A stretch of DNA of 43,755 nt from Oscillatoria salina IIICB1 (lineage in GTDB: Bacteria; Cyanobacteriota; Cyanobacteriia; Cyanobacteriales; SIO1D9): assembly GCF_020144665.1 (NCBI RefSeq), contig NZ_JAAHBQ010000068.1, positions 1-43,755 of the forward strand, read 5' to 3'. Positions 1-43,755 of this stretch are shown piece after piece. The notes beneath the pieces were generated by a model. It did not search any database. It saw only the letters and a program-made list of their open reading frames with translations, and had not been told where the DNA came from. The position numbers and the translations under genes are program-made. Position 1 is the first letter of the stretch, and each line of letters opens with the position of its first letter.

Positions 1-19
1 TTTAGGTGGAGGATGTACC

Positions 20-49
20 TTGCGCCTTATTTCCTTTTTGTGCTATAAT
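20..49 (+). promoter_or_regulatory. Candidate sigma70-type promoter of tnpB
   Basis: TTGCGC at 20-25 and a perfect TATAAT at 44-49 are separated by 18 bases and lie 28 bases before the chosen tnpB start. The -10 match is strong and the -35 match moderate. Assignment is by consensus only. Confidence 0.45.
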
Positions 50-77
50 TAATTTATCATTAATACTTTTTACGGTA

Positions 78-1250
78 ATGTTGAAAGCAACAAAGTTCCG
101 AATCTACCCAACCGCAGAGCAAAGATACCATCTTGCTCAAAGCTTCGGTTGCTGCCGATTTGCCTGGAACTACGCTCTCAACCTTACCAATGAAGCCTAC
201 AAAGCAACGGGAAAAGGTCTAAATCGCTTCGCTATTCAAAAAGAGATAACTAATCTCAAGAAAGAGTACGAATGGATGAACGAGCCTTATTCTCAATGCC
301 TACAAGTAGTCGCCCTCAACCTTTCTAGAGCCTTTATTAACTTCTTTGAGGGGAGAGCATCTTTCCCCCAGTTCAAATCAAAGCATCGCAACCAGTCAAT
401 CAGCTATCCTCAAAACGTTTCTATCGTAGAAGACGGTATAAAATTCCCAAAGATGGGAGTGATGTATGCCAAGATACATAGACCTATTGAGGGAAAAATC
501 AAGACGGTTACGGTGTCGATGAATGCTTTGGGTCAATACTTTGCGTCTGTCTTGGTTGATGATGAAAAAGATATTCCTGAAAAGTCAGTTGAAGGAAAAG
601 CTGTTGGTATTGATTTAGGTTTGACTCATTTTGCTATTACCAGTGATGGTTCTAAATTTGATAATCCTCGTTGGATAGTGAAACATGAACGCAACCTAAG
701 AGCCAAGCAAAAGAGGTTATCTAGGAGACAGAAGGGTTCTAATAGTCGCAACAAAACCCGTAAACAAGTAGCGGGAGTGCATAACAAAATATCAAGATGC
801 AGAGAGGATTTCCACCATAAGCTATCACGCAGGATAGTGGACGAGAACCAAGTCATTGTTGTGGAAAATCTAGCTGTCAAAAACATGGTCAAGAATCACT
901 GTCTCGCTAAAGCAATTAGTCAGGTGGGTTGGGGTCAATTCTGTACTATGTTGAAGTATAAAGCTGAGTGGGAAGGAAAGGTTTACATTGAAGTAGATAG
1001 ATTCTTCCCTAGCTCTAAAACCTGCAACGTTTGCCTCAATCAAGTAAGAAGCCTTCCCCTTGATGTGAGGACTTGGCAGTGTCAGAAGTGCCAGACTACG
1101 CACGATCGAGACGTAAATGCTGCTAAGAACATCAGAGATGAAGGACTGCGTATTTTATCCTCTGGAACGGGGGAGATCGCCTATCGCCCAGATGTAAGAC
1201 GGGATAGTAGAGGACGCAAGAAATCTACTATTTCGCAGTCTGTTGGATAG
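78..1250 (+). CDS. tnpB: TnpB, RNA-guided endonuclease of an IS200/IS605 (IS1341-type) element
   Basis: The protein begins MLKATKFRIYPT, the canonical TnpB N-terminus. The reading frame is open back to position 6, but those extra 24 codons are hydrophobic and unlike the family, so the ATG at 78 is preferred (390 residues). The three RuvC acidic motifs are present: GIDLG, the Glu of VVENLAVKNM, and the Asp of HDRDVNAAKN. Between the last two sits a CxxC...CxxC zinc finger (CNVC and CQKC). All catalytic residues look intact. Known TnpB proteins use an RNA from the element's right end to cut the donor site DNA; the transposase proper is TnpA, and none is visible here. This is therefore a tnpB-only element, or its tnpA lies elsewhere. 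The right-end hairpin follows the stop codon directly. Confidence 0.93.
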   Translation: MLKATKFRIYPTAEQRYHLAQSFGCCRFAWNYALNLTNEAYKATGKGLNRFAIQKEITNLKKEYEWMNEPYSQCLQVVALNLSRAFINFFEGRASFPQFKSKHRNQSISYPQNVSIVEDGIKFPKMGVMYAKIHRPIEGKIKTVTVSMNALGQYFASVLVDDEKDIPEKSVEGKAVGIDLGLTHFAITSDGSKFDNPRWIVKHERNLRAKQKRLSRRQKGSNSRNKTRKQVAGVHNKISRCREDFHHKLSRRIVDENQVIVVENLAVKNMVKNHCLAKAISQVGWGQFCTMLKYKAEWEGKVYIEVDRFFPSSKTCNVCLNQVRSLPLDVRTWQCQKCQTTHDRDVNAAKNIRDEGLRILSSGTGEIAYRPDVRRDSRGRKKSTISQSVG

Positions 1251-1254
1251 GAAG

Positions 1255-1283
1255 CCTCACGCCTTCAGGCTGAGGTAGTTCAC
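1255..1283 (+). mobile_element. Right end of the tnpB element (imperfect hairpin plus TTCAC)
   Basis: CCTCA-C-GCC, loop TTCA, GGC-TGAGG forms a bulged hairpin at 1255-1275, followed by TAG and TTCAC at 1279-1283. Subterminal imperfect palindromes of this kind are the ends recognised by TnpA in IS200/IS605 elements, and the guide-RNA scaffold of TnpB normally overlaps them. Host coding sequence (an XRE regulator) starts at once after it, which supports an end near 1283. The exact cleavage base is an inference. Confidence 0.7.
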
Positions 1284-1477
1284 GAATTAAAGAGTTTGCT
1301 GGTGAAAAAGGCTGGACGTTGAAAGAAGTTTCCCAGCGATCGGGTGTACCATATAGTACAGTGAAAACCTATACTCGCTTACCGGAGAGAAACACCGTTG
1401 ACTTGTCTTCACTGCAAAAGCTAGCACGAACCTTTGACGTTTTAATCGAAGACTTATTTGAGGTTATTGAAGAGTAA
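1280..1477 (+). pseudogene. XRE-type helix-turn-helix regulator, 5' end removed by the tnpB element
   Basis: Frame 1280-1477 reads S-RIKEFAGEKGWTLKEVSQ followed by RSGVPYSTVKTY and ends DLFEVIEE-stop. It is a small Cro/XRE HTH protein: the recognition-helix region is SGVPYSTVKTY, and the tail VDLSSLQKLARTFDVLIEDL is typical of short XRE proteins in cyanobacteria. Family members usually start two to six residues before the RIKE segment. Here no ATG exists upstream in frame; a stop (TGA at 1271) lies inside the transposon hairpin. The gene was evidently beheaded when the element inserted, and its 5' piece should lie left of the element, outside the window. The bases just after the element would also supply the TnpB guide. 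Confidence 0.8.
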
Positions 1478-1519
1478 GTTAAGTTAACCTTTTTGAGGTA
1501 ACAAAACGCGCTAAAACAG

Positions 1520-1769
1520 TTAAGCTGTAGGAAGTTGCTTAATTTCTTCTTGCGTCATATCTTCAATTAAATCTTGAGCAAATTCCCAAATAGGTTTATC
1601 TGTTTCATTGATTTTCCTTTCCTGTAAGTCATGCTCAACCGCTTCTTTAAGACAATTGAATACAGTCTCTAAGGACTGCGCTTGAAATTTTCCGGCTGCT
1701 AAATCAGGACAAGAAACTGTGTAGCCGACTTCTGTTTTTTTCGATAGAAATATTTATTTTGTAAGTCAT
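1520..1769 (-). pseudogene. HicB-like antitoxin with a one-base frameshift in an A7 run
   Basis: Read on the minus strand, ATG at 1769 gives MTYKINISIEK. One base later in frame, the sequence continues TEVGYTVSCPDLAAGKFQAQ, then SLETVFNCLKEAVEHDLQER and ends EEIKQLPTA-stop at 1520. The joined product (82 residues) has the HicB/UPF0150 layout: an N-terminal beta strand, a G-Y-x-V-S-C-P-D-L strand-turn, then a helix with EAV. The break falls in a run of seven T on the plus strand (1735-1741); six would restore one frame. It may be a pseudogene, a sequencing error, or (least likely) slippage. No HicA toxin is next to it. Confidence 0.7.
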
Positions 1770-1833
1770 AGTTATGCAAAATTTTATTGCTTGTGAAACT
1801 TTGAACCAAAAACATATCTAACAATAAATCCTT

Positions 1834-3318
1834 CTAACTTTCCTCATCTGTAGCTTCTAAAGTGGTATCCGGAGAAACAGATTCATCAGGAATTATTGGA
1901 TCTTCTGGGGTAATTATTTCAGCTAATTGTTCCGCATTAGCTTCGCGCTTATGGATGCGAATTTTATGCAAACGAGGTCCTTCGGCCGCAACTACAGTTA
2001 GTTCGAGATTATCAAAATGAAGAGTTTCTCCTTGAGTAGGAATCTTTTGTAACTCGTAAAGTAAAAAACCACTGAGAGTTTGATATTCGTCAGTTATTGG
2101 TAAATCAATATCCAAAAGTTCATTAACTTCTTCGAGATCCATTTGTGCTTCAACAAGGAAAGTTTGCTCGTCAAGCATTTGTAAAGCAACTACTTCTGGA
2201 TTTTCTAATTCAGCTTCATCGCCGATAATTTCTGCTACTAAATCGTTAAGCGTAACTAAACCAGCAGTACCACCAAACTCATCAACAACCATTACCATTT
2301 TCAAGTGCGATCGCTGCATCAAAGGCAAAAGTTCGCTCAATGGTGTAAACTCAGAAACAAACCTCGCTGGACGCACCCAAGGTAAAATCGGCGTATCTGG
2401 AGACAAGTGACCTTGGGCTAAAGGTTTAGCTAACTTTTTGAAATTAATAATCCCGCGAATATCATCCAAAGAATCGCCTGTTACCGGATAACGAGAATAA
2501 CCGTTAGCAGAAACTTCATTGAGCAAAGTTGCAAACGTAGCGGTGCTAGGAATTGCGCGTAAATTCGTTCGCGGAACCATCACTTCTTGGGCTAAAACTT
2601 CACCAAACTCAAAGACATTATTGAGTAACTCTCTTTCCTCAGCTTCTAAACCAATAGACTCGCGTTCAGTAGTAATAATTAGCTGTAACTCTTCCGGTGT
2701 AACTCGATTGTACCAACCTTGACCTGCATATTGAATACCTCCCAAGCGTAAAAGCCAGCGAGTAGATTGATTCAAAATCCAGATAAAAGGATTAAAAATG
2801 CGCGCGATCGCCAAACTCGGCGGACCGAAAAACCGTGCTAATTGCTCAGAATAAAGCAAAGCCACCGATTTTGGACAAAGTTCGCCCAAAACAATTTGCA
2901 AATAAGCAATCAAGAAAAACGCGATCGGGATAGCCAAAGAATGAGCGATCGCCTCTTTCATACTCATCGGTAAAGGTAAATTAACCATCGCGACTGTAAC
3001 TAATACAGCCATTGTACTTTCACCGATCCAACCCAGAGCCAAACTCGAAAGCGTAATCCCGATTTGAGTCGTCGAAAGCAGACGGTCAATACTGCGATGT
3101 AAAGATTGTACCGTTTGAGCTTGGACATCGCCCGCTTCCACCAACTGATTAATCCGCGATCGCCGCACCGAAACAATCGAAAACTCAGCCGTCACAAAAA
3201 AAGCATTAATCGCAATCAGCAGCAGCACCGACAACAAACGAACCAGCACATCTTGACCAGTAAGCTCGACGTGAGGAAGATTCGCCAATAAATCGAAAAC
3301 AAAGCCAAACATTAACAT
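1834..3318 (-). CDS. CNNM/CorC (HlyC/CorC-type) membrane protein with CBS pair
   Basis: 494 residues. An N-terminal DUF21/CNNM transmembrane module (about residues 15-215, four hydrophobic segments, with SLALGWIGE and ELCPKSVAL) is followed by two CBS domains (about 235-360, with EVMVPRTNLRAIP and KMVMVVDEFGGTAGLVTLND). A C-terminal CorC_HlyC domain (about 375-455, DEYQTLSGFLLYELQKIP) comes next, then an acidic tail. The family includes magnesium/cobalt efflux proteins and proteins long annotated as hemolysins; CNNM relatives transport Mg2+ at the inner membrane. The ATG at 3318 is used; a second ATG lies two codons in. The next gene upstream (3342-4076) has the same strand and a 23-base gap, so they may be co-transcribed. 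Confidence 0.9.
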   Translation of the reverse strand: MLMFGFVFDLLANLPHVELTGQDVLVRLLSVLLLIAINAFFVTAEFSIVSVRRSRINQLVEAGDVQAQTVQSLHRSIDRLLSTTQIGITLSSLALGWIGESTMAVLVTVAMVNLPLPMSMKEAIAHSLAIPIAFFLIAYLQIVLGELCPKSVALLYSEQLARFFGPPSLAIARIFNPFIWILNQSTRWLLRLGGIQYAGQGWYNRVTPEELQLIITTERESIGLEAEERELLNNVFEFGEVLAQEVMVPRTNLRAIPSTATFATLLNEVSANGYSRYPVTGDSLDDIRGIINFKKLAKPLAQGHLSPDTPILPWVRPARFVSEFTPLSELLPLMQRSHLKMVMVVDEFGGTAGLVTLNDLVAEIIGDEAELENPEVVALQMLDEQTFLVEAQMDLEEVNELLDIDLPITDEYQTLSGFLLYELQKIPTQGETLHFDNLELTVVAAEGPRLHKIRIHKREANAEQLAEIITPEDPIIPDESVSPDTTLEATDEES

Positions 3319-3341
3319 CCAGATTTAGGTAAGAGCCTAAC

Positions 3342-4076
3342 CTACCTCACAACTGGAATATCAGACAATTTAAGCTGAAGTTTTTGGTCGGGATAATCAG
3401 TCAAAGCCATAGATAACTGTTGCGAGTCTTCTAACAAAGCTGTAGGAATTCTTACTGTACCAGAAAATTTCTCTCCATTAGCAGGCAATTCTCCCGGTAA
3501 ACCTTCAGTAATCGCACTCAGTGCTTTCCCTTGGTCATCTCTCACATCCAAGAAACTATAGAGAAAGCGCACCACTTCCTCCCCATCATTCTGAAGATTC
3601 ACCTTGAGTAACATCGAACCTCCCTCTTGTTTAGCTTCCACAACTTCCACGACCACCCCGCGATCTTGACTTTTAATGGGAAAGTTCTCATTAGCGCTGG
3701 CGATCTGCTCCTCGTCCTCATTATCCTCCGACTCAGCTCGATCGGATTCGTTGTTTTCAGCTTTAGTTTCTGCTTCTTGCTCTTGTTTTTGCTCTTTTTC
3801 TTTCTTTTCCTGTTCTGCTTCTTCTTTACCCTTACCGTTGACGTAATCATTAACCACCGAAAGAATTTCTTCTTCGCTTAAGATTGCTATTCCCTCTTTA
3901 CCCGGGTTAGCTTGCTTGTCAGTCGCCAGTTTTTTCGTCGGGCTAACATCCGGTTGACTAACTCCTTTGAGGGCTTCATGACCTAGTGTAAAGCCCCACA
4001 AACCACTGACAAAACCGGAACCTAACATCATTGTCAGCAAAATTAAAGTAAGCGCTACAGTTGAATTGAGTTTCAT
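3342..4076 (-). CDS. Membrane-anchored protein with acidic/lysine-rich linker, function unknown
   Basis: 244 residues. One N-terminal hydrophobic segment (about 7-30) looks like a signal anchor. A highly charged low-complexity stretch (about 80-130, mostly E, K, Q, D, N) follows, then a C-terminal domain of about 100 residues rich in predicted beta strands (GVVVEVVEAKQEGGSMLLKV; VVRFLYSFLDVRDD). That last domain resembles the immunoglobulin-like fold of DUF4352-type exported proteins: extracytoplasmic, with a pattern of alternating hydrophobics and a G-x-FSGTVRIPTAL strand. I do not recognise a named family. It precedes the CorC-type gene on the same strand by 23 bases. Confidence 0.75.
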   Translation of the reverse strand: MKLNSTVALTLILLTMMLGSGFVSGLWGFTLGHEALKGVSQPDVSPTKKLATDKQANPGKEGIAILSEEEILSVVNDYVNGKGKEEAEQEKKEKEQKQEQEAETKAENNESDRAESEDNEDEEQIASANENFPIKSQDRGVVVEVVEAKQEGGSMLLKVNLQNDGEEVVRFLYSFLDVRDDQGKALSAITEGLPGELPANGEKFSGTVRIPTALLEDSQQLSMALTDYPDQKLQLKLSDIPVVR

Positions 4077-4093
4077 AACACGACGAGGAACGT

Positions 4094-4279
4094 AGTTATC
4101 AGTTATCAGTTATCAGTTATCAGTGAACAGTGACCAGTTATCAGTTATGCAGTTATCAGTGACCAGTTATCAGTGACCAGTTATCAGTTATCAGTTATCA
4201 GTTATCAGTTATGCAGTTATCAGTTATCAGTTTATTCTCCGTTATCAGTTATCAGTGACCAGTTATCAGTTTATTCTCC
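4094..4279. repeat. Short tandem repeat field of AGTTATC / AGTGACC heptamers
   Basis: The heptamer AGTTATC is repeated many times with variants (AGTGACC, AGTTATGC) and two TTTATTCTCC interruptions. This is the short tandemly repeated repetitive type of sequence known in filamentous cyanobacteria. Open frames across it (for example from 4173) translate the repeat as SYQLSVISYQL and are not genes. Confidence 0.9.
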
Positions 4280-4433
4280 CCCTCCTCCCAGTCAGCGATC
4301 GCCAATTCCAGCTTCCCAAATTTACCCACCTTGCTATAATAATACTTGCACAATCTTTCGAGATGGTTTTCAGGAAAACTACAACCGAAAAAATTTACTG
4401 TTTGCGAAAATCGGGTTGTGCAAGCCAACACCT

Positions 4434-4506
4434 CCAGGGTTGGCCGAGCGGTTGAGGCAGCGAACTCATAATTCGCGCAAGGCAGGTTCGACTCCTGCAC
4501 CCTGGA
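4434..4506 (+). tRNA. tRNA with CAT anticodon, probably tRNA-Ile(CAU) (lysidine type)
   Basis: A 73-nt cloverleaf. Acceptor stem CCAGGGT/ACCCTGG; D arm GCC...GGC; anticodon stem GCGAA/TTCGC with loop CTCATAA (anticodon CAT); 5-nt variable loop; T arm GCAGG-TTCGACT-CCTGC; discriminator A. CCA is not encoded. The D arm (TGGCCGAGCGGTTGAGGC) and anticodon arm closely resemble chloroplast trnI-CAU rather than elongator tRNA-Met, so the likely product is the isoleucine tRNA whose C34 is changed to lysidine by TilS. Elongator Met is the alternative. Confidence 0.93.
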
Positions 4507-4528
4507 TTGACAAAAAGACAAAAATATG

Positions 4529-4966
4529 TTATCGCAAAGGCAGTCTTTCAAAGACGAACTCACCGCCAATGACAGGTTGACCTAGCGCTCGATAAGATGG
4601 ATTGAGTCGCAAAGAAGTTTCAAAAGGATTGCGTAAGTCAGGAGTTCGGATGATTGGATCGCTGGCAACCTGTTGATAAAGTAGATCTCGATAAAGAAGA
4701 TCAACCAATTCTAAGTCACGATTGATTTCGTTTTCGATATAAGAAGCCCGTGTAATTGAGCCGGGTCCAAAGATAAAATCAATCTGACGGCGGAAAGTGA
4801 CAGTGTTATCGAAGAAATTTTCTGACTCGTTATTCAAAGCGCGTTCAATCAAGTCAGGAATTGGTTCTGTTGAGATCGTGGTTTGCGCGATCGCCTCTGC
4901 CGCAAATAAACTGGCAGTAGCAGTAAAAGCTAAACTCGCAAACAAATTAAATAGCCGATTTGACAT
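4529..4966 (-). CDS. Secreted protein of unknown function
   Basis: 145 residues with a clear Sec signal peptide: MSNRLFNLFA, a hydrophobic core to about residue 22, and a probable cleavage after AEAIAQ. The mature part is about 117 residues, hydrophilic, without cysteines, and contains an alpha-helical stretch (RASYIENEINRDLELVDLLY) and a Pro-rich end. It ends 23 bases from the 3' end of the convergent tRNA. I recognise no catalytic motif; it resembles short exported conserved cyanobacterial proteins. An uncharged-lipobox signature is absent, so it is likely periplasmic or secreted. Confidence 0.7.
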   Translation of the reverse strand: MSNRLFNLFASLAFTATASLFAAEAIAQTTISTEPIPDLIERALNNESENFFDNTVTFRRQIDFIFGPGSITRASYIENEINRDLELVDLLYRDLLYQQVASDPIIRTPDLRNPFETSLRLNPSYRALGQPVIGGEFVFERLPLR

Positions 4967-5055
4967 AGCTAACCGATAAGATAGTTAATTGTCCTCATTT
5001 TAAGGGAATCTTTGCGAGGAAAGATACTTCTGACCTCAAGTTTTCTAATTGTCCT

Positions 5056-5649
5056 ATGAATAATCAATCAACTCTCTATCCCTCTCCACAACGTCAGATT
5101 TTACTCGATTTGTTTGCGCGACTGGCTTATACCGAGGGCGATTTTGTCCTTTCTTCCGGACAAAAGAGTTCTTACTACCTCAATGGTAAACAAGTTACTC
5201 TCCGGGCTGAAGGAGCTTTAGCTGTGGGACAATTATTGCTACCGATGTTACCCGCAGATACCCAAGCAGTAGCTGGTTTGACTTTGGGTGCAGATCCGAT
5301 GGTAACAGCAGTAAGTGTACTTTCGGCATTGGCAAATCGACCGATACCAGCTTTAATTATTCGTAAACAAGCCAAGGGACACGGAACCAAAGCTTACATT
5401 GAAGGTCCGAGTTTGTCACCTGATGCAAAAGTTGTCGTTTTGGAGGATGTGGTGACGACGGGTAAGTCAGCTATGCAAGCAGTTGAACGTTTGCGGGATG
5501 TGGGTTACAAAGTCGAGCAAATTATTGCTTTGGTAGACAGACAGCAAGGCGGTGCAGAATTTTATCAGTCTGTCGGGTTACAATTTAAGTCAGTATTCGC
5601 AATTACTGAAATTCAAGAATATGCTCGTGCTCTTGCCAAAAAAGCTTAA
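5056..5649 (+). CDS. pyrE: Orotate phosphoribosyltransferase
   Basis: 197 residues, the usual bacterial length. The protein transfers phosphoribosyl from PRPP to orotate to make OMP in de novo pyrimidine synthesis (cytosolic). Diagnostic features are FVLSSGQKSSYYLNGKQVTL near the N-terminus (substrate loop), GLTLGADPMVTAV in the centre, IRKQAKGHGTKAYIEG (flexible catalytic loop with Lys), and the PRPP-binding motif VVVLEDVVTTGKSAMQAV. The ATG at 5056 gives a standard start. It stands alone on the plus strand between two minus-strand genes, so it is likely monocistronic. Confidence 0.95.
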   Translation: MNNQSTLYPSPQRQILLDLFARLAYTEGDFVLSSGQKSSYYLNGKQVTLRAEGALAVGQLLLPMLPADTQAVAGLTLGADPMVTAVSVLSALANRPIPALIIRKQAKGHGTKAYIEGPSLSPDAKVVVLEDVVTTGKSAMQAVERLRDVGYKVEQIIALVDRQQGGAEFYQSVGLQFKSVFAITEIQEYARALAKKA

Positions 5650-5787
5650 GTCTTTTTCGCCAAGTGAAAGTATATTCGCGCATCGCTTCAATGTCAAAAC
5701 AAGAATAAAAGTTACCATAGCTTCCACCAAGGACGCTTTTTGAGTTTAAGTCTTTCGAGTGGATTCCTAATTCCCAATCCCTAATTC

Positions 5788-6489
5788 CTAAGAGGCGATC
5801 GCGTCAATTTCTCCACAGTTTTCCTGGATAATTTGGGCGCATTTTTGTACCGGAGTGCGTTTTGTCATTGCTTCTACTAAAGCTTCGTAAGCTAAAGCAT
5901 ATTTTTCAATTAAAGTTTTCGCTTCTTGGAGCGCCCAAGCTTCTTTTTGCTGATATTCTGCTTCTCGATGAGAAAAATCGCTCAAAGCTTGCTTAACTTT
6001 GGCTCGATCTTCATCACCGCCTTCTACAGTACCGTAAATTATACTTTCTGCGGCAATGCCTGCCATCCAAACTGTACAAAAACGATCTAAAAGCAAGCGC
6101 ATCTCTCCCGGTGCCATCGCCTTTTTTTCTAACGCTTTTGTGTTAAATTTTACCCCACCTACTCCCGATTGTCCTTGCTGAAATGCTTCCCAAGCATTCA
6201 ACGTGTAACCTTCGATGGGAATACCGAGAAAATAGGCTACCAAAAAATGTCCTGCTTCGTGACAGACAATTCTTTGGCGATGTTGAGGAGAAAAAGACGA
6301 TACCCAGTCTAAAAATAAGTTAGCACCTTTCCCCTGCCAACTGAGAGTGTCTACAGTTATTAAACTTAATACTCCCAAGGTGCTAGCGGCGGGGAGAATC
6401 GGGTTAATATTCAAGATCGGCGCTAATAACACCGAAAGCGTCATCGCAAAAATGCCAATAGCAATGATATATAAAGCTGTTTGTTGCAT
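5788..6489 (-). CDS. Membrane protein with FtsH-type (M41) peptidase domain but no AAA ATPase
   Basis: 233 residues. Two hydrophobic N-terminal segments (about 4-24 and 30-48) lead into a peptidase M41-like domain. The zinc motif HEAGH is at residues 77-81, followed by FLVAYFLGIPIEGYTL as in FtsH (HEAGHA...PV.KVTI). The later segment WMAGIAAESIIYGTVEGGDE aligns with the FtsH GGRAAEE.IFG..T.GA.ND region that supplies the third zinc ligand (Asp159 or Asp161 here). The AAA module that normally precedes M41 is absent, so it cannot unfold substrates by itself. It could act on loosely folded membrane substrates or partner with a full FtsH. Such stand-alone M41-like proteins occur in cyanobacteria and plastids. 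It is monocistronic by appearance. Confidence 0.8.
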   Translation of the reverse strand: MQQTALYIIAIGIFAMTLSVLLAPILNINPILPAASTLGVLSLITVDTLSWQGKGANLFLDWVSSFSPQHRQRIVCHEAGHFLVAYFLGIPIEGYTLNAWEAFQQGQSGVGGVKFNTKALEKKAMAPGEMRLLLDRFCTVWMAGIAAESIIYGTVEGGDEDRAKVKQALSDFSHREAEYQQKEAWALQEAKTLIEKYALAYEALVEAMTKRTPVQKCAQIIQENCGEIDAIAS

Positions 6490-6710
6490 TTATCAATCTT
6501 TTGTTGTCAATTGTCAATTCTCAGTTGCAGGTAAAATTTACCCGACAACTTAAATTAATGTTACGACTAATTGACAAATCTTGGCTAATGATATCTCAAA
6601 AATCTTGTCTCCACTGGCGAACCTAACATTTACGGTAAACTCTTTGCTGACACGGAATGACGCAATCGAGAGACACCGCCGAATTTGTCTACATTGACTT
6701 TTGCTCCCAA

Positions 6711-6890
6711 TTAGGATTGAGCAATGTTTTCCCGTGCAACTTGATTCTCTATTGCTTGTCGCTCTTTCGTTTCGCCGAGATATGCCGCGATCGCTTCTAA
6801 CCAATTCATTGTCAGCAACCTCGGTAACAAAATACACATTGCTGTGTTGAAAATAGTCATCAAGACTAAATAAAACCAAATCATATCCAT
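6711..6890 (-). CDS. Small membrane protein (59 residues), function unknown
   Basis: ATG at 6890 reads MDMIWFYLVLMTIFNTAMCI, continues LLPRLLTMNWLEAIAAYLGE and ends ARENIAQS-stop. A single transmembrane helix (about residues 3-26) precedes an amphipathic charged tail (ETKERQAIENQVAREN). A purine-rich AGAGAGAAG lies about 8 bases before the ATG, which supports translation. A longer frame overlapping it (6550-6879) has no such structure and is rejected. No family is recognised. Its size and layout resemble the single-helix small proteins associated with thylakoid or envelope complexes, but that is only an analogy. Confidence 0.6.
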   Translation of the reverse strand: MDMIWFYLVLMTIFNTAMCILLPRLLTMNWLEAIAAYLGETKERQAIENQVARENIAQS

Positions 6891-7120
6891 AATTTTTTCT
6901 TCTCTCTAACTTACTTTTATGTTATTCTTCTTACCAATTTGGTTATGTTAATTATCTAACTAATTTCTTGACTTTGAAACACAAAAATGGTTTGAATTAC
7001 TTTTGATTCTCATAAGTTTTTCTAACCATTGCTGCAAATATTAAGTAATATCAAAAAAAATGGTCAGTTAAGTAAAATGTTGCTATCATATCGGCTAAAT
7101 AAGTAGATAGCCAAGCTGAG

Positions 7121-7150
7121 AAAAACCCCAACAGCATTGGCTGATGGGGT
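7121..7150 (-). terminator. Rho-independent terminator for the 7189-7467 gene
   Basis: Read on the minus strand: ACCCCA, then A mismatch, CAGC stem with loop, GCTG, TGGGGT, then TTTTTC. The outer 6-bp stem (7125-7130 with 7145-7150) stacks on an inner 4-bp stem, and the T run at 7125-7121 follows it. It lies 39 bases past the stop of the minus-strand gene. Confidence 0.8.
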
Positions 7151-7188
7151 AAATTTGTCGTTTTGGGAGGATTACCAAGTAAGATTGT

Positions 7189-7467
7189 TCAGTGTAGCGC
7201 GACTCTGGGAGACGGCTTTCTCGAGTTAGAGGCAGCGAAGAAATAATCTTGCTCTGGGATAGCTATTGTGTTGGCACTCTTATGGGTAGCAAGTTCCCAA
7301 CAGGAGATTGGCACAACCAGGGGCCAAAAGAAGGTAGCTATAAAGATTGCACTCCAGGAGATAAGATCGGTTTTGGGTGTAGTGGTATCCAAGAAAAAAG
7401 CTACCAAGCAAATAGAACTAACCACAAGGGCTACGATTGAGTAAAACACAACAGCACTCTCAAACAT
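7189..7467 (-). CDS. Small two-helix membrane protein, function unknown
   Basis: 92 residues with two hydrophobic helices (about 5-26 and 36-56, the second containing WPLVVPISCW), a short charged loop between them (DTTTPKTDL) and a polar C-terminal tail. ATG at 7467. A convincing terminator lies just downstream, supporting a real transcript. The second helix followed by a short polar tail resembles a family of small cyanobacterial membrane proteins, but no function is known to me. Confidence 0.6.
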   Translation of the reverse strand: MFESAVVFYSIVALVVSSICLVAFFLDTTTPKTDLISWSAIFIATFFWPLVVPISCWELATHKSANTIAIPEQDYFFAASNSRKPSPRVALH

Positions 7468-7834
7468 CTCGATCGCCTCTTTTTCAGCCGAAACACTATA
7501 ATTTCAATATCTCCTGTTTTGGGATTTAGTGACGCGATCGCTATCTCAGCCCAACTGTGAGTTAGATCGCTTTTTTTAGTGACGGCAGAAATAAGTTTCC
7601 AGCGAGCAAGTACCCCTCACAGCAGTGATTTAGATTACATGAGTTTTGACCAAAATAAGCTAACTAGAGCGCAGAGCATGAAAGAAATCGAGCAGAGATC
7701 GAACTCAAGCCAGCTCAAAGCGATCGCTACACCACCGAAGAAATAGCATAAAAACTAGCACCAAGAATCTCCTTTGCCTCAACTAGAAAATTAGATCGAC
7801 GATAATTAAAGAAAAAACTTACCAAGATTCAGAA
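7468..7834. other. Non-coding stretch with HIP1 sites
   Basis: 367 bases without a supported gene. It holds two GCGATCGC sites (around 7534 and 7721) and several GATCGC half-sites. No convincing promoter, tRNA or conserved ORF is seen. It must carry the promoters of the two divergent genes at 7467 (minus) and 7835 (plus). Confidence 0.5.
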
Positions 7835-8539
7835 ATGAAACGAAAAATTTTAGCTACTACTTTCTTTTTAGCTTCCGCATGTTTAACTGCCCCAGTTTCC
7901 GCCGCCAACCCAGAACATCTTACCAGATTATTTCAAGAGCGCGAATGTCGTGGCTGCGATCTCAGTGGCGCTAACTTAAGATTTTTTGACTTAAGTAATA
8001 CCGATCTTCGAGATGCGTTTCTCGAAAGTGCAGATTTGCGTGGTGCAAACTTGAGTGGAGCAAGATTAGTCGCCGCCAATTTAACCAATGCTAATCTAAC
8101 AGGAGTTAATTTTAGTAATGCCGACTTACAAGGTGCGATCCTCAGCAATAGCCTTTTATTTGGTGCCAATCTTGCAGGTGCAAACTTAGCAAATGTAAGA
8201 TTGACCAATGCCAATTTAATCGATACGAACCTGATTAGTGCTGAGTGGAATAATTATTACTGGCAAAATAATCAACTTAACGAAATAGGTAGTGAAAATT
8301 TGACGAGAGCAAATCTTAGCGGCTTAAACCTTGCCGGCGCAGATTTAAGTAGAATAGACCTAAGAGGCGCAGATTTAAGCAATAGTAACTTGAGAGATGC
8401 CAATTTTCAGCATAGCGATCTCCGGAATGCCGATCTCAGAAATGCTAATCTCACACAAGCAGATTTCGACGGTGCTGACATAGAAGGAGCATTGCTATGC
8501 GGTGCCATCAAACCAAACGGAAAAAGGATTGACTGTTAA
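7835..8539 (+). CDS. Exported pentapeptide-repeat protein
   Basis: 234 residues. A signal peptide (MKRKILATTFFLASACLTAP, cleavage near VSAA) precedes two runs of A(D/N)LXX pentapeptide repeats. The first covers about residues 38-130, from CDLSGANLRFFDLSNTDL onward. The second covers about 153-225 after a non-repeat break rich in N, W and Y. Pentapeptide repeats fold into a right-handed quadrilateral beta helix. Exported members are common in cyanobacteria (periplasm or thylakoid lumen), mostly with unknown partners. Four cysteines (in ECRGCD, ALLCG and IDC) could form disulfides near each end. The start ATG is the first possible one before the signal sequence. Confidence 0.88.
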   Translation: MKRKILATTFFLASACLTAPVSAANPEHLTRLFQERECRGCDLSGANLRFFDLSNTDLRDAFLESADLRGANLSGARLVAANLTNANLTGVNFSNADLQGAILSNSLLFGANLAGANLANVRLTNANLIDTNLISAEWNNYYWQNNQLNEIGSENLTRANLSGLNLAGADLSRIDLRGADLSNSNLRDANFQHSDLRNADLRNANLTQADFDGADIEGALLCGAIKPNGKRIDC

Positions 8540-8548
8540 AAAAACAAA

Positions 8549-8701
8549 TTCCCCTAACTACGCTAATCGCGTCTTTCAGGGGAAGTATTGTGAAAACTAC
8601 TACTTAGTTATTGATTTTGACCGATTCAGTAACTTTTTCCCTCTATCTAAAGTTTTACTTCCCGAAAAATTTGGGTTATTAGCCCCGTCCTTATAGGACG
8701 G
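8549..8701. repeat. Two palindromes, possible decayed IS605-type end or miniature element
   Basis: TTCCCCT at 8549-8555 pairs with AGGGGAA at 8578-8584. CCGTCC at 8685-8690 pairs with GGACGG at 8696-8701 around a TTATA loop, within AGCCCCGTCCTTATAGGACG. GC-rich subterminal hairpins of this look cap some cyanobacterial IS200/IS605 relatives. No transposase remnant lies between them, so identity as a miniature element is a guess; the first hairpin may simply end the pentapeptide-gene transcript. Confidence 0.35.
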
Positions 8702-8740
8702 CTTTATGGTTTACTAGGGTTAAAGCTGGGTTTAAAAGCA

Positions 8741-11056
8741 ATGAAAAGTAGTAGCGCGGCTGCTGTTTTAGGTTTGGCTTATATTTGTGGTTTGCTGTCT
8801 ACGACAGTTTTAGGTTATCCTGCTCGTGAGGCGGCTTGGTGGCAGTGGATTGGATTAAGTTTAGGTATTGCAATTTGCGGTGTTTTAGTTGCGAAATTTA
8901 TCCATCGCTTTTGGCGCACGGGACCGAGGAAAAAAGTTTGGCTGTTAGCTGGTTTAATTGCGGCTTTAGCAGTTGTTTATTTTTGGTTGCGGATACCTCA
9001 CCCAGTCAAAAATGATGTGAGTCGTTATGTAGAAAATGCCCCAGAAGAGGTTACTATTCAAGGTGAGATTTTAACTGAGCCGCGTTTAACGAGAAGCGAT
9101 CGCGCTTTTTTTTGGTTTGAGGCGACGCAACTAAATGAAAATGAGTCGGTATCGGGTAAGTTATACGTTACTCTTCCGCTCTTGCAAGCTACAGGTTTAT
9201 ATCCAGGTCAAAACCTAGCGGTTTCTGGTAGATTATATCAGCCTAACCCTGCTCCCAATCCAGGCGCGTTTGATTTCAGTGCTTATCTCGCTCGTGAAGG
9301 TGCTTTTGCGGGTTTGAGCGGTAGAGAAGTAATTTTGCCTGAAACCGAAGTAAAACCGCCTTGGGGCTGGTGGAAGCTACGACAGCGTATTATCCGCGCC
9401 CAAATACGCTGGTTAGGTAGTCCGAAAGGACAATTAGTTAGTTCGATGGTTTTGGGCAGGCGAGCGGTAGATTTACCTTACGATCTTCGCGATCGCTTTG
9501 TTAAGGCTGGGTTGGCTCATGTTTTAGCGGCTTCGGGTTTTCATGTTTCTTTGCTTTTGGGTGTGGTTTTGGGCTTAACAGCGCGATTTTCGGCGAAAAC
9601 TCAGTTTGTAGTGGGGGCGATAACTTTATTTATTTACGTTGGTTTAACTGGTTTGCAAGCTTCGGTAATGCGGGCGGCTTTAATGGGATTTGGGGCACTA
9701 TTTGCTTTAGTCGTAGGGAAGAAACGTAAACCTTTAGGTTTATTGCTGCTAGCGGCGATAGCGCTACTATTGTTTAATCCTCTCTGGATTCGGGATTTAG
9801 GATTTCAACTTAGCTTTTTAGCAACACTAGGATTAATTGTTACAGTACCAGTAGTGACAAAATGGTTGGATTGGCTACCTCCAGCGATCGCCGCTTTATT
9901 TACTGTCCCAATTGCGGCAAGTTTGTGGACTTTACCGCTCGTTATCTATGTTTTTCATGTTGTCGCACCTTATACAATTCCCGCGAATATCGCTGCGATG
10001 CCGTTAGTGGCGATCGTCAGTCTGGGTGGCTTTCTCAGCGCTTTCGTGGCGATCGTTTTTCCGATCGCAGGTAGCACCCTGGCTGAATTACTCAATTACC
10101 CGAGCGAGTGGCTAATCTCGATTGTCGAATATTTTACCAATTTGCCGAATAGTTCCTTCGCCGTGGGGAAAATTTCTCTTTTCAGTTTAATTGCTCTTTA
10201 CGGATTACTTGCTTTAGTCTGGTGGAATAAAAAATGGCAACGTCGCTGGTGGTTGGTAACTTTGATGGCTTTGTTACTGTTAATCGTGCCTTTTTGGTTT
10301 CGACAAGCAACTTTGTTTCAACTAACTTTGCTTGCCACCGAAAATGAGCCAGTGTTAGTAATTCAAGACCGACGTGCTGTCACTTTAATTAATAGTGGCG
10401 ATCTAGAAACAGCGCAGTATACAGTGTTACCTTTCCTCCGTCAGCAAGGAATTAATCAATTAGATTGGGCAGTAGCTTTAGATGTACAATCTCCAGAAGA
10501 AAGCGGTTGGCAGCTAATTTTGAGTGAATTGCCTGTAACTAATTTTCTCTATAATACAGTTGCAGGGCAAAAACCCTTACCAGAAGATAACCCGATCGCC
10601 ACAGCGATACCAGCGCAAACTTTAGAAACAGGTAGTAGCGTCTTACTCAAACGTAACTTAATCCGCTTAATTAGTAGCGAACCTCCAGTATTAGAGTTAC
10701 AACTAGGCAAGCAAACATGGTTATTGGTAGGCGAGAGTCAGTATACCAAACCAGAGCAACTAGCCGAACAACTTCAATCAGCGCGATCGCTAATGCAAAC
10801 CCTAGACAAACAAAATCTCGACTTGAAAGTGTTACTGTTCTCAGGTAACAACATCCGCTTAGACTGGTTAGAGACACTACAACCAAAAATCGCGATCGCC
10901 TCTACCAGAAATATCGCCCCCCATATCCTCCAAACCTTATCTGAAAACAAGATTAAATTCTACATGACAAGTCGCGATGGTGCTATCCAATGGACTCCTG
11001 GAGGTGGTTTCCAAACTACTCACTCAATAGTCGATCGCGACGCTTCTTTATTTTAA
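8741..11056 (+). CDS. comEC: ComEC/Rec2-type DNA uptake channel protein
   Basis: 771 residues. Three N-terminal hydrophobic segments lead into an extracytoplasmic OB-like region (DUF4131; EEVTIQGEILTEPRLTRSDR). The polytopic Competence domain follows (about 225-525, with SPKGQLVSSMVLGRRAVDLP and HVLAASGFHVSLLLGVVLGL, the family hallmark). ComEC carries single-stranded DNA across the inner membrane during natural transformation. A C-terminal region of about 240 residues sits where the metallo-beta-lactamase domain lies in many ComEC proteins. It keeps the fold outline (VLPFLRQQGINQLDWAVAL), but the HxHxDH position reads DVQSPEES, so it lacks the metal ligands. Natural competence genes are widespread in cyanobacteria. 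Confidence 0.92.
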   Translation: MKSSSAAAVLGLAYICGLLSTTVLGYPAREAAWWQWIGLSLGIAICGVLVAKFIHRFWRTGPRKKVWLLAGLIAALAVVYFWLRIPHPVKNDVSRYVENAPEEVTIQGEILTEPRLTRSDRAFFWFEATQLNENESVSGKLYVTLPLLQATGLYPGQNLAVSGRLYQPNPAPNPGAFDFSAYLAREGAFAGLSGREVILPETEVKPPWGWWKLRQRIIRAQIRWLGSPKGQLVSSMVLGRRAVDLPYDLRDRFVKAGLAHVLAASGFHVSLLLGVVLGLTARFSAKTQFVVGAITLFIYVGLTGLQASVMRAALMGFGALFALVVGKKRKPLGLLLLAAIALLLFNPLWIRDLGFQLSFLATLGLIVTVPVVTKWLDWLPPAIAALFTVPIAASLWTLPLVIYVFHVVAPYTIPANIAAMPLVAIVSLGGFLSAFVAIVFPIAGSTLAELLNYPSEWLISIVEYFTNLPNSSFAVGKISLFSLIALYGLLALVWWNKKWQRRWWLVTLMALLLLIVPFWFRQATLFQLTLLATENEPVLVIQDRRAVTLINSGDLETAQYTVLPFLRQQGINQLDWAVALDVQSPEESGWQLILSELPVTNFLYNTVAGQKPLPEDNPIATAIPAQTLETGSSVLLKRNLIRLISSEPPVLELQLGKQTWLLVGESQYTKPEQLAEQLQSARSLMQTLDKQNLDLKVLLFSGNNIRLDWLETLQPKIAIASTRNIAPHILQTLSENKIKFYMTSRDGAIQWTPGGGFQTTHSIVDRDASLF

Positions 11057-11125
11057 GGCGATCGCTCCTCTCTACTAGTCAATTACCCCAAAAATCAGTA
11101 AAATAGCAAAAGACCAACATCTCGT

Positions 11126-11212
11126 GGAGAGGTGGCAGAGTGGTTGAATGCGACGGTCTCGAAAACCGTTAAGGCGGCAACGTCTTCGAGGGTTCAAATC
11201 CCTCCCTCTCCG
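11126..11212 (+). tRNA. tRNA-Ser(CGA)
   Basis: An 87-nt class II tRNA. Acceptor GGAGAGG/CCTCTCC, D arm GCAGAGTGGTTGAATGC, anticodon stem ACGGT/ACCGT with loop CTCGAAA (anticodon CGA), long variable arm (TAAGGCGGCAACGTCTTC), T arm GAGGGTTCAAATCCCTC, discriminator G. CCA is not encoded. Confidence 0.97.
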
Positions 11213-11231
11213 TACCTAAGAAAAAATTAAC

Positions 11232-11552
11232 TTACTCAACGCGATCGTGTTGGTGATTTTGGTGATTTTGATGATTTTGGTGCAAATGCTCTGTAGAGTT
11301 AAATTGCCAGAGTCCCATTCCAGTAACGCAATAATTAGCCAATCCCATCGATACCACACCAACACTAGCTAATCCCATTGATACTGCACCAGTCGAAACT
11401 ATACCCATTGGGACTACACCAACGGAAACCACACCCATCGGGATAACCCCAACTGAAATTATCCCATGAGGAGCAATCCCAATAGCAATAATTCCATGAG
11501 CTGCAATTCCAAAAGAAACAAGCTTTTTTTTCCTATCGGCTGCCATAATCAT
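11232..11552 (-). CDS. Gly-periodic repeat protein with His-rich tail, function unknown
   Basis: 106 residues. Residues 13-80 are built of five-residue units with Gly at every fifth position: GIAAHGIIAIGIAPHGIISV and onward, alternating G-[VI]-[VI]-[SP]-[VM] steps, about 13 units. The strict period suggests a stacked beta-helix-like or membrane-associated structure. The C-terminus has an HLHQNHQNHQNHQHD cluster (7 His), a likely metal-binding tail. ATG at 11552, with a second in-frame ATG at 11546. The gene ends 19 bases beyond the tRNA-Ser. I know similar Gly-periodic short proteins from other cyanobacteria but no function. Confidence 0.7.
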   Translation of the reverse strand: MIMAADRKKKLVSFGIAAHGIIAIGIAPHGIISVGVIPMGVVSVGVVPMGIVSTGAVSMGLASVGVVSMGLANYCVTGMGLWQFNSTEHLHQNHQNHQNHQHDRVE

Positions 11553-11809
11553 CTGCGTGACTTTGCCAACCGAGATGATAAAGCAGTTTTCTCTACTTTG
11601 TCCAAAGACAAGCTGTCATACTGATGTTTTAAGCATCAACCTTTAGCTGTCAAGAAACAACAGTTCCCCAGCATCAAATTTGTCAACAATAATTTAAATT
11701 TCTTAAATAGTACAACTTAAATATCCTTAGCTTAGTGACACCATAACTGAAATTACAGATTATAATTGATCGTCGAAAGTAAAAAGTATTTCACCTCTTC
11801 CTCTTAGCA

Positions 11810-12694
11810 GTGAAAATTATTTCATATTTACAACAAATCCCCAAGCCGATAATTTTTGGCATTGGCATTATCCAATTGCTACTTATCGGGACAATTGATT
11901 ATCTAGTAATTAACCATATTAGTCTGGCGATTTTTTATTTATTGCCGATTATTTTTACTACCTGGTTTTGGCATGAAATTGCCGGTATGGTTATTTCCTT
12001 TTTAAGTGCAGTTGCTTGGTTGAATGCCTACTATGCTGAAGAAGTTTGTTTGACTTTAAATCCGTCAATTCCTTATTGGAATGCGGCAGTAAGATTTAGT
12101 TTCTTTATCATTATTACCCACTTATTGGCAGCCCAAAAACGTGCCTACGATCGTGAAAAAGATTTCGCTAGAAGCGATTCGTTAACTGGAGTTGCTAATA
12201 GAAGATTCTTTTTTGAAATGCTCGAAGATGAAATCAAACGCAATCATCGCTACAAAAGTCCCCTAACTCTTGCTTATTTGGATGTGGATGATTTTAAAAC
12301 AGTTAACGATCGCTATGGTCATAATAAGGGCGATCAGTTACTATGCTTGATCGGTACGGTTTTAACGAGGGAAACCCGTGACACAGATATAGTAGCTCGT
12401 ATGGGTGGAGATGAATTTGCGTTATTGTTAACAGAAACCGATTACGAATCAGCCGAAAAAGCTTTGGTAAGAATTGTATCTAAACTGATAGAAGCAGTAC
12501 AAATTCAGTCTTTCCCGGTAGGATTTAGTGTCGGTGCGGTGACGTTAGTAGAGTTTGTGCAATTAGCGAATACAGTTCACTTAGCACAATCGATTCTCAA
12601 ACAAGCAGATACGTTAATGTATGCTGTGAAAGAAACTGGCAAAAATAGGATCAAACACGAACTTTTTGGAGAAAATGAACTGGATGTAGTATAG
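11810..12694 (+). CDS. Membrane diguanylate cyclase (GGDEF)
   Basis: 294 residues from a GTG start. Four hydrophobic segments (about residues 12-110) are followed by a canonical GGDEF domain (about 122-285). It has DSLTGVANRRFF, LDVDDFKTVNDRYGHNKGDQ (metal and guanine contacts intact), MGGDEFA, and the inhibitory I-site RDTD five residues before GGDEF. The product should convert two GTP to c-di-GMP with product inhibition. The membrane part is a simple multi-helix module without a recognised sensor. It stands alone on the plus strand; the next gene is convergent. Confidence 0.93.
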   Translation: MKIISYLQQIPKPIIFGIGIIQLLLIGTIDYLVINHISLAIFYLLPIIFTTWFWHEIAGMVISFLSAVAWLNAYYAEEVCLTLNPSIPYWNAAVRFSFFIIITHLLAAQKRAYDREKDFARSDSLTGVANRRFFFEMLEDEIKRNHRYKSPLTLAYLDVDDFKTVNDRYGHNKGDQLLCLIGTVLTRETRDTDIVARMGGDEFALLLTETDYESAEKALVRIVSKLIEAVQIQSFPVGFSVGAVTLVEFVQLANTVHLAQSILKQADTLMYAVKETGKNRIKHELFGENELDVV

Positions 12695-12710
12695 ACAGAG
12701 CAAATCGCAC

Positions 12711-13157
12711 TTACTCGAATTTTTTAAAGATTTGCAAGACAATCACTGATATTCCGGTAGCAATTAAGCCAATCTGCCACAAACCACAACTAGCAAGGAT
12801 TCCGAAGCTAGCAGAAACCCAAAGGGCTGCGGCAGAAGTTAAACCGCGAACCCGAAATTCCCCTGTTTCTGGTTGAGATTGGCTGACAATTTCGCCAGCA
12901 CCTAAAAAACCGACTCCAGAGACTACTCCCTGAATTATTCGACTAAAAGCATCTACGCTTTCTTCAGCTATTCCTAACTGAATCGGTACAAGTACGAATA
13001 AAGCTGAACCAATACTAACTAAGATATGAGTTCTGAAACCCGCAGGTTTTTCTCTACTTTCTCGTTCCCAACCAATCACTGCTCCAAACAGCAGGGCAAA
13101 ACCTAATCTTAGAATGACGCTTAGTAAGCTTTGAGAAGTTAGTAAATCTTGTGACAC
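12711..13157 (-). CDS. MgtC/SapB family membrane protein
   Basis: 148 residues from a GTG start. Family motifs are clear: GAVIGWERESREKPAGFRTH near residue 24, QGVVSGVGFLGAGEIV in the centre, and VRGLTSAAALWVSASFGILA. Four to five transmembrane helices fit the MgtC fold. This is the short form, lacking the C-terminal ACT-like domain of virulence MgtC. Members affect Mg2+ homeostasis or F-type ATP synthase. Its 3' end faces the GGDEF gene (16 bases apart). Confidence 0.92.
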   Translation of the reverse strand: MSQDLLTSQSLLSVILRLGFALLFGAVIGWERESREKPAGFRTHILVSIGSALFVLVPIQLGIAEESVDAFSRIIQGVVSGVGFLGAGEIVSQSQPETGEFRVRGLTSAAALWVSASFGILASCGLWQIGLIATGISVIVLQIFKKFE

Positions 13158-13206
13158 TGAACAAATTTGCTGGAATTGCTTTACGCCAAATTGAATGAAA
13201 AATTAG

Positions 13207-13225
13207 GGTGGGCAAACTGCCCACC
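13207..13225. terminator. Hairpin GGTGGGCA/TGCCCACC, probable terminator
   Basis: A perfect 8-bp stem with an AAC loop lies 12 bases downstream of the minus-strand gene 13238-14251. On the minus strand it is followed by CTAATTTTTC, a modest T run. The same GTGGGC...GCCCAC motif is also a common dispersed repeat in cyanobacteria. Confidence 0.55.
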
Positions 13226-13237
13226 TCGAAAAAGATC

Positions 13238-14251
13238 CTACTCTTGGTTTGTTTCTATCGGAGAAAACATTCTAGTATCTGGGGAATATTCCCAGGCAAT
13301 GCCTTCTGGATCTTTGCTTTGGCTCCACTCTGCAAAATCTGCGTCGGTTTTACGCTTGCCGACGGTACTGGAATGAACTTCTAGCCGTTTGGCTAATTCG
13401 GCTTGAATTATACCTTGAGCAGCATTTTCTGACTTTTGTTCGCTCTCGGTTGAAGCTTTTTGTTCTTCCTCGCTGGCTACTTTTTCAGTGTCAACTGAGG
13501 TGCTGGGGGTATCGGTTTCCTTTTCCACAGGTGATTCAACTGAGGTGCTGGGGGTATCGGTTTCCTTTTCCACAGGTGATTTAACTGGGGTGCTAGCGGT
13601 ATCTGTTTCTATTTGTGAAGATACTTCGGTTTCCTTTTCTACAGATGATTTAACTGGGGTGCTAGCGGTATCTGTTTCTATTTGTGAAGATACTTCGGTT
13701 TCCTTTTCCACAGGTGATTCAACTGGGGTGCTAGCGGTATCTGTTGTTGCTTTTTGAGAAACTTCTTCTTCGTTGTCGAGTAGTTTGGCTACTTCTGTCG
13801 CAGATGTTCGTTTTCCTGCGGGTAGTTTTTCTGGCTCAAATTCTAACTCCGATGTGGGTTCGCTTTGGTCAAAAATACTGCCTAAAGCGCTAGCAGTAAG
13901 AAAATAATAGACAATACCTTTGCCTTCGTAGTTTTTTCGCTGCGCCCCATATTCTTCTGCTTTCTTTTCTAAGAAGCGTTTAGCACTGTTGGCAGTTAAG
14001 TTTGCTTTCAAGGATAAATCAAGTGGCGTTATACAACCCTGATTTTCGGTGATTAATTGACTAAACAAGGGGTTGACTTTTTGGCTCCACTGTCTCCATT
14101 GATGTTCTTGCCACATTTTAAAAGCAATGGCTAGCAATGCTAGTCCCAAGAGCAGGGGCCACGCTTTTAAAATTAAGACGATCGCCAATGCTATGGGGAG
14201 AATGAGAATAAGAATGCCAGCAGCATTACCTTCTATTCCTTTTCCGGTCAT
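13238..14251 (-). CDS. Membrane protein with Thr/Ser/Pro repeats between two possible winged-helix segments
   Basis: 337 residues. Two hydrophobic segments (about 11-28 and 30-46) precede a helical domain of about 75 residues (CITPLDLSLKANLTANSAKR ... KGIVYYFL) whose pattern resembles a winged helix. A low-complexity repeat region (about 165-275) of TDTASTPV-S-PVEKETEVSS units follows. The last 60 residues (IIQAELAKRLEVHSSTVGKR, then WSQSKDPEGIAWEY) resemble an HTH of the type that reads AELAKRL-x-xSxxTV. This would place putative nucleic-acid-binding segments in the cytoplasm of a membrane-tethered protein. I know of no named family. The repeat part is also repetitive in DNA and probably varies in length. 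Confidence 0.7.
   Translation of the reverse strand: MTGKGIEGNAAGILILILPIALAIVLILKAWPLLLGLALLAIAFKMWQEHQWRQWSQKVNPLFSQLITENQGCITPLDLSLKANLTANSAKRFLEKKAEEYGAQRKNYEGKGIVYYFLTASALGSIFDQSEPTSELEFEPEKLPAGKRTSATEVAKLLDNEEEVSQKATTDTASTPVESPVEKETEVSSQIETDTASTPVKSSVEKETEVSSQIETDTASTPVKSPVEKETDTPSTSVESPVEKETDTPSTSVDTEKVASEEEQKASTESEQKSENAAQGIIQAELAKRLEVHSSTVGKRKTDADFAEWSQSKDPEGIAWEYSPDTRMFSPIETNQE
13490..13745. repeat. In-frame tandem repeats (45-bp and about 69-bp variants) in the 13238-14251 gene
   Basis: Two nearly identical 45-bp units (13490-13534, 13535-13579) are followed by longer variants that include TATTTGTGAAGATACTTCGG. All are multiples of three, so expansion or contraction keeps the frame. 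They encode the ST/PVEKE segments. Confidence 0.85.
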
Positions 14252-14448
14252 ATTAGCGCGATAATTAGATTAATAGTTGCGAAATTTTTGGTCAATCTTT
14301 GCCTTTTTGTGATATTGACATCAGCTAGCAAAGTAAGGGGATTGAGATTTGGGTCTTAACTGTCCTATGTAGGATGCAGTTTCGACTAAAGATTTATTTA
14401 TCCCCCATTTCTAAATTCAGTCCTCTCAACAGTTTAAGGGTTAGTGAG

Positions 14449-15228
14449 TCAACTATGTAAGTCTAAACGTTTAAACATTGCTTCACGCGCTTGTAAGGCG
14501 AGAGAATCATCAAGTTTTGTTAAGAAAATCTCGGTTTGGTACTTTTGATGAAGGGCGGTTTGAATTAACCAGTCGGCGAGGAAGGGATTTTTGGGTAGAA
14601 GAGGACCGTGAGAATAGGTGGCGATCGCCCGCCGATAAAATGCGCCTTCGGTACCGTCTTCGCCGTTGTTACCGTAGCCTTTAATAACTTTTCCTAGGGG
14701 TTCTACTTGACCTAAATAGGTACGTCCGCCATGATTTTCAAAGCCAATAATTACTGGGTTTTTCCCCAAGTTGGCTTTTAAGTCCTCTGCTAGAGGTGAG
14801 GCGGTCAATTCAAAGACTACATTACCGATGCAGCGACGGGCATCTATACCAGGATGTTTGCTGACGAGATCGAGGATTCCTAAGCCTTCAATTCGCTGTC
14901 CTAAGGCTGGTTCGTAGTAGTGACCGAGGAGTTGGGGAGAACCGCAAGTAAATACGCCGGGAATTCCTTGTTCGAGGCGATCGCGTAGTTGGTCTGCTTT
15001 TGCACCGCGTAAGTCCCGCATGACGATTTCTTGTTGACGATCTTGCGCCCCACCACCGACGAAAATGTCAACATTGGTAAAGGTCGCGGGATCGCTTTCT
15101 CGGTCTAAACTGATGACTGATACGTCAATTCCGCGCCACTGACAGCGACGTTTTAAGCAGATGACGTTTCCGCGATCGCCGTAGGTACTCATTAAATTGG
15201 GATACAGCCAACCAATCTTTAATTCCAT
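14449..15228 (-). CDS. gatD: GatD-like glutamine amidotransferase, partner of MurT
   Basis: 259 residues, a CobB/CobQ-type class I glutamine amidotransferase. The nucleophile is Cys95 in VFTCGSPQLLGHYY and the catalytic His is His207 in ATYSHGPLLPKNP, the typical GatD/CobQ end. The N-terminus (IGWLYPNLMSTYGDRGNVIC) is diagnostic of GatD. In Staphylococcus and Streptococcus, GatD supplies ammonia to MurT to amidate the D-Glu of lipid II to D-isoglutamine. It lies 73 bases after murT on the same strand, so the pair forms an operon. Whether the cyanobacterial pair does the same reaction is unproven. Confidence 0.9.
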   Translation of the reverse strand: MELKIGWLYPNLMSTYGDRGNVICLKRRCQWRGIDVSVISLDRESDPATFTNVDIFVGGGAQDRQQEIVMRDLRGAKADQLRDRLEQGIPGVFTCGSPQLLGHYYEPALGQRIEGLGILDLVSKHPGIDARRCIGNVVFELTASPLAEDLKANLGKNPVIIGFENHGGRTYLGQVEPLGKVIKGYGNNGEDGTEGAFYRRAIATYSHGPLLPKNPFLADWLIQTALHQKYQTEIFLTKLDDSLALQAREAMFKRLDLHS

Positions 15229-15301
15229 CTTTATTTAAGACTAATTTTTCCAGAAAATATCTTTACTAATTACCTTGACAAATTACGCTTTTTAGGATCG
15301 A

Positions 15302-16648
15302 CTATAAAATTTTTCTTCCTGTTAAAATTTCTCGGACTTCTAACATCGCCGAATAGGTAGGAAGAATGTGTAAGGTTTCGTCAGCAGGAGTAATTTCTAA
15401 AGCTGTGGTAATCGCTTCAGATAAATTTTCCTTGATGATTAGCTGGAAATTTTCGGGAGTTTGTGCTAATTGTTCGAGACAATATTGTAAGCGCAGGGTC
15501 ATATCATAAACGCGATCGCCACTCACGACAATTGTGCCTCCTAAGCTGACCAATTTTTCCAGATCTACGTCCCAAATCCAAGATACATCTGTACCATCGG
15601 GAAGGCGATCGTTAAGGACAATTAAAGTTGTGGAGGCTTTCCCAGTTTTTTTGATGTCATTAACCGCCCTAATTGTTTCATTCATTCCTACCGGATTTTT
15701 TGATAATAAAATGCGGACGTGCTTATTAGCAACAGTTAACTCTTCCGCCCGACCAAAAGCCGCCCGAAAATTCTTAATTACGTCAAAAATTGTTGCTGTA
15801 TCGATGCCAATTTCTTTAGCTAACAATCCGGCGGCGAGAGTATTATATTTGTTATAAACTCCGATCAGAATTTGACCCCACTCCGGACTATAAACGGCGG
15901 GCTGACTTTTGTGAAAACCGCAACTCGGACAGCTAAAATCACCGAGATGAGATAAATAAACTCCTTCATAATCAAGGAGATGTCCGCAACTCGGACAGTA
16001 AATTGAATCTACTGCATGAGGAATTTCATCCAGGTAAAGTTCGGGTTCGCTTAAACCAAAAAATAACACTCGCTGACGTAATTGTTGACCCAAGTAAGAT
16101 AAAGTAGGGTCATCTGCATTGAGAATCACTACAGTATCATCAGGTAAAGGCGCGATCGCCTGCTGCCATCTTTGAGAAATTGTATCAACTTCGCCGTAAC
16201 GATCCAACTGATCGCGAAACAAATTCAAACCTAAAATATACTTGGGCTGACAATCGCGCAAAACCAAAGGTAAGACATTTTCATCTACTTCGAGAATCGC
16301 ATAATCAGCATCAAGTTTACCAGTTAATTTCGTACTAGCTAATAACGCCGTCGCCAAACCATTAATTAAATTTGCACCAGTGGCATTATGAACAACTTTT
16401 GCACCTTGACTTTCCAGAATTGTTCGTAACAGCAAAGAAGTCGTCGTTTTTCCATTCGTACCCACTACCAAAATTACACCCTTTTTCACTTGGGCGAATA
16501 ACTGAGGAAGTACCTGAGAATGGACGCGAGTCGCTATTTCGCCCGGTAAAACCGAAGCTGCGCCTAATTTCAGCGATCGCACTAGGGACGTGACTGTTTT
16601 CGCTACGCCAACTGCTAAACCTAAACGTACTTTATCAGCTACTTGCAT
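15302..16648 (-). CDS. murT: MurT-like Mur ligase (lipid II isoglutaminyl synthase subunit)
   Basis: 448 residues. The Mur ligase ATP site GTNGKTTT is at residues 63-70. The central domain contains a Cys4 zinc ribbon (Cys218, 221, 240, 243; CPSC...CPSC), which is a MurT feature not found in MurC-F. The C-terminal DUF1727 domain has VLNDRLPDGTDVSWIWDVDL. With GatD it would form the MurT/GatD complex. The N-terminal 40 residues are hydrophobic-amphipathic (VGVAKTVTSLVRSLKLG), as in other MurT proteins. The pair is best known from Gram-positive bacteria; homologues in cyanobacteria suggest either peptidoglycan amidation or another amidated Mur-like product. Confidence 0.9.
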   Translation of the reverse strand: MQVADKVRLGLAVGVAKTVTSLVRSLKLGAASVLPGEIATRVHSQVLPQLFAQVKKGVILVVGTNGKTTTSLLLRTILESQGAKVVHNATGANLINGLATALLASTKLTGKLDADYAILEVDENVLPLVLRDCQPKYILGLNLFRDQLDRYGEVDTISQRWQQAIAPLPDDTVVILNADDPTLSYLGQQLRQRVLFFGLSEPELYLDEIPHAVDSIYCPSCGHLLDYEGVYLSHLGDFSCPSCGFHKSQPAVYSPEWGQILIGVYNKYNTLAAGLLAKEIGIDTATIFDVIKNFRAAFGRAEELTVANKHVRILLSKNPVGMNETIRAVNDIKKTGKASTTLIVLNDRLPDGTDVSWIWDVDLEKLVSLGGTIVVSGDRVYDMTLRLQYCLEQLAQTPENFQLIIKENLSEAITTALEITPADETLHILPTYSAMLEVREILTGRKIL

Positions 16649-16661
16649 ATTTACACCATAA

Positions 16662-16792
16662 TTGGGGATTGGGGATTAGGGATTGGGGACTGGGGATTAG
16701 GGATTGGGGATTGGGGATTAGGAAGATAAGGAGGAATTAGCGGATAAACTGATAACTCAACCCAGTCACCAGTCACCAGTCCCCAGTCACCA
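16662..16792. repeat. Short tandem repeats GGGGATTA / CCAGTCA
   Basis: A run of GGGGATTGGGGATTAGGG-type heptamers occupies 16662-16722 and a second run of CCAGTCACCAGTCCCC lies at 16761-16792. They separate murT from the cyclase gene. They are of the same cyanobacterial short-repeat class as 4094-4279. Confidence 0.85.
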
Positions 16793-16793
16793 A

Positions 16794-19124
16794 TTACTTT
16801 TTCCCTAATAACAGATAAGTAGTCATTTCTCCTTTGCCTTTAATAGGGATTGTGCCACGTTCTGGCAAAAGATAACGATCGCCCAAACGAGATCGAGTAG
16901 CCGCCGTCACTTGAATGCAACCGGGGATACCGTGAGATTCCATACGACTAGCAATATTAACTGTATCGCCCCAAAGGTCATAAATAAACTTTTTCCTGCC
17001 AATTACGCCAGCGACAACCGATCCCGTGTGTATGCCAATACGAATTTTAAAGCTTTTTCCGGTTTCGAGATTAAATTGCGCGATCGCTGCTTGCATCTGT
17101 AGTGCCATTTCCGCAACTACTTCCGCATGATCCGGACGCTGAATCGGCAATCCACCGACTACCATATAAGCATCGCCGATCGTTTTGATTTTTTCTAGCT
17201 GCAACTGTTCGGTGAGGCGATCGAATTCAGAGAAAATTTCATTCAGCATTTCGACTATTTCGATAGCTGGATATTGGGAAGCTAACTCGGTAAAGCCAAC
17301 CAAATCAGCAAATAGCACCGTCACCGACTCGAAACTATCGGCGATCGTGCTAGTATTCTGCTTGAGACGTTCGGCGATCGCTTCGGGCAAAATATTCAGC
17401 AGTAAAGTTTCAGTTTGCTGTTGTTGCTGTCGCAAAGCTTCTTCTGCTTGTAAGCGGGCAGTAATATCCCGAAAAATCCCTCGTGTAGCCACTGGTTTTC
17501 CATCAACAAATTTACAATTAATGCTTCCTTCTAAAGAAATTTTTTCACCTTTTTTACTCATTAATGCTATTTGTACTCGTTCGATATTTTCTCCTGAGAT
17601 AATTTTCTGAAAAGTTGATAAACAATGTTGCCGAGAATCGGTATGGACAATTTCAAACATGGTCATTTTCCGAATTTCTGCGTCGCTATAACCAAGGGTT
17701 TCTCGCCAAGCATTGTTAACATATAAAAATTTACCTTCCACATTGACACTTTGAATGAGATCGCTTGCATTTTCAAACAAATCTCGATATCTTTTTTCAC
17801 TTTCGCGCAACTTCTGTTCGGCTTGTTTGCGTTTAATAAATTGACCGATTTGATTTCCCGTAGCCGCCATCATTTGCAACAGTTCTGGATCTGGTGGCTG
17901 TTGTTTGCTGCTAAAAAAAGTCATCACTCCTAAAACTTCTTCTCGTTCTTTAATTGGAAAACCAAAAGCCGAGTTTAGTCCTACTTTAACAGCAAAAGAT
18001 TGTTTGCCAAAATAAATATTATTAATCAGATCGGTAATCCATTTGGGAGAACCACTTGACCAAACTATTCCTGCTAATCCAAATCCGGCTATGAGCGTAA
18101 CTCTACCCGTAACTTCAATAAATTCTGTAACTTTTTCCTCGGGTTTAGACCAAATTTTCACTCGTTGCAAGCAGTTGGAATTGGTGTTTACAAGTTCGCT
18201 TTCCGAATCAAAAACTGGCATCCAAAGTTCGCCTATTTCCCATTCTAAAGATTCACAAACTGCTTGCAATATTTTTGGGGTTGCTATTTCCAAATCATGG
18301 GATTCAGAAAGAATTTTTGCTAGCGCATACTGGGCGGTTAGACGCTGTTGCGTTCGCTTGCGTTCGGTGATATTTCGTCCCACATAAATAAACTCATAAG
18401 AGTCTTTTATTTCTGTTTCTGCTACAGAACAAGAAAAAGCAACAATAATTTTAGTTCCATTTTGACAACGACAAACGACTTCGAGAATTAATTCTTTTTT
18501 TTGTAAAAGATTTTCATGATGCAACGATAAATCAAATTGAGGATTGTCAACCAAGTAAGTTAATTTTTGTTCGAGTATTTCTGTTTCTAGATAGCCAAAT
18601 AAATCGCAAGCAGCTTGGTTGACTTTTTTGATTTTTCCACTTGCGGTAGTAACTACTAAGGCGTCAGCTATGGAAGTAACAATTTTATTGGTATAGTCGC
18701 GAGTTTTTTCTAAAGCATTAACTAATAATTGAGTTTCATTTGTTGCTTGAACCAACGTTTGCTCTAAACTCATTTTATCAGTCACATTCTCGAGAAAAAT
18801 AATTAAACAATTACAGTTATTTTTTGAGTCAAAATATTTGTTAAAATAAAGATCGAAATAAATATTTTCTTGGTTAAATGTCTGACGAGTAATTGCTTTT
18901 AAATCAAAGTAATCTTGCTCTCCGTCTAAAACAGCAACTAAAATTTCTTCGCAGCCAAAAAGTTCGGGAAAACCGTTACGGATATCTTCTCCGATGGTAA
19001 GCTCGTCTACAGAATCAAAAAACTGAGTAATTCCAGGAGAGTAGCTAAGAATAATCAAATCTCGATTGACTAATATATAACTGATGTGGTTGGGGGTAAT
19101 TATATTTGGTAAAAAGTGTTTCAT
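16794..19124 (-). CDS. PAS/GAF-regulated class III adenylate cyclase
   Basis: 776 residues, no transmembrane segment. N-terminal sensor region (about 10-120), PAS (about 145-260), GAF (about 275-440), second PAS with PAC (about 445-560, SEKRYRDLFENASDLIQSVN), a Q-rich coiled linker, and a class III cyclase domain (about 590-776). Metal ligands are Asp607 (FADLVGFT) and Asp651 (GDAYM). Substrate residues are Lys645 and Asp716 (the adenylate pair), with transition-state residues Asn723 and Arg727. It should make cAMP. The first 250 residues match those of the GGDEF protein at 19720-21618 in order and many motifs (SPG/SPR, FPELFG, YFDLYF, DYTNKI/DYVDKI). It is last on its strand in the GTPase locus, 141 bases after a protease relic. 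Confidence 0.93.
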   Translation of the reverse strand: MKHFLPNIITPNHISYILVNRDLIILSYSPGITQFFDSVDELTIGEDIRNGFPELFGCEEILVAVLDGEQDYFDLKAITRQTFNQENIYFDLYFNKYFDSKNNCNCLIIFLENVTDKMSLEQTLVQATNETQLLVNALEKTRDYTNKIVTSIADALVVTTASGKIKKVNQAACDLFGYLETEILEQKLTYLVDNPQFDLSLHHENLLQKKELILEVVCRCQNGTKIIVAFSCSVAETEIKDSYEFIYVGRNITERKRTQQRLTAQYALAKILSESHDLEIATPKILQAVCESLEWEIGELWMPVFDSESELVNTNSNCLQRVKIWSKPEEKVTEFIEVTGRVTLIAGFGLAGIVWSSGSPKWITDLINNIYFGKQSFAVKVGLNSAFGFPIKEREEVLGVMTFFSSKQQPPDPELLQMMAATGNQIGQFIKRKQAEQKLRESEKRYRDLFENASDLIQSVNVEGKFLYVNNAWRETLGYSDAEIRKMTMFEIVHTDSRQHCLSTFQKIISGENIERVQIALMSKKGEKISLEGSINCKFVDGKPVATRGIFRDITARLQAEEALRQQQQQTETLLLNILPEAIAERLKQNTSTIADSFESVTVLFADLVGFTELASQYPAIEIVEMLNEIFSEFDRLTEQLQLEKIKTIGDAYMVVGGLPIQRPDHAEVVAEMALQMQAAIAQFNLETGKSFKIRIGIHTGSVVAGVIGRKKFIYDLWGDTVNIASRMESHGIPGCIQVTAATRSRLGDRYLLPERGTIPIKGKGEMTTYLLLGKK

Positions 19125-19265
19125 ACCTGCTAGTCCTAAACAAGATTTTTCACATTGGTATAATTAAGGTTATACCTGCTTGGTGTGATTGACTGTGAAT
19201 CTCGCTCGGAGTTGTCTAAGGGAGTGCTAACAGGAAAGAGAGCTTTAATTTAGAGTGCGATCGCG

Positions 19266-19394
19266 TTAAATAGTTGATGTCAAAAAAATATTTTTAACTG
19301 CTAAAGCATCTACAGCAATTATCTCTCGATCGGCAGTGACTAACTCAATTTCAAAATATAACTCTCCATTGTTACCAAAATAACCTTGAATCAT
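19266..19394 (-). pseudogene. Truncated retropepsin-like (clan AA) aspartic protease remnant
   Basis: ATG at 19394 overlaps the stop of the upstream gene (ATGA). The frame reads MIQGYFGNNGELYFEIELVT, then ADREIIAVDAL and ends after 42 codons. The beginning matches the common cyanobacterial clan AA protease partner (MIQG-F----GE-FFEIEL), which normally runs about 120 residues with an LLDTGF active site after this point. Here the DTG segment and everything beyond are missing. It is probably a deletion relic; the short peptide could still be translated. Confidence 0.65.
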
Positions 19395-19699
19395 ATTTTC
19401 CCCACACACCCAGTTTCATTCAGACGCTTTTCCAAAATTCGCGCATTGGGGTACTTTTGTCGAGCTTTTTGAAAAGCAACTTCTGGATCGAGATCGACAA
19501 AATACTCGCCGCTTTCTGGTTCGATTATAATTGCCCAGTTATAATAATCGCCTACTAATTCAGGATAGACGCGCCAAAATATCTCTCGACAGCGTTGGGC
19601 GAAAGCGTTATCTGCGGCGGTGCGTTGGGCTATTTCTGTCGCAGAAAGACGAGGTTGAGAGGGAAATAAAGGCGTTTTGCGGGAAGTTTTCTCAGTCAT
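19391..19699 (-). CDS. Small conserved cyanobacterial protein, usual partner of a clan AA protease
   Basis: About 102 residues from the ATG at 19699 (a GTG at 19714 is possible). The C-terminal half, WAIIIEPESGEYFVDLDPEV then AFQKARQKYP and RLNETG-C-GKI, is the signature of a widespread short cyanobacterial family that is usually encoded just before a retropepsin-like protease. This matches the arrangement here: its stop overlaps the relic's start by four bases. It begins 20 bases after the GGDEF gene and probably shares that transcript. Function is unknown; an antitoxin-like or substrate role has been neither shown nor excluded. Confidence 0.75.
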   Translation of the reverse strand: MTEKTSRKTPLFPSQPRLSATEIAQRTAADNAFAQRCREIFWRVYPELVGDYYNWAIIIEPESGEYFVDLDPEVAFQKARQKYPNARILEKRLNETGCVGKI

Positions 19700-19719
19700 A
19701 TCGCTCAATAACACTCAGG

Positions 19720-21618
19720 TTACTTTATTATATGAGCCGCAACGACACGCGATCGCCCGGTTTCTTTGGCTTGTTTCAAAGCGCGATCGGCAGCTTCGAC
19801 TAAATTTTCGGGAGTATAATTACTGTCAGGAATCATGCTCGCAACTCCCAAACTGAGAGAAAGATATGCGCTCGCTAGCGATCGGTGATGAGGTATCTTT
19901 TTTTCGAGGATAGTCAGACAAATTGTTTCTGCGACGTGGATAGCGCCTGGTTGAGAAGTATTAGGTAAAATAATCGCAAATTCATCACCACCATAACGAG
20001 CTACAAGATCGGCGGAACGTTTGACTAATTCAGACAAAATATTAGCTATTTCTTGCAAACAAAAATCACCCGCCAGAAGCCCATAAGTATCGAGATAAGC
20101 TTTACCATAATCAAGATCGCAGAGAATTATCGACAAGGGTTGTTGCTCGCGGTAAAGTCTGCACCACTCAAAAATAAGACGTTCCTCAAAAGTACGACGG
20201 TTAGCTAATTTGGTGAGCGGATCGATAATTGCTAGTTGGGTTAATTCTTGATTAGTAAGTTGTAATTGTTGGTATAATTCGGCTTGCTGAATAGCTATTG
20301 CCAGTTGTTTGACAAGTTCTTCAATTAAATCAATCTCCCATTTTTCCCAGACTCTTATTTGAGTTTGATGAACAATTAAAAAACCCCATAATTTTCGCGA
20401 TAAAATACCTAATTGACTATTAAGAAGGGCAGCTTTACACAAAATTGGGATTACTAATTCAGATTGTACTGAAAACTCTTTCAGGGTTTCTAAATAACTA
20501 GGAGCAAAGTTAGCTGTTTCCAGGTTCGATCTAGCGCTTATTTTTCCTTGTTGATAAGCTTGAAGTAAGCTTGATTCAAACTGAGGATAGGCAGAATTAT
20601 TAACTAACTCAGGAATAGATCGATCGGCGACAACTTCAGCTTTTGAAGTTAAAGTAGAACCAGGTAAAAACTGATAAATTAAGACGCGATCGCACTCAAA
20701 AAAGTCCCGCACTTCTGTCACGATTGAGTTAAAAATCTCTTCTAATTTCAGCGACTCCCGCAGTTTCTCACTCACCAAACGCAAAAAGCGCGATTGTTTC
20801 CCCGATAAAAACAATTGCATTTCAATTTGCTTGCGTTTAGTGATATCTCTGCCAATAAAAACCAAATCACTATTTGTGGTTTTCTCTGACGCGATCGCTA
20901 CACCAACCTTGCGGTACACCGCTTGGGTTGCTGGCGCTATCCCGCCAATCGCTGCACCAGAAAAAGCGACAAATATTTGTTCTCCAGTTTTCTTGATACA
21001 AGTCACTTCAGAATATTTACCTAACAAGTTTTCCGGTAAAAAGTTTTCTCGATCTTCGCTCAAAAGAACTGAGATTGGTTTACCTATTAACTCTTCTCGC
21101 TCGTAACCAAAAATTTCAACTGCGGCGCGATTTGCTGTTTTAATTTTTCCTGTTTTCGTCGTTACCAACAAAGCATCAAGCATCGCAGAAATAATTTTAT
21201 CAACATAATCTTTTGCTGCTGATAAATCATTTAACAACAAGCTATATTCATTCGCACCTTGAACCAATCTTTGTTCGATAATTTTACTTTCTGTAACATC
21301 TTGAATGACTAGAAGTAAGCGATCTTCTTCTCCCTGAAAATATAAATCGAAATATAACAAATTTCCCTCAGCCGAACTGCGAGCAATTCCTTTAAGATCG
21401 AATTTTTTTTTCCTTCCATCAATAATTTCGCTGAGTAAATCTTCTAGACCAAATAATTCCGGAAAACTCAAACGCACATCAGATCCTACTTGGGGTTTTT
21501 CAGCAGGATCGGCAAACTTTCCGACCCGAGGAGATAGTTCTTGAATCAGAAAATTTTTGTTAATGACTAAATATTCTATTTGGCTAAGAGCTATAACTTT
21601 TTTTTGGTCAATTTTCAT
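19720..21618 (-). CDS. PAS-GAF-GGDEF protein (diguanylate cyclase-like)
   Basis: 632 residues, soluble. An N-terminal sensor region shared with the cyclase at 16794 (about 10-115) and a PAS domain (about 140-255) are followed by a phytochrome/cyanobacteriochrome-like GAF (about 280-455; [39 protein letters not shown]). A GGDEF domain completes it (about 465-630; [22 protein letters not shown]-site RSAD). In the GAF, the Cys-His that binds bilin reads Ser-Tyr ([11 protein letters not shown]). In the GGDEF, the substrate segment reads [18 protein letters not shown], lacking the Asn that contacts guanine. Its ATG overlaps the GTPase stop (ATGA), so the two are translationally coupled. Confidence 0.9.
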
Positions 21619-22148
21619 TTTATTTTCAGCATATTATAAGCTAATTTGTGAAAAATTTCATCGACATCTTTCCCGGTTTTTGCTGATGTAGTATGAGCAG
21701 CAATTACTTGGGGTTGTTCGGGAAAATGAACAAGTTTAAATTGTGCTTCAAGTTCTTCTTCGCTAACCAAATCTAATTTATTCAAAGCAATAACTGCAAG
21801 ACCTTTGGGACAAACCGAAAAAAATAAATCGAGATGTTGCTGTAGATTCTCAATTGTTTCCGAACGAGTTACATCAGCAACAATAATTGCTCCTTTCGCT
21901 CCTTGTAAATAACTAGGTGCGATCGCTTTAAACTTCGTTTGTCCTTCAATATCCCAAACGATCAACTGTACTTGCTGATTTCCTGTCCCTTCTGGAGCAG
22001 GTACTTCAACTGATTTGCGGGAAATTTTTACTCCTACTGTTGATAAATACCGATCGCTAAATTGACGGTCTACAAAGCGGCGAATTAAGCTTGTTTTGCC
22101 AACGCTAAAATCACCAACTAAACAAATTTTTTTAGAAATTACTGACAT
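21615..22148 (-). CDS. Ras/Rab-like small GTPase (prokaryotic Rup type)
   Basis: 177 residues, one small-GTPase domain. G1 is GDFSVGKTS (12-20), G2 Thr37 in YLSTVGVK, G3 WDIEGQ (65-70, with the catalytic-type Gln70), G4 NKLD (123-126), and G5 TSAK (154-157). There is no C-terminal lipidation motif, as expected in bacteria. Ras-superfamily GTPases outside MglA are known in many prokaryotes, mostly with unknown function. The gene lies 7 bases after the longin-OmpA gene and overlaps the GGDEF gene by 4, so it sits in the middle of an operon with a probable longin partner (its likely regulator or membrane anchor) and a second-messenger enzyme. Confidence 0.92.
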
Positions 22149-22155
22149 ACTTAAC

Positions 22156-24867
22156 TTACTCTTCTTGCGTACTTATGTATGGCTCAAATCTAACTACTCT
22201 ACTCAAGCGTAACGGCTGATTAATAGCAATATTTGGAGGACTTTCTGGACTACCAAAAATTTCTAATCTTGTTGCTTCAATACCTCGCTTTTGCAAAGCA
22301 TCTCGAACAGTTTTAGCTCGTTTAATCGCCAGATCTTCATTTTGCTCTTTTGTTCCTTGACGATCTGCGTGACCAATAATTTTTAACTTGACTTGGGGAT
22401 TTTGCTTGAGTAATTCGCTAATCGGAATCAGTGTCTTGTTTATTTCTGATAAATTCAAGTTGGCTGAACCGGAATCAAAATAAATTCGCTTTTTTAAGAG
22501 AGGTTCTCCTAGTTGAAAAACATTAACAACCGATCTAACTCCAGGAACTTGCTCTAAAACTTGAGTAACTTTTGCAACATCGCTAATTTGAGCGATATTA
22601 CCGTTAACTGTTACTTTCCCAGCTTCGTAGCGAGCAAAAATTTCGATTCCTTTTTTTTGATTGAATAAAGATGTTACTCGCTCTATTTCTGCTATAGTTA
22701 ATTCTGGATTTGTCGGTACATCAACAGCGATAATTTGGTTATTTAAGTCAAAATTTGGTGCAATTTCACCTGCAACTTCACCTGCTAAAGAGCGTAAAGA
22801 TTCGCTCGGTACTCGTCCTTTTAAAATTAATTTATCTCGCTTGAATTCTGGAACTAGGCGATAAACTGATAACTCAGGAGTTGCATCTAAAGCTATGGCT
22901 GTTTTTGTTTCAATTCGGCGAGCTATCCAACTACGATACTGGTAATATCCCCCAGGTATTCCTAACAGAAATAGTAAAAGTAAGCCCAGTTTTAAAAACC
23001 CTAGAGCAGGGGTTTTTTTCTCTCTGTCTTCAGTTTTCTTATCGGCTTTAAGTAATGCTTTTAAAAATTCTTCAATCGCTTCAGGAATTGTGCCTGGATC
23101 GCCGTCAAATTCTTGAATTTCACGATCGTATTCTTCAACAATTTTCCCTAGAGTAGCGCGCATTTTTTCAATAAATTCTTTTGATGGTGCGCCATCAATT
23201 ACCACTGCTAGATAGCAGTATCCGGCTACTTCAATAACAATTTTTGAGTTACCGTATTCAATCTCTGTTAGTTCCGAAACTTCGCCATTTTGGACAATAC
23301 AATCGTAGACAAAACTCCGGATCGCGGTTAGCATTCCGGCTAACATATCGCCTTCTAATTTTTGTGATTCAATCGGTTGTACGTCGCGAATTAGTAAGCC
23401 AGAAGTTTTGTGAATTAAAAAGATAGCTTGGATCGAAAATCCTAAAGATTCTCGTAAGATTAATTCGGCTTCCGAAACTCCTTGAAAAGCAGCACGCATT
23501 TTGCGGCTAATTCCTTCTGGAGAAAGGGCGCTTTCTACTTTTTGATTAATACTTTGCACTACTTCTGTCATGTATTTAGCAACAGTATTACCAATTACTG
23601 GATATAGTGCATCTACCATTGCGTCACGCTCGTAAGCAATTTGAGCCTTGATTGCTCTACCCATTTCCGGACCGAGAGTTTTTGCGATCGCACCTTGCTG
23701 AAGTCTGATTTGTTCCCGGATAGCGATCGCGATTTCGGGAGCGATCGCGCGCGCGATCGCTTCTGGTTGTTTTTCGATTTCGTGAGTAATTGCTTCTGGG
23801 AGAATCTCCGCGAGGATACTACTCATTCCTCGTAGGTTGTACAAACCTCGCTCTTGAATTAATTCGTCAACTACGGGTGTTAAGGTTTCTATCATGATTT
23901 CCCGCGAATCGTTGACGCGCATTTTTAATAATTCGGTCATTAAAGGTATGAGCGGATTAATTAATTCTGTCGGTTCATATACTTGATTTTCTAACTCCTT
24001 TAATTTAGCTTCGAGATTAATAATTATTTGACGCAGTTTACCTAACTCAGCACTGTCTGTCGTTAGCACTTCCCCTCGCTCGACAATTCCAGGAGTTATC
24101 TTTTTTTGTTCTTTGTTTTCTACGTTCGCTCCTACCGAAATATTATTTTTTTCTTCTCTTACTACTCGCTGATTTTCTAACTCGCTCGCTCCAGCTGTTT
24201 TTTCCCACTCTAACTCGATAAACTTTCGCTTCTCAGGTTCGGTTTTACTTTCTACTTCGGCTAGTTTTTGGCGCTCTTTTTGGGCTATTTCTGACTCAAA
24301 TTTAGTCGCTGGCAAACTTCTGCGCTCGGTCTTGCTTTTTTGTTCAATTTGTGCTAAAGTATTACTGTTAACTTCGGTCTCCACAGAACTACCTACAGCT
24401 TTACCCGACTCTGAATCAAAGAGCAAATTTTCTAAACTCGACCAAAGAAAATCGAGTTCCGCAGAATTATTTGACAAATCTGTTACTTCGTTACCAGTTT
24501 CCTGGGATTCATTTTTCTCAGATTTTGAGTCAATTTCGTCAGCAACTAGCTCTCTTTCGGGGAAAGAAAAAAGTGGCGATCGCGGATTATCTTCCTGGGA
24601 ATTTCTCCCTACCCAATCCCCTTTTTCTTGCTCAACATTTACCCTTGACTGTTTTAACTTTTTCTTTTCTAAACTCGATTTAAATCCTGAATTATCCTCA
24701 GCCAAAATAACTTGAGAATCTGGCGTTAAGTTAGCATCTAAAATACCTAATTCCCACAACAATTTGAGCAAATTTTCTAATTGTTCTCGGTTATTATTAT
24801 TGCTAGATTCATCAGGCAAAATTGATTTTTCTCGATCGCTATTAGAAGATAATCTTGAACTTTTCAT
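22156..24867 (-). CDS. Longin-like / transmembrane / two-BON / OmpA-C protein
   Basis: 903 residues. A polar disordered region (1-270), a long helical region (about 270-460) with repeated PEAI-ARAI-type turns, and a longin/roadblock-like domain (about 475-582; SIQAIFLIHKTSGLLIRD, GDMLAGMLTAIRSFVYDC, IEYGNSKIVIEVAGYCYLAV). One transmembrane helix (about 623-640), two BON-like domains (about 655-717 and 724-786; KVTVNGNI, LEQVPGVRSVVNVF), and an OmpA C-terminal domain (about 792-896) follow. The peptidoglycan-binding residues Asp835 (HADRQGT) and Arg850 (NEDLAIKRA) are present. The topology puts the longin domain in the cytoplasm and OmpA on the cell wall, bridging the inner membrane. It is the operon partner of the GTPase. 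The longin assignment is by secondary-structure pattern. Confidence 0.88.
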   Translation of the reverse strand: MKSSRLSSNSDREKSILPDESSNNNNREQLENLLKLLWELGILDANLTPDSQVILAEDNSGFKSSLEKKKLKQSRVNVEQEKGDWVGRNSQEDNPRSPLFSFPERELVADEIDSKSEKNESQETGNEVTDLSNNSAELDFLWSSLENLLFDSESGKAVGSSVETEVNSNTLAQIEQKSKTERRSLPATKFESEIAQKERQKLAEVESKTEPEKRKFIELEWEKTAGASELENQRVVREEKNNISVGANVENKEQKKITPGIVERGEVLTTDSAELGKLRQIIINLEAKLKELENQVYEPTELINPLIPLMTELLKMRVNDSREIMIETLTPVVDELIQERGLYNLRGMSSILAEILPEAITHEIEKQPEAIARAIAPEIAIAIREQIRLQQGAIAKTLGPEMGRAIKAQIAYERDAMVDALYPVIGNTVAKYMTEVVQSINQKVESALSPEGISRKMRAAFQGVSEAELILRESLGFSIQAIFLIHKTSGLLIRDVQPIESQKLEGDMLAGMLTAIRSFVYDCIVQNGEVSELTEIEYGNSKIVIEVAGYCYLAVVIDGAPSKEFIEKMRATLGKIVEEYDREIQEFDGDPGTIPEAIEEFLKALLKADKKTEDREKKTPALGFLKLGLLLLFLLGIPGGYYQYRSWIARRIETKTAIALDATPELSVYRLVPEFKRDKLILKGRVPSESLRSLAGEVAGEIAPNFDLNNQIIAVDVPTNPELTIAEIERVTSLFNQKKGIEIFARYEAGKVTVNGNIAQISDVAKVTQVLEQVPGVRSVVNVFQLGEPLLKKRIYFDSGSANLNLSEINKTLIPISELLKQNPQVKLKIIGHADRQGTKEQNEDLAIKRAKTVRDALQKRGIEATRLEIFGSPESPPNIAINQPLRLSRVVRFEPYISTQEE

Positions 24868-24934
24868 AAGCTGCTATCGGTTACTTTTTCAATGCACCTT
24901 TTTCCTCTTATATTATTTTCAACATATCCTTACC

Positions 24935-25585
24935 TTATTCTTGGATTTTAGTATCCCGCTCGATCGAATGTTTCTTTTCTTCATTTTTGCCATCATCAGG
25001 TAACAAAAACTCTGCCTTCATTTTACTATCTGCTGCTTCTTTCAAATCGGGAACAAAATCCGAACCTTTAACTTTGATACAAAGTTCAAATAAAACTTCA
25101 GCAAGATCGTCCCGAGAAATTTTAGTTTCTTTCAGGTTAGCAAACCGCTTTTGCAGTTCTTCCAAGACCAAAATTTGTAAATTGTTTACCTCTTGATTTA
25201 ACTTTTCTCTGGATTGTTCTAATTCTGAACTCAAAGCATTAGTACGACTATTTAAATTACTATGAATAGTTTCCATGCGGTAAATGACTTTTTCTCGTTC
25301 TTCGTCAGTTTGTTGACGAATTTTAGTCATTTCTTCGTGACTAGTCAAACTGAGATATTTAAGTTTTTTCTCCCAAGAATCTACAGCCGCATTTAAATCA
25401 GCCGAGAAAGAATCTTGAATTTGCTGAAATTCTTCGCGCATCTCTTGCTTAAGTTCAGCTAACTCTATTTCAACTTTTTGAAAGCGTTGCTCAAATTGGC
25501 GCGTTTTGTCACCAAACAAAAGGTCGCGAATTTGCTCAATATTACCGAGTCTTTCCCGCATTTCATCTTTACTAAGATCGGACAT
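24935..25585 (-). CDS. Coiled-coil protein, first gene of the GTPase/OmpA operon
   Basis: 216 residues, almost entirely helical: heptads run from about 12 to 145 (RFQKVEIELAELKQEMREEF; SSELEQSREKLNQEVNNLQI). A short globular part follows (about 147-175; RDDLAEVLFELCIKVKG), then a charged tail. Its N-terminal segment GNIEQIRDLLFGDKTRQFEQ looks like a conserved motif of small proteins found beside OmpA-domain genes in bacteria. No signal or transmembrane helix, so it is cytoplasmic. It ends 67 bases before the longin-OmpA gene and is divergent from the PSI factor. Confidence 0.8.
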   Translation of the reverse strand: MSDLSKDEMRERLGNIEQIRDLLFGDKTRQFEQRFQKVEIELAELKQEMREEFQQIQDSFSADLNAAVDSWEKKLKYLSLTSHEEMTKIRQQTDEEREKVIYRMETIHSNLNSRTNALSSELEQSREKLNQEVNNLQILVLEELQKRFANLKETKISRDDLAEVLFELCIKVKGSDFVPDLKEAADSKMKAEFLLPDDGKNEEKKHSIERDTKIQE

Positions 25586-25655
25586 GATTACTTTTTACCT
25601 GCCTGTGAAATTGTTTAGTCTGAATATACAATAATTATGGTTTATACTTTAACAT

Positions 25656-25701
25656 AAGAGTTGCTGCTTGGGTGCATGATTGGCATCAAAAAGCAACTCT
25701 T
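25656..25701. promoter_or_regulatory. Perfect 10-bp inverted repeat in a divergent promoter region
   Basis: AAGAGTTGCT (25656-25665) and AGCAACTCTT (25692-25701) enclose 26 bases. The pair lies between the divergent coiled-coil/GTPase operon (start 25585) and the PSI factor gene (start 25875), where no convergent transcript would need a terminator. It could be an operator or the stem of a small RNA. Confidence 0.45.
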
Positions 25702-25874
25702 GTTTGACTGTCTACTCCTACCAATAGTCTAGAATATCGAAATTAATTGTCAAAAGGAAAGATGTTGGTAAAATTTATTACAAGCAGATAGTGCGAGGGG
25801 GAAACGCCAGTAAAAACCAAGAACAGCTAAAATAATAATTCAGCGCGATCGCTCGAGTTAGTTGTGAATATCTG

Positions 25875-26528
25875 GTGAAAATAAGGATTCGACATTTGAA
25901 TTTTATGATTTTTTGGCAAAGGCTACGCCGATCTTGTGGTACTATAGTTTTTAATCAGGCGATCGGGGGACATCTCTGGAAGCGTGTAGTTTCAGTTTCC
26001 TTAGTAACTCTGTTCAGTTTGTTTGCTTGTCTGGTGTTAAATACATCACCAGCCCTAGCAGGTATCGATGACGATCGCTTCGATGGTAATATTTTCGCAC
26101 TTTATGGGGGCAATGGTTCTCTGATTCCGCCGCGAATATCTTTGGCTGAGTCGATGAAGTACGAAAAGCCTGCGCTGCTGGTATTTTATGTGGATGATAG
26201 CAGCGATTGTAAGCAGTTTGCGGTGGTGGTTAATCGGTTACAATCTTTTTACGGTCGCGCGGCTAGTTTTATTCCGATTGATGTTGATTCGATTCCGATT
26301 AAATCTAGTTATAGTCCCGACGAACCGGGCTATTATTATAAAGGTGTAGTCCCGGAAACAATTTTGATTGATGAGTCGGGTAAGGTTGTTTATGACGGGA
26401 AGGGACAAGTTAAATTTGAGGATGTAGATGATGTGTTTCGCGAGGTGTTTAATTTGTTACCTCGTTCGGAATCAGTGGAACTCAAGTTACGTTCTTTTAA
26501 TGAGTTTAACTCGGAATTAGAAGAATAA
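25875..26528 (+). CDS. Thioredoxin-fold thylakoid protein, photosystem I accumulation factor family
   Basis: 217 residues from a GTG; an ATG at 25905 is an equally good start. An N-terminal signal/anchor (VVSVSLVTLFSLFACLVLNT) is followed by the strongly conserved core FDGNIFALYGGNGSLIPPRI, then PALLVFYVDDSSDCKQFAVV and SYSPDEPGYYYKGVVPETIL, and the ending PRSESVELKLRSFNEFN. The fold is thioredoxin-like with a cis-Pro (VVPET) but only one Cys (Ser-Asp-Cys), so it is not a dithiol oxidoreductase. The pattern fits the cyanobacterial family annotated as thylakoid membrane photosystem I accumulation factor. It should face the lumen. Confidence 0.82.
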   Translation: MKIRIRHLNFMIFWQRLRRSCGTIVFNQAIGGHLWKRVVSVSLVTLFSLFACLVLNTSPALAGIDDDRFDGNIFALYGGNGSLIPPRISLAESMKYEKPALLVFYVDDSSDCKQFAVVVNRLQSFYGRAASFIPIDVDSIPIKSSYSPDEPGYYYKGVVPETILIDESGKVVYDGKGQVKFEDVDDVFREVFNLLPRSESVELKLRSFNEFNSELEE

Positions 26529-26541
26529 TCTTCGCTTTTTA

Positions 26542-26567
26542 GAGACGTTGGCTGCAACGTCTCTACA
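26542..26567. terminator. Hairpin TAGAGACGTT/AACGTCTCTA, dispersed repeat and likely terminator
   Basis: A perfect 10-bp stem with loop GGCTGC lies 13 bases after the PSI factor stop. The same TAGAGACGTT...AACGTCTCTA palindrome recurs at 40176-40203 after moaA, so it is a mobile or repetitive hairpin sitting at 3' ends of genes. A T run is absent. Confidence 0.7.
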
Positions 26568-27065
26568 TTTACCAAAAAAAATGGGTTTAAAGCCTCGCTG
26601 TTCTACGGCGACTTTGATTGAAAAGAAACTAGAAAGTTAGTACAATAGTTGATCGCGAGTAAAACGAAAATCTACGTGATTCTTCGCTCTAGTAGGTCGA
26701 AATCCCGGTAAGTAAGAAACAACGGTTAGATTGGCTCTAACGGCAGTATGACTAAACCACTGCAAGCTTTCTTCAGAGCGAGGAGCGTACTAAACTAGCT
26801 GAGTGATGGATGTTTGAAAGCATAAAACTCAAAAAAGTAAGCGCAATATATGCGGCTATATGTCAACATATTGAGCGTCTAGAGGCAACTTGACTGTGCC
26901 GGCAAGAGGAAAGAGAACTACTTGTGAATCCCCTCCCTTTAGCAACGCGGAGGGAGGGGAGTAGTCAAATCGATCGCCGATCGCGTTTTACCTAAGTTAA
27001 TTAAATCTTAACCCGATCCGTAAACAAACGGTTAGACAAATTCGGTTTTCCTTCGTGGGCTATGT
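26568..27065. other. Non-coding stretch with decayed IS605-type right end (26920-26967)
   Basis: No supported gene in about 500 bases. TCCCCTCCCT (26929-26938) and AGGGAGGGGA (26951-26960) form a perfect 10-bp stem, flanked by TTGTGAA and GTAGTCAAA as in right ends of IS200/IS605 elements. Upstream (26810-26893) a short frame MFESIKLKKVSAIYAAICQH ends in TGA and matches nothing known. The interval may be a transposon relic or hold the RNA scaffold of a lost tnpB. Confidence 0.4.
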
Positions 27066-27929
27066 TTAGTTCTGGGGTGCGATCGCGTTATACACTGAGG
27101 AGTAGTCTTCTTCCTGCAAACCCATTTGCATCGCTTTGGTCACGATTTGCTGCACGCCTTCCAAACCAGTAATATCTAAATTGTCTAGTTGTGCTTGTTC
27201 GAGAAACAAATTTATGTCTTTCAGTAGATGTTTTGTGGGAAAATTAGGGTCAGCGAAATTCCGTGCTTCCATACGACTCAATTTCTTATCAAACGTCGGC
27301 GCATATAAAGCACTCGATCGCAATATTTGCATAAATTGCTCAACGTCCACCTCTTCCCTTTGAATTAAACCCAAACTTAGTGCAAAACCAGTAGTTAAAG
27401 CCGCAATTAATTGATTCAAAGCCAACTTCAGCGCCGCAGCCTTACCCACACTTCCAATTAACATTGGTTCCTCGCCAAAATGCTGTAACAATTGCAACCA
27501 TTGCTGATATTGTGACTCAGATGCACCCACCATCACCAATAACTCACCGCTTTTAACTTGGGGAATACTACCCAAAACTGGCGCTTCCAGATAATTACCA
27601 CCAGCCGCAACTACTTTAGCTTGAATATCTCTGCTTTGGGCAGGTGCGATCGTACCCATTTGAATTATCGTGCGATCGCGCAAACTTGTCACCGTCTCTT
27701 CAGAAAAAATAACTTGCGCGATCGCCTCCGCATCAGCCAACATTAAAATAGTACAATCAGATCCTTTAATAGCCTCCCGTGGAGTATCCGCAACCTCAGC
27801 CCCAGCCTTTTGCAAAGATGTCAACTTCGATTTAGTGCGATTATAAGCCATTACCGCCAGATTTTGCGCCAACAACCTTTCCACCATCGCCTCACCCATC
27901 AAACCCGTACCAATAACACCAACCTTCAT
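27066..27929 (-). CDS. NAD(P)-dependent beta-hydroxyacid dehydrogenase (HIBADH family)
   Basis: 287 residues from the ATG at 27929. The N-terminal Rossmann fold starts VGVIGTGLMGEAMVERLLAQ, with NRT after strand 2 (an NADP-type Arg). The family signature MGTIAPAQSRDIQAKVVAAG, the substrate loop EAPVLGSIPQVKSGELLVMV and the catalytic Lys region GSVGKAAALKLALNQLIAAL are all present. Members reduce or oxidise 3-hydroxyisobutyrate, tartronate semialdehyde, glyoxylate or succinic semialdehyde; the substrate cannot be told from sequence. The gene stands alone. Confidence 0.92.
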   Translation of the reverse strand: MKVGVIGTGLMGEAMVERLLAQNLAVMAYNRTKSKLTSLQKAGAEVADTPREAIKGSDCTILMLADAEAIAQVIFSEETVTSLRDRTIIQMGTIAPAQSRDIQAKVVAAGGNYLEAPVLGSIPQVKSGELLVMVGASESQYQQWLQLLQHFGEEPMLIGSVGKAAALKLALNQLIAALTTGFALSLGLIQREEVDVEQFMQILRSSALYAPTFDKKLSRMEARNFADPNFPTKHLLKDINLFLEQAQLDNLDITGLEGVQQIVTKAMQMGLQEEDYSSVYNAIAPQN

Positions 27930-28002
27930 CAAAAATCTTCCTTAAACGCGAATATTTCACCTCCACCTTACCGTCAACACCCCTTCCATATAACAAATAA
28001 TC

Positions 28003-28056
28003 TAGCCCGCGAAGGGGGACCTAGTTCGTGTAGCCGCCCGTTTACGGGTTCGGCTA
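28003..28056. repeat. 54-bp direct repeat, copy 1
   Basis: TAGCCCGCGAAGGGGGACCT then AGTTCGTG and the hairpin TAGCCG-CCCG-TTTA-CGGG-TT-CGGCTA. It matches 28787-28840 with one difference (T/C at 28026). Its last three bases (CTA) are the stop codon of the minus-strand antitoxin gene. Confidence 0.93.
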
Positions 28057-28239
28057 TGATTGGTTTGTTTTTGCTAACTTCTCCTCACCAGACTTCCCTT
28101 GCAGAGACACCACCCTTCTCCCACTTGCAGCCTGCTTCCTCACCAAATCAGCAAAAATTGCATCCAAATCGTAATTAAAAGACTTCGCGTGTTCCTCACG
28201 AATGCGATGAATTTCTGCTAAAATCTCATCTTTACACAT
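28054..28239 (-). CDS. Small antitoxin-like protein, partner of the PIN toxin
   Basis: 61 residues. The N-terminal half, CKDEILAEIHRIREEHAKSF then NYDLDAIFADLVRKQ, is a helix-rich motif frequent in short cyanobacterial proteins next to PIN genes, with the hydrophilic ending ASGRRVVSL. Its ATG overlaps the end of the PIN gene by 8 bases, so the toxin gene comes first. The stop codon TAG is supplied by the 54-bp repeat. No DNA-binding fold is evident; a role as toxin-neutralising partner is inferred from position. Confidence 0.7.
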   Translation of the reverse strand: MCKDEILAEIHRIREEHAKSFNYDLDAIFADLVRKQAASGRRVVSLQGKSGEEKLAKTNQS

Positions 28240-28714
28240 AATTTTCTCCTAATAATTCCAGAGGCGTACAAATTATTGGTAACGTATAGCCAAAATCCCC
28301 ACAAATCTCAGCCAGCTTTTTCTGAATCTGAGCATTAGCAATATGCTTACAGTTCCAAGTTAGCAGATAATTTAACTCATGAACCGTTGCGGCGGCAATC
28401 TGAATCGCATCATTAGCAGCTTTTGCAGGAAGATTACTTCTTTGGAGAAACTCTCTTGTTAACTCTTTTACCACTTGATTAAGTTCGATTAACTCAATTC
28501 CGTCAAGCATCTCCAGACGTTTAGCCGCAATTTCCGCATCTCCACGGGCTACCTCATCCAAAACCACTTGAGAAATATAGAGAGTAAAATCATGGCGATG
28601 AAATTCCCACCAATCTCTTGTCAATTCTATATGTGCAGCCACGATTAAATTGCGCGTCGATCTGGCGGTAAGATATCCCAGGATACTCGTTTCGATGTAG
28701 ACAGTTTCACTCAT
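28232..28714 (-). CDS. PIN-domain toxin (VapC-like ribonuclease)
   Basis: 160 residues from the ATG at 28714; the frame is open to 28780, but the 22 extra codons are unlike the family. The start SETVYIETSILGYLTAR is the usual opening of this PIN subfamily, where Glu replaces the first Asp. The other acidic positions are Glu in VVLDEVARG and Asp in AANDAIQIAAATVHELNYLL, followed by TWNCKHIANA. PIN proteins are Mg2+-dependent RNases; with the overlapping small partner this forms a type II toxin-antitoxin-like pair bracketed by two 54-bp repeats. Confidence 0.85.
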   Translation of the reverse strand: MSETVYIETSILGYLTARSTRNLIVAAHIELTRDWWEFHRHDFTLYISQVVLDEVARGDAEIAAKRLEMLDGIELIELNQVVKELTREFLQRSNLPAKAANDAIQIAAATVHELNYLLTWNCKHIANAQIQKKLAEICGDFGYTLPIICTPLELLGENYV

Positions 28715-28786
28715 AGCTTGCAAGCTCTTAGTTTCTCTATCGTAACCCGAATCACGAGCCAAAATTATGCTTGAAATCAAACAAAT

Positions 28787-28840
28787 TAGCCCGCGAAGGG
28801 GGACCTAGTCCGTGTAGCCGCCCGTTTACGGGTTCGGCTA
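28787..28840. repeat. 54-bp direct repeat, copy 2
   Basis: The same sequence and orientation as 28003-28056, ending in the hairpin GTAGCCG...CGGCTAC. Together the copies bracket the PIN toxin-antitoxin pair, 730 bases apart. Confidence 0.93.
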
Positions 28841-28868
28841 CCTGAGAGAAATTAACCTAACCCCCCAA

Positions 28869-28959
28869 CCCCCTTCCCTCCGAGGGAAGGGGGAGTAATC
28901 ATTAGTTTCGAGAATCTAAACAGTAGCAATTCTTCTCCCCTCTCCTGGTAGGAGAGGGG
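28869..28959. repeat. Two GC-rich palindromes upstream of the CHAT gene
   Basis: CCCCCTTCCC/GGGAAGGGGG (28869-28893) and CCCCTCTCCT/AGGAGAGGGG (28937-28959), both perfect 10-bp stems. This AACCCCC-TTCCCTCC type of sequence is a dispersed cyanobacterial repeat. It lies just before the TPR-CHAT gene and could affect its leader. Confidence 0.8.
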
Positions 28960-29023
28960 TTGGGGGAGAGGTTATTCCCCCAATTGCTAAAATCAAACCA
29001 GAAACAACTACACCCACCCAAAA

Positions 29024-31831
29024 ATGCTGCAAAAAATCTGGCGGTGGCTGAAAAACCTCATCCAGCGACTTCTCTCACCCACCCCACCACCACCACCTAC
29101 CCCACCTCCCCAGCCACCCCGCAAAACTGACACCGAATACGAAAACATCCTTATGGAGTTACTCGACGGTGTAGACGCTGGCTGGAGTCGCGGCAAGATC
29201 AAAGGCTTTTTAATCGGGAAAAACACCACTGATAAGAAACTAGCTGCATGGTTGCGTGATTTTGGACAACGATGGGAGTCAACCGAACAACATCGAGAAT
29301 TAGGGCGACGATTGCGTAAACTGGGTAGAGAAATTGAAGGGGAATTAGGACAAGTAGCCACAGCCATTGCTACGCGACTGCAACCCGTTTCACCACCACC
29401 AGATGTGACTTTCAGCGAAGCGACAGATGCTAATCTACCTCCAGTGTCAAGAAGCCCAGAAGCAGCAGCGTTATATAATCGAGGTGGAGAGAAATATTAT
29501 GCAGGAGATTTGTTAGGTGCGATCGCCGATTTTACCCAAGCCATAACCCTCAATCCTAACGACTACCAAGCATATACTAATCGAGGCAGTGTCTATGCTG
29601 AATTAGGACGCTACACAGAGGCTATTGATGATTATACCCAAGCCATAACTCTCAATCCTAACTACTACCAAGCATATTACAATCGTGGCTTTGTCTATAA
29701 TGCTTTAGGACGCTATGAAGAGGCGATCGTCGATTATACCCAAGCCATAACCCTCAATCCTAACTTCTACGACGCATATACTAATCGTGGCTTTGTCTAT
29801 CATGAATTAGGACGCAACGAAGAGGCGATCGCCGATTTTACCCAAGCCCTAACCCTCAATCCTCACCACTACCAAGCATATACTAATCGTGGCGCTGTCT
29901 ATGATGAATTAGGACGCAACGAAGAGGCGATCGCCGATTATACCCAAGTCATAACCCTCAATCCTAACTTCTACGACGCATATACTAATCGTGGCATTGT
30001 CTATAATGCTTTAGGACGCAACGAAAAGGCGATCGCCGATTACGATCAAGCTTTGTCTATCAAACCTGATTCTTGGCAAGCTTGGAAAAATCGCGGCTGG
30101 GCAATTTTCAACAGCAGAGGCTACCAAGCAGCGATTGAAAACTGGGATGAGGGGTTAACGAAACTCAATCCCGATAACCCAGAATACCAACTCGGTTGCG
30201 GTACACTGCATTATGACAAAGGCAAGGCATACTTTTACCAGGCGAAGCGAGAAGAACATCAATGGCGTATATTTTGCCGCGAGGCGATTAAAAGTTATAG
30301 AGAAGCCCTAGCTATCTTAGAAGATAACCCGAAACTGCGGGAAACCTATCTCGAAGTCTCACAAAAATTAGTCATTGCTTATCGCAGCGTCGGCGACGAG
30401 GAAAAAGCCAAACAAACCTGGGATACTGCTATTGTCATCTTAGAAAAATGGCTTCTAGAAATCCCCGATCGCCTAAATAAAGATCGCCTCACCCGCAAAT
30501 TTGACCGCTTATACCAGTTAGAAGTCGATCGCCTCGCCCAGTCTACCAACCCCACCGAAAAAATCCAAGCCTTAGTCTTAGCCGAAGCCAGGAAAAATCT
30601 CTGTCTCACTTGGATGCAACCCACCCCAGAAAGCCCCCACTATCAGGAAATTTTACCACTTCTCACCAATCGAAGCGATTCTGGGAACCAAAACCGGGCG
30701 ATAATCTACTGGCATCTCAGCCCCGTAACCATCACCACCTTCATCCTCAAACCAAACGCCGAATTAAAGACTTTCTCCACCCCAACAACCATCTTCGGCG
30801 ACTCTCCCGACTTTGAAACCTGGATGAAAGACTGGAAACAAGACTACGAAAACAGCCGCAAGAAAACCGCAACCACTGACACCTGGAAAAATGATATCGA
30901 CTCGCGACTCAACCAACTCGCGTCAATCCTCAACTTAGCAGCAATTCAAGCCGAAATAACCCACAGCCGCGAACTAATCTTAATTCCCCATCGCGACTTA
31001 CATCTACTTCCCTTACATTACTTTTTCCAAGACACCCACAACACAATTACCTACCTCCCCAGCGCCAAAATCGGCTTATCCCTCGCTACCAAACCTGCGA
31101 CACCCCTCACCCCTAACGCTAAGTTACTGAATATCGAACCAGAAACCAACGCAGGTTTACTCTTTGCGGAACTTGAAGCGGCGGTTATTACTCATTTTTA
31201 CCAAAAAAATACCCATTTATACGCAAACGCCGACGCAAATAATGTTATCGCTGCGATGCAACAATCTGCGGCTATTTTCCACTTTACCGGACACGCGGAA
31301 CACAATTTGCAGGCTGCTAATTACTCCGCTTTAGCTTTAGCCAACCAAACCCAACTCACCCAAAAACAAATTTTCGAGTTAGAATTACCTGCGTATGAAT
31401 TAGTTTGTCTTTCTGCTTGCGAAACTGGCTTAACCGGAAAGTCAGAATTAATCAGCGAATTTGTCGGTTTAGCGAGTACCTTTCTCGCGAAGCAAACCAG
31501 CTTTGTTCTCAGTACATTATGGACTGTGAATGAAATCTCGACGGCGCTGATTATAATTGAATTTTACCGCCAATTGCGAACGGGAAAAACGCCCCCGGTT
31601 GCCCTGAAACAAGCCCAAAATTGGTTGCGTAGCGTCACTTATCGAGATTTAGCGAAATGGTATCGCGAATTAGCGGCGGATGTAGCAGCTACGAATGAAG
31701 ATTGTCAAGAAGATTTAGAAGCAGATGCGGCAATTATTGAGCAGGATTCAGCTAAAATGGAAGCAAATCTTCCTCCTTATCGCAGTGCGTATTTTTGGGC
31801 TGGTTTCGTCCTGACAGGTAAGGTATTGTAG
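29024..31831 (+). CDS. TPR-CHAT caspase-like protease
   Basis: 935 residues. A Pro-rich stretch (19-32) leads to a helical N-terminal domain of about 90 residues (DTEYENILMELLDGVDAGWS). At least seven TPR units of 34 residues follow (about 147-385; NRG-VY-ELGR-EEAIADYTQA-TLNPN), then a further helical region and a C-terminal CHAT domain (about 560-935). The catalytic dyad is His757 (FTGHAEHN) and Cys799 (LSACETG). CHAT proteases are separase/caspase relatives; TPR-CHAT proteins act in type III-E CRISPR (Craspase) and other bacterial cell-death systems, but many cyanobacterial ones have no known role. The TPR DNA repeats at 102 bp are nearly identical, implying recent expansion. Confidence 0.92.
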   Translation: MLQKIWRWLKNLIQRLLSPTPPPPPTPPPQPPRKTDTEYENILMELLDGVDAGWSRGKIKGFLIGKNTTDKKLAAWLRDFGQRWESTEQHRELGRRLRKLGREIEGELGQVATAIATRLQPVSPPPDVTFSEATDANLPPVSRSPEAAALYNRGGEKYYAGDLLGAIADFTQAITLNPNDYQAYTNRGSVYAELGRYTEAIDDYTQAITLNPNYYQAYYNRGFVYNALGRYEEAIVDYTQAITLNPNFYDAYTNRGFVYHELGRNEEAIADFTQALTLNPHHYQAYTNRGAVYDELGRNEEAIADYTQVITLNPNFYDAYTNRGIVYNALGRNEKAIADYDQALSIKPDSWQAWKNRGWAIFNSRGYQAAIENWDEGLTKLNPDNPEYQLGCGTLHYDKGKAYFYQAKREEHQWRIFCREAIKSYREALAILEDNPKLRETYLEVSQKLVIAYRSVGDEEKAKQTWDTAIVILEKWLLEIPDRLNKDRLTRKFDRLYQLEVDRLAQSTNPTEKIQALVLAEARKNLCLTWMQPTPESPHYQEILPLLTNRSDSGNQNRAIIYWHLSPVTITTFILKPNAELKTFSTPTTIFGDSPDFETWMKDWKQDYENSRKKTATTDTWKNDIDSRLNQLASILNLAAIQAEITHSRELILIPHRDLHLLPLHYFFQDTHNTITYLPSAKIGLSLATKPATPLTPNAKLLNIEPETNAGLLFAELEAAVITHFYQKNTHLYANADANNVIAAMQQSAAIFHFTGHAEHNLQAANYSALALANQTQLTQKQIFELELPAYELVCLSACETGLTGKSELISEFVGLASTFLAKQTSFVLSTLWTVNEISTALIIIEFYRQLRTGKTPPVALKQAQNWLRSVTYRDLAKWYRELAADVAATNEDCQEDLEADAAIIEQDSAKMEANLPPYRSAYFWAGFVLTGKVL

Positions 31832-31839
31832 GGGCAATC

Positions 31840-32041
31840 CCCCCGTGGTTGCCCCCGGATTATTATTACCACAGGTAAGATACTGTAGGGGCAATCCCCC
31901 CGTGGTTGCCCCTAAATTATTATTACCCCCGTGGTTGCCCCTAAATTATTATTACCCCCGTGGTTGCCCCTAAATTATTATTACCCCCGTGGTTGCCCCT
32001 AAATTATTATTACCCCCGTGGTTGCCCCTAAATTATTATTA
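31840..32041. repeat. 29-bp tandem repeat array (five exact units plus degenerate ones)
   Basis: Unit CCCCCGTGGTTGCCCCTAAA plus TTATTATTA repeats exactly at 31897, 31926, 31955, 31984 and 32013. Earlier copies around 31840 are degenerate and preceded by TAGGGGCAATCC. There is no spacer, so it is not CRISPR. It starts within 10 bases of the CHAT stop codon. Confidence 0.92.
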
Positions 32042-32145
32042 CCCGGAGTGCGAGCGTCTCGCTCGCTGCGTTTATCAATAGATATGTAATAATTGTTATT
32101 ACCTGATGAGCAACATTTATCATCGCCCGATGACTAAACATTATG

Positions 32146-32445
32146 AGGGGCAACCACAGGGGGATTGCCCCTACGTGGGTGAAAACAATTCAGGCAATAA
32201 TTAACCTTTATTTTTGTGGAAAGATGAGACAATTTGATTTTTACAGATTACAAAATAAATAGGGGCAACCACAGGGGGATTGCCCCTACGTGGGTGAAAA
32301 CAATTCAGGCAATAATTAACTTTTATTTTTGTGGAAAGATGAGACAATTTGATTTTTACAGATTACAAGATAAATAGGGGCAACCACAGGGGGATTGCCC
32401 CTACGTGGGTGAAAAGAATTTAGGTTTATTTTTGAGGCGTAAAAA
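32146..32445. repeat. 115-bp tandem duplications of the leader and first codons of the next gene
   Basis: AGGGGCAACCACAGGGGGAT starts copies at 32146, 32261 and 32376 (exact 115-bp period). The first two copies contain ATG-led ORFs of 12 codons (32224-32262 and 32339-32377, MRQFDFYRLQ-K) that mimic the true start MKQSDIHRLKAF at 32446. Each copy also holds the palindrome GGGGCAA...TTGCCCC. Confidence 0.9.
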
Positions 32446-32919
32446 ATGAAACAATCAGATATTCATAGATTAAAAGCTTTTTTAGTCGCGTTGGTACAAT
32501 TACCAGCAACTTTACCCGACGATTTACATCAAGAAATTAACGCTTTAGGAAATTATCGAGATCCGGAATTATTGATTAAACAAATCAAACTTTTAGTCAA
32601 ACGTGCAGAAATTAATCAATTCTATGACAAAGCTTACCAGGAATTCAGATCGCACTATCATGCTCAACCAAAAGATAAAATTATGCGTCCCGCGAAAGGA
32701 AGTTTAGAAACGGCGCAAGAAAATGCAGAAGATGAAGAAACAAATGTTTCCCTTCCTGCGACAGTAGTGGTAGAATCAATTGATAAATTAAGCGATATTT
32801 TTCAAGGCGATGTTATAGAAAACTCGCGGAAATCTTACGAGCAATTTCAAGCAAATCCACCAGAAAATATAACGACTCCAGATTACTGTAATTGGGCTGA
32901 ACATTTGTGCAAACTTTAA
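32446..32919 (+). CDS. Helical protein of unknown function, first gene of a two-gene unit
   Basis: 157 residues. The N-terminal 80 (MKQSDIHRLKAFLVALVQLP, then INALGNYRDPELLIKQIKLL) are helical and could be a small adaptor domain; the rest is acidic and less ordered (ETAQENAEDEETN). No known motif. It overlaps the next gene by 13 bases (that gene starts on GTG within its last codons), so the two are translationally coupled. It lies 600 bases after the TPR-CHAT gene in the same direction, separated by repeats. Confidence 0.7.
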   Translation: MKQSDIHRLKAFLVALVQLPATLPDDLHQEINALGNYRDPELLIKQIKLLVKRAEINQFYDKAYQEFRSHYHAQPKDKIMRPAKGSLETAQENAEDEETNVSLPATVVVESIDKLSDIFQGDVIENSRKSYEQFQANPPENITTPDYCNWAEHLCKL

Positions 32920-34193
32920 TTGGCTATCCTCAACTTTTTCTCTTTGCTTATCAACTGCGAGAACCTAACACCAAAGAATACAAATCTTGGTTAGCGGAGT
33001 TGGAGGATTTACGTCAACGTTTGCAAATTCCCAGCGAGGCTAAATACCACCAAAATCGCGATTATTATTTCCAAACCTATCAACTAGAAGGTATTTACAA
33101 TTACCTCGATTTTGGCGATACAGATAATCTTTTAGTCGGCTGTTCTTTTTTACACCAAAAACCTGCCGATGTCAACTGTTTGGAACAATTTAAAACCAAG
33201 CTCGATATTCAAGCAAATATTGGCAAAGTTTGGCTAATTTTAGGACATTTAGACTTTCCTAATAGCACCGCACCGGAAACATTAGCTCAAACCATTTATC
33301 AAACTTTTAATCCGACAAAAAACACGGTAGATTTGCAAACTGGTACATTAGCGAATATTCCTTTTTTTGCCGATCTTGAGTCAAATATTATAATTTTTCT
33401 TGCGCCAAATCAAGACATTTTAGATAAAATAACTAGCTTTTATTACGAACTACTTCGTCTCTTTTCCTATCAACAAAAAATCGCCTGGATCGAGCAACAA
33501 AGCCGGATAATTAAAGAAAAATCAGTAAGCGAAGGGTTCTTTCTTCATCCTGATGAAATTACTAAAGAAGTTAAAACAAATCCACAATTATTTTTAGATA
33601 TAGCTCAATTACAAGAATTAAAAAAACATTTACTGGAAAATTTAGGTAAACTAACCAAATATACGATAGGAACAGAAGGTTTAGCCGTCCAATTACAAAG
33701 CTTGAAAACTAATCTTAACAGCTACGAAAAACGCTTACAAGTTATCCAAAAAAAAGCCAGCGAAATCGGTGAAACTGATTTAAAATTACTCGCAGACTTC
33801 CAAAATATTATTGCACCAAGATACCTGAATCAAATCGAACGCGACTATGCGAGTTTATCTCCCGGTTTAAAAGTACGGGAACAATATATCAATACTATCA
33901 GAGGATTGGTGGAAATTTCGCAAGCGGAGCGCGATCGCCGCAGCGAAACCCAAAACCGTCATTTCCAAAACAAAGTCGCTTACATCGGCGTTGGCTTGGG
34001 TACAGCCTCCGTTACAGCTTCCTCTGTGGCTAACTTCGCCGAAGAAATCAGAGAGTACCCGCCTTTCAACTCCCGCGCCATTGTACCACTTCCCGCACCC
34101 TGGCTCAACTTCAGCGTCGCTCTCACAATTAGCATTTTAGTCGGCTTAATTTCTGGGGGTTTGACATGGTTACTCTTACCCCGCGAAAAATAA
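32907..34193 (+). CDS. Coiled-coil protein with two C-terminal transmembrane helices, unknown function
   Basis: 428 residues from a GTG that overlaps the preceding gene by 13 bases. The first 200 residues are mixed alpha/beta (LLVGCSFLHQKPADV; KVWLILGHLDFPNS; NIIIFLAPNQDILDK). A long coiled coil occupies about 200-345 (LAVQLQSLKTNLNSYEKRLQ). Two hydrophobic helices follow (about 352-372, and about 398-424 LNFSVALTISILVGLISGGL), with a charged end PREK. No family is recognised. A soluble sensor half plus coiled coil and membrane hairpin is the layout of some pore-forming or membrane effectors, but this is only a shape resemblance. Confidence 0.75.
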   Translation: MQTLIGYPQLFLFAYQLREPNTKEYKSWLAELEDLRQRLQIPSEAKYHQNRDYYFQTYQLEGIYNYLDFGDTDNLLVGCSFLHQKPADVNCLEQFKTKLDIQANIGKVWLILGHLDFPNSTAPETLAQTIYQTFNPTKNTVDLQTGTLANIPFFADLESNIIIFLAPNQDILDKITSFYYELLRLFSYQQKIAWIEQQSRIIKEKSVSEGFFLHPDEITKEVKTNPQLFLDIAQLQELKKHLLENLGKLTKYTIGTEGLAVQLQSLKTNLNSYEKRLQVIQKKASEIGETDLKLLADFQNIIAPRYLNQIERDYASLSPGLKVREQYINTIRGLVEISQAERDRRSETQNRHFQNKVAYIGVGLGTASVTASSVANFAEEIREYPPFNSRAIVPLPAPWLNFSVALTISILVGLISGGLTWLLLPREK

Positions 34194-34196
34194 ACT

Positions 34197-34590
34197 AGCT
34201 CTCGTTCCTAGGCTCCGCCTAGGGACGCACCTCCAGAGGCTCTGCCTCGATAAAATGGGTGGAGGCAGGAGCCTCCGTAAGAGTTCCCCGGCGGAGCCAG
34301 GGAACCAGGGAAGGTGGAACCAGGGAAATAAATTAGCTCTCGTTCCTAGGCTCCGCCTAGGGACGCACCTCCAGAGGCTCTGCCTCGATAAAATGGGTGG
34401 AGGCAGGAGCCTCTGAAAGGGTTCCCCGGCGGAGCCAGGGAACCAGGGAAATAAATTAGCTCTCGTTCCTAGGCTCCGCCTAGGGACGCACCTCCAGAGG
34501 CTCTGCCTCGATAAAATGGTGGGAGGCGGAGCCTCCGTAAGAGTTCCCTGGCTCCGCCAGGGAACCAGGGAAGGTGGAAAAATAATCTTA
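34197..34590. repeat. Three tandem copies of a 123-138 bp palindromic repeat
   Basis: AGCTCTCGTTCCTAGGCTCC starts copies at 34197, 34335 and 34458. Each contains CCTAGGC-TCC-GCCTAGG and GGCTCTGCCTCGATAAAATG segments that fold on themselves. The first copy has an extra AGGTGGAACCAGGGA. It is a dispersed cyanobacterial repeat type. Confidence 0.92.
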
Positions 34591-34610
34591 CACGGTTAGA
34601 GGTATATTTT

Positions 34611-35042
34611 ATGGAAGAAATCCTAACTCTGAAAAATTTACTACTTAAGGGAGATATTAAAGGATCGCTAGCTATTGTTGAAGAACTCGAAGAAATGAGT
34701 AAAAACGATCTGATAAATAATATTCGTAGTCATGCTATCATACTCTTATTACATCTGATTAAACAACAAGCAGAAAATCGCTCTACTCGTTCTTGGGATG
34801 TTTCAATTCGCAATTCAGTGCGAGAAATTCAGCGCAAAAATAAGCGACGCAAAGCTGGAGGTTATTATTTAACTTCTGAAGAGTTACGAGAGACTTTAGC
34901 CGAGGCTTATTTGAATGCTATTGATGAAGCTTCTTTAGAGGTAGAAGGGGGGCGTTATCTTACTGAAGAATTAGCAAATTTGGTTAACAAAGAAGAAATT
35001 ATTAATTCTGCTTTAAATTTGATTTCAACCAGTGAAGTTTAA
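34611..35042 (+). CDS. DUF29 family protein
   Basis: 143 residues. The pattern LIVEELEEMSKND-I-NIRSHAII then LLLHLIKQQAE, RSTRSWDVSIRNSVREIQ and AYLNAIDEASLE matches the cyanobacterial DUF29 family (helical, abundant in multi-copy clusters). Function is unknown. It sits alone between repeat blocks (34197-34590 and 35043-35092), which suggests it moved or multiplied with them. Confidence 0.85.
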   Translation: MEEILTLKNLLLKGDIKGSLAIVEELEEMSKNDLINNIRSHAIILLLHLIKQQAENRSTRSWDVSIRNSVREIQRKNKRRKAGGYYLTSEELRETLAEAYLNAIDEASLEVEGGRYLTEELANLVNKEEIINSALNLISTSEV

Positions 35043-35092
35043 CTGGAGGCGGAGCCTCTGAAAGGGTTCCCCGGCGGAGCCAGGGAACGAGA
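35043..35092. repeat. Partial copy of the 34197-type repeat
   Basis: GGAGGCGGAGCCTCTGAAAG, then GGTTCCCCGGCGGAGCCAGGGAACGAG repeats the right part of the units at 34197-34590, directly after the DUF29 stop codon. Confidence 0.85.
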
Positions 35093-35098
35093 ATAAAT

Positions 35099-36727
35099 TT
35101 ATTCCCACTCGATAGTTCCAGGCGGTTTCGAGGTAATATCGTAAACGACACGATTAACGCCTTTCACTTCGTTAACAATGCGATTCGAGATTACCTCTAA
35201 AAGATCGTAAGGCGATCGCGACCAATCCGCAGTCATCCCATCTTCGCTGGAGACAAAACGTAGTACAATCGGATAAGCGTATGTACGGCGATCGCCCATA
35301 ACTCCTACACTGCGAATTGGCAACAATACCGCAAATGCTTGCCAAAACTCATTATACAGTCCCCACTTACTAATCTCATCGCGAACGATGAAATCCGCAT
35401 CCCGTAAGATATTCAGCTTCTCCGCCGTAACTTCACCGAGAATGCGAATTGCTAAACCGGGACCCGGAAAAGGATGACGTTGGATAATTTCTGCGGGTAA
35501 ACCGATCGCTTTCCCAACTTTACGCACTTCGTCTTTAAATAGTTTACGCAAAGGCTCGACTAATTTAAAGCGTAAATTTTTCGGTAAACCACCGACATTG
35601 TGGTGACTCTTGATTTTCACCGCAACTCTTTCCCCAGTTTTGGGATCGACATTCGTATCGGCAGATTCGATCACATCAGGGTAAAGTGTACCTTGAGCGA
35701 GATAGTCAAAAGGTCCCAAACGTTGCGATTCTGATTCAAAAACGCTGATAAACTCATGTCCAATCCGACGACGCTTTTCTTCAGGATCGGTTACACCTTT
35801 CACTTGTTCGAGAAAGCGATCGCGTGCGTTAACATATTCTACCGGAATATGGAACTGCTCATTAAATATCTTCAACAATCGCTCAGGCTCACCTTTACGC
35901 ATAAAGCCTTGGTCGATAAACATACAAGTTAGTTTGTCACCGATCGCGCGATGAAGCAAGAAAGCCAAAGTTGAAGAGTCAACACCACCAGAAAGCGCTA
36001 ACAAAACTCGTTTATCGCCAATCTTTGCCTTAATTTCGCGAATCGACTCTTCGACAAAAGCTTCTGTGGTCCAAGTTGGCTCACAATCACAAATATGATA
36101 AACAAAATTACGAATTAAAGCGATCCCGCCGATAGAATGAACAACTTCCGGATGAAATTGGACACCATAGAGTTTCCGATCGTGATCCGCGATCGCCGCA
36201 CAAGGTGTATTCTCAGTATGAGCCAAAATTTCAAATCCAGCAGGTAACTCCGTACAAGAGTCACCATGACTCATCCACATCGTCGCACCATCTTCCACAT
36301 TTGTCAGCAAATCGGTAGGATCGTCAATAAACAGCGAAGCTTTCCCATATTCACCGCGTTTTGCTCTTTCTACACCACCACCTAACTGTTGCACCATCAA
36401 CTGCATTCCGTAACAGACACCGAGAATAGGAATTCCCAGATGCCAAATTTCGCGATCGCATTTCGGTGCCAGGTCATCGTAAACTGAATTAGGACCCCCA
36501 GAAAGGATGATTCCTTTGGGATTAAGCTGACGCAACTGCTCTGCTGTCGTACGATAAGAAAGTACCTCAGAATATACTTGAGTTTCCCGAATTCTACGAG
36601 CAATCAATTCTGAATATTGAGAGCCAAAGTCAAGAATAACAATCATTTGCCGATTAAGGCTCTTAGTTATCGGCTTTGTTGGTAAAGCCTCAGCCTGGTT
36701 GGATAATTTTTCTGTCTGGGTAGTCAC
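35099..36727 (-). CDS. guaA: GMP synthase (glutamine-hydrolysing)
   Basis: 542 residues from a GTG at 36727, giving the usual cyanobacterial N-terminus [10 protein letters not shown]; the frame is open to an ATG at 36823, but the 32 added residues are untypical. The class I amidotransferase has [17 protein letters not shown], Cys in [17 protein letters not shown] and the His-Glu pair in QFHPEVVHS. The ATP pyrophosphatase P-loop is [20 protein letters not shown]. The C-terminal dimerisation domain ends [18 protein letters not shown], the family ending. It converts XMP to GMP in purine synthesis. It is monocistronic, divergent from nothing close, with cbiD upstream on the same strand 146 bases away. 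Confidence 0.97.
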
Positions 36728-36873
36728 GGTTAAAATTGAATTTGCAAGGGGTTTGTGGAGCCTTTCAGCAACCAATTGTTTAGCGATACAACAAACATCT
36801 ATTCGGTGGAGGAATAGATGCACAAAAGCTGTTTAATTTAGTCGCGCATTAATTTTTGTATATTCTTGCAATT

Positions 36874-38016
36874 TTAGCACAATTTGGCAAGCAAAGTAGT
36901 TACCTTTGAACTTTGGGCGATAATTTTTCTTTCTCGTCCAAAAAGAATTGCCCCAACCTCAACTTCACTTTCACAGTGCTTCTGGATATAATCTTGAGAG
37001 CGAGTAGCAATCTCTGTCGCCAACTTACCATAAACTTGTTCTACCCACGTACTCGCACTGTCAGTATCTATCTCCCGCAATAACTGCAACGCTGCTTCCG
37101 TAGTTGGACAAGCAAATATTTGCTGCAAAATAGAAGTTGGTAAACCACACTCAGCACAATAAGCAGTCAAAATTTCTAATCTCCCATCAGCAAGATGGTG
37201 ATGCGTATGAAAAATTCCTCCCGCTAACTTAATCAGTTTACCGTGATAGCCAAACAGCAAAAGCGACTTTACTTGCGAAATTCCCGCCGCAACTAACATA
37301 GCACCAATCCAATTCGCCGTTTTCACCAAATATTTGGCGTCAATACCTAGCCTTTGCGCCAAGTTTAAACCATTTTCGCCCAAACAAAACACGAGAATCT
37401 CGCTATTTTCTGCCTTCTGCTGTAACTCTTCCCGATACAATTCTAACTGCTCCGGAGCGCTCAAAGGTTGCGAAATTCCCGTAGTCCCCAGCAGCGAAAG
37501 TCCCTCCAACACCCCAAAAGCCGCATTAGAAGTTCGTTGTGCCAAGCGGCGACCTTCAGGTAAAATAATTGTCACCTCAATTTTTTCCTCTGATTTCAGG
37601 TAAGGCGCAAGATTAGCTCGCAATAACTTCTCAGCATAACTATAAATAGCAGCTTTTCCCTCAGCAGTAACTATGCGTCCAATTCCTTCTCCACCTTTAA
37701 TCGTAATTTGGTGAGGATGTAAAGAGGTTGGCTGTAAAGTTTCTACCAAAGCCCAAATTGGAGTATCGCGAGTTAGATCCAGATTAGCACCAGGATCGCT
37801 GCGCGTCACAGCTAAAGCCATTCGGGAGTTGAGAGGTGCAACTTGTTGAATGGGAATATTTACAGTTTGCGGAGGTTGAATTAAATCTATCGTTACCGTA
37901 TCAATTTGCTGTTCGCCACGCAAGCATTTCAGCGCCGCTACTGCCGCAGCACAAGCAAAAACAGGTAAAGTATATCCAGAATGAGGTGTATTTTCTTTAA
38001 TCTCCTCGTTTGTCAT
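36874..38016 (-). CDS. cbiD: Cobalt-precorrin-5B C1-methyltransferase
   Basis: 380 residues. Starts SGYTLPVFACAAAVAALKCL (the family's (S/T)G-T-AAAAxAA segment). Contains TIDLIQPPQTVNIPIQQV, RSDPGANLDLTRDTPIWALV (the D-P-D-x-T-x-G segment in variant form), TIKGGEGIGRIV, LPEGRRLAQRTSNAAFGVLE, GISLLGTTGISQPLSAPE and GYHGKLIKLAGGIFHTHHHL. CbiD methylates C1 in the anaerobic cobalamin route. The BtuF-like gene at 40983 suggests a corrinoid theme but is not linked. Its own leader and first 23 codons are duplicated twice upstream (see 38027-38300). Confidence 0.95.
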   Translation of the reverse strand: MTNEEIKENTPHSGYTLPVFACAAAVAALKCLRGEQQIDTVTIDLIQPPQTVNIPIQQVAPLNSRMALAVTRSDPGANLDLTRDTPIWALVETLQPTSLHPHQITIKGGEGIGRIVTAEGKAAIYSYAEKLLRANLAPYLKSEEKIEVTIILPEGRRLAQRTSNAAFGVLEGLSLLGTTGISQPLSAPEQLELYREELQQKAENSEILVFCLGENGLNLAQRLGIDAKYLVKTANWIGAMLVAAGISQVKSLLLFGYHGKLIKLAGGIFHTHHHLADGRLEILTAYCAECGLPTSILQQIFACPTTEAALQLLREIDTDSASTWVEQVYGKLATEIATRSQDYIQKHCESEVEVGAILFGRERKIIAQSSKVTTLLAKLC

Positions 38017-38026
38017 GAAAATTCCT

Positions 38027-38300
38027 CTAATTAGAAATTTTTAGTGCGGGCATCTTGCCCGCTAGTGCTAAAATTACGTCTACTGCCGCAGCACTAGCAA
38101 AAATAGGTAAAGTATATCCAGAATGAGGTGTATTTCCTTTAATTTCCTCGCTTGTCATGAAAATTCCTTTAATTAGAAATTTGTAGTGGGGGCATCTTGC
38201 CCGCTAGTGCTAAAATTACGTCTACTGCCGCAGCACTAGCAAAAACAGGTAAAGTATATCCAGAATGAGGTGTATTTTCTTTAATTTCCTCGCTTGTCAT
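38027..38300 (-). pseudogene. Two tandem abortive copies of the cbiD start (142-bp period)
   Basis: ATG codons at 38158 and 38300 repeat that of cbiD (38016) at exact 142-bp steps. Each copy reads MTSEEIK-NTPHSGYTLP, then F-ASAAAVDVILALAGKMP and ends after 43 codons (stops at 38027 and 38169). They copy the cbiD leader and the first 23 to 26 codons, then run into a GCGGGCATCTTGCCCGC hairpin. Confidence 0.85.
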
Positions 38301-38323
38301 GAAAATTCCTCTAATTGGAAATT

Positions 38324-38737
38324 TTAGGGAAGTATCGTTAAATAGCTAACTCGATCTGATTGAATTAAATTAAAGTGTCTGCGGTCTAAGGTTAATATTT
38401 TAGTAAGGGAGTAGCGCTCGGCTAACACTAATAAACTAGCATCAACTAACCCCAATGGTAAATCTCGATAACGACCCATAATTTCACTCGCTTTACCTAA
38501 GTCTACTAAGTCGAAAGGCAGCAAATGAAAATTATCGTTGTTTACATCTTTTAAAAAAGCTCTAGCCACTCGTTCGCCAAGATACTTGGTAGCTAAATAA
38601 TCGACTTCGGGTAATATAGTTACAGGAACAAAAACTTGTTTATTTTTAATGGCTTTTTTCGCTAATTCATGATAGCTGTCATCTCGGTCTAATAGCGCAA
38701 TAATACCACTCGTATCTGCGATTAATCCTCTTGCCAT
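38324..38737 (-). CDS. PIN-domain toxin (VapC-like)
   Basis: 137 residues. The opening LIADTSGIIALLDRDDSYHE has the first catalytic Asp. The Glu is in TILPEVDYLATKYLG, and the later acidic pair is in LGLVDASLLVLAERYSLTKI and TLDRRHF. This is the classical VapC/PIN RNase pattern. Its ATG overlaps the end of the upstream antitoxin gene by 16 bases, the usual order for this TA type. Confidence 0.92.
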   Translation of the reverse strand: MARGLIADTSGIIALLDRDDSYHELAKKAIKNKQVFVPVTILPEVDYLATKYLGERVARAFLKDVNNDNFHLLPFDLVDLGKASEIMGRYRDLPLGLVDASLLVLAERYSLTKILTLDRRHFNLIQSDRVSYLTILP

Positions 38738-38994
38738 AATAATTCTTGACAGCGTTTTGATAAATCTGTTCGACCACTTGCTCCCATACCTACCGATGAT
38801 GGTAAAGTTTGTTGGGTAGTAGTTTCTGTTATTTGTTGGTCTTGAGTGGAAGCTTCTGAAATAATAACATTAGTCTCTACTACATTCCCAGACTCTTGTT
38901 CGAGAGCCTGTACAATTAAACGAGCAATCATTTCTTGTTTTTCGGTTGGTAAACTTGAGAGTTTTTCGAGGGCTTGTTGGAGTAATTCTGTCAT
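38722..38994 (-). CDS. Antitoxin-like partner of the PIN toxin
   Basis: About 90 residues from the ATG at 38994 (a GTG at 39003 is possible). An N-terminal helical motif TELLQQALEKLSSLPTEKQE then MIARLIVQALE is frequent in cyanobacterial antitoxin-like proteins beside PIN genes. A Thr/Gln-rich linker and a C-terminal segment (GRTDLSKRCQELLWQED) follow that probably binds the toxin. No clear DNA-binding domain. Overlap of 16 bases with the toxin gene supports an operon. Confidence 0.8.
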   Translation of the reverse strand: MTELLQQALEKLSSLPTEKQEMIARLIVQALEQESGNVVETNVIISEASTQDQQITETTTQQTLPSSVGMGASGRTDLSKRCQELLWQED

Positions 38995-39173
38995 AATTTT
39001 CACTATCAGGATTTAGAGCTTGACACTTTCTGGCTAAATCGGAGATTTTAGACAGGATAATAATATTTTACTATTCCGTTAAGTAACGTGGTCTGGCAGA
39101 ACTAGGGTAGAGGAAAAATATTTTCAGTAATTTGTATCCTAAGATTAAGAACTAACTGAGAAATATTTTAAAG

Positions 39174-40163
39174 ATGAACCAAGTAGATTATTTGCGAATC
39201 AGCCTCATCGATCGCTGTAATTTTCGCTGTCAGTATTGTATGCCAGAAGGGGCAGAACTGGATTATCTACTGCAACAGGAATTGTTATCTCATGCAGAAT
39301 TACTCACTTTACTCGCGGAAGTGTTTATTCCGCTTGGGTTTCGCAAGTTTCGGCTGACTGGGGGCGAACCGTTGTTGCGTCCGGGTGTGGTAGATTTAGT
39401 TAAGGATATCGCTGCGCTGCCGGAAACGGAAGATTTGGCGATGACAACGAATGCTTTTTTACTCGCGAAAATGGCTCAACCGCTTTATGATGCCGGGTTG
39501 CGCCGCATTAATATTAGCCTGGACTCGCTGAATCCTGACACTTTTGACAAAATTATCGGAAATCGCAGTAGAAGCCGTTGGAAGCAAACGTGGTTGGGCA
39601 TACAGGCGGCTTATGAAGTGGGGTTCAACCCTTTAAAATTAAATGTGGTAGTGATTCCTGGTGTCAATGATGGGGAAGTGTTAGACTTAGCTGGATTAAC
39701 TTTAGAGCGAAATTGGCACGTCAGATTTATCGAATTTATGCCGATTGGAAATCAAGCATTATTCAGTGAAAATGCGTGGATACCCTCGGAAGAATTACGT
39801 CATCAGATTAGATTGCGATGGGGTTTAGAAGCGTCTCAGGTGCGCGGAAACGGTCCTGCGGATGTGTTTAAGATACCTGGTGCAAAGGGAACTTTAGGCT
39901 TTATTTCGCAAATGTCAGAATGTTTTTGCGATCGCTGCAACCGAATGCGTCTTTCTGCTGATGGTTGGTTGCGTCCCTGTTTACTCAATGAATCCAACCA
40001 AATTAATCTTAAAGCAGCTTTGCGCGATCGCGTCAAGACCTCGGAGTTAAGAAGCAAAGTTAGCCACCTGCTAGCGATTAAACCAGAAATTAACTTTAAG
40101 CAGCGAGACTCAGGCACTACTACAGGCATTTATACTCGTACCATGTCGCAAATTGGCGGTTAG
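39174..40163 (+). CDS. moaA: GTP 3',8-cyclase (radical SAM, molybdenum cofactor synthesis)
   Basis: 329 residues. The N-terminal radical SAM cluster motif is RCNFRCQYC (Cys15, 19, 22). [13 protein letters not shown] is present and [14 protein letters not shown] follows. The C-terminal substrate-side cluster lies in [20 protein letters not shown], and the chain ends with the conserved Gly-Gly (QIGG). It converts GTP to (8S)-3',8-cyclo-7,8-dihydroguanosine 5'-triphosphate. No other moa gene is in the window. It ends in the GTAGAGACGTT hairpin. Confidence 0.97.
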
Positions 40164-40175
40164 GATAACTGCAAG

Positions 40176-40203
40176 TAGAGACGTTCGAGGTAACGTCTCT
40201 ACA
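40176..40203. terminator. Hairpin GTAGAGACGTT/AACGTCTCTAC between moaA and rpsD
   Basis: A perfect 11-bp stem with a 6-base loop lies between the convergent ends of moaA and rpsD, a second copy of the palindrome at 26542-26567. It may terminate both transcripts; no T run is seen. Confidence 0.75.
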
Positions 40204-40218
40204 CTCGTCGGATGATGA

Positions 40219-40827
40219 TTAAACTTTCCGAGAATAATACTCAACCACGAGTAGTTCATTAATTTGCAAAGCTATCCACTCGCGTTCGATAACCCCATTC
40301 ACCTTACCCGTCATCGTATTTTTATCAAATTCGAGGTGGCTAGGTAAATTAGCCAAACCGGGATATTGCATATTAGCTTCAACGAGTTTGCGAGAGCGAT
40401 CGCGATCGCGTACTGCAATTACATCTCCAGGGCGACATTGATAGCTAGCAATATTAACTACTCTACCATTGACAGTAACATGACCGTGATTTACTAACTG
40501 ACGCGCTCCGGGAATTGTTCCAGCCATTCCTAAACGAAAGACTGTATTATCCAAGCGCATTTCTAAAAGTTCTAATAACGCTGTACCTGTGGAACCCGTG
40601 GAACGACGAGCTTTCCGAACGTAGCGTATTAGTTGCTTTTCCGTTATACCGTAGTTTAAACGCAGTTTTTGCTTTTCTTCTAAGCGTACAGCATATTCAG
40701 AACGCTTACGTCGTCCTTGACCGTGTTCTCCGGGAGGATAAGAACGACGTGCTGTTTTACGAGTTAATCCTGGTAGTTCTCCTAGACGACGTGTCACCCG
40801 CAAGCGCGGTCCGCGATATCGAGACAT
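40219..40827 (-). CDS. rpsD: 30S ribosomal protein S4
   Basis: 202 residues, standard length. [20 protein letters not shown], then [20 protein letters not shown] at the N-terminus, and the S4 RNA-binding domain [41 protein letters not shown]4 nucleates assembly of the 30S body on 16S rRNA. In cyanobacteria it is commonly detached from the main ribosomal operon, as here. The 155-base gap to the next gene carries its promoter. Confidence 0.98.
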
Positions 40828-40982
40828 ATAGTTTTCTTTCTCCTGTGATTTTCTTAAATACCCAAAGATACAATTATAAACCAGCTTGACTGGAAATGTA
40901 AAATACGAAGTCCGGAAGATTCAATTTCCTAGTTAACAGTTTAACCTGAAAAAAAAAAGTGGACGATCGGGAAAACTAAAAA

Positions 40983-41918
40983 ATGACTCAGGAAAATGAT
41001 TTAAGAATTGTCTCGCTCCTACCTTCAGCAACAGAAATTGTCGCTGTTTTGGGCTTAACAGAAAAGTTGGTTGGTGTTTCTCATGAATGTGACTATCCAC
41101 CGGAAGTCAAAAATTTACCTATTTGCACGGAAGCCCGATTAAACAGTGCGAAACCTAGTGTGGAAATTGATGCTGATGTCGCTGATTTAATAGCCCAAGC
41201 TTTGAGTATTTATCAAATCAAAACTGAGACAATCGAGCAGTTAAAACCAACTCATATTATTACCCAAGATCAATGTGATGTTTGTGCGGTTAGTTTTGGC
41301 GATGTGGAAAAAGCGGTTGACGAATTAACTCAAAGTAATCCGAAAGTTATATCTTTGCAACCTAATTTATTAACTGAAGTTTGGGCAGATATCAAGCGAG
41401 TTGGACGTAGTTTAAATGTTGAATCTCAACCTGTTTTAAAACAATTACAAGCGCGAATTGATGCCTGTACTAACAAAACCAAGGTTCTCTCAGAAGTTAG
41501 TTTACCATCTGTAGTGGCGCTGGAATGGATCGATCCCTTAATGGCATCGGGTAATTGGATTCCCGAAATGATTAAATTAGCAGGGGGAAAAACTGAGTTT
41601 GGCTTAGTTGGAGAACATTCGCCTTATTTAGAATGGGAAAATCTGGTGAAAGCAGATCCAGAAGTAATTATAATTATGCCTTGTGGCTTTGATTTACAAC
41701 GCACTCGTCAAGAAATTCAGGCTTTAACTGAAAAAGCAGAATGGTCAAATTTGCAAGCGGTGAAAAATAAGCAAGTTTATCTGACTGATGGCAATGCTTA
41801 TTTTAATCGTCCGGGACCGAGATTAGGAGATTCTTTAGAAATATTAGCGGAAATTTTGCATCCAGATTTATTCAGTTTTGGCTATGAAGGAACTGCTTGG
41901 GAACGCTTGCAAAAATAA
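40983..41918 (+). CDS. Cobalamin-binding periplasmic-type protein (BtuF-like)
   Basis: 311 residues. LRIVSLLPSATEIVAVLGLT, then GVSHECDYPPEVKNLPICTE is the BtuF/class III binding-protein opening. THIITQDQCDVCAVSFGDVE and ALEWIDPLMASGNWIPEMIK follow, and KADPEVIIIMPCGFD completes the pattern. No signal peptide is obvious at the start, which is unusual for a binding protein; homologues without a signal are annotated simply as cobalamin-binding. Cobalamin is the likely ligand by family; no ABC transporter gene lies beside it. Confidence 0.88.
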   Translation: MTQENDLRIVSLLPSATEIVAVLGLTEKLVGVSHECDYPPEVKNLPICTEARLNSAKPSVEIDADVADLIAQALSIYQIKTETIEQLKPTHIITQDQCDVCAVSFGDVEKAVDELTQSNPKVISLQPNLLTEVWADIKRVGRSLNVESQPVLKQLQARIDACTNKTKVLSEVSLPSVVALEWIDPLMASGNWIPEMIKLAGGKTEFGLVGEHSPYLEWENLVKADPEVIIIMPCGFDLQRTRQEIQALTEKAEWSNLQAVKNKQVYLTDGNAYFNRPGPRLGDSLEILAEILHPDLFSFGYEGTAWERLQK

Positions 41919-41922
41919 CTGT

Positions 41923-41956
41923 CAACGACAAAATGTTAATAAGAATTTTGTCGTTG
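41923..41956. terminator. 12-bp hairpin between convergent genes
   Basis: CAACGACAAAAT (41923-41934) and ATTTTGTCGTTG (41945-41956) form a perfect stem with a 10-base loop, between the ends of the plus-strand 40983-41918 gene and the minus-strand 41974-43638 gene. The A/T-rich inner part may serve as a bidirectional terminator. Confidence 0.7.
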
Positions 41957-41973
41957 AGTAAGCTGAAATTTAA

Positions 41974-43638
41974 CTAATTTCCCCAGGAAGTAACTTCAAT
42001 TTTGCCAGCAGGTGAAAAGATGACTTGAAACTGAGCGAGAGGCTCATCTTCGTTTGTTGGGGATGTAAGTAACTCAGTCAGGGGAGTGTCGCTAACACGA
42101 GATTCAGCTAGTTTACTTAGAGGTTGATAATCAACAATTTCTCCATCTTGAGTAGCGCTAATGAGGTAAACTAATTCTTGCTCGAAAGCAGGTTTATTAT
42201 TCCAGCTTGCGTTGAGGCGATCGTAAAGTTTAATTCTCAAGGCTTCGATTTCACTGCGATCGCTAATTTCGGCTGAGTTAGATATGGGAGCCGTACTTTC
42301 ACAAGCATCGGCAAAATCAGAGGGAATTTGACCGCGTAGACCAGTTACAATCGAACTGGTGTTGATACAATTTGCTAGTTGACGTTGCCCGATTTGGATA
42401 AACCAGAGATACTCGTCTAGGGTTTCAGGACGTGCTTGCTCTTGACAGTCTTGCCATTTAATCTGGGCATTTTCTGCGTCTCCCTGAGCTTGGTAGACTT
42501 CGGCTAACATACAATCAGCCATTGCTCCCCCGATTTGATATCCTTCAATTCGATCGTCGAGTTCGATCGCTCTTTTGAGTTCTTGTTCCGCTTCAGCATA
42601 TCTTTTTTGCTCCAGCAGTACCCAACCGAGATTGCGGTGGAGTTGATATCTGATGTTAGAATTCTCTTCTCCTTGGGCGCGAGCGCGTTGTAATCCAAGT
42701 CTGAGCAAGGTTTCGGCGATTAGGGGGTCTTTTCTTCCTTTGACAGGATCGAATCGTTGAATATACAAGCGTCCGAGATTATTAAAGCCTTCGGGATCGC
42801 CTACAGAAAGGGCTTCTTCGTACTGATCGATCGCTTCGTCGAGTTCGCCTACAGATTCGTAAACTTTTCCTAACTCAAGATTGTATCTAATTTCATCGGG
42901 ATCGAGTTCGATCGCTTGTTGATACTTTTCTTCGGCTGTGGAGAGATCGCCTTCTTCGTATGCTGCTAGCCCTTGACTATAGAAAAATTGAGGTAAAAAG
43001 TAGCGGTATTGGTGATAGGTGAATAAGCAGATAATTGCAGAAAAGCCACAGATTGCTTCGCTTTGAAAGCGATCGGGAATGTGAAAATTGTTGAGAATAC
43101 TTTTGACTTTTTCTTGTCCGTCTGTGGTAACTAAACCTCGTCCGAGTAAAGCGATTCCTGCACCTTGGCTGAGGGTAGCAAAAGTTTCTGTCCAACTAAT
43201 GCCGTTGACGGAGATGGCTTGAAGTATACTTACAGTGAAGCTAGCGGTTAAGCCCAAGCAAGCTGCGGCGAGACTGTTCCACAACCAGTCCAAACGATCC
43301 CAAGGATCGATTTCTGTCTCGGGTTGGAAGTACCACCACCAAGCTGATTCTGGCGGATTTAAGCTTTCTCGCCAAGTTTCCAGTTTGCCAACTTTGGTGA
43401 TATTGGGGGCTTGTTCCTGCAAACGGTTGTCTAAGTCGAAGAGTTTGGCGATCGCTTCGGGATCGGCTGCGGTTTCTGAAGAGAGTGCTGCGGCGATCGC
43501 GTCTCTGGCTAGCAAAACTTCTAAAACTTGTTCTGAGGTGGATTTGAATTCGGCTTGCTCAATTTCATTAACGGCTTTGGCGTAACGAACGAGATCCCGA
43601 TTGAATTTCGATTCATTGGTTTGATTAGTCACAGTCAT
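41974..43638 (-). CDS. TPR membrane protein, function unknown
   Basis: 554 residues. A helical cytoplasmic N-terminus (about 1-120), two to three hydrophobic segments (about 130-155, 165-180 and 195-215), then TPR units (about 215-390; FFYSQGLAAYEEGDLSTAEE, YNLELGKVYESVGELDEAID, NLGWVLLEQKRYAEAEQELK) and a C-terminal domain of about 150 residues (PAFEQELVYLISATQDGEIV ... FQVIFSPAGKIEVTSW). TPRs bind partner proteins. ATG at 43638. No known family name. The next 117 bases to the window end show no gene. Confidence 0.85.
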   Translation of the reverse strand: MTVTNQTNESKFNRDLVRYAKAVNEIEQAEFKSTSEQVLEVLLARDAIAAALSSETAADPEAIAKLFDLDNRLQEQAPNITKVGKLETWRESLNPPESAWWWYFQPETEIDPWDRLDWLWNSLAAACLGLTASFTVSILQAISVNGISWTETFATLSQGAGIALLGRGLVTTDGQEKVKSILNNFHIPDRFQSEAICGFSAIICLFTYHQYRYFLPQFFYSQGLAAYEEGDLSTAEEKYQQAIELDPDEIRYNLELGKVYESVGELDEAIDQYEEALSVGDPEGFNNLGRLYIQRFDPVKGRKDPLIAETLLRLGLQRARAQGEENSNIRYQLHRNLGWVLLEQKRYAEAEQELKRAIELDDRIEGYQIGGAMADCMLAEVYQAQGDAENAQIKWQDCQEQARPETLDEYLWFIQIGQRQLANCINTSSIVTGLRGQIPSDFADACESTAPISNSAEISDRSEIEALRIKLYDRLNASWNNKPAFEQELVYLISATQDGEIVDYQPLSKLAESRVSDTPLTELLTSPTNEDEPLAQFQVIFSPAGKIEVTSWGN

Positions 43639-43755
43639 CCTGGCACAAGCGAGATTTAGACGATACGAAGGAAGCGATCGCCTTTAAGCAAAAGTATAAC
43701 TTTTGGTAGATGCGATCTATTTAACTTTTATTTATATCTCATTTACTTGTATTTT

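Follow-up and report, generated by a model that had tools for sequence, protein, structure and literature searches.

Gene content of the locus

In the window (the whole stretch of DNA analysed, 43,755 nt), an ORF check found all six module ORFs on the minus strand, and the order, strand and spacing given in the first-pass annotation were borne out. In transcription order, these ORFs encode a cytoplasmic coiled-coil protein of 216 aa (24935..25585), a 903-aa longin-TM-BON-OmpA protein (22156..24867), a Rab-like small GTPase of 177 aa (21615..22148), a 632-aa diguanylate cyclase (output 1; 19720..21618), a 107-aa protein (19391..19714) and a 776-aa protein with a class III cyclase domain (output 2; 16794..19124). 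The intergenic gaps are 67, 7, -4, 5 and 266 bases; the gap of 5 follows from the GTG start of the 107-aa ORF and becomes 20 when an internal ATG is taken as start. The coiled coil of the first protein was judged by eye and from weak coiled-coil Pfam matches. The 107-aa protein, earlier counted as part of the system, belongs to an unrelated multi-copy cyanobacterial family present also in genomes without the module, and was ruled out as a member. MurT-GatD adjoins the module in the window. It was dropped as a conserved partner, since the flanking sequences retrieved show MurT next to the module in no locus but this one and L071, and MurT-like matches at E<=0.001, many of them weak, occur in 274 of 291 genomes.

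Pfam identified in the 903-aa protein, a putative wall-anchored receptor, an OmpA peptidoglycan-binding domain (PF00691, E 2.7e-15; residues 796-872, 22252..22482) and a BON-like domain (PF04972, E 6e-6; residues 745-786, 22510..22635), the latter at 26.9 bits, marginally below the cut-off of 27. A Kyte-Doolittle scan revealed one hydrophobic segment at residues 619-642, predicted to be a single TM segment (22942..23013). Within the OmpA domain, R850 is present in 108/108 and D835 in 72/108 aligned proteins; we take these to be the positions of the m-DAP-binding Arg and Asp of OmpA.

The domain on the N-terminal side of the TM segment is predicted to be a longin (residues ~478-615, 23023..23436). 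The AlphaFold model of this fragment had a pLDDT of 84.1, and its best structural match in VIA-align was the Sec22b longin (Z 14.5, rmsd 2.7, 126 aligned residues), with Vamp7 and Ykt6 also among the top matches. The model further resembled Fuzzy (Z 12.6), TRAPP longins (12-13) and a Mon1-Ccz1 chain (10.4), while MglB was matched less well than the best longins (Z 10.3, 105 residues). Foldseek, too, matched the modelled domain to longins. The secondary structure elements (E38-46, E52-56, H66-86, E94-98, E101-108, E111-118, H123-145 and H157-175 of the model) follow the longin order beta-beta-alpha-beta-beta-beta-alpha-alpha, and the domain falls in the part of the protein that is best conserved. 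A longin profile gave no significant match to PDB chains (best longin-type match TRAPP BET5, E 1.1 and 0.52). Of 115 longins, 66 were retained as members, and Pfam Fuz_longin_1 matched five of these at E<=0.1, most strongly L066 with E 2.7e-5 and 24.8 bits, below the cut-off of 26.1; the window protein itself was unmatched. The families listed in the sequence scans included no roadblock family. The proposed linking of a longin to OmpA by a single membrane helix is supported by the structure model, the Pfam OmpA match and the one hydrophobic segment, and the fold passed its check by structure prediction. The span of residues 475-582 proposed for the domain was too short, the fold extending to about residue 615.

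The GTPase showed a Pfam Ras match of 6.2e-30 and is the sole stand-alone GTPase among three Ras-profile matches in this genome; by sequence, its nearest solved relatives among PDB chains are Rabs. Switch I is near-constant in the family (YLSTVGVK in 82 of 96 distinct GTPases), Asp 66 in G3 is invariant in 31 aligned GTPases, and only one of the 96 carries a Cys within its last six residues. The five G motifs with catalytic Gln described earlier are present (G3 is WDIEGQ), but this Gln occurs in 11 of the 96 relatives and is absent from 85. A G3 without Gln is therefore a property of most relatives and not of this GTPase. Reading the Gln as a sign of an active switch was accordingly rejected as an argument about the family; its presence here is compatible with activity.

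Output 1 consists of PAS-A, PAS, GAF and GGDEF domains (GGDEF 2.9e-46, motif intact) and output 2 of PAS-A, PAS, GAF, PAS and class III cyclase domains (6.8e-65), the cyclase being presumably of the adenylyl type by its motif. Their shared N-terminal region, here named PAS-A (residues 1-135, 21214..21618 in output 1; residues 1-140, 18705..19124 in output 2; 37% identical), is predicted to adopt a PAS fold. The model from output 1 had a pLDDT of 88.7, its best Foldseek matches were nearly all PAS/LOV domains and its VIA Z values were about 9-10; Pfam detected PAS by sequence in one of 34 members, at E about 0.01. Two glutamines are conserved, Q116 in 107/110 and Q120 in 108/110 distinct PAS-A proteins, and an LxQ/IxQ motif is found also in the six stand-alone and rhizobial forms. 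In the model both lie in a long helix (109-134) following the PAS core, a position typical of signal-transfer helices.

PAS-A and the next PAS are common to otherwise different outputs. Among 63 non-redundant carriers, selected from the 112 of 118 output proteins that are longer than 300 aa and including some that reach the end of their contig, the catalytic parts were histidine kinases (33), class III cyclases (21), GGDEF (4) and SpoIIE phosphatase (1), and four had none of these families. Outputs through c-di-GMP and cAMP, as first suggested, thus apply to this genome, while histidine kinases are commonest among the carriers scanned. In a divergent subfamily, a PAS-A-like protein of ~130 aa stands alone beside the GTPase in four of five loci; profile comparison with PAS-A gave E 6.5e-5 (single pair) and a probability of 64.

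Linkage, co-occurrence and spread

Gene linkage was counted in 80 named loci, some sharing a genome, of which 74 are standard; genes had to lie on the same strand and within 1.5 kb, with room on the contig. The GTPase follows downstream of longin-OmpA in 67/72 standard loci with room, a coiled-coil homologue precedes it in 66/71, and a PAS-A output comes next in 57/66. The proposed linkage of the GTPase and OmpA genes in relatives was thereby confirmed. Dozens of loci repeat the order coiled coil, longin-OmpA, GTPase and output, so that chance does not account for the cluster. Longin-OmpA paralogues of ~1200 aa had neither GTPase nor coiled coil adjoining (0/6), and 18 of 57 strong PAS-A matches lie >8 kb from a GTPase match or on another contig.

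Across 291 cyanobacterial genomes, a set that overlaps with the named loci (several contigs have equal lengths in both) and is not an independent sample, GTPase and longin-OmpA were both present in 32, each alone in one, and both absent in 257. GTPase and PAS-A were both found in 32, GTPase alone in one, PAS-A alone in two and neither in 256. For these counts, a GTPase match had to reach E 1e-20, which left 33 of 48 genomes (the weaker matches lay mostly in long ORFs), and G051, G074 and G231 (E 4e-4 to 5e-4) were removed from 37 genomes with PAS-A; because the genomes are related, Fisher values overstate the evidence. G024 has GTPase and longin with no PAS-A match, G193 has longin-OmpA and PAS-A with no match to a stand-alone GTPase, and G195 has PAS-A with no match to either a stand-alone GTPase or the longin. 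In G105 the GTPase is paired with a PAS-A-GGDEF protein and no longin-OmpA is detectable, which argues for a direct link between GTPase and output. Together, linkage and near-perfect co-occurrence support the idea of a functional module.

Of 564 confirmed contig matches, 80 were listed. By their titles these came from cyanobacteria, with a single exception labelled Gracilibacteria; the longin of that contig shares 55% identity with the one in the window. The other non-cyanobacterial carriers found were three rhizobial plasmids with the gene order of cyanobacteria.

Proposed signalling scheme and alternatives

The most likely reading is that the longin-OmpA protein is a receptor anchored in the wall. 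Its longin would localise or regulate the GTPase, and the GTPase in turn would control the PAS-A outputs. Gene order, domain content, conservation, co-occurrence and predicted folds are what the analysis established; wall binding, contacts of the GTPase with longin and PAS-A, and the direction of the signal are inferred. The single-pass membrane protein would grip peptidoglycan through its periplasmic OmpA domain and hold the longin, probably dimeric, in the cytoplasm, with the coiled-coil protein as a putative accessory. Lacking a lipid anchor itself, the Rab-like GTPase would be recruited to the membrane by the longin, which would also set the nucleotide state of the GTPase. In its GTP-bound form the GTPase would then bind the N-terminal PAS-A of the outputs and alter their activity, in this genome presumably that of the diguanylate and adenylyl cyclases, with c-di-GMP and cAMP as products. 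We consider it fairly probable that the module works in this sequence from receptor through longin and GTPase to PAS-A. The shared fold alone proves no function: the top structural matches, Sec22b, Vamp7 and Ykt6, are SNARE longins, which are not known to regulate GTPases.

The signal could also run in reverse, with the PAS-A proteins regulating the GTPase as GAPs that supply a glutamine in trans, and longin-OmpA serving as an effector on the wall or on localisation. Such a trans role of the N-terminal region was already speculated upon in 2014 (PMC4316618), and it would suit both the near-invariant glutamines of PAS-A, kept even in the stand-alone and rhizobial forms, and the missing cis Gln of most GTPases. 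Compensation is not seen, however: all 13 PAS-A proteins adjoining a Gln-bearing GTPase keep both glutamines. Q116 and Q120 are predicted to lie at a place typical of signal-transfer helices, and the wide variation of the catalytic domains is what would be expected of effectors. We regard reversal as unlikely.

A polarity or motility switch like MglA-MglB is quite unlikely; there, type IV pili or machinery of the wall would be placed by the GTPase, and the cyclases would be secondary outputs. Many carriers are, judging by their names, filamentous and motile. Longins are related to roadblock domains, and both form platforms for GTPases (PMC10933270); MglB does appear among the structural matches. 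Against this, the 26 window ORFs scanned, six of the module and 20 neighbours, contained no roadblock family and none named for motility. That the genes are merely co-transcribed and belong to separate pathways is highly improbable: the 107-aa neighbour is an example of an unrelated gene inside the cluster, but co-occurrence is near-perfect and the order recurs across many genera, identically on rhizobial plasmids.

Under the receptor-to-output scheme, PAS-A is a common putative effector domain and a handle for finding further outputs of the switch; it would link a putative wall-binding receptor with cyanobacterial signalling through kinases, c-di-GMP and cAMP. The longin assignment raises a concrete question, namely whether the longin binds and loads the GTPase, and bears on the origin of Rab-type regulation. 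We tentatively raise the possibility of a true bacterial Rab-longin switch in cyanobacteria and rhizobia, with a Rab-GEF-type longin tethered to the wall by OmpA and PAS-A as the effector part driving kinases, adenylyl or diguanylate cyclases or a phosphatase. Should the likeness of the longins reflect homology and not convergence, the Rab-longin pair may predate eukaryotic membrane traffic or may have been exchanged between domains of life.

Relation to known GTPase systems

The cluster had been taken for an undescribed system. This was rejected, as this cluster type was predicted in 2014 by Wuichet and Sogaard-Andersen under the name 'Group 1 Rup' system, composed of a coiled-coil protein, a conserved domain-TM-OmpA protein, a Ras-like GTPase from the Rab/Ras-like branch and an output protein whose shared N-terminal region has an invariant Gln (PMC4316618). 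Groups were defined by position in a tree of 71 Rup sequences, taxonomy and gene neighbourhood; a G3 without Gln was reported for Group 1 and was not a grouping criterion (PMC4316618). According to that paper, no Rup member had been experimentally characterised, although one of Nostoc punctiforme was transcribed (PMC4316618). A literature search found no later work using the name Rup in this sense. The window has the same four parts: a Ras-type GTPase of less than 240 aa that is uncoupled from MglB, a coiled-coil protein close by, an adjoining protein that combines the conserved domain with a membrane helix and OmpA, and outputs in which both Q116 and Q120 are near-invariant. By gene neighbourhood and domain content it is a Group 1 Rup module, its GTPase departing from the reported G3 by its Gln. 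The cluster type itself is known; new relative to 2014 are the predicted longin and PAS folds, assigned to two regions left unassigned in the sections drawn on, together with the co-occurrence and the range of outputs. Diguanylate cyclases/phosphodiesterases or histidine kinases were typical in 2014 (PMC4316618), whereas class III cyclases are a main type here (21/63) and one subfamily has a stand-alone PAS-A.

The actinobacterial conservon (Cvn) is likewise a conserved operon of a membrane protein, a roadblock-type protein and a small GTPase; its membrane part is a histidine kinase accompanied by MglB and MglA homologues, and neither OmpA nor longin is named in the sections cited (PMC4316618). 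MglA is defined by a G3 without the conserved Asp (PMC4316618), which the window GTPase retains. MglA-MglB also pairs a bacterial small GTPase with a roadblock/longin-type protein, MglB being a soluble roadblock protein, whereas the predicted longin of the window is part of a putative membrane receptor.

The closest likeness in sequence of the GTPase is to Rabs, and the longin fold is a known Rab partner in eukaryotes. The modelled longin resembles those of Rab GEFs (TRAPP Bet5/Trs23, Mon1-Ccz1, Fuzzy-Inturned), with matches to Fuzzy, TRAPP longins and a Mon1-Ccz1 chain; SNARE longins match it as well or better, and a GEF role is putative. Unlike Rabs, 95/96 of the GTPases have no C-terminal Cys for lipidation. 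The platform of Rab GTPase and longin has been credited in the literature to Asgard archaea and eukaryotes, whereas the present system is bacterial, and its predicted longin belongs to a membrane protein that would bind peptidoglycan at one end.

Module anatomy and conservation

Both the anatomy of the module and its conservation were observed directly. All six ORFs at 16794-25585 are encoded on the minus strand, and their spacing is that stated in the first-pass annotation. Pfam assigned OmpA and a borderline BON domain to the 903-aa protein, the Ras family to the 177-aa protein, PAS-GAF-GGDEF to the 632-aa protein and PAS-GAF-PAS-class III cyclase to the 776-aa protein; no family above its cut-off was found for the coiled-coil protein and the 107-aa protein (19391-19714, minus strand). 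The latter represents a multi-copy family present in 19 of 146 cyanobacterial genomes, at up to 8 copies each; some of these genomes lack the module. The class III cyclase contains IKTIGDAYM and YDLWGDTVN, of which the Lys and Asp are those of the adenylyl, not the guanylyl type, and the diguanylate cyclase contains GGDEF with RxxD five residues ahead of it. The host genome has three Ras-profile matches; the 177-aa GTPase is the sole stand-alone one, the others lying within frames of 1029 and 465 aa.

The gene-order conservation that the first-pass annotation proposed to check was recovered. Among 36 stretches from 28 genomes, 20 carried coiled coil, longin-OmpA and GTPase consecutively, and one more had an output gene inserted ahead of the GTPase. 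Among the remaining stretches are contig ends, four longin-OmpA orphans, members of a divergent subfamily, a single split set and a single matchless stretch. In 80 named loci (out of 564 confirmed stretches), a set partly overlapping these 36, the neighbours were present in 66/71 (coiled coil), 67/72 (GTPase) and 57/66 (output) of the loci with room on the contig. Longin-OmpA proteins of ~1200 aa in six named loci lacked both coiled coil and GTPase. Paralogues of this size occur in L064, L065, L066, L067, L156, L158, L160, L174, L176 and L181, where neither a GTPase nor a coiled coil nor a PAS-A protein (PAS-A being the N-terminal domain common to the outputs) was found next to them; three paralogue genomes (G039, G099, G201) carry the full module at another place.

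Of 291 cyanobacterial genomes, 48 matched the window GTPase at E<=0.001 (33 below 1e-20, with 13 family labels among these 33), 33 matched the longin region and 37, three weakly, the output N-terminal region (alignment A3). GTPase and longin were both present in 32 genomes, one only in 1 and 1, and neither in 257, and for GTPase and output region the counts were 32, 1 and 2, and 256, the significance of both being inflated by shared descent. Contrary to this pattern, one genome (G195) has PAS-A alone, another (G193) combines PAS-A with longin-OmpA but lacks a stand-alone GTPase, and a third (G024) has GTPase and longin without PAS-A. In G105, GTPase and a PAS-A-GGDEF protein are paired, with longin-OmpA undetectable.

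A plasmid tblastn returned four records, from Nostoc (1), Rhizobium (2) and Mesorhizobium (1). The Mesorhizobium annotation reads hypothetical protein, OmpA family protein, Rab family GTPase, adenylate/guanylate cyclase, and one of the Rhizobium records shows the same order as judged by ORFs; the first protein of each of these two loci aligned weakly with the window coiled-coil protein (~20% identity). Coiled coil, longin-OmpA and GTPase genes are also present in a record titled Candidatus Gracilibacteria (L148), with a longin 55% identical to that of the window; it may be a mislabelled cyanobacterial assembly.

The predicted longin and the GTPase

The longin fold suggested earlier for the 903-aa protein agrees with structural comparison, in which the best matches of the predicted model were longins. 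The model (residues 441-640, from 33 sequences, pLDDT 84.1) has the order beta-beta-alpha-beta-beta-beta-alpha-alpha. In Foldseek, longins led the list (Ykt6, AP sigma, sedlin and Sec22b), with a best E of 9.7e-5 and TM-scores, normalised to target length, of mostly 0.4-0.76. In VIA-align, Sec22b ranked first (Z 14.5, 2.7 A, 126 aligned), followed by Vamp7, TRAPP subunits and Fuzzy of Fuzzy-Inturned (Z 12.6), and lower down by a Lokiarchaeal longin (Z 11.7) and MglB (Z 10.3, 105 residues). Since Sec22b and other longins stand above MglB, the predicted fold is probably longin rather than roadblock. SNARE longins outrank Rab-GEF longins among the matches.

Sequence-level support for a longin identity is weak. 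Pfam Fuz_longin_1, the first longin of FUZ, MON1 and HPS1, was matched at E<=0.1 by 5/66 family members, the best being the ~1200-aa paralogue of L066 (E 2.7e-5, 24.8 bits, below the cut-off of 26.1; alignment over residues 21-122 of 136), and not by the window protein. The longin profile against PDB chains gave TRAPP BET5 as best longin-type chain, without significance (E 0.52). Conservation within the 903-aa protein is highest in blocks around the longin (421-570). The literature matches listed included no bacterial longin linked to OmpA or to peptidoglycan binding.

The nearest solved relatives of the GTPase are Rabs (Rab12 at 1.1e-21), nearly all of the best 60 of 411 PDB relatives being Rab, Ypt or SEC4 by name. 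G1 reads GxxxxGKT in all 96 distinct sequences, and 82 of the 96 share YLSTVGVK as switch I. The residue after DxxG in these 96 is His in 44, Ser in 27, Gln in 11, Glu in 7, Arg in 5 and Asn in 2. Two PAS-A glutamines are kept regardless of Gln in the GTPase itself, so the idea of a Gln in trans gains no support from compensation. Because only 1/96 GTPases has a Cys among the final six residues, membrane attachment is likely to occur via the longin-OmpA partner.

PAS-A outputs and neighbouring genes

The N-terminal 135-140 residues of the two window cyclases are related (37%), and the model of this region is a PAS fold plus a long C-terminal helix (pLDDT 88.7). In 63 non-redundant carriers, HisKA was found in 33, class III cyclase in 21, GGDEF in 4 and SpoIIE in 1; a second PAS follows in nearly all (PAS_9 in 61/63). 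Strong PAS-A matches lay within 8 kb of a GTPase match in 39/57 cases, and the 18/57 lying elsewhere may be remote effectors. In the divergent subfamily (GTPase ~40%, longin ~30% identical to the window counterparts), 4/5 loci have a stand-alone protein of ~130 aa directly 3' of the GTPase (L068 11240-11647, L069 8889-9272, L075 10952-11353, L079 8794-9192; 127-135 aa). It resembles PAS-A in profile comparison (E 6.5e-5, probability 64), and in the two rhizobial loci this domain forms part of a cyclase protein. Farther along L068 lies a short histidine-kinase-like protein (HATPase_c 3e-26), with comparable ones seen by eye in L070 and L079.

After the module, on the same strand, Pfam identified MurT-like and GatD-like genes (14449-16648, minus strand), the peptidoglycan-amidation pair. 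In L071 a 76% identical MurT follows a GTPase/PAS-A-GGDEF pair; among the fetched stretches, MurT stood beside the module or such a pair only in these two cases. On the plus strand are an IS605-type OrfB transposase (6-1250; TnpB-like, with a Cas12f1-like TNB domain), an additional GGDEF protein ~4 kb past the module (11810-12694), unmatched by the PAS-A profile, and a 935-aa protein with TPR repeats and a caspase-like CHAT domain (29024-31831).

Proposed mechanism and relation to the Rup system

Most likely, OmpA at the periplasmic end would fix the receptor to peptidoglycan, the longin beneath the membrane would recruit and regulate the GTPase, and the GTPase would then act on the PAS-A outputs; every contact in this scheme is one that we infer. 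The chief rival reverses the direction, with PAS-A as regulator and longin-OmpA as effector. Within the preferred order, from wall to outputs, support is lowest for the step in which wall state would serve as the signal.

The first-pass annotation regarded the system as undescribed, which does not hold: Wuichet and Sogaard-Andersen 2014 (PMC4316618) already contains this cluster type, the Group 1 Rup system, and states that none of the Rup members had been experimentally characterised. A literature search, with most subscription papers outside its reach, found no further paper using Rup in this sense. The cluster is of an already described kind, and what is new here, and open to testing, are identities for two previously unknown domains of the described system.
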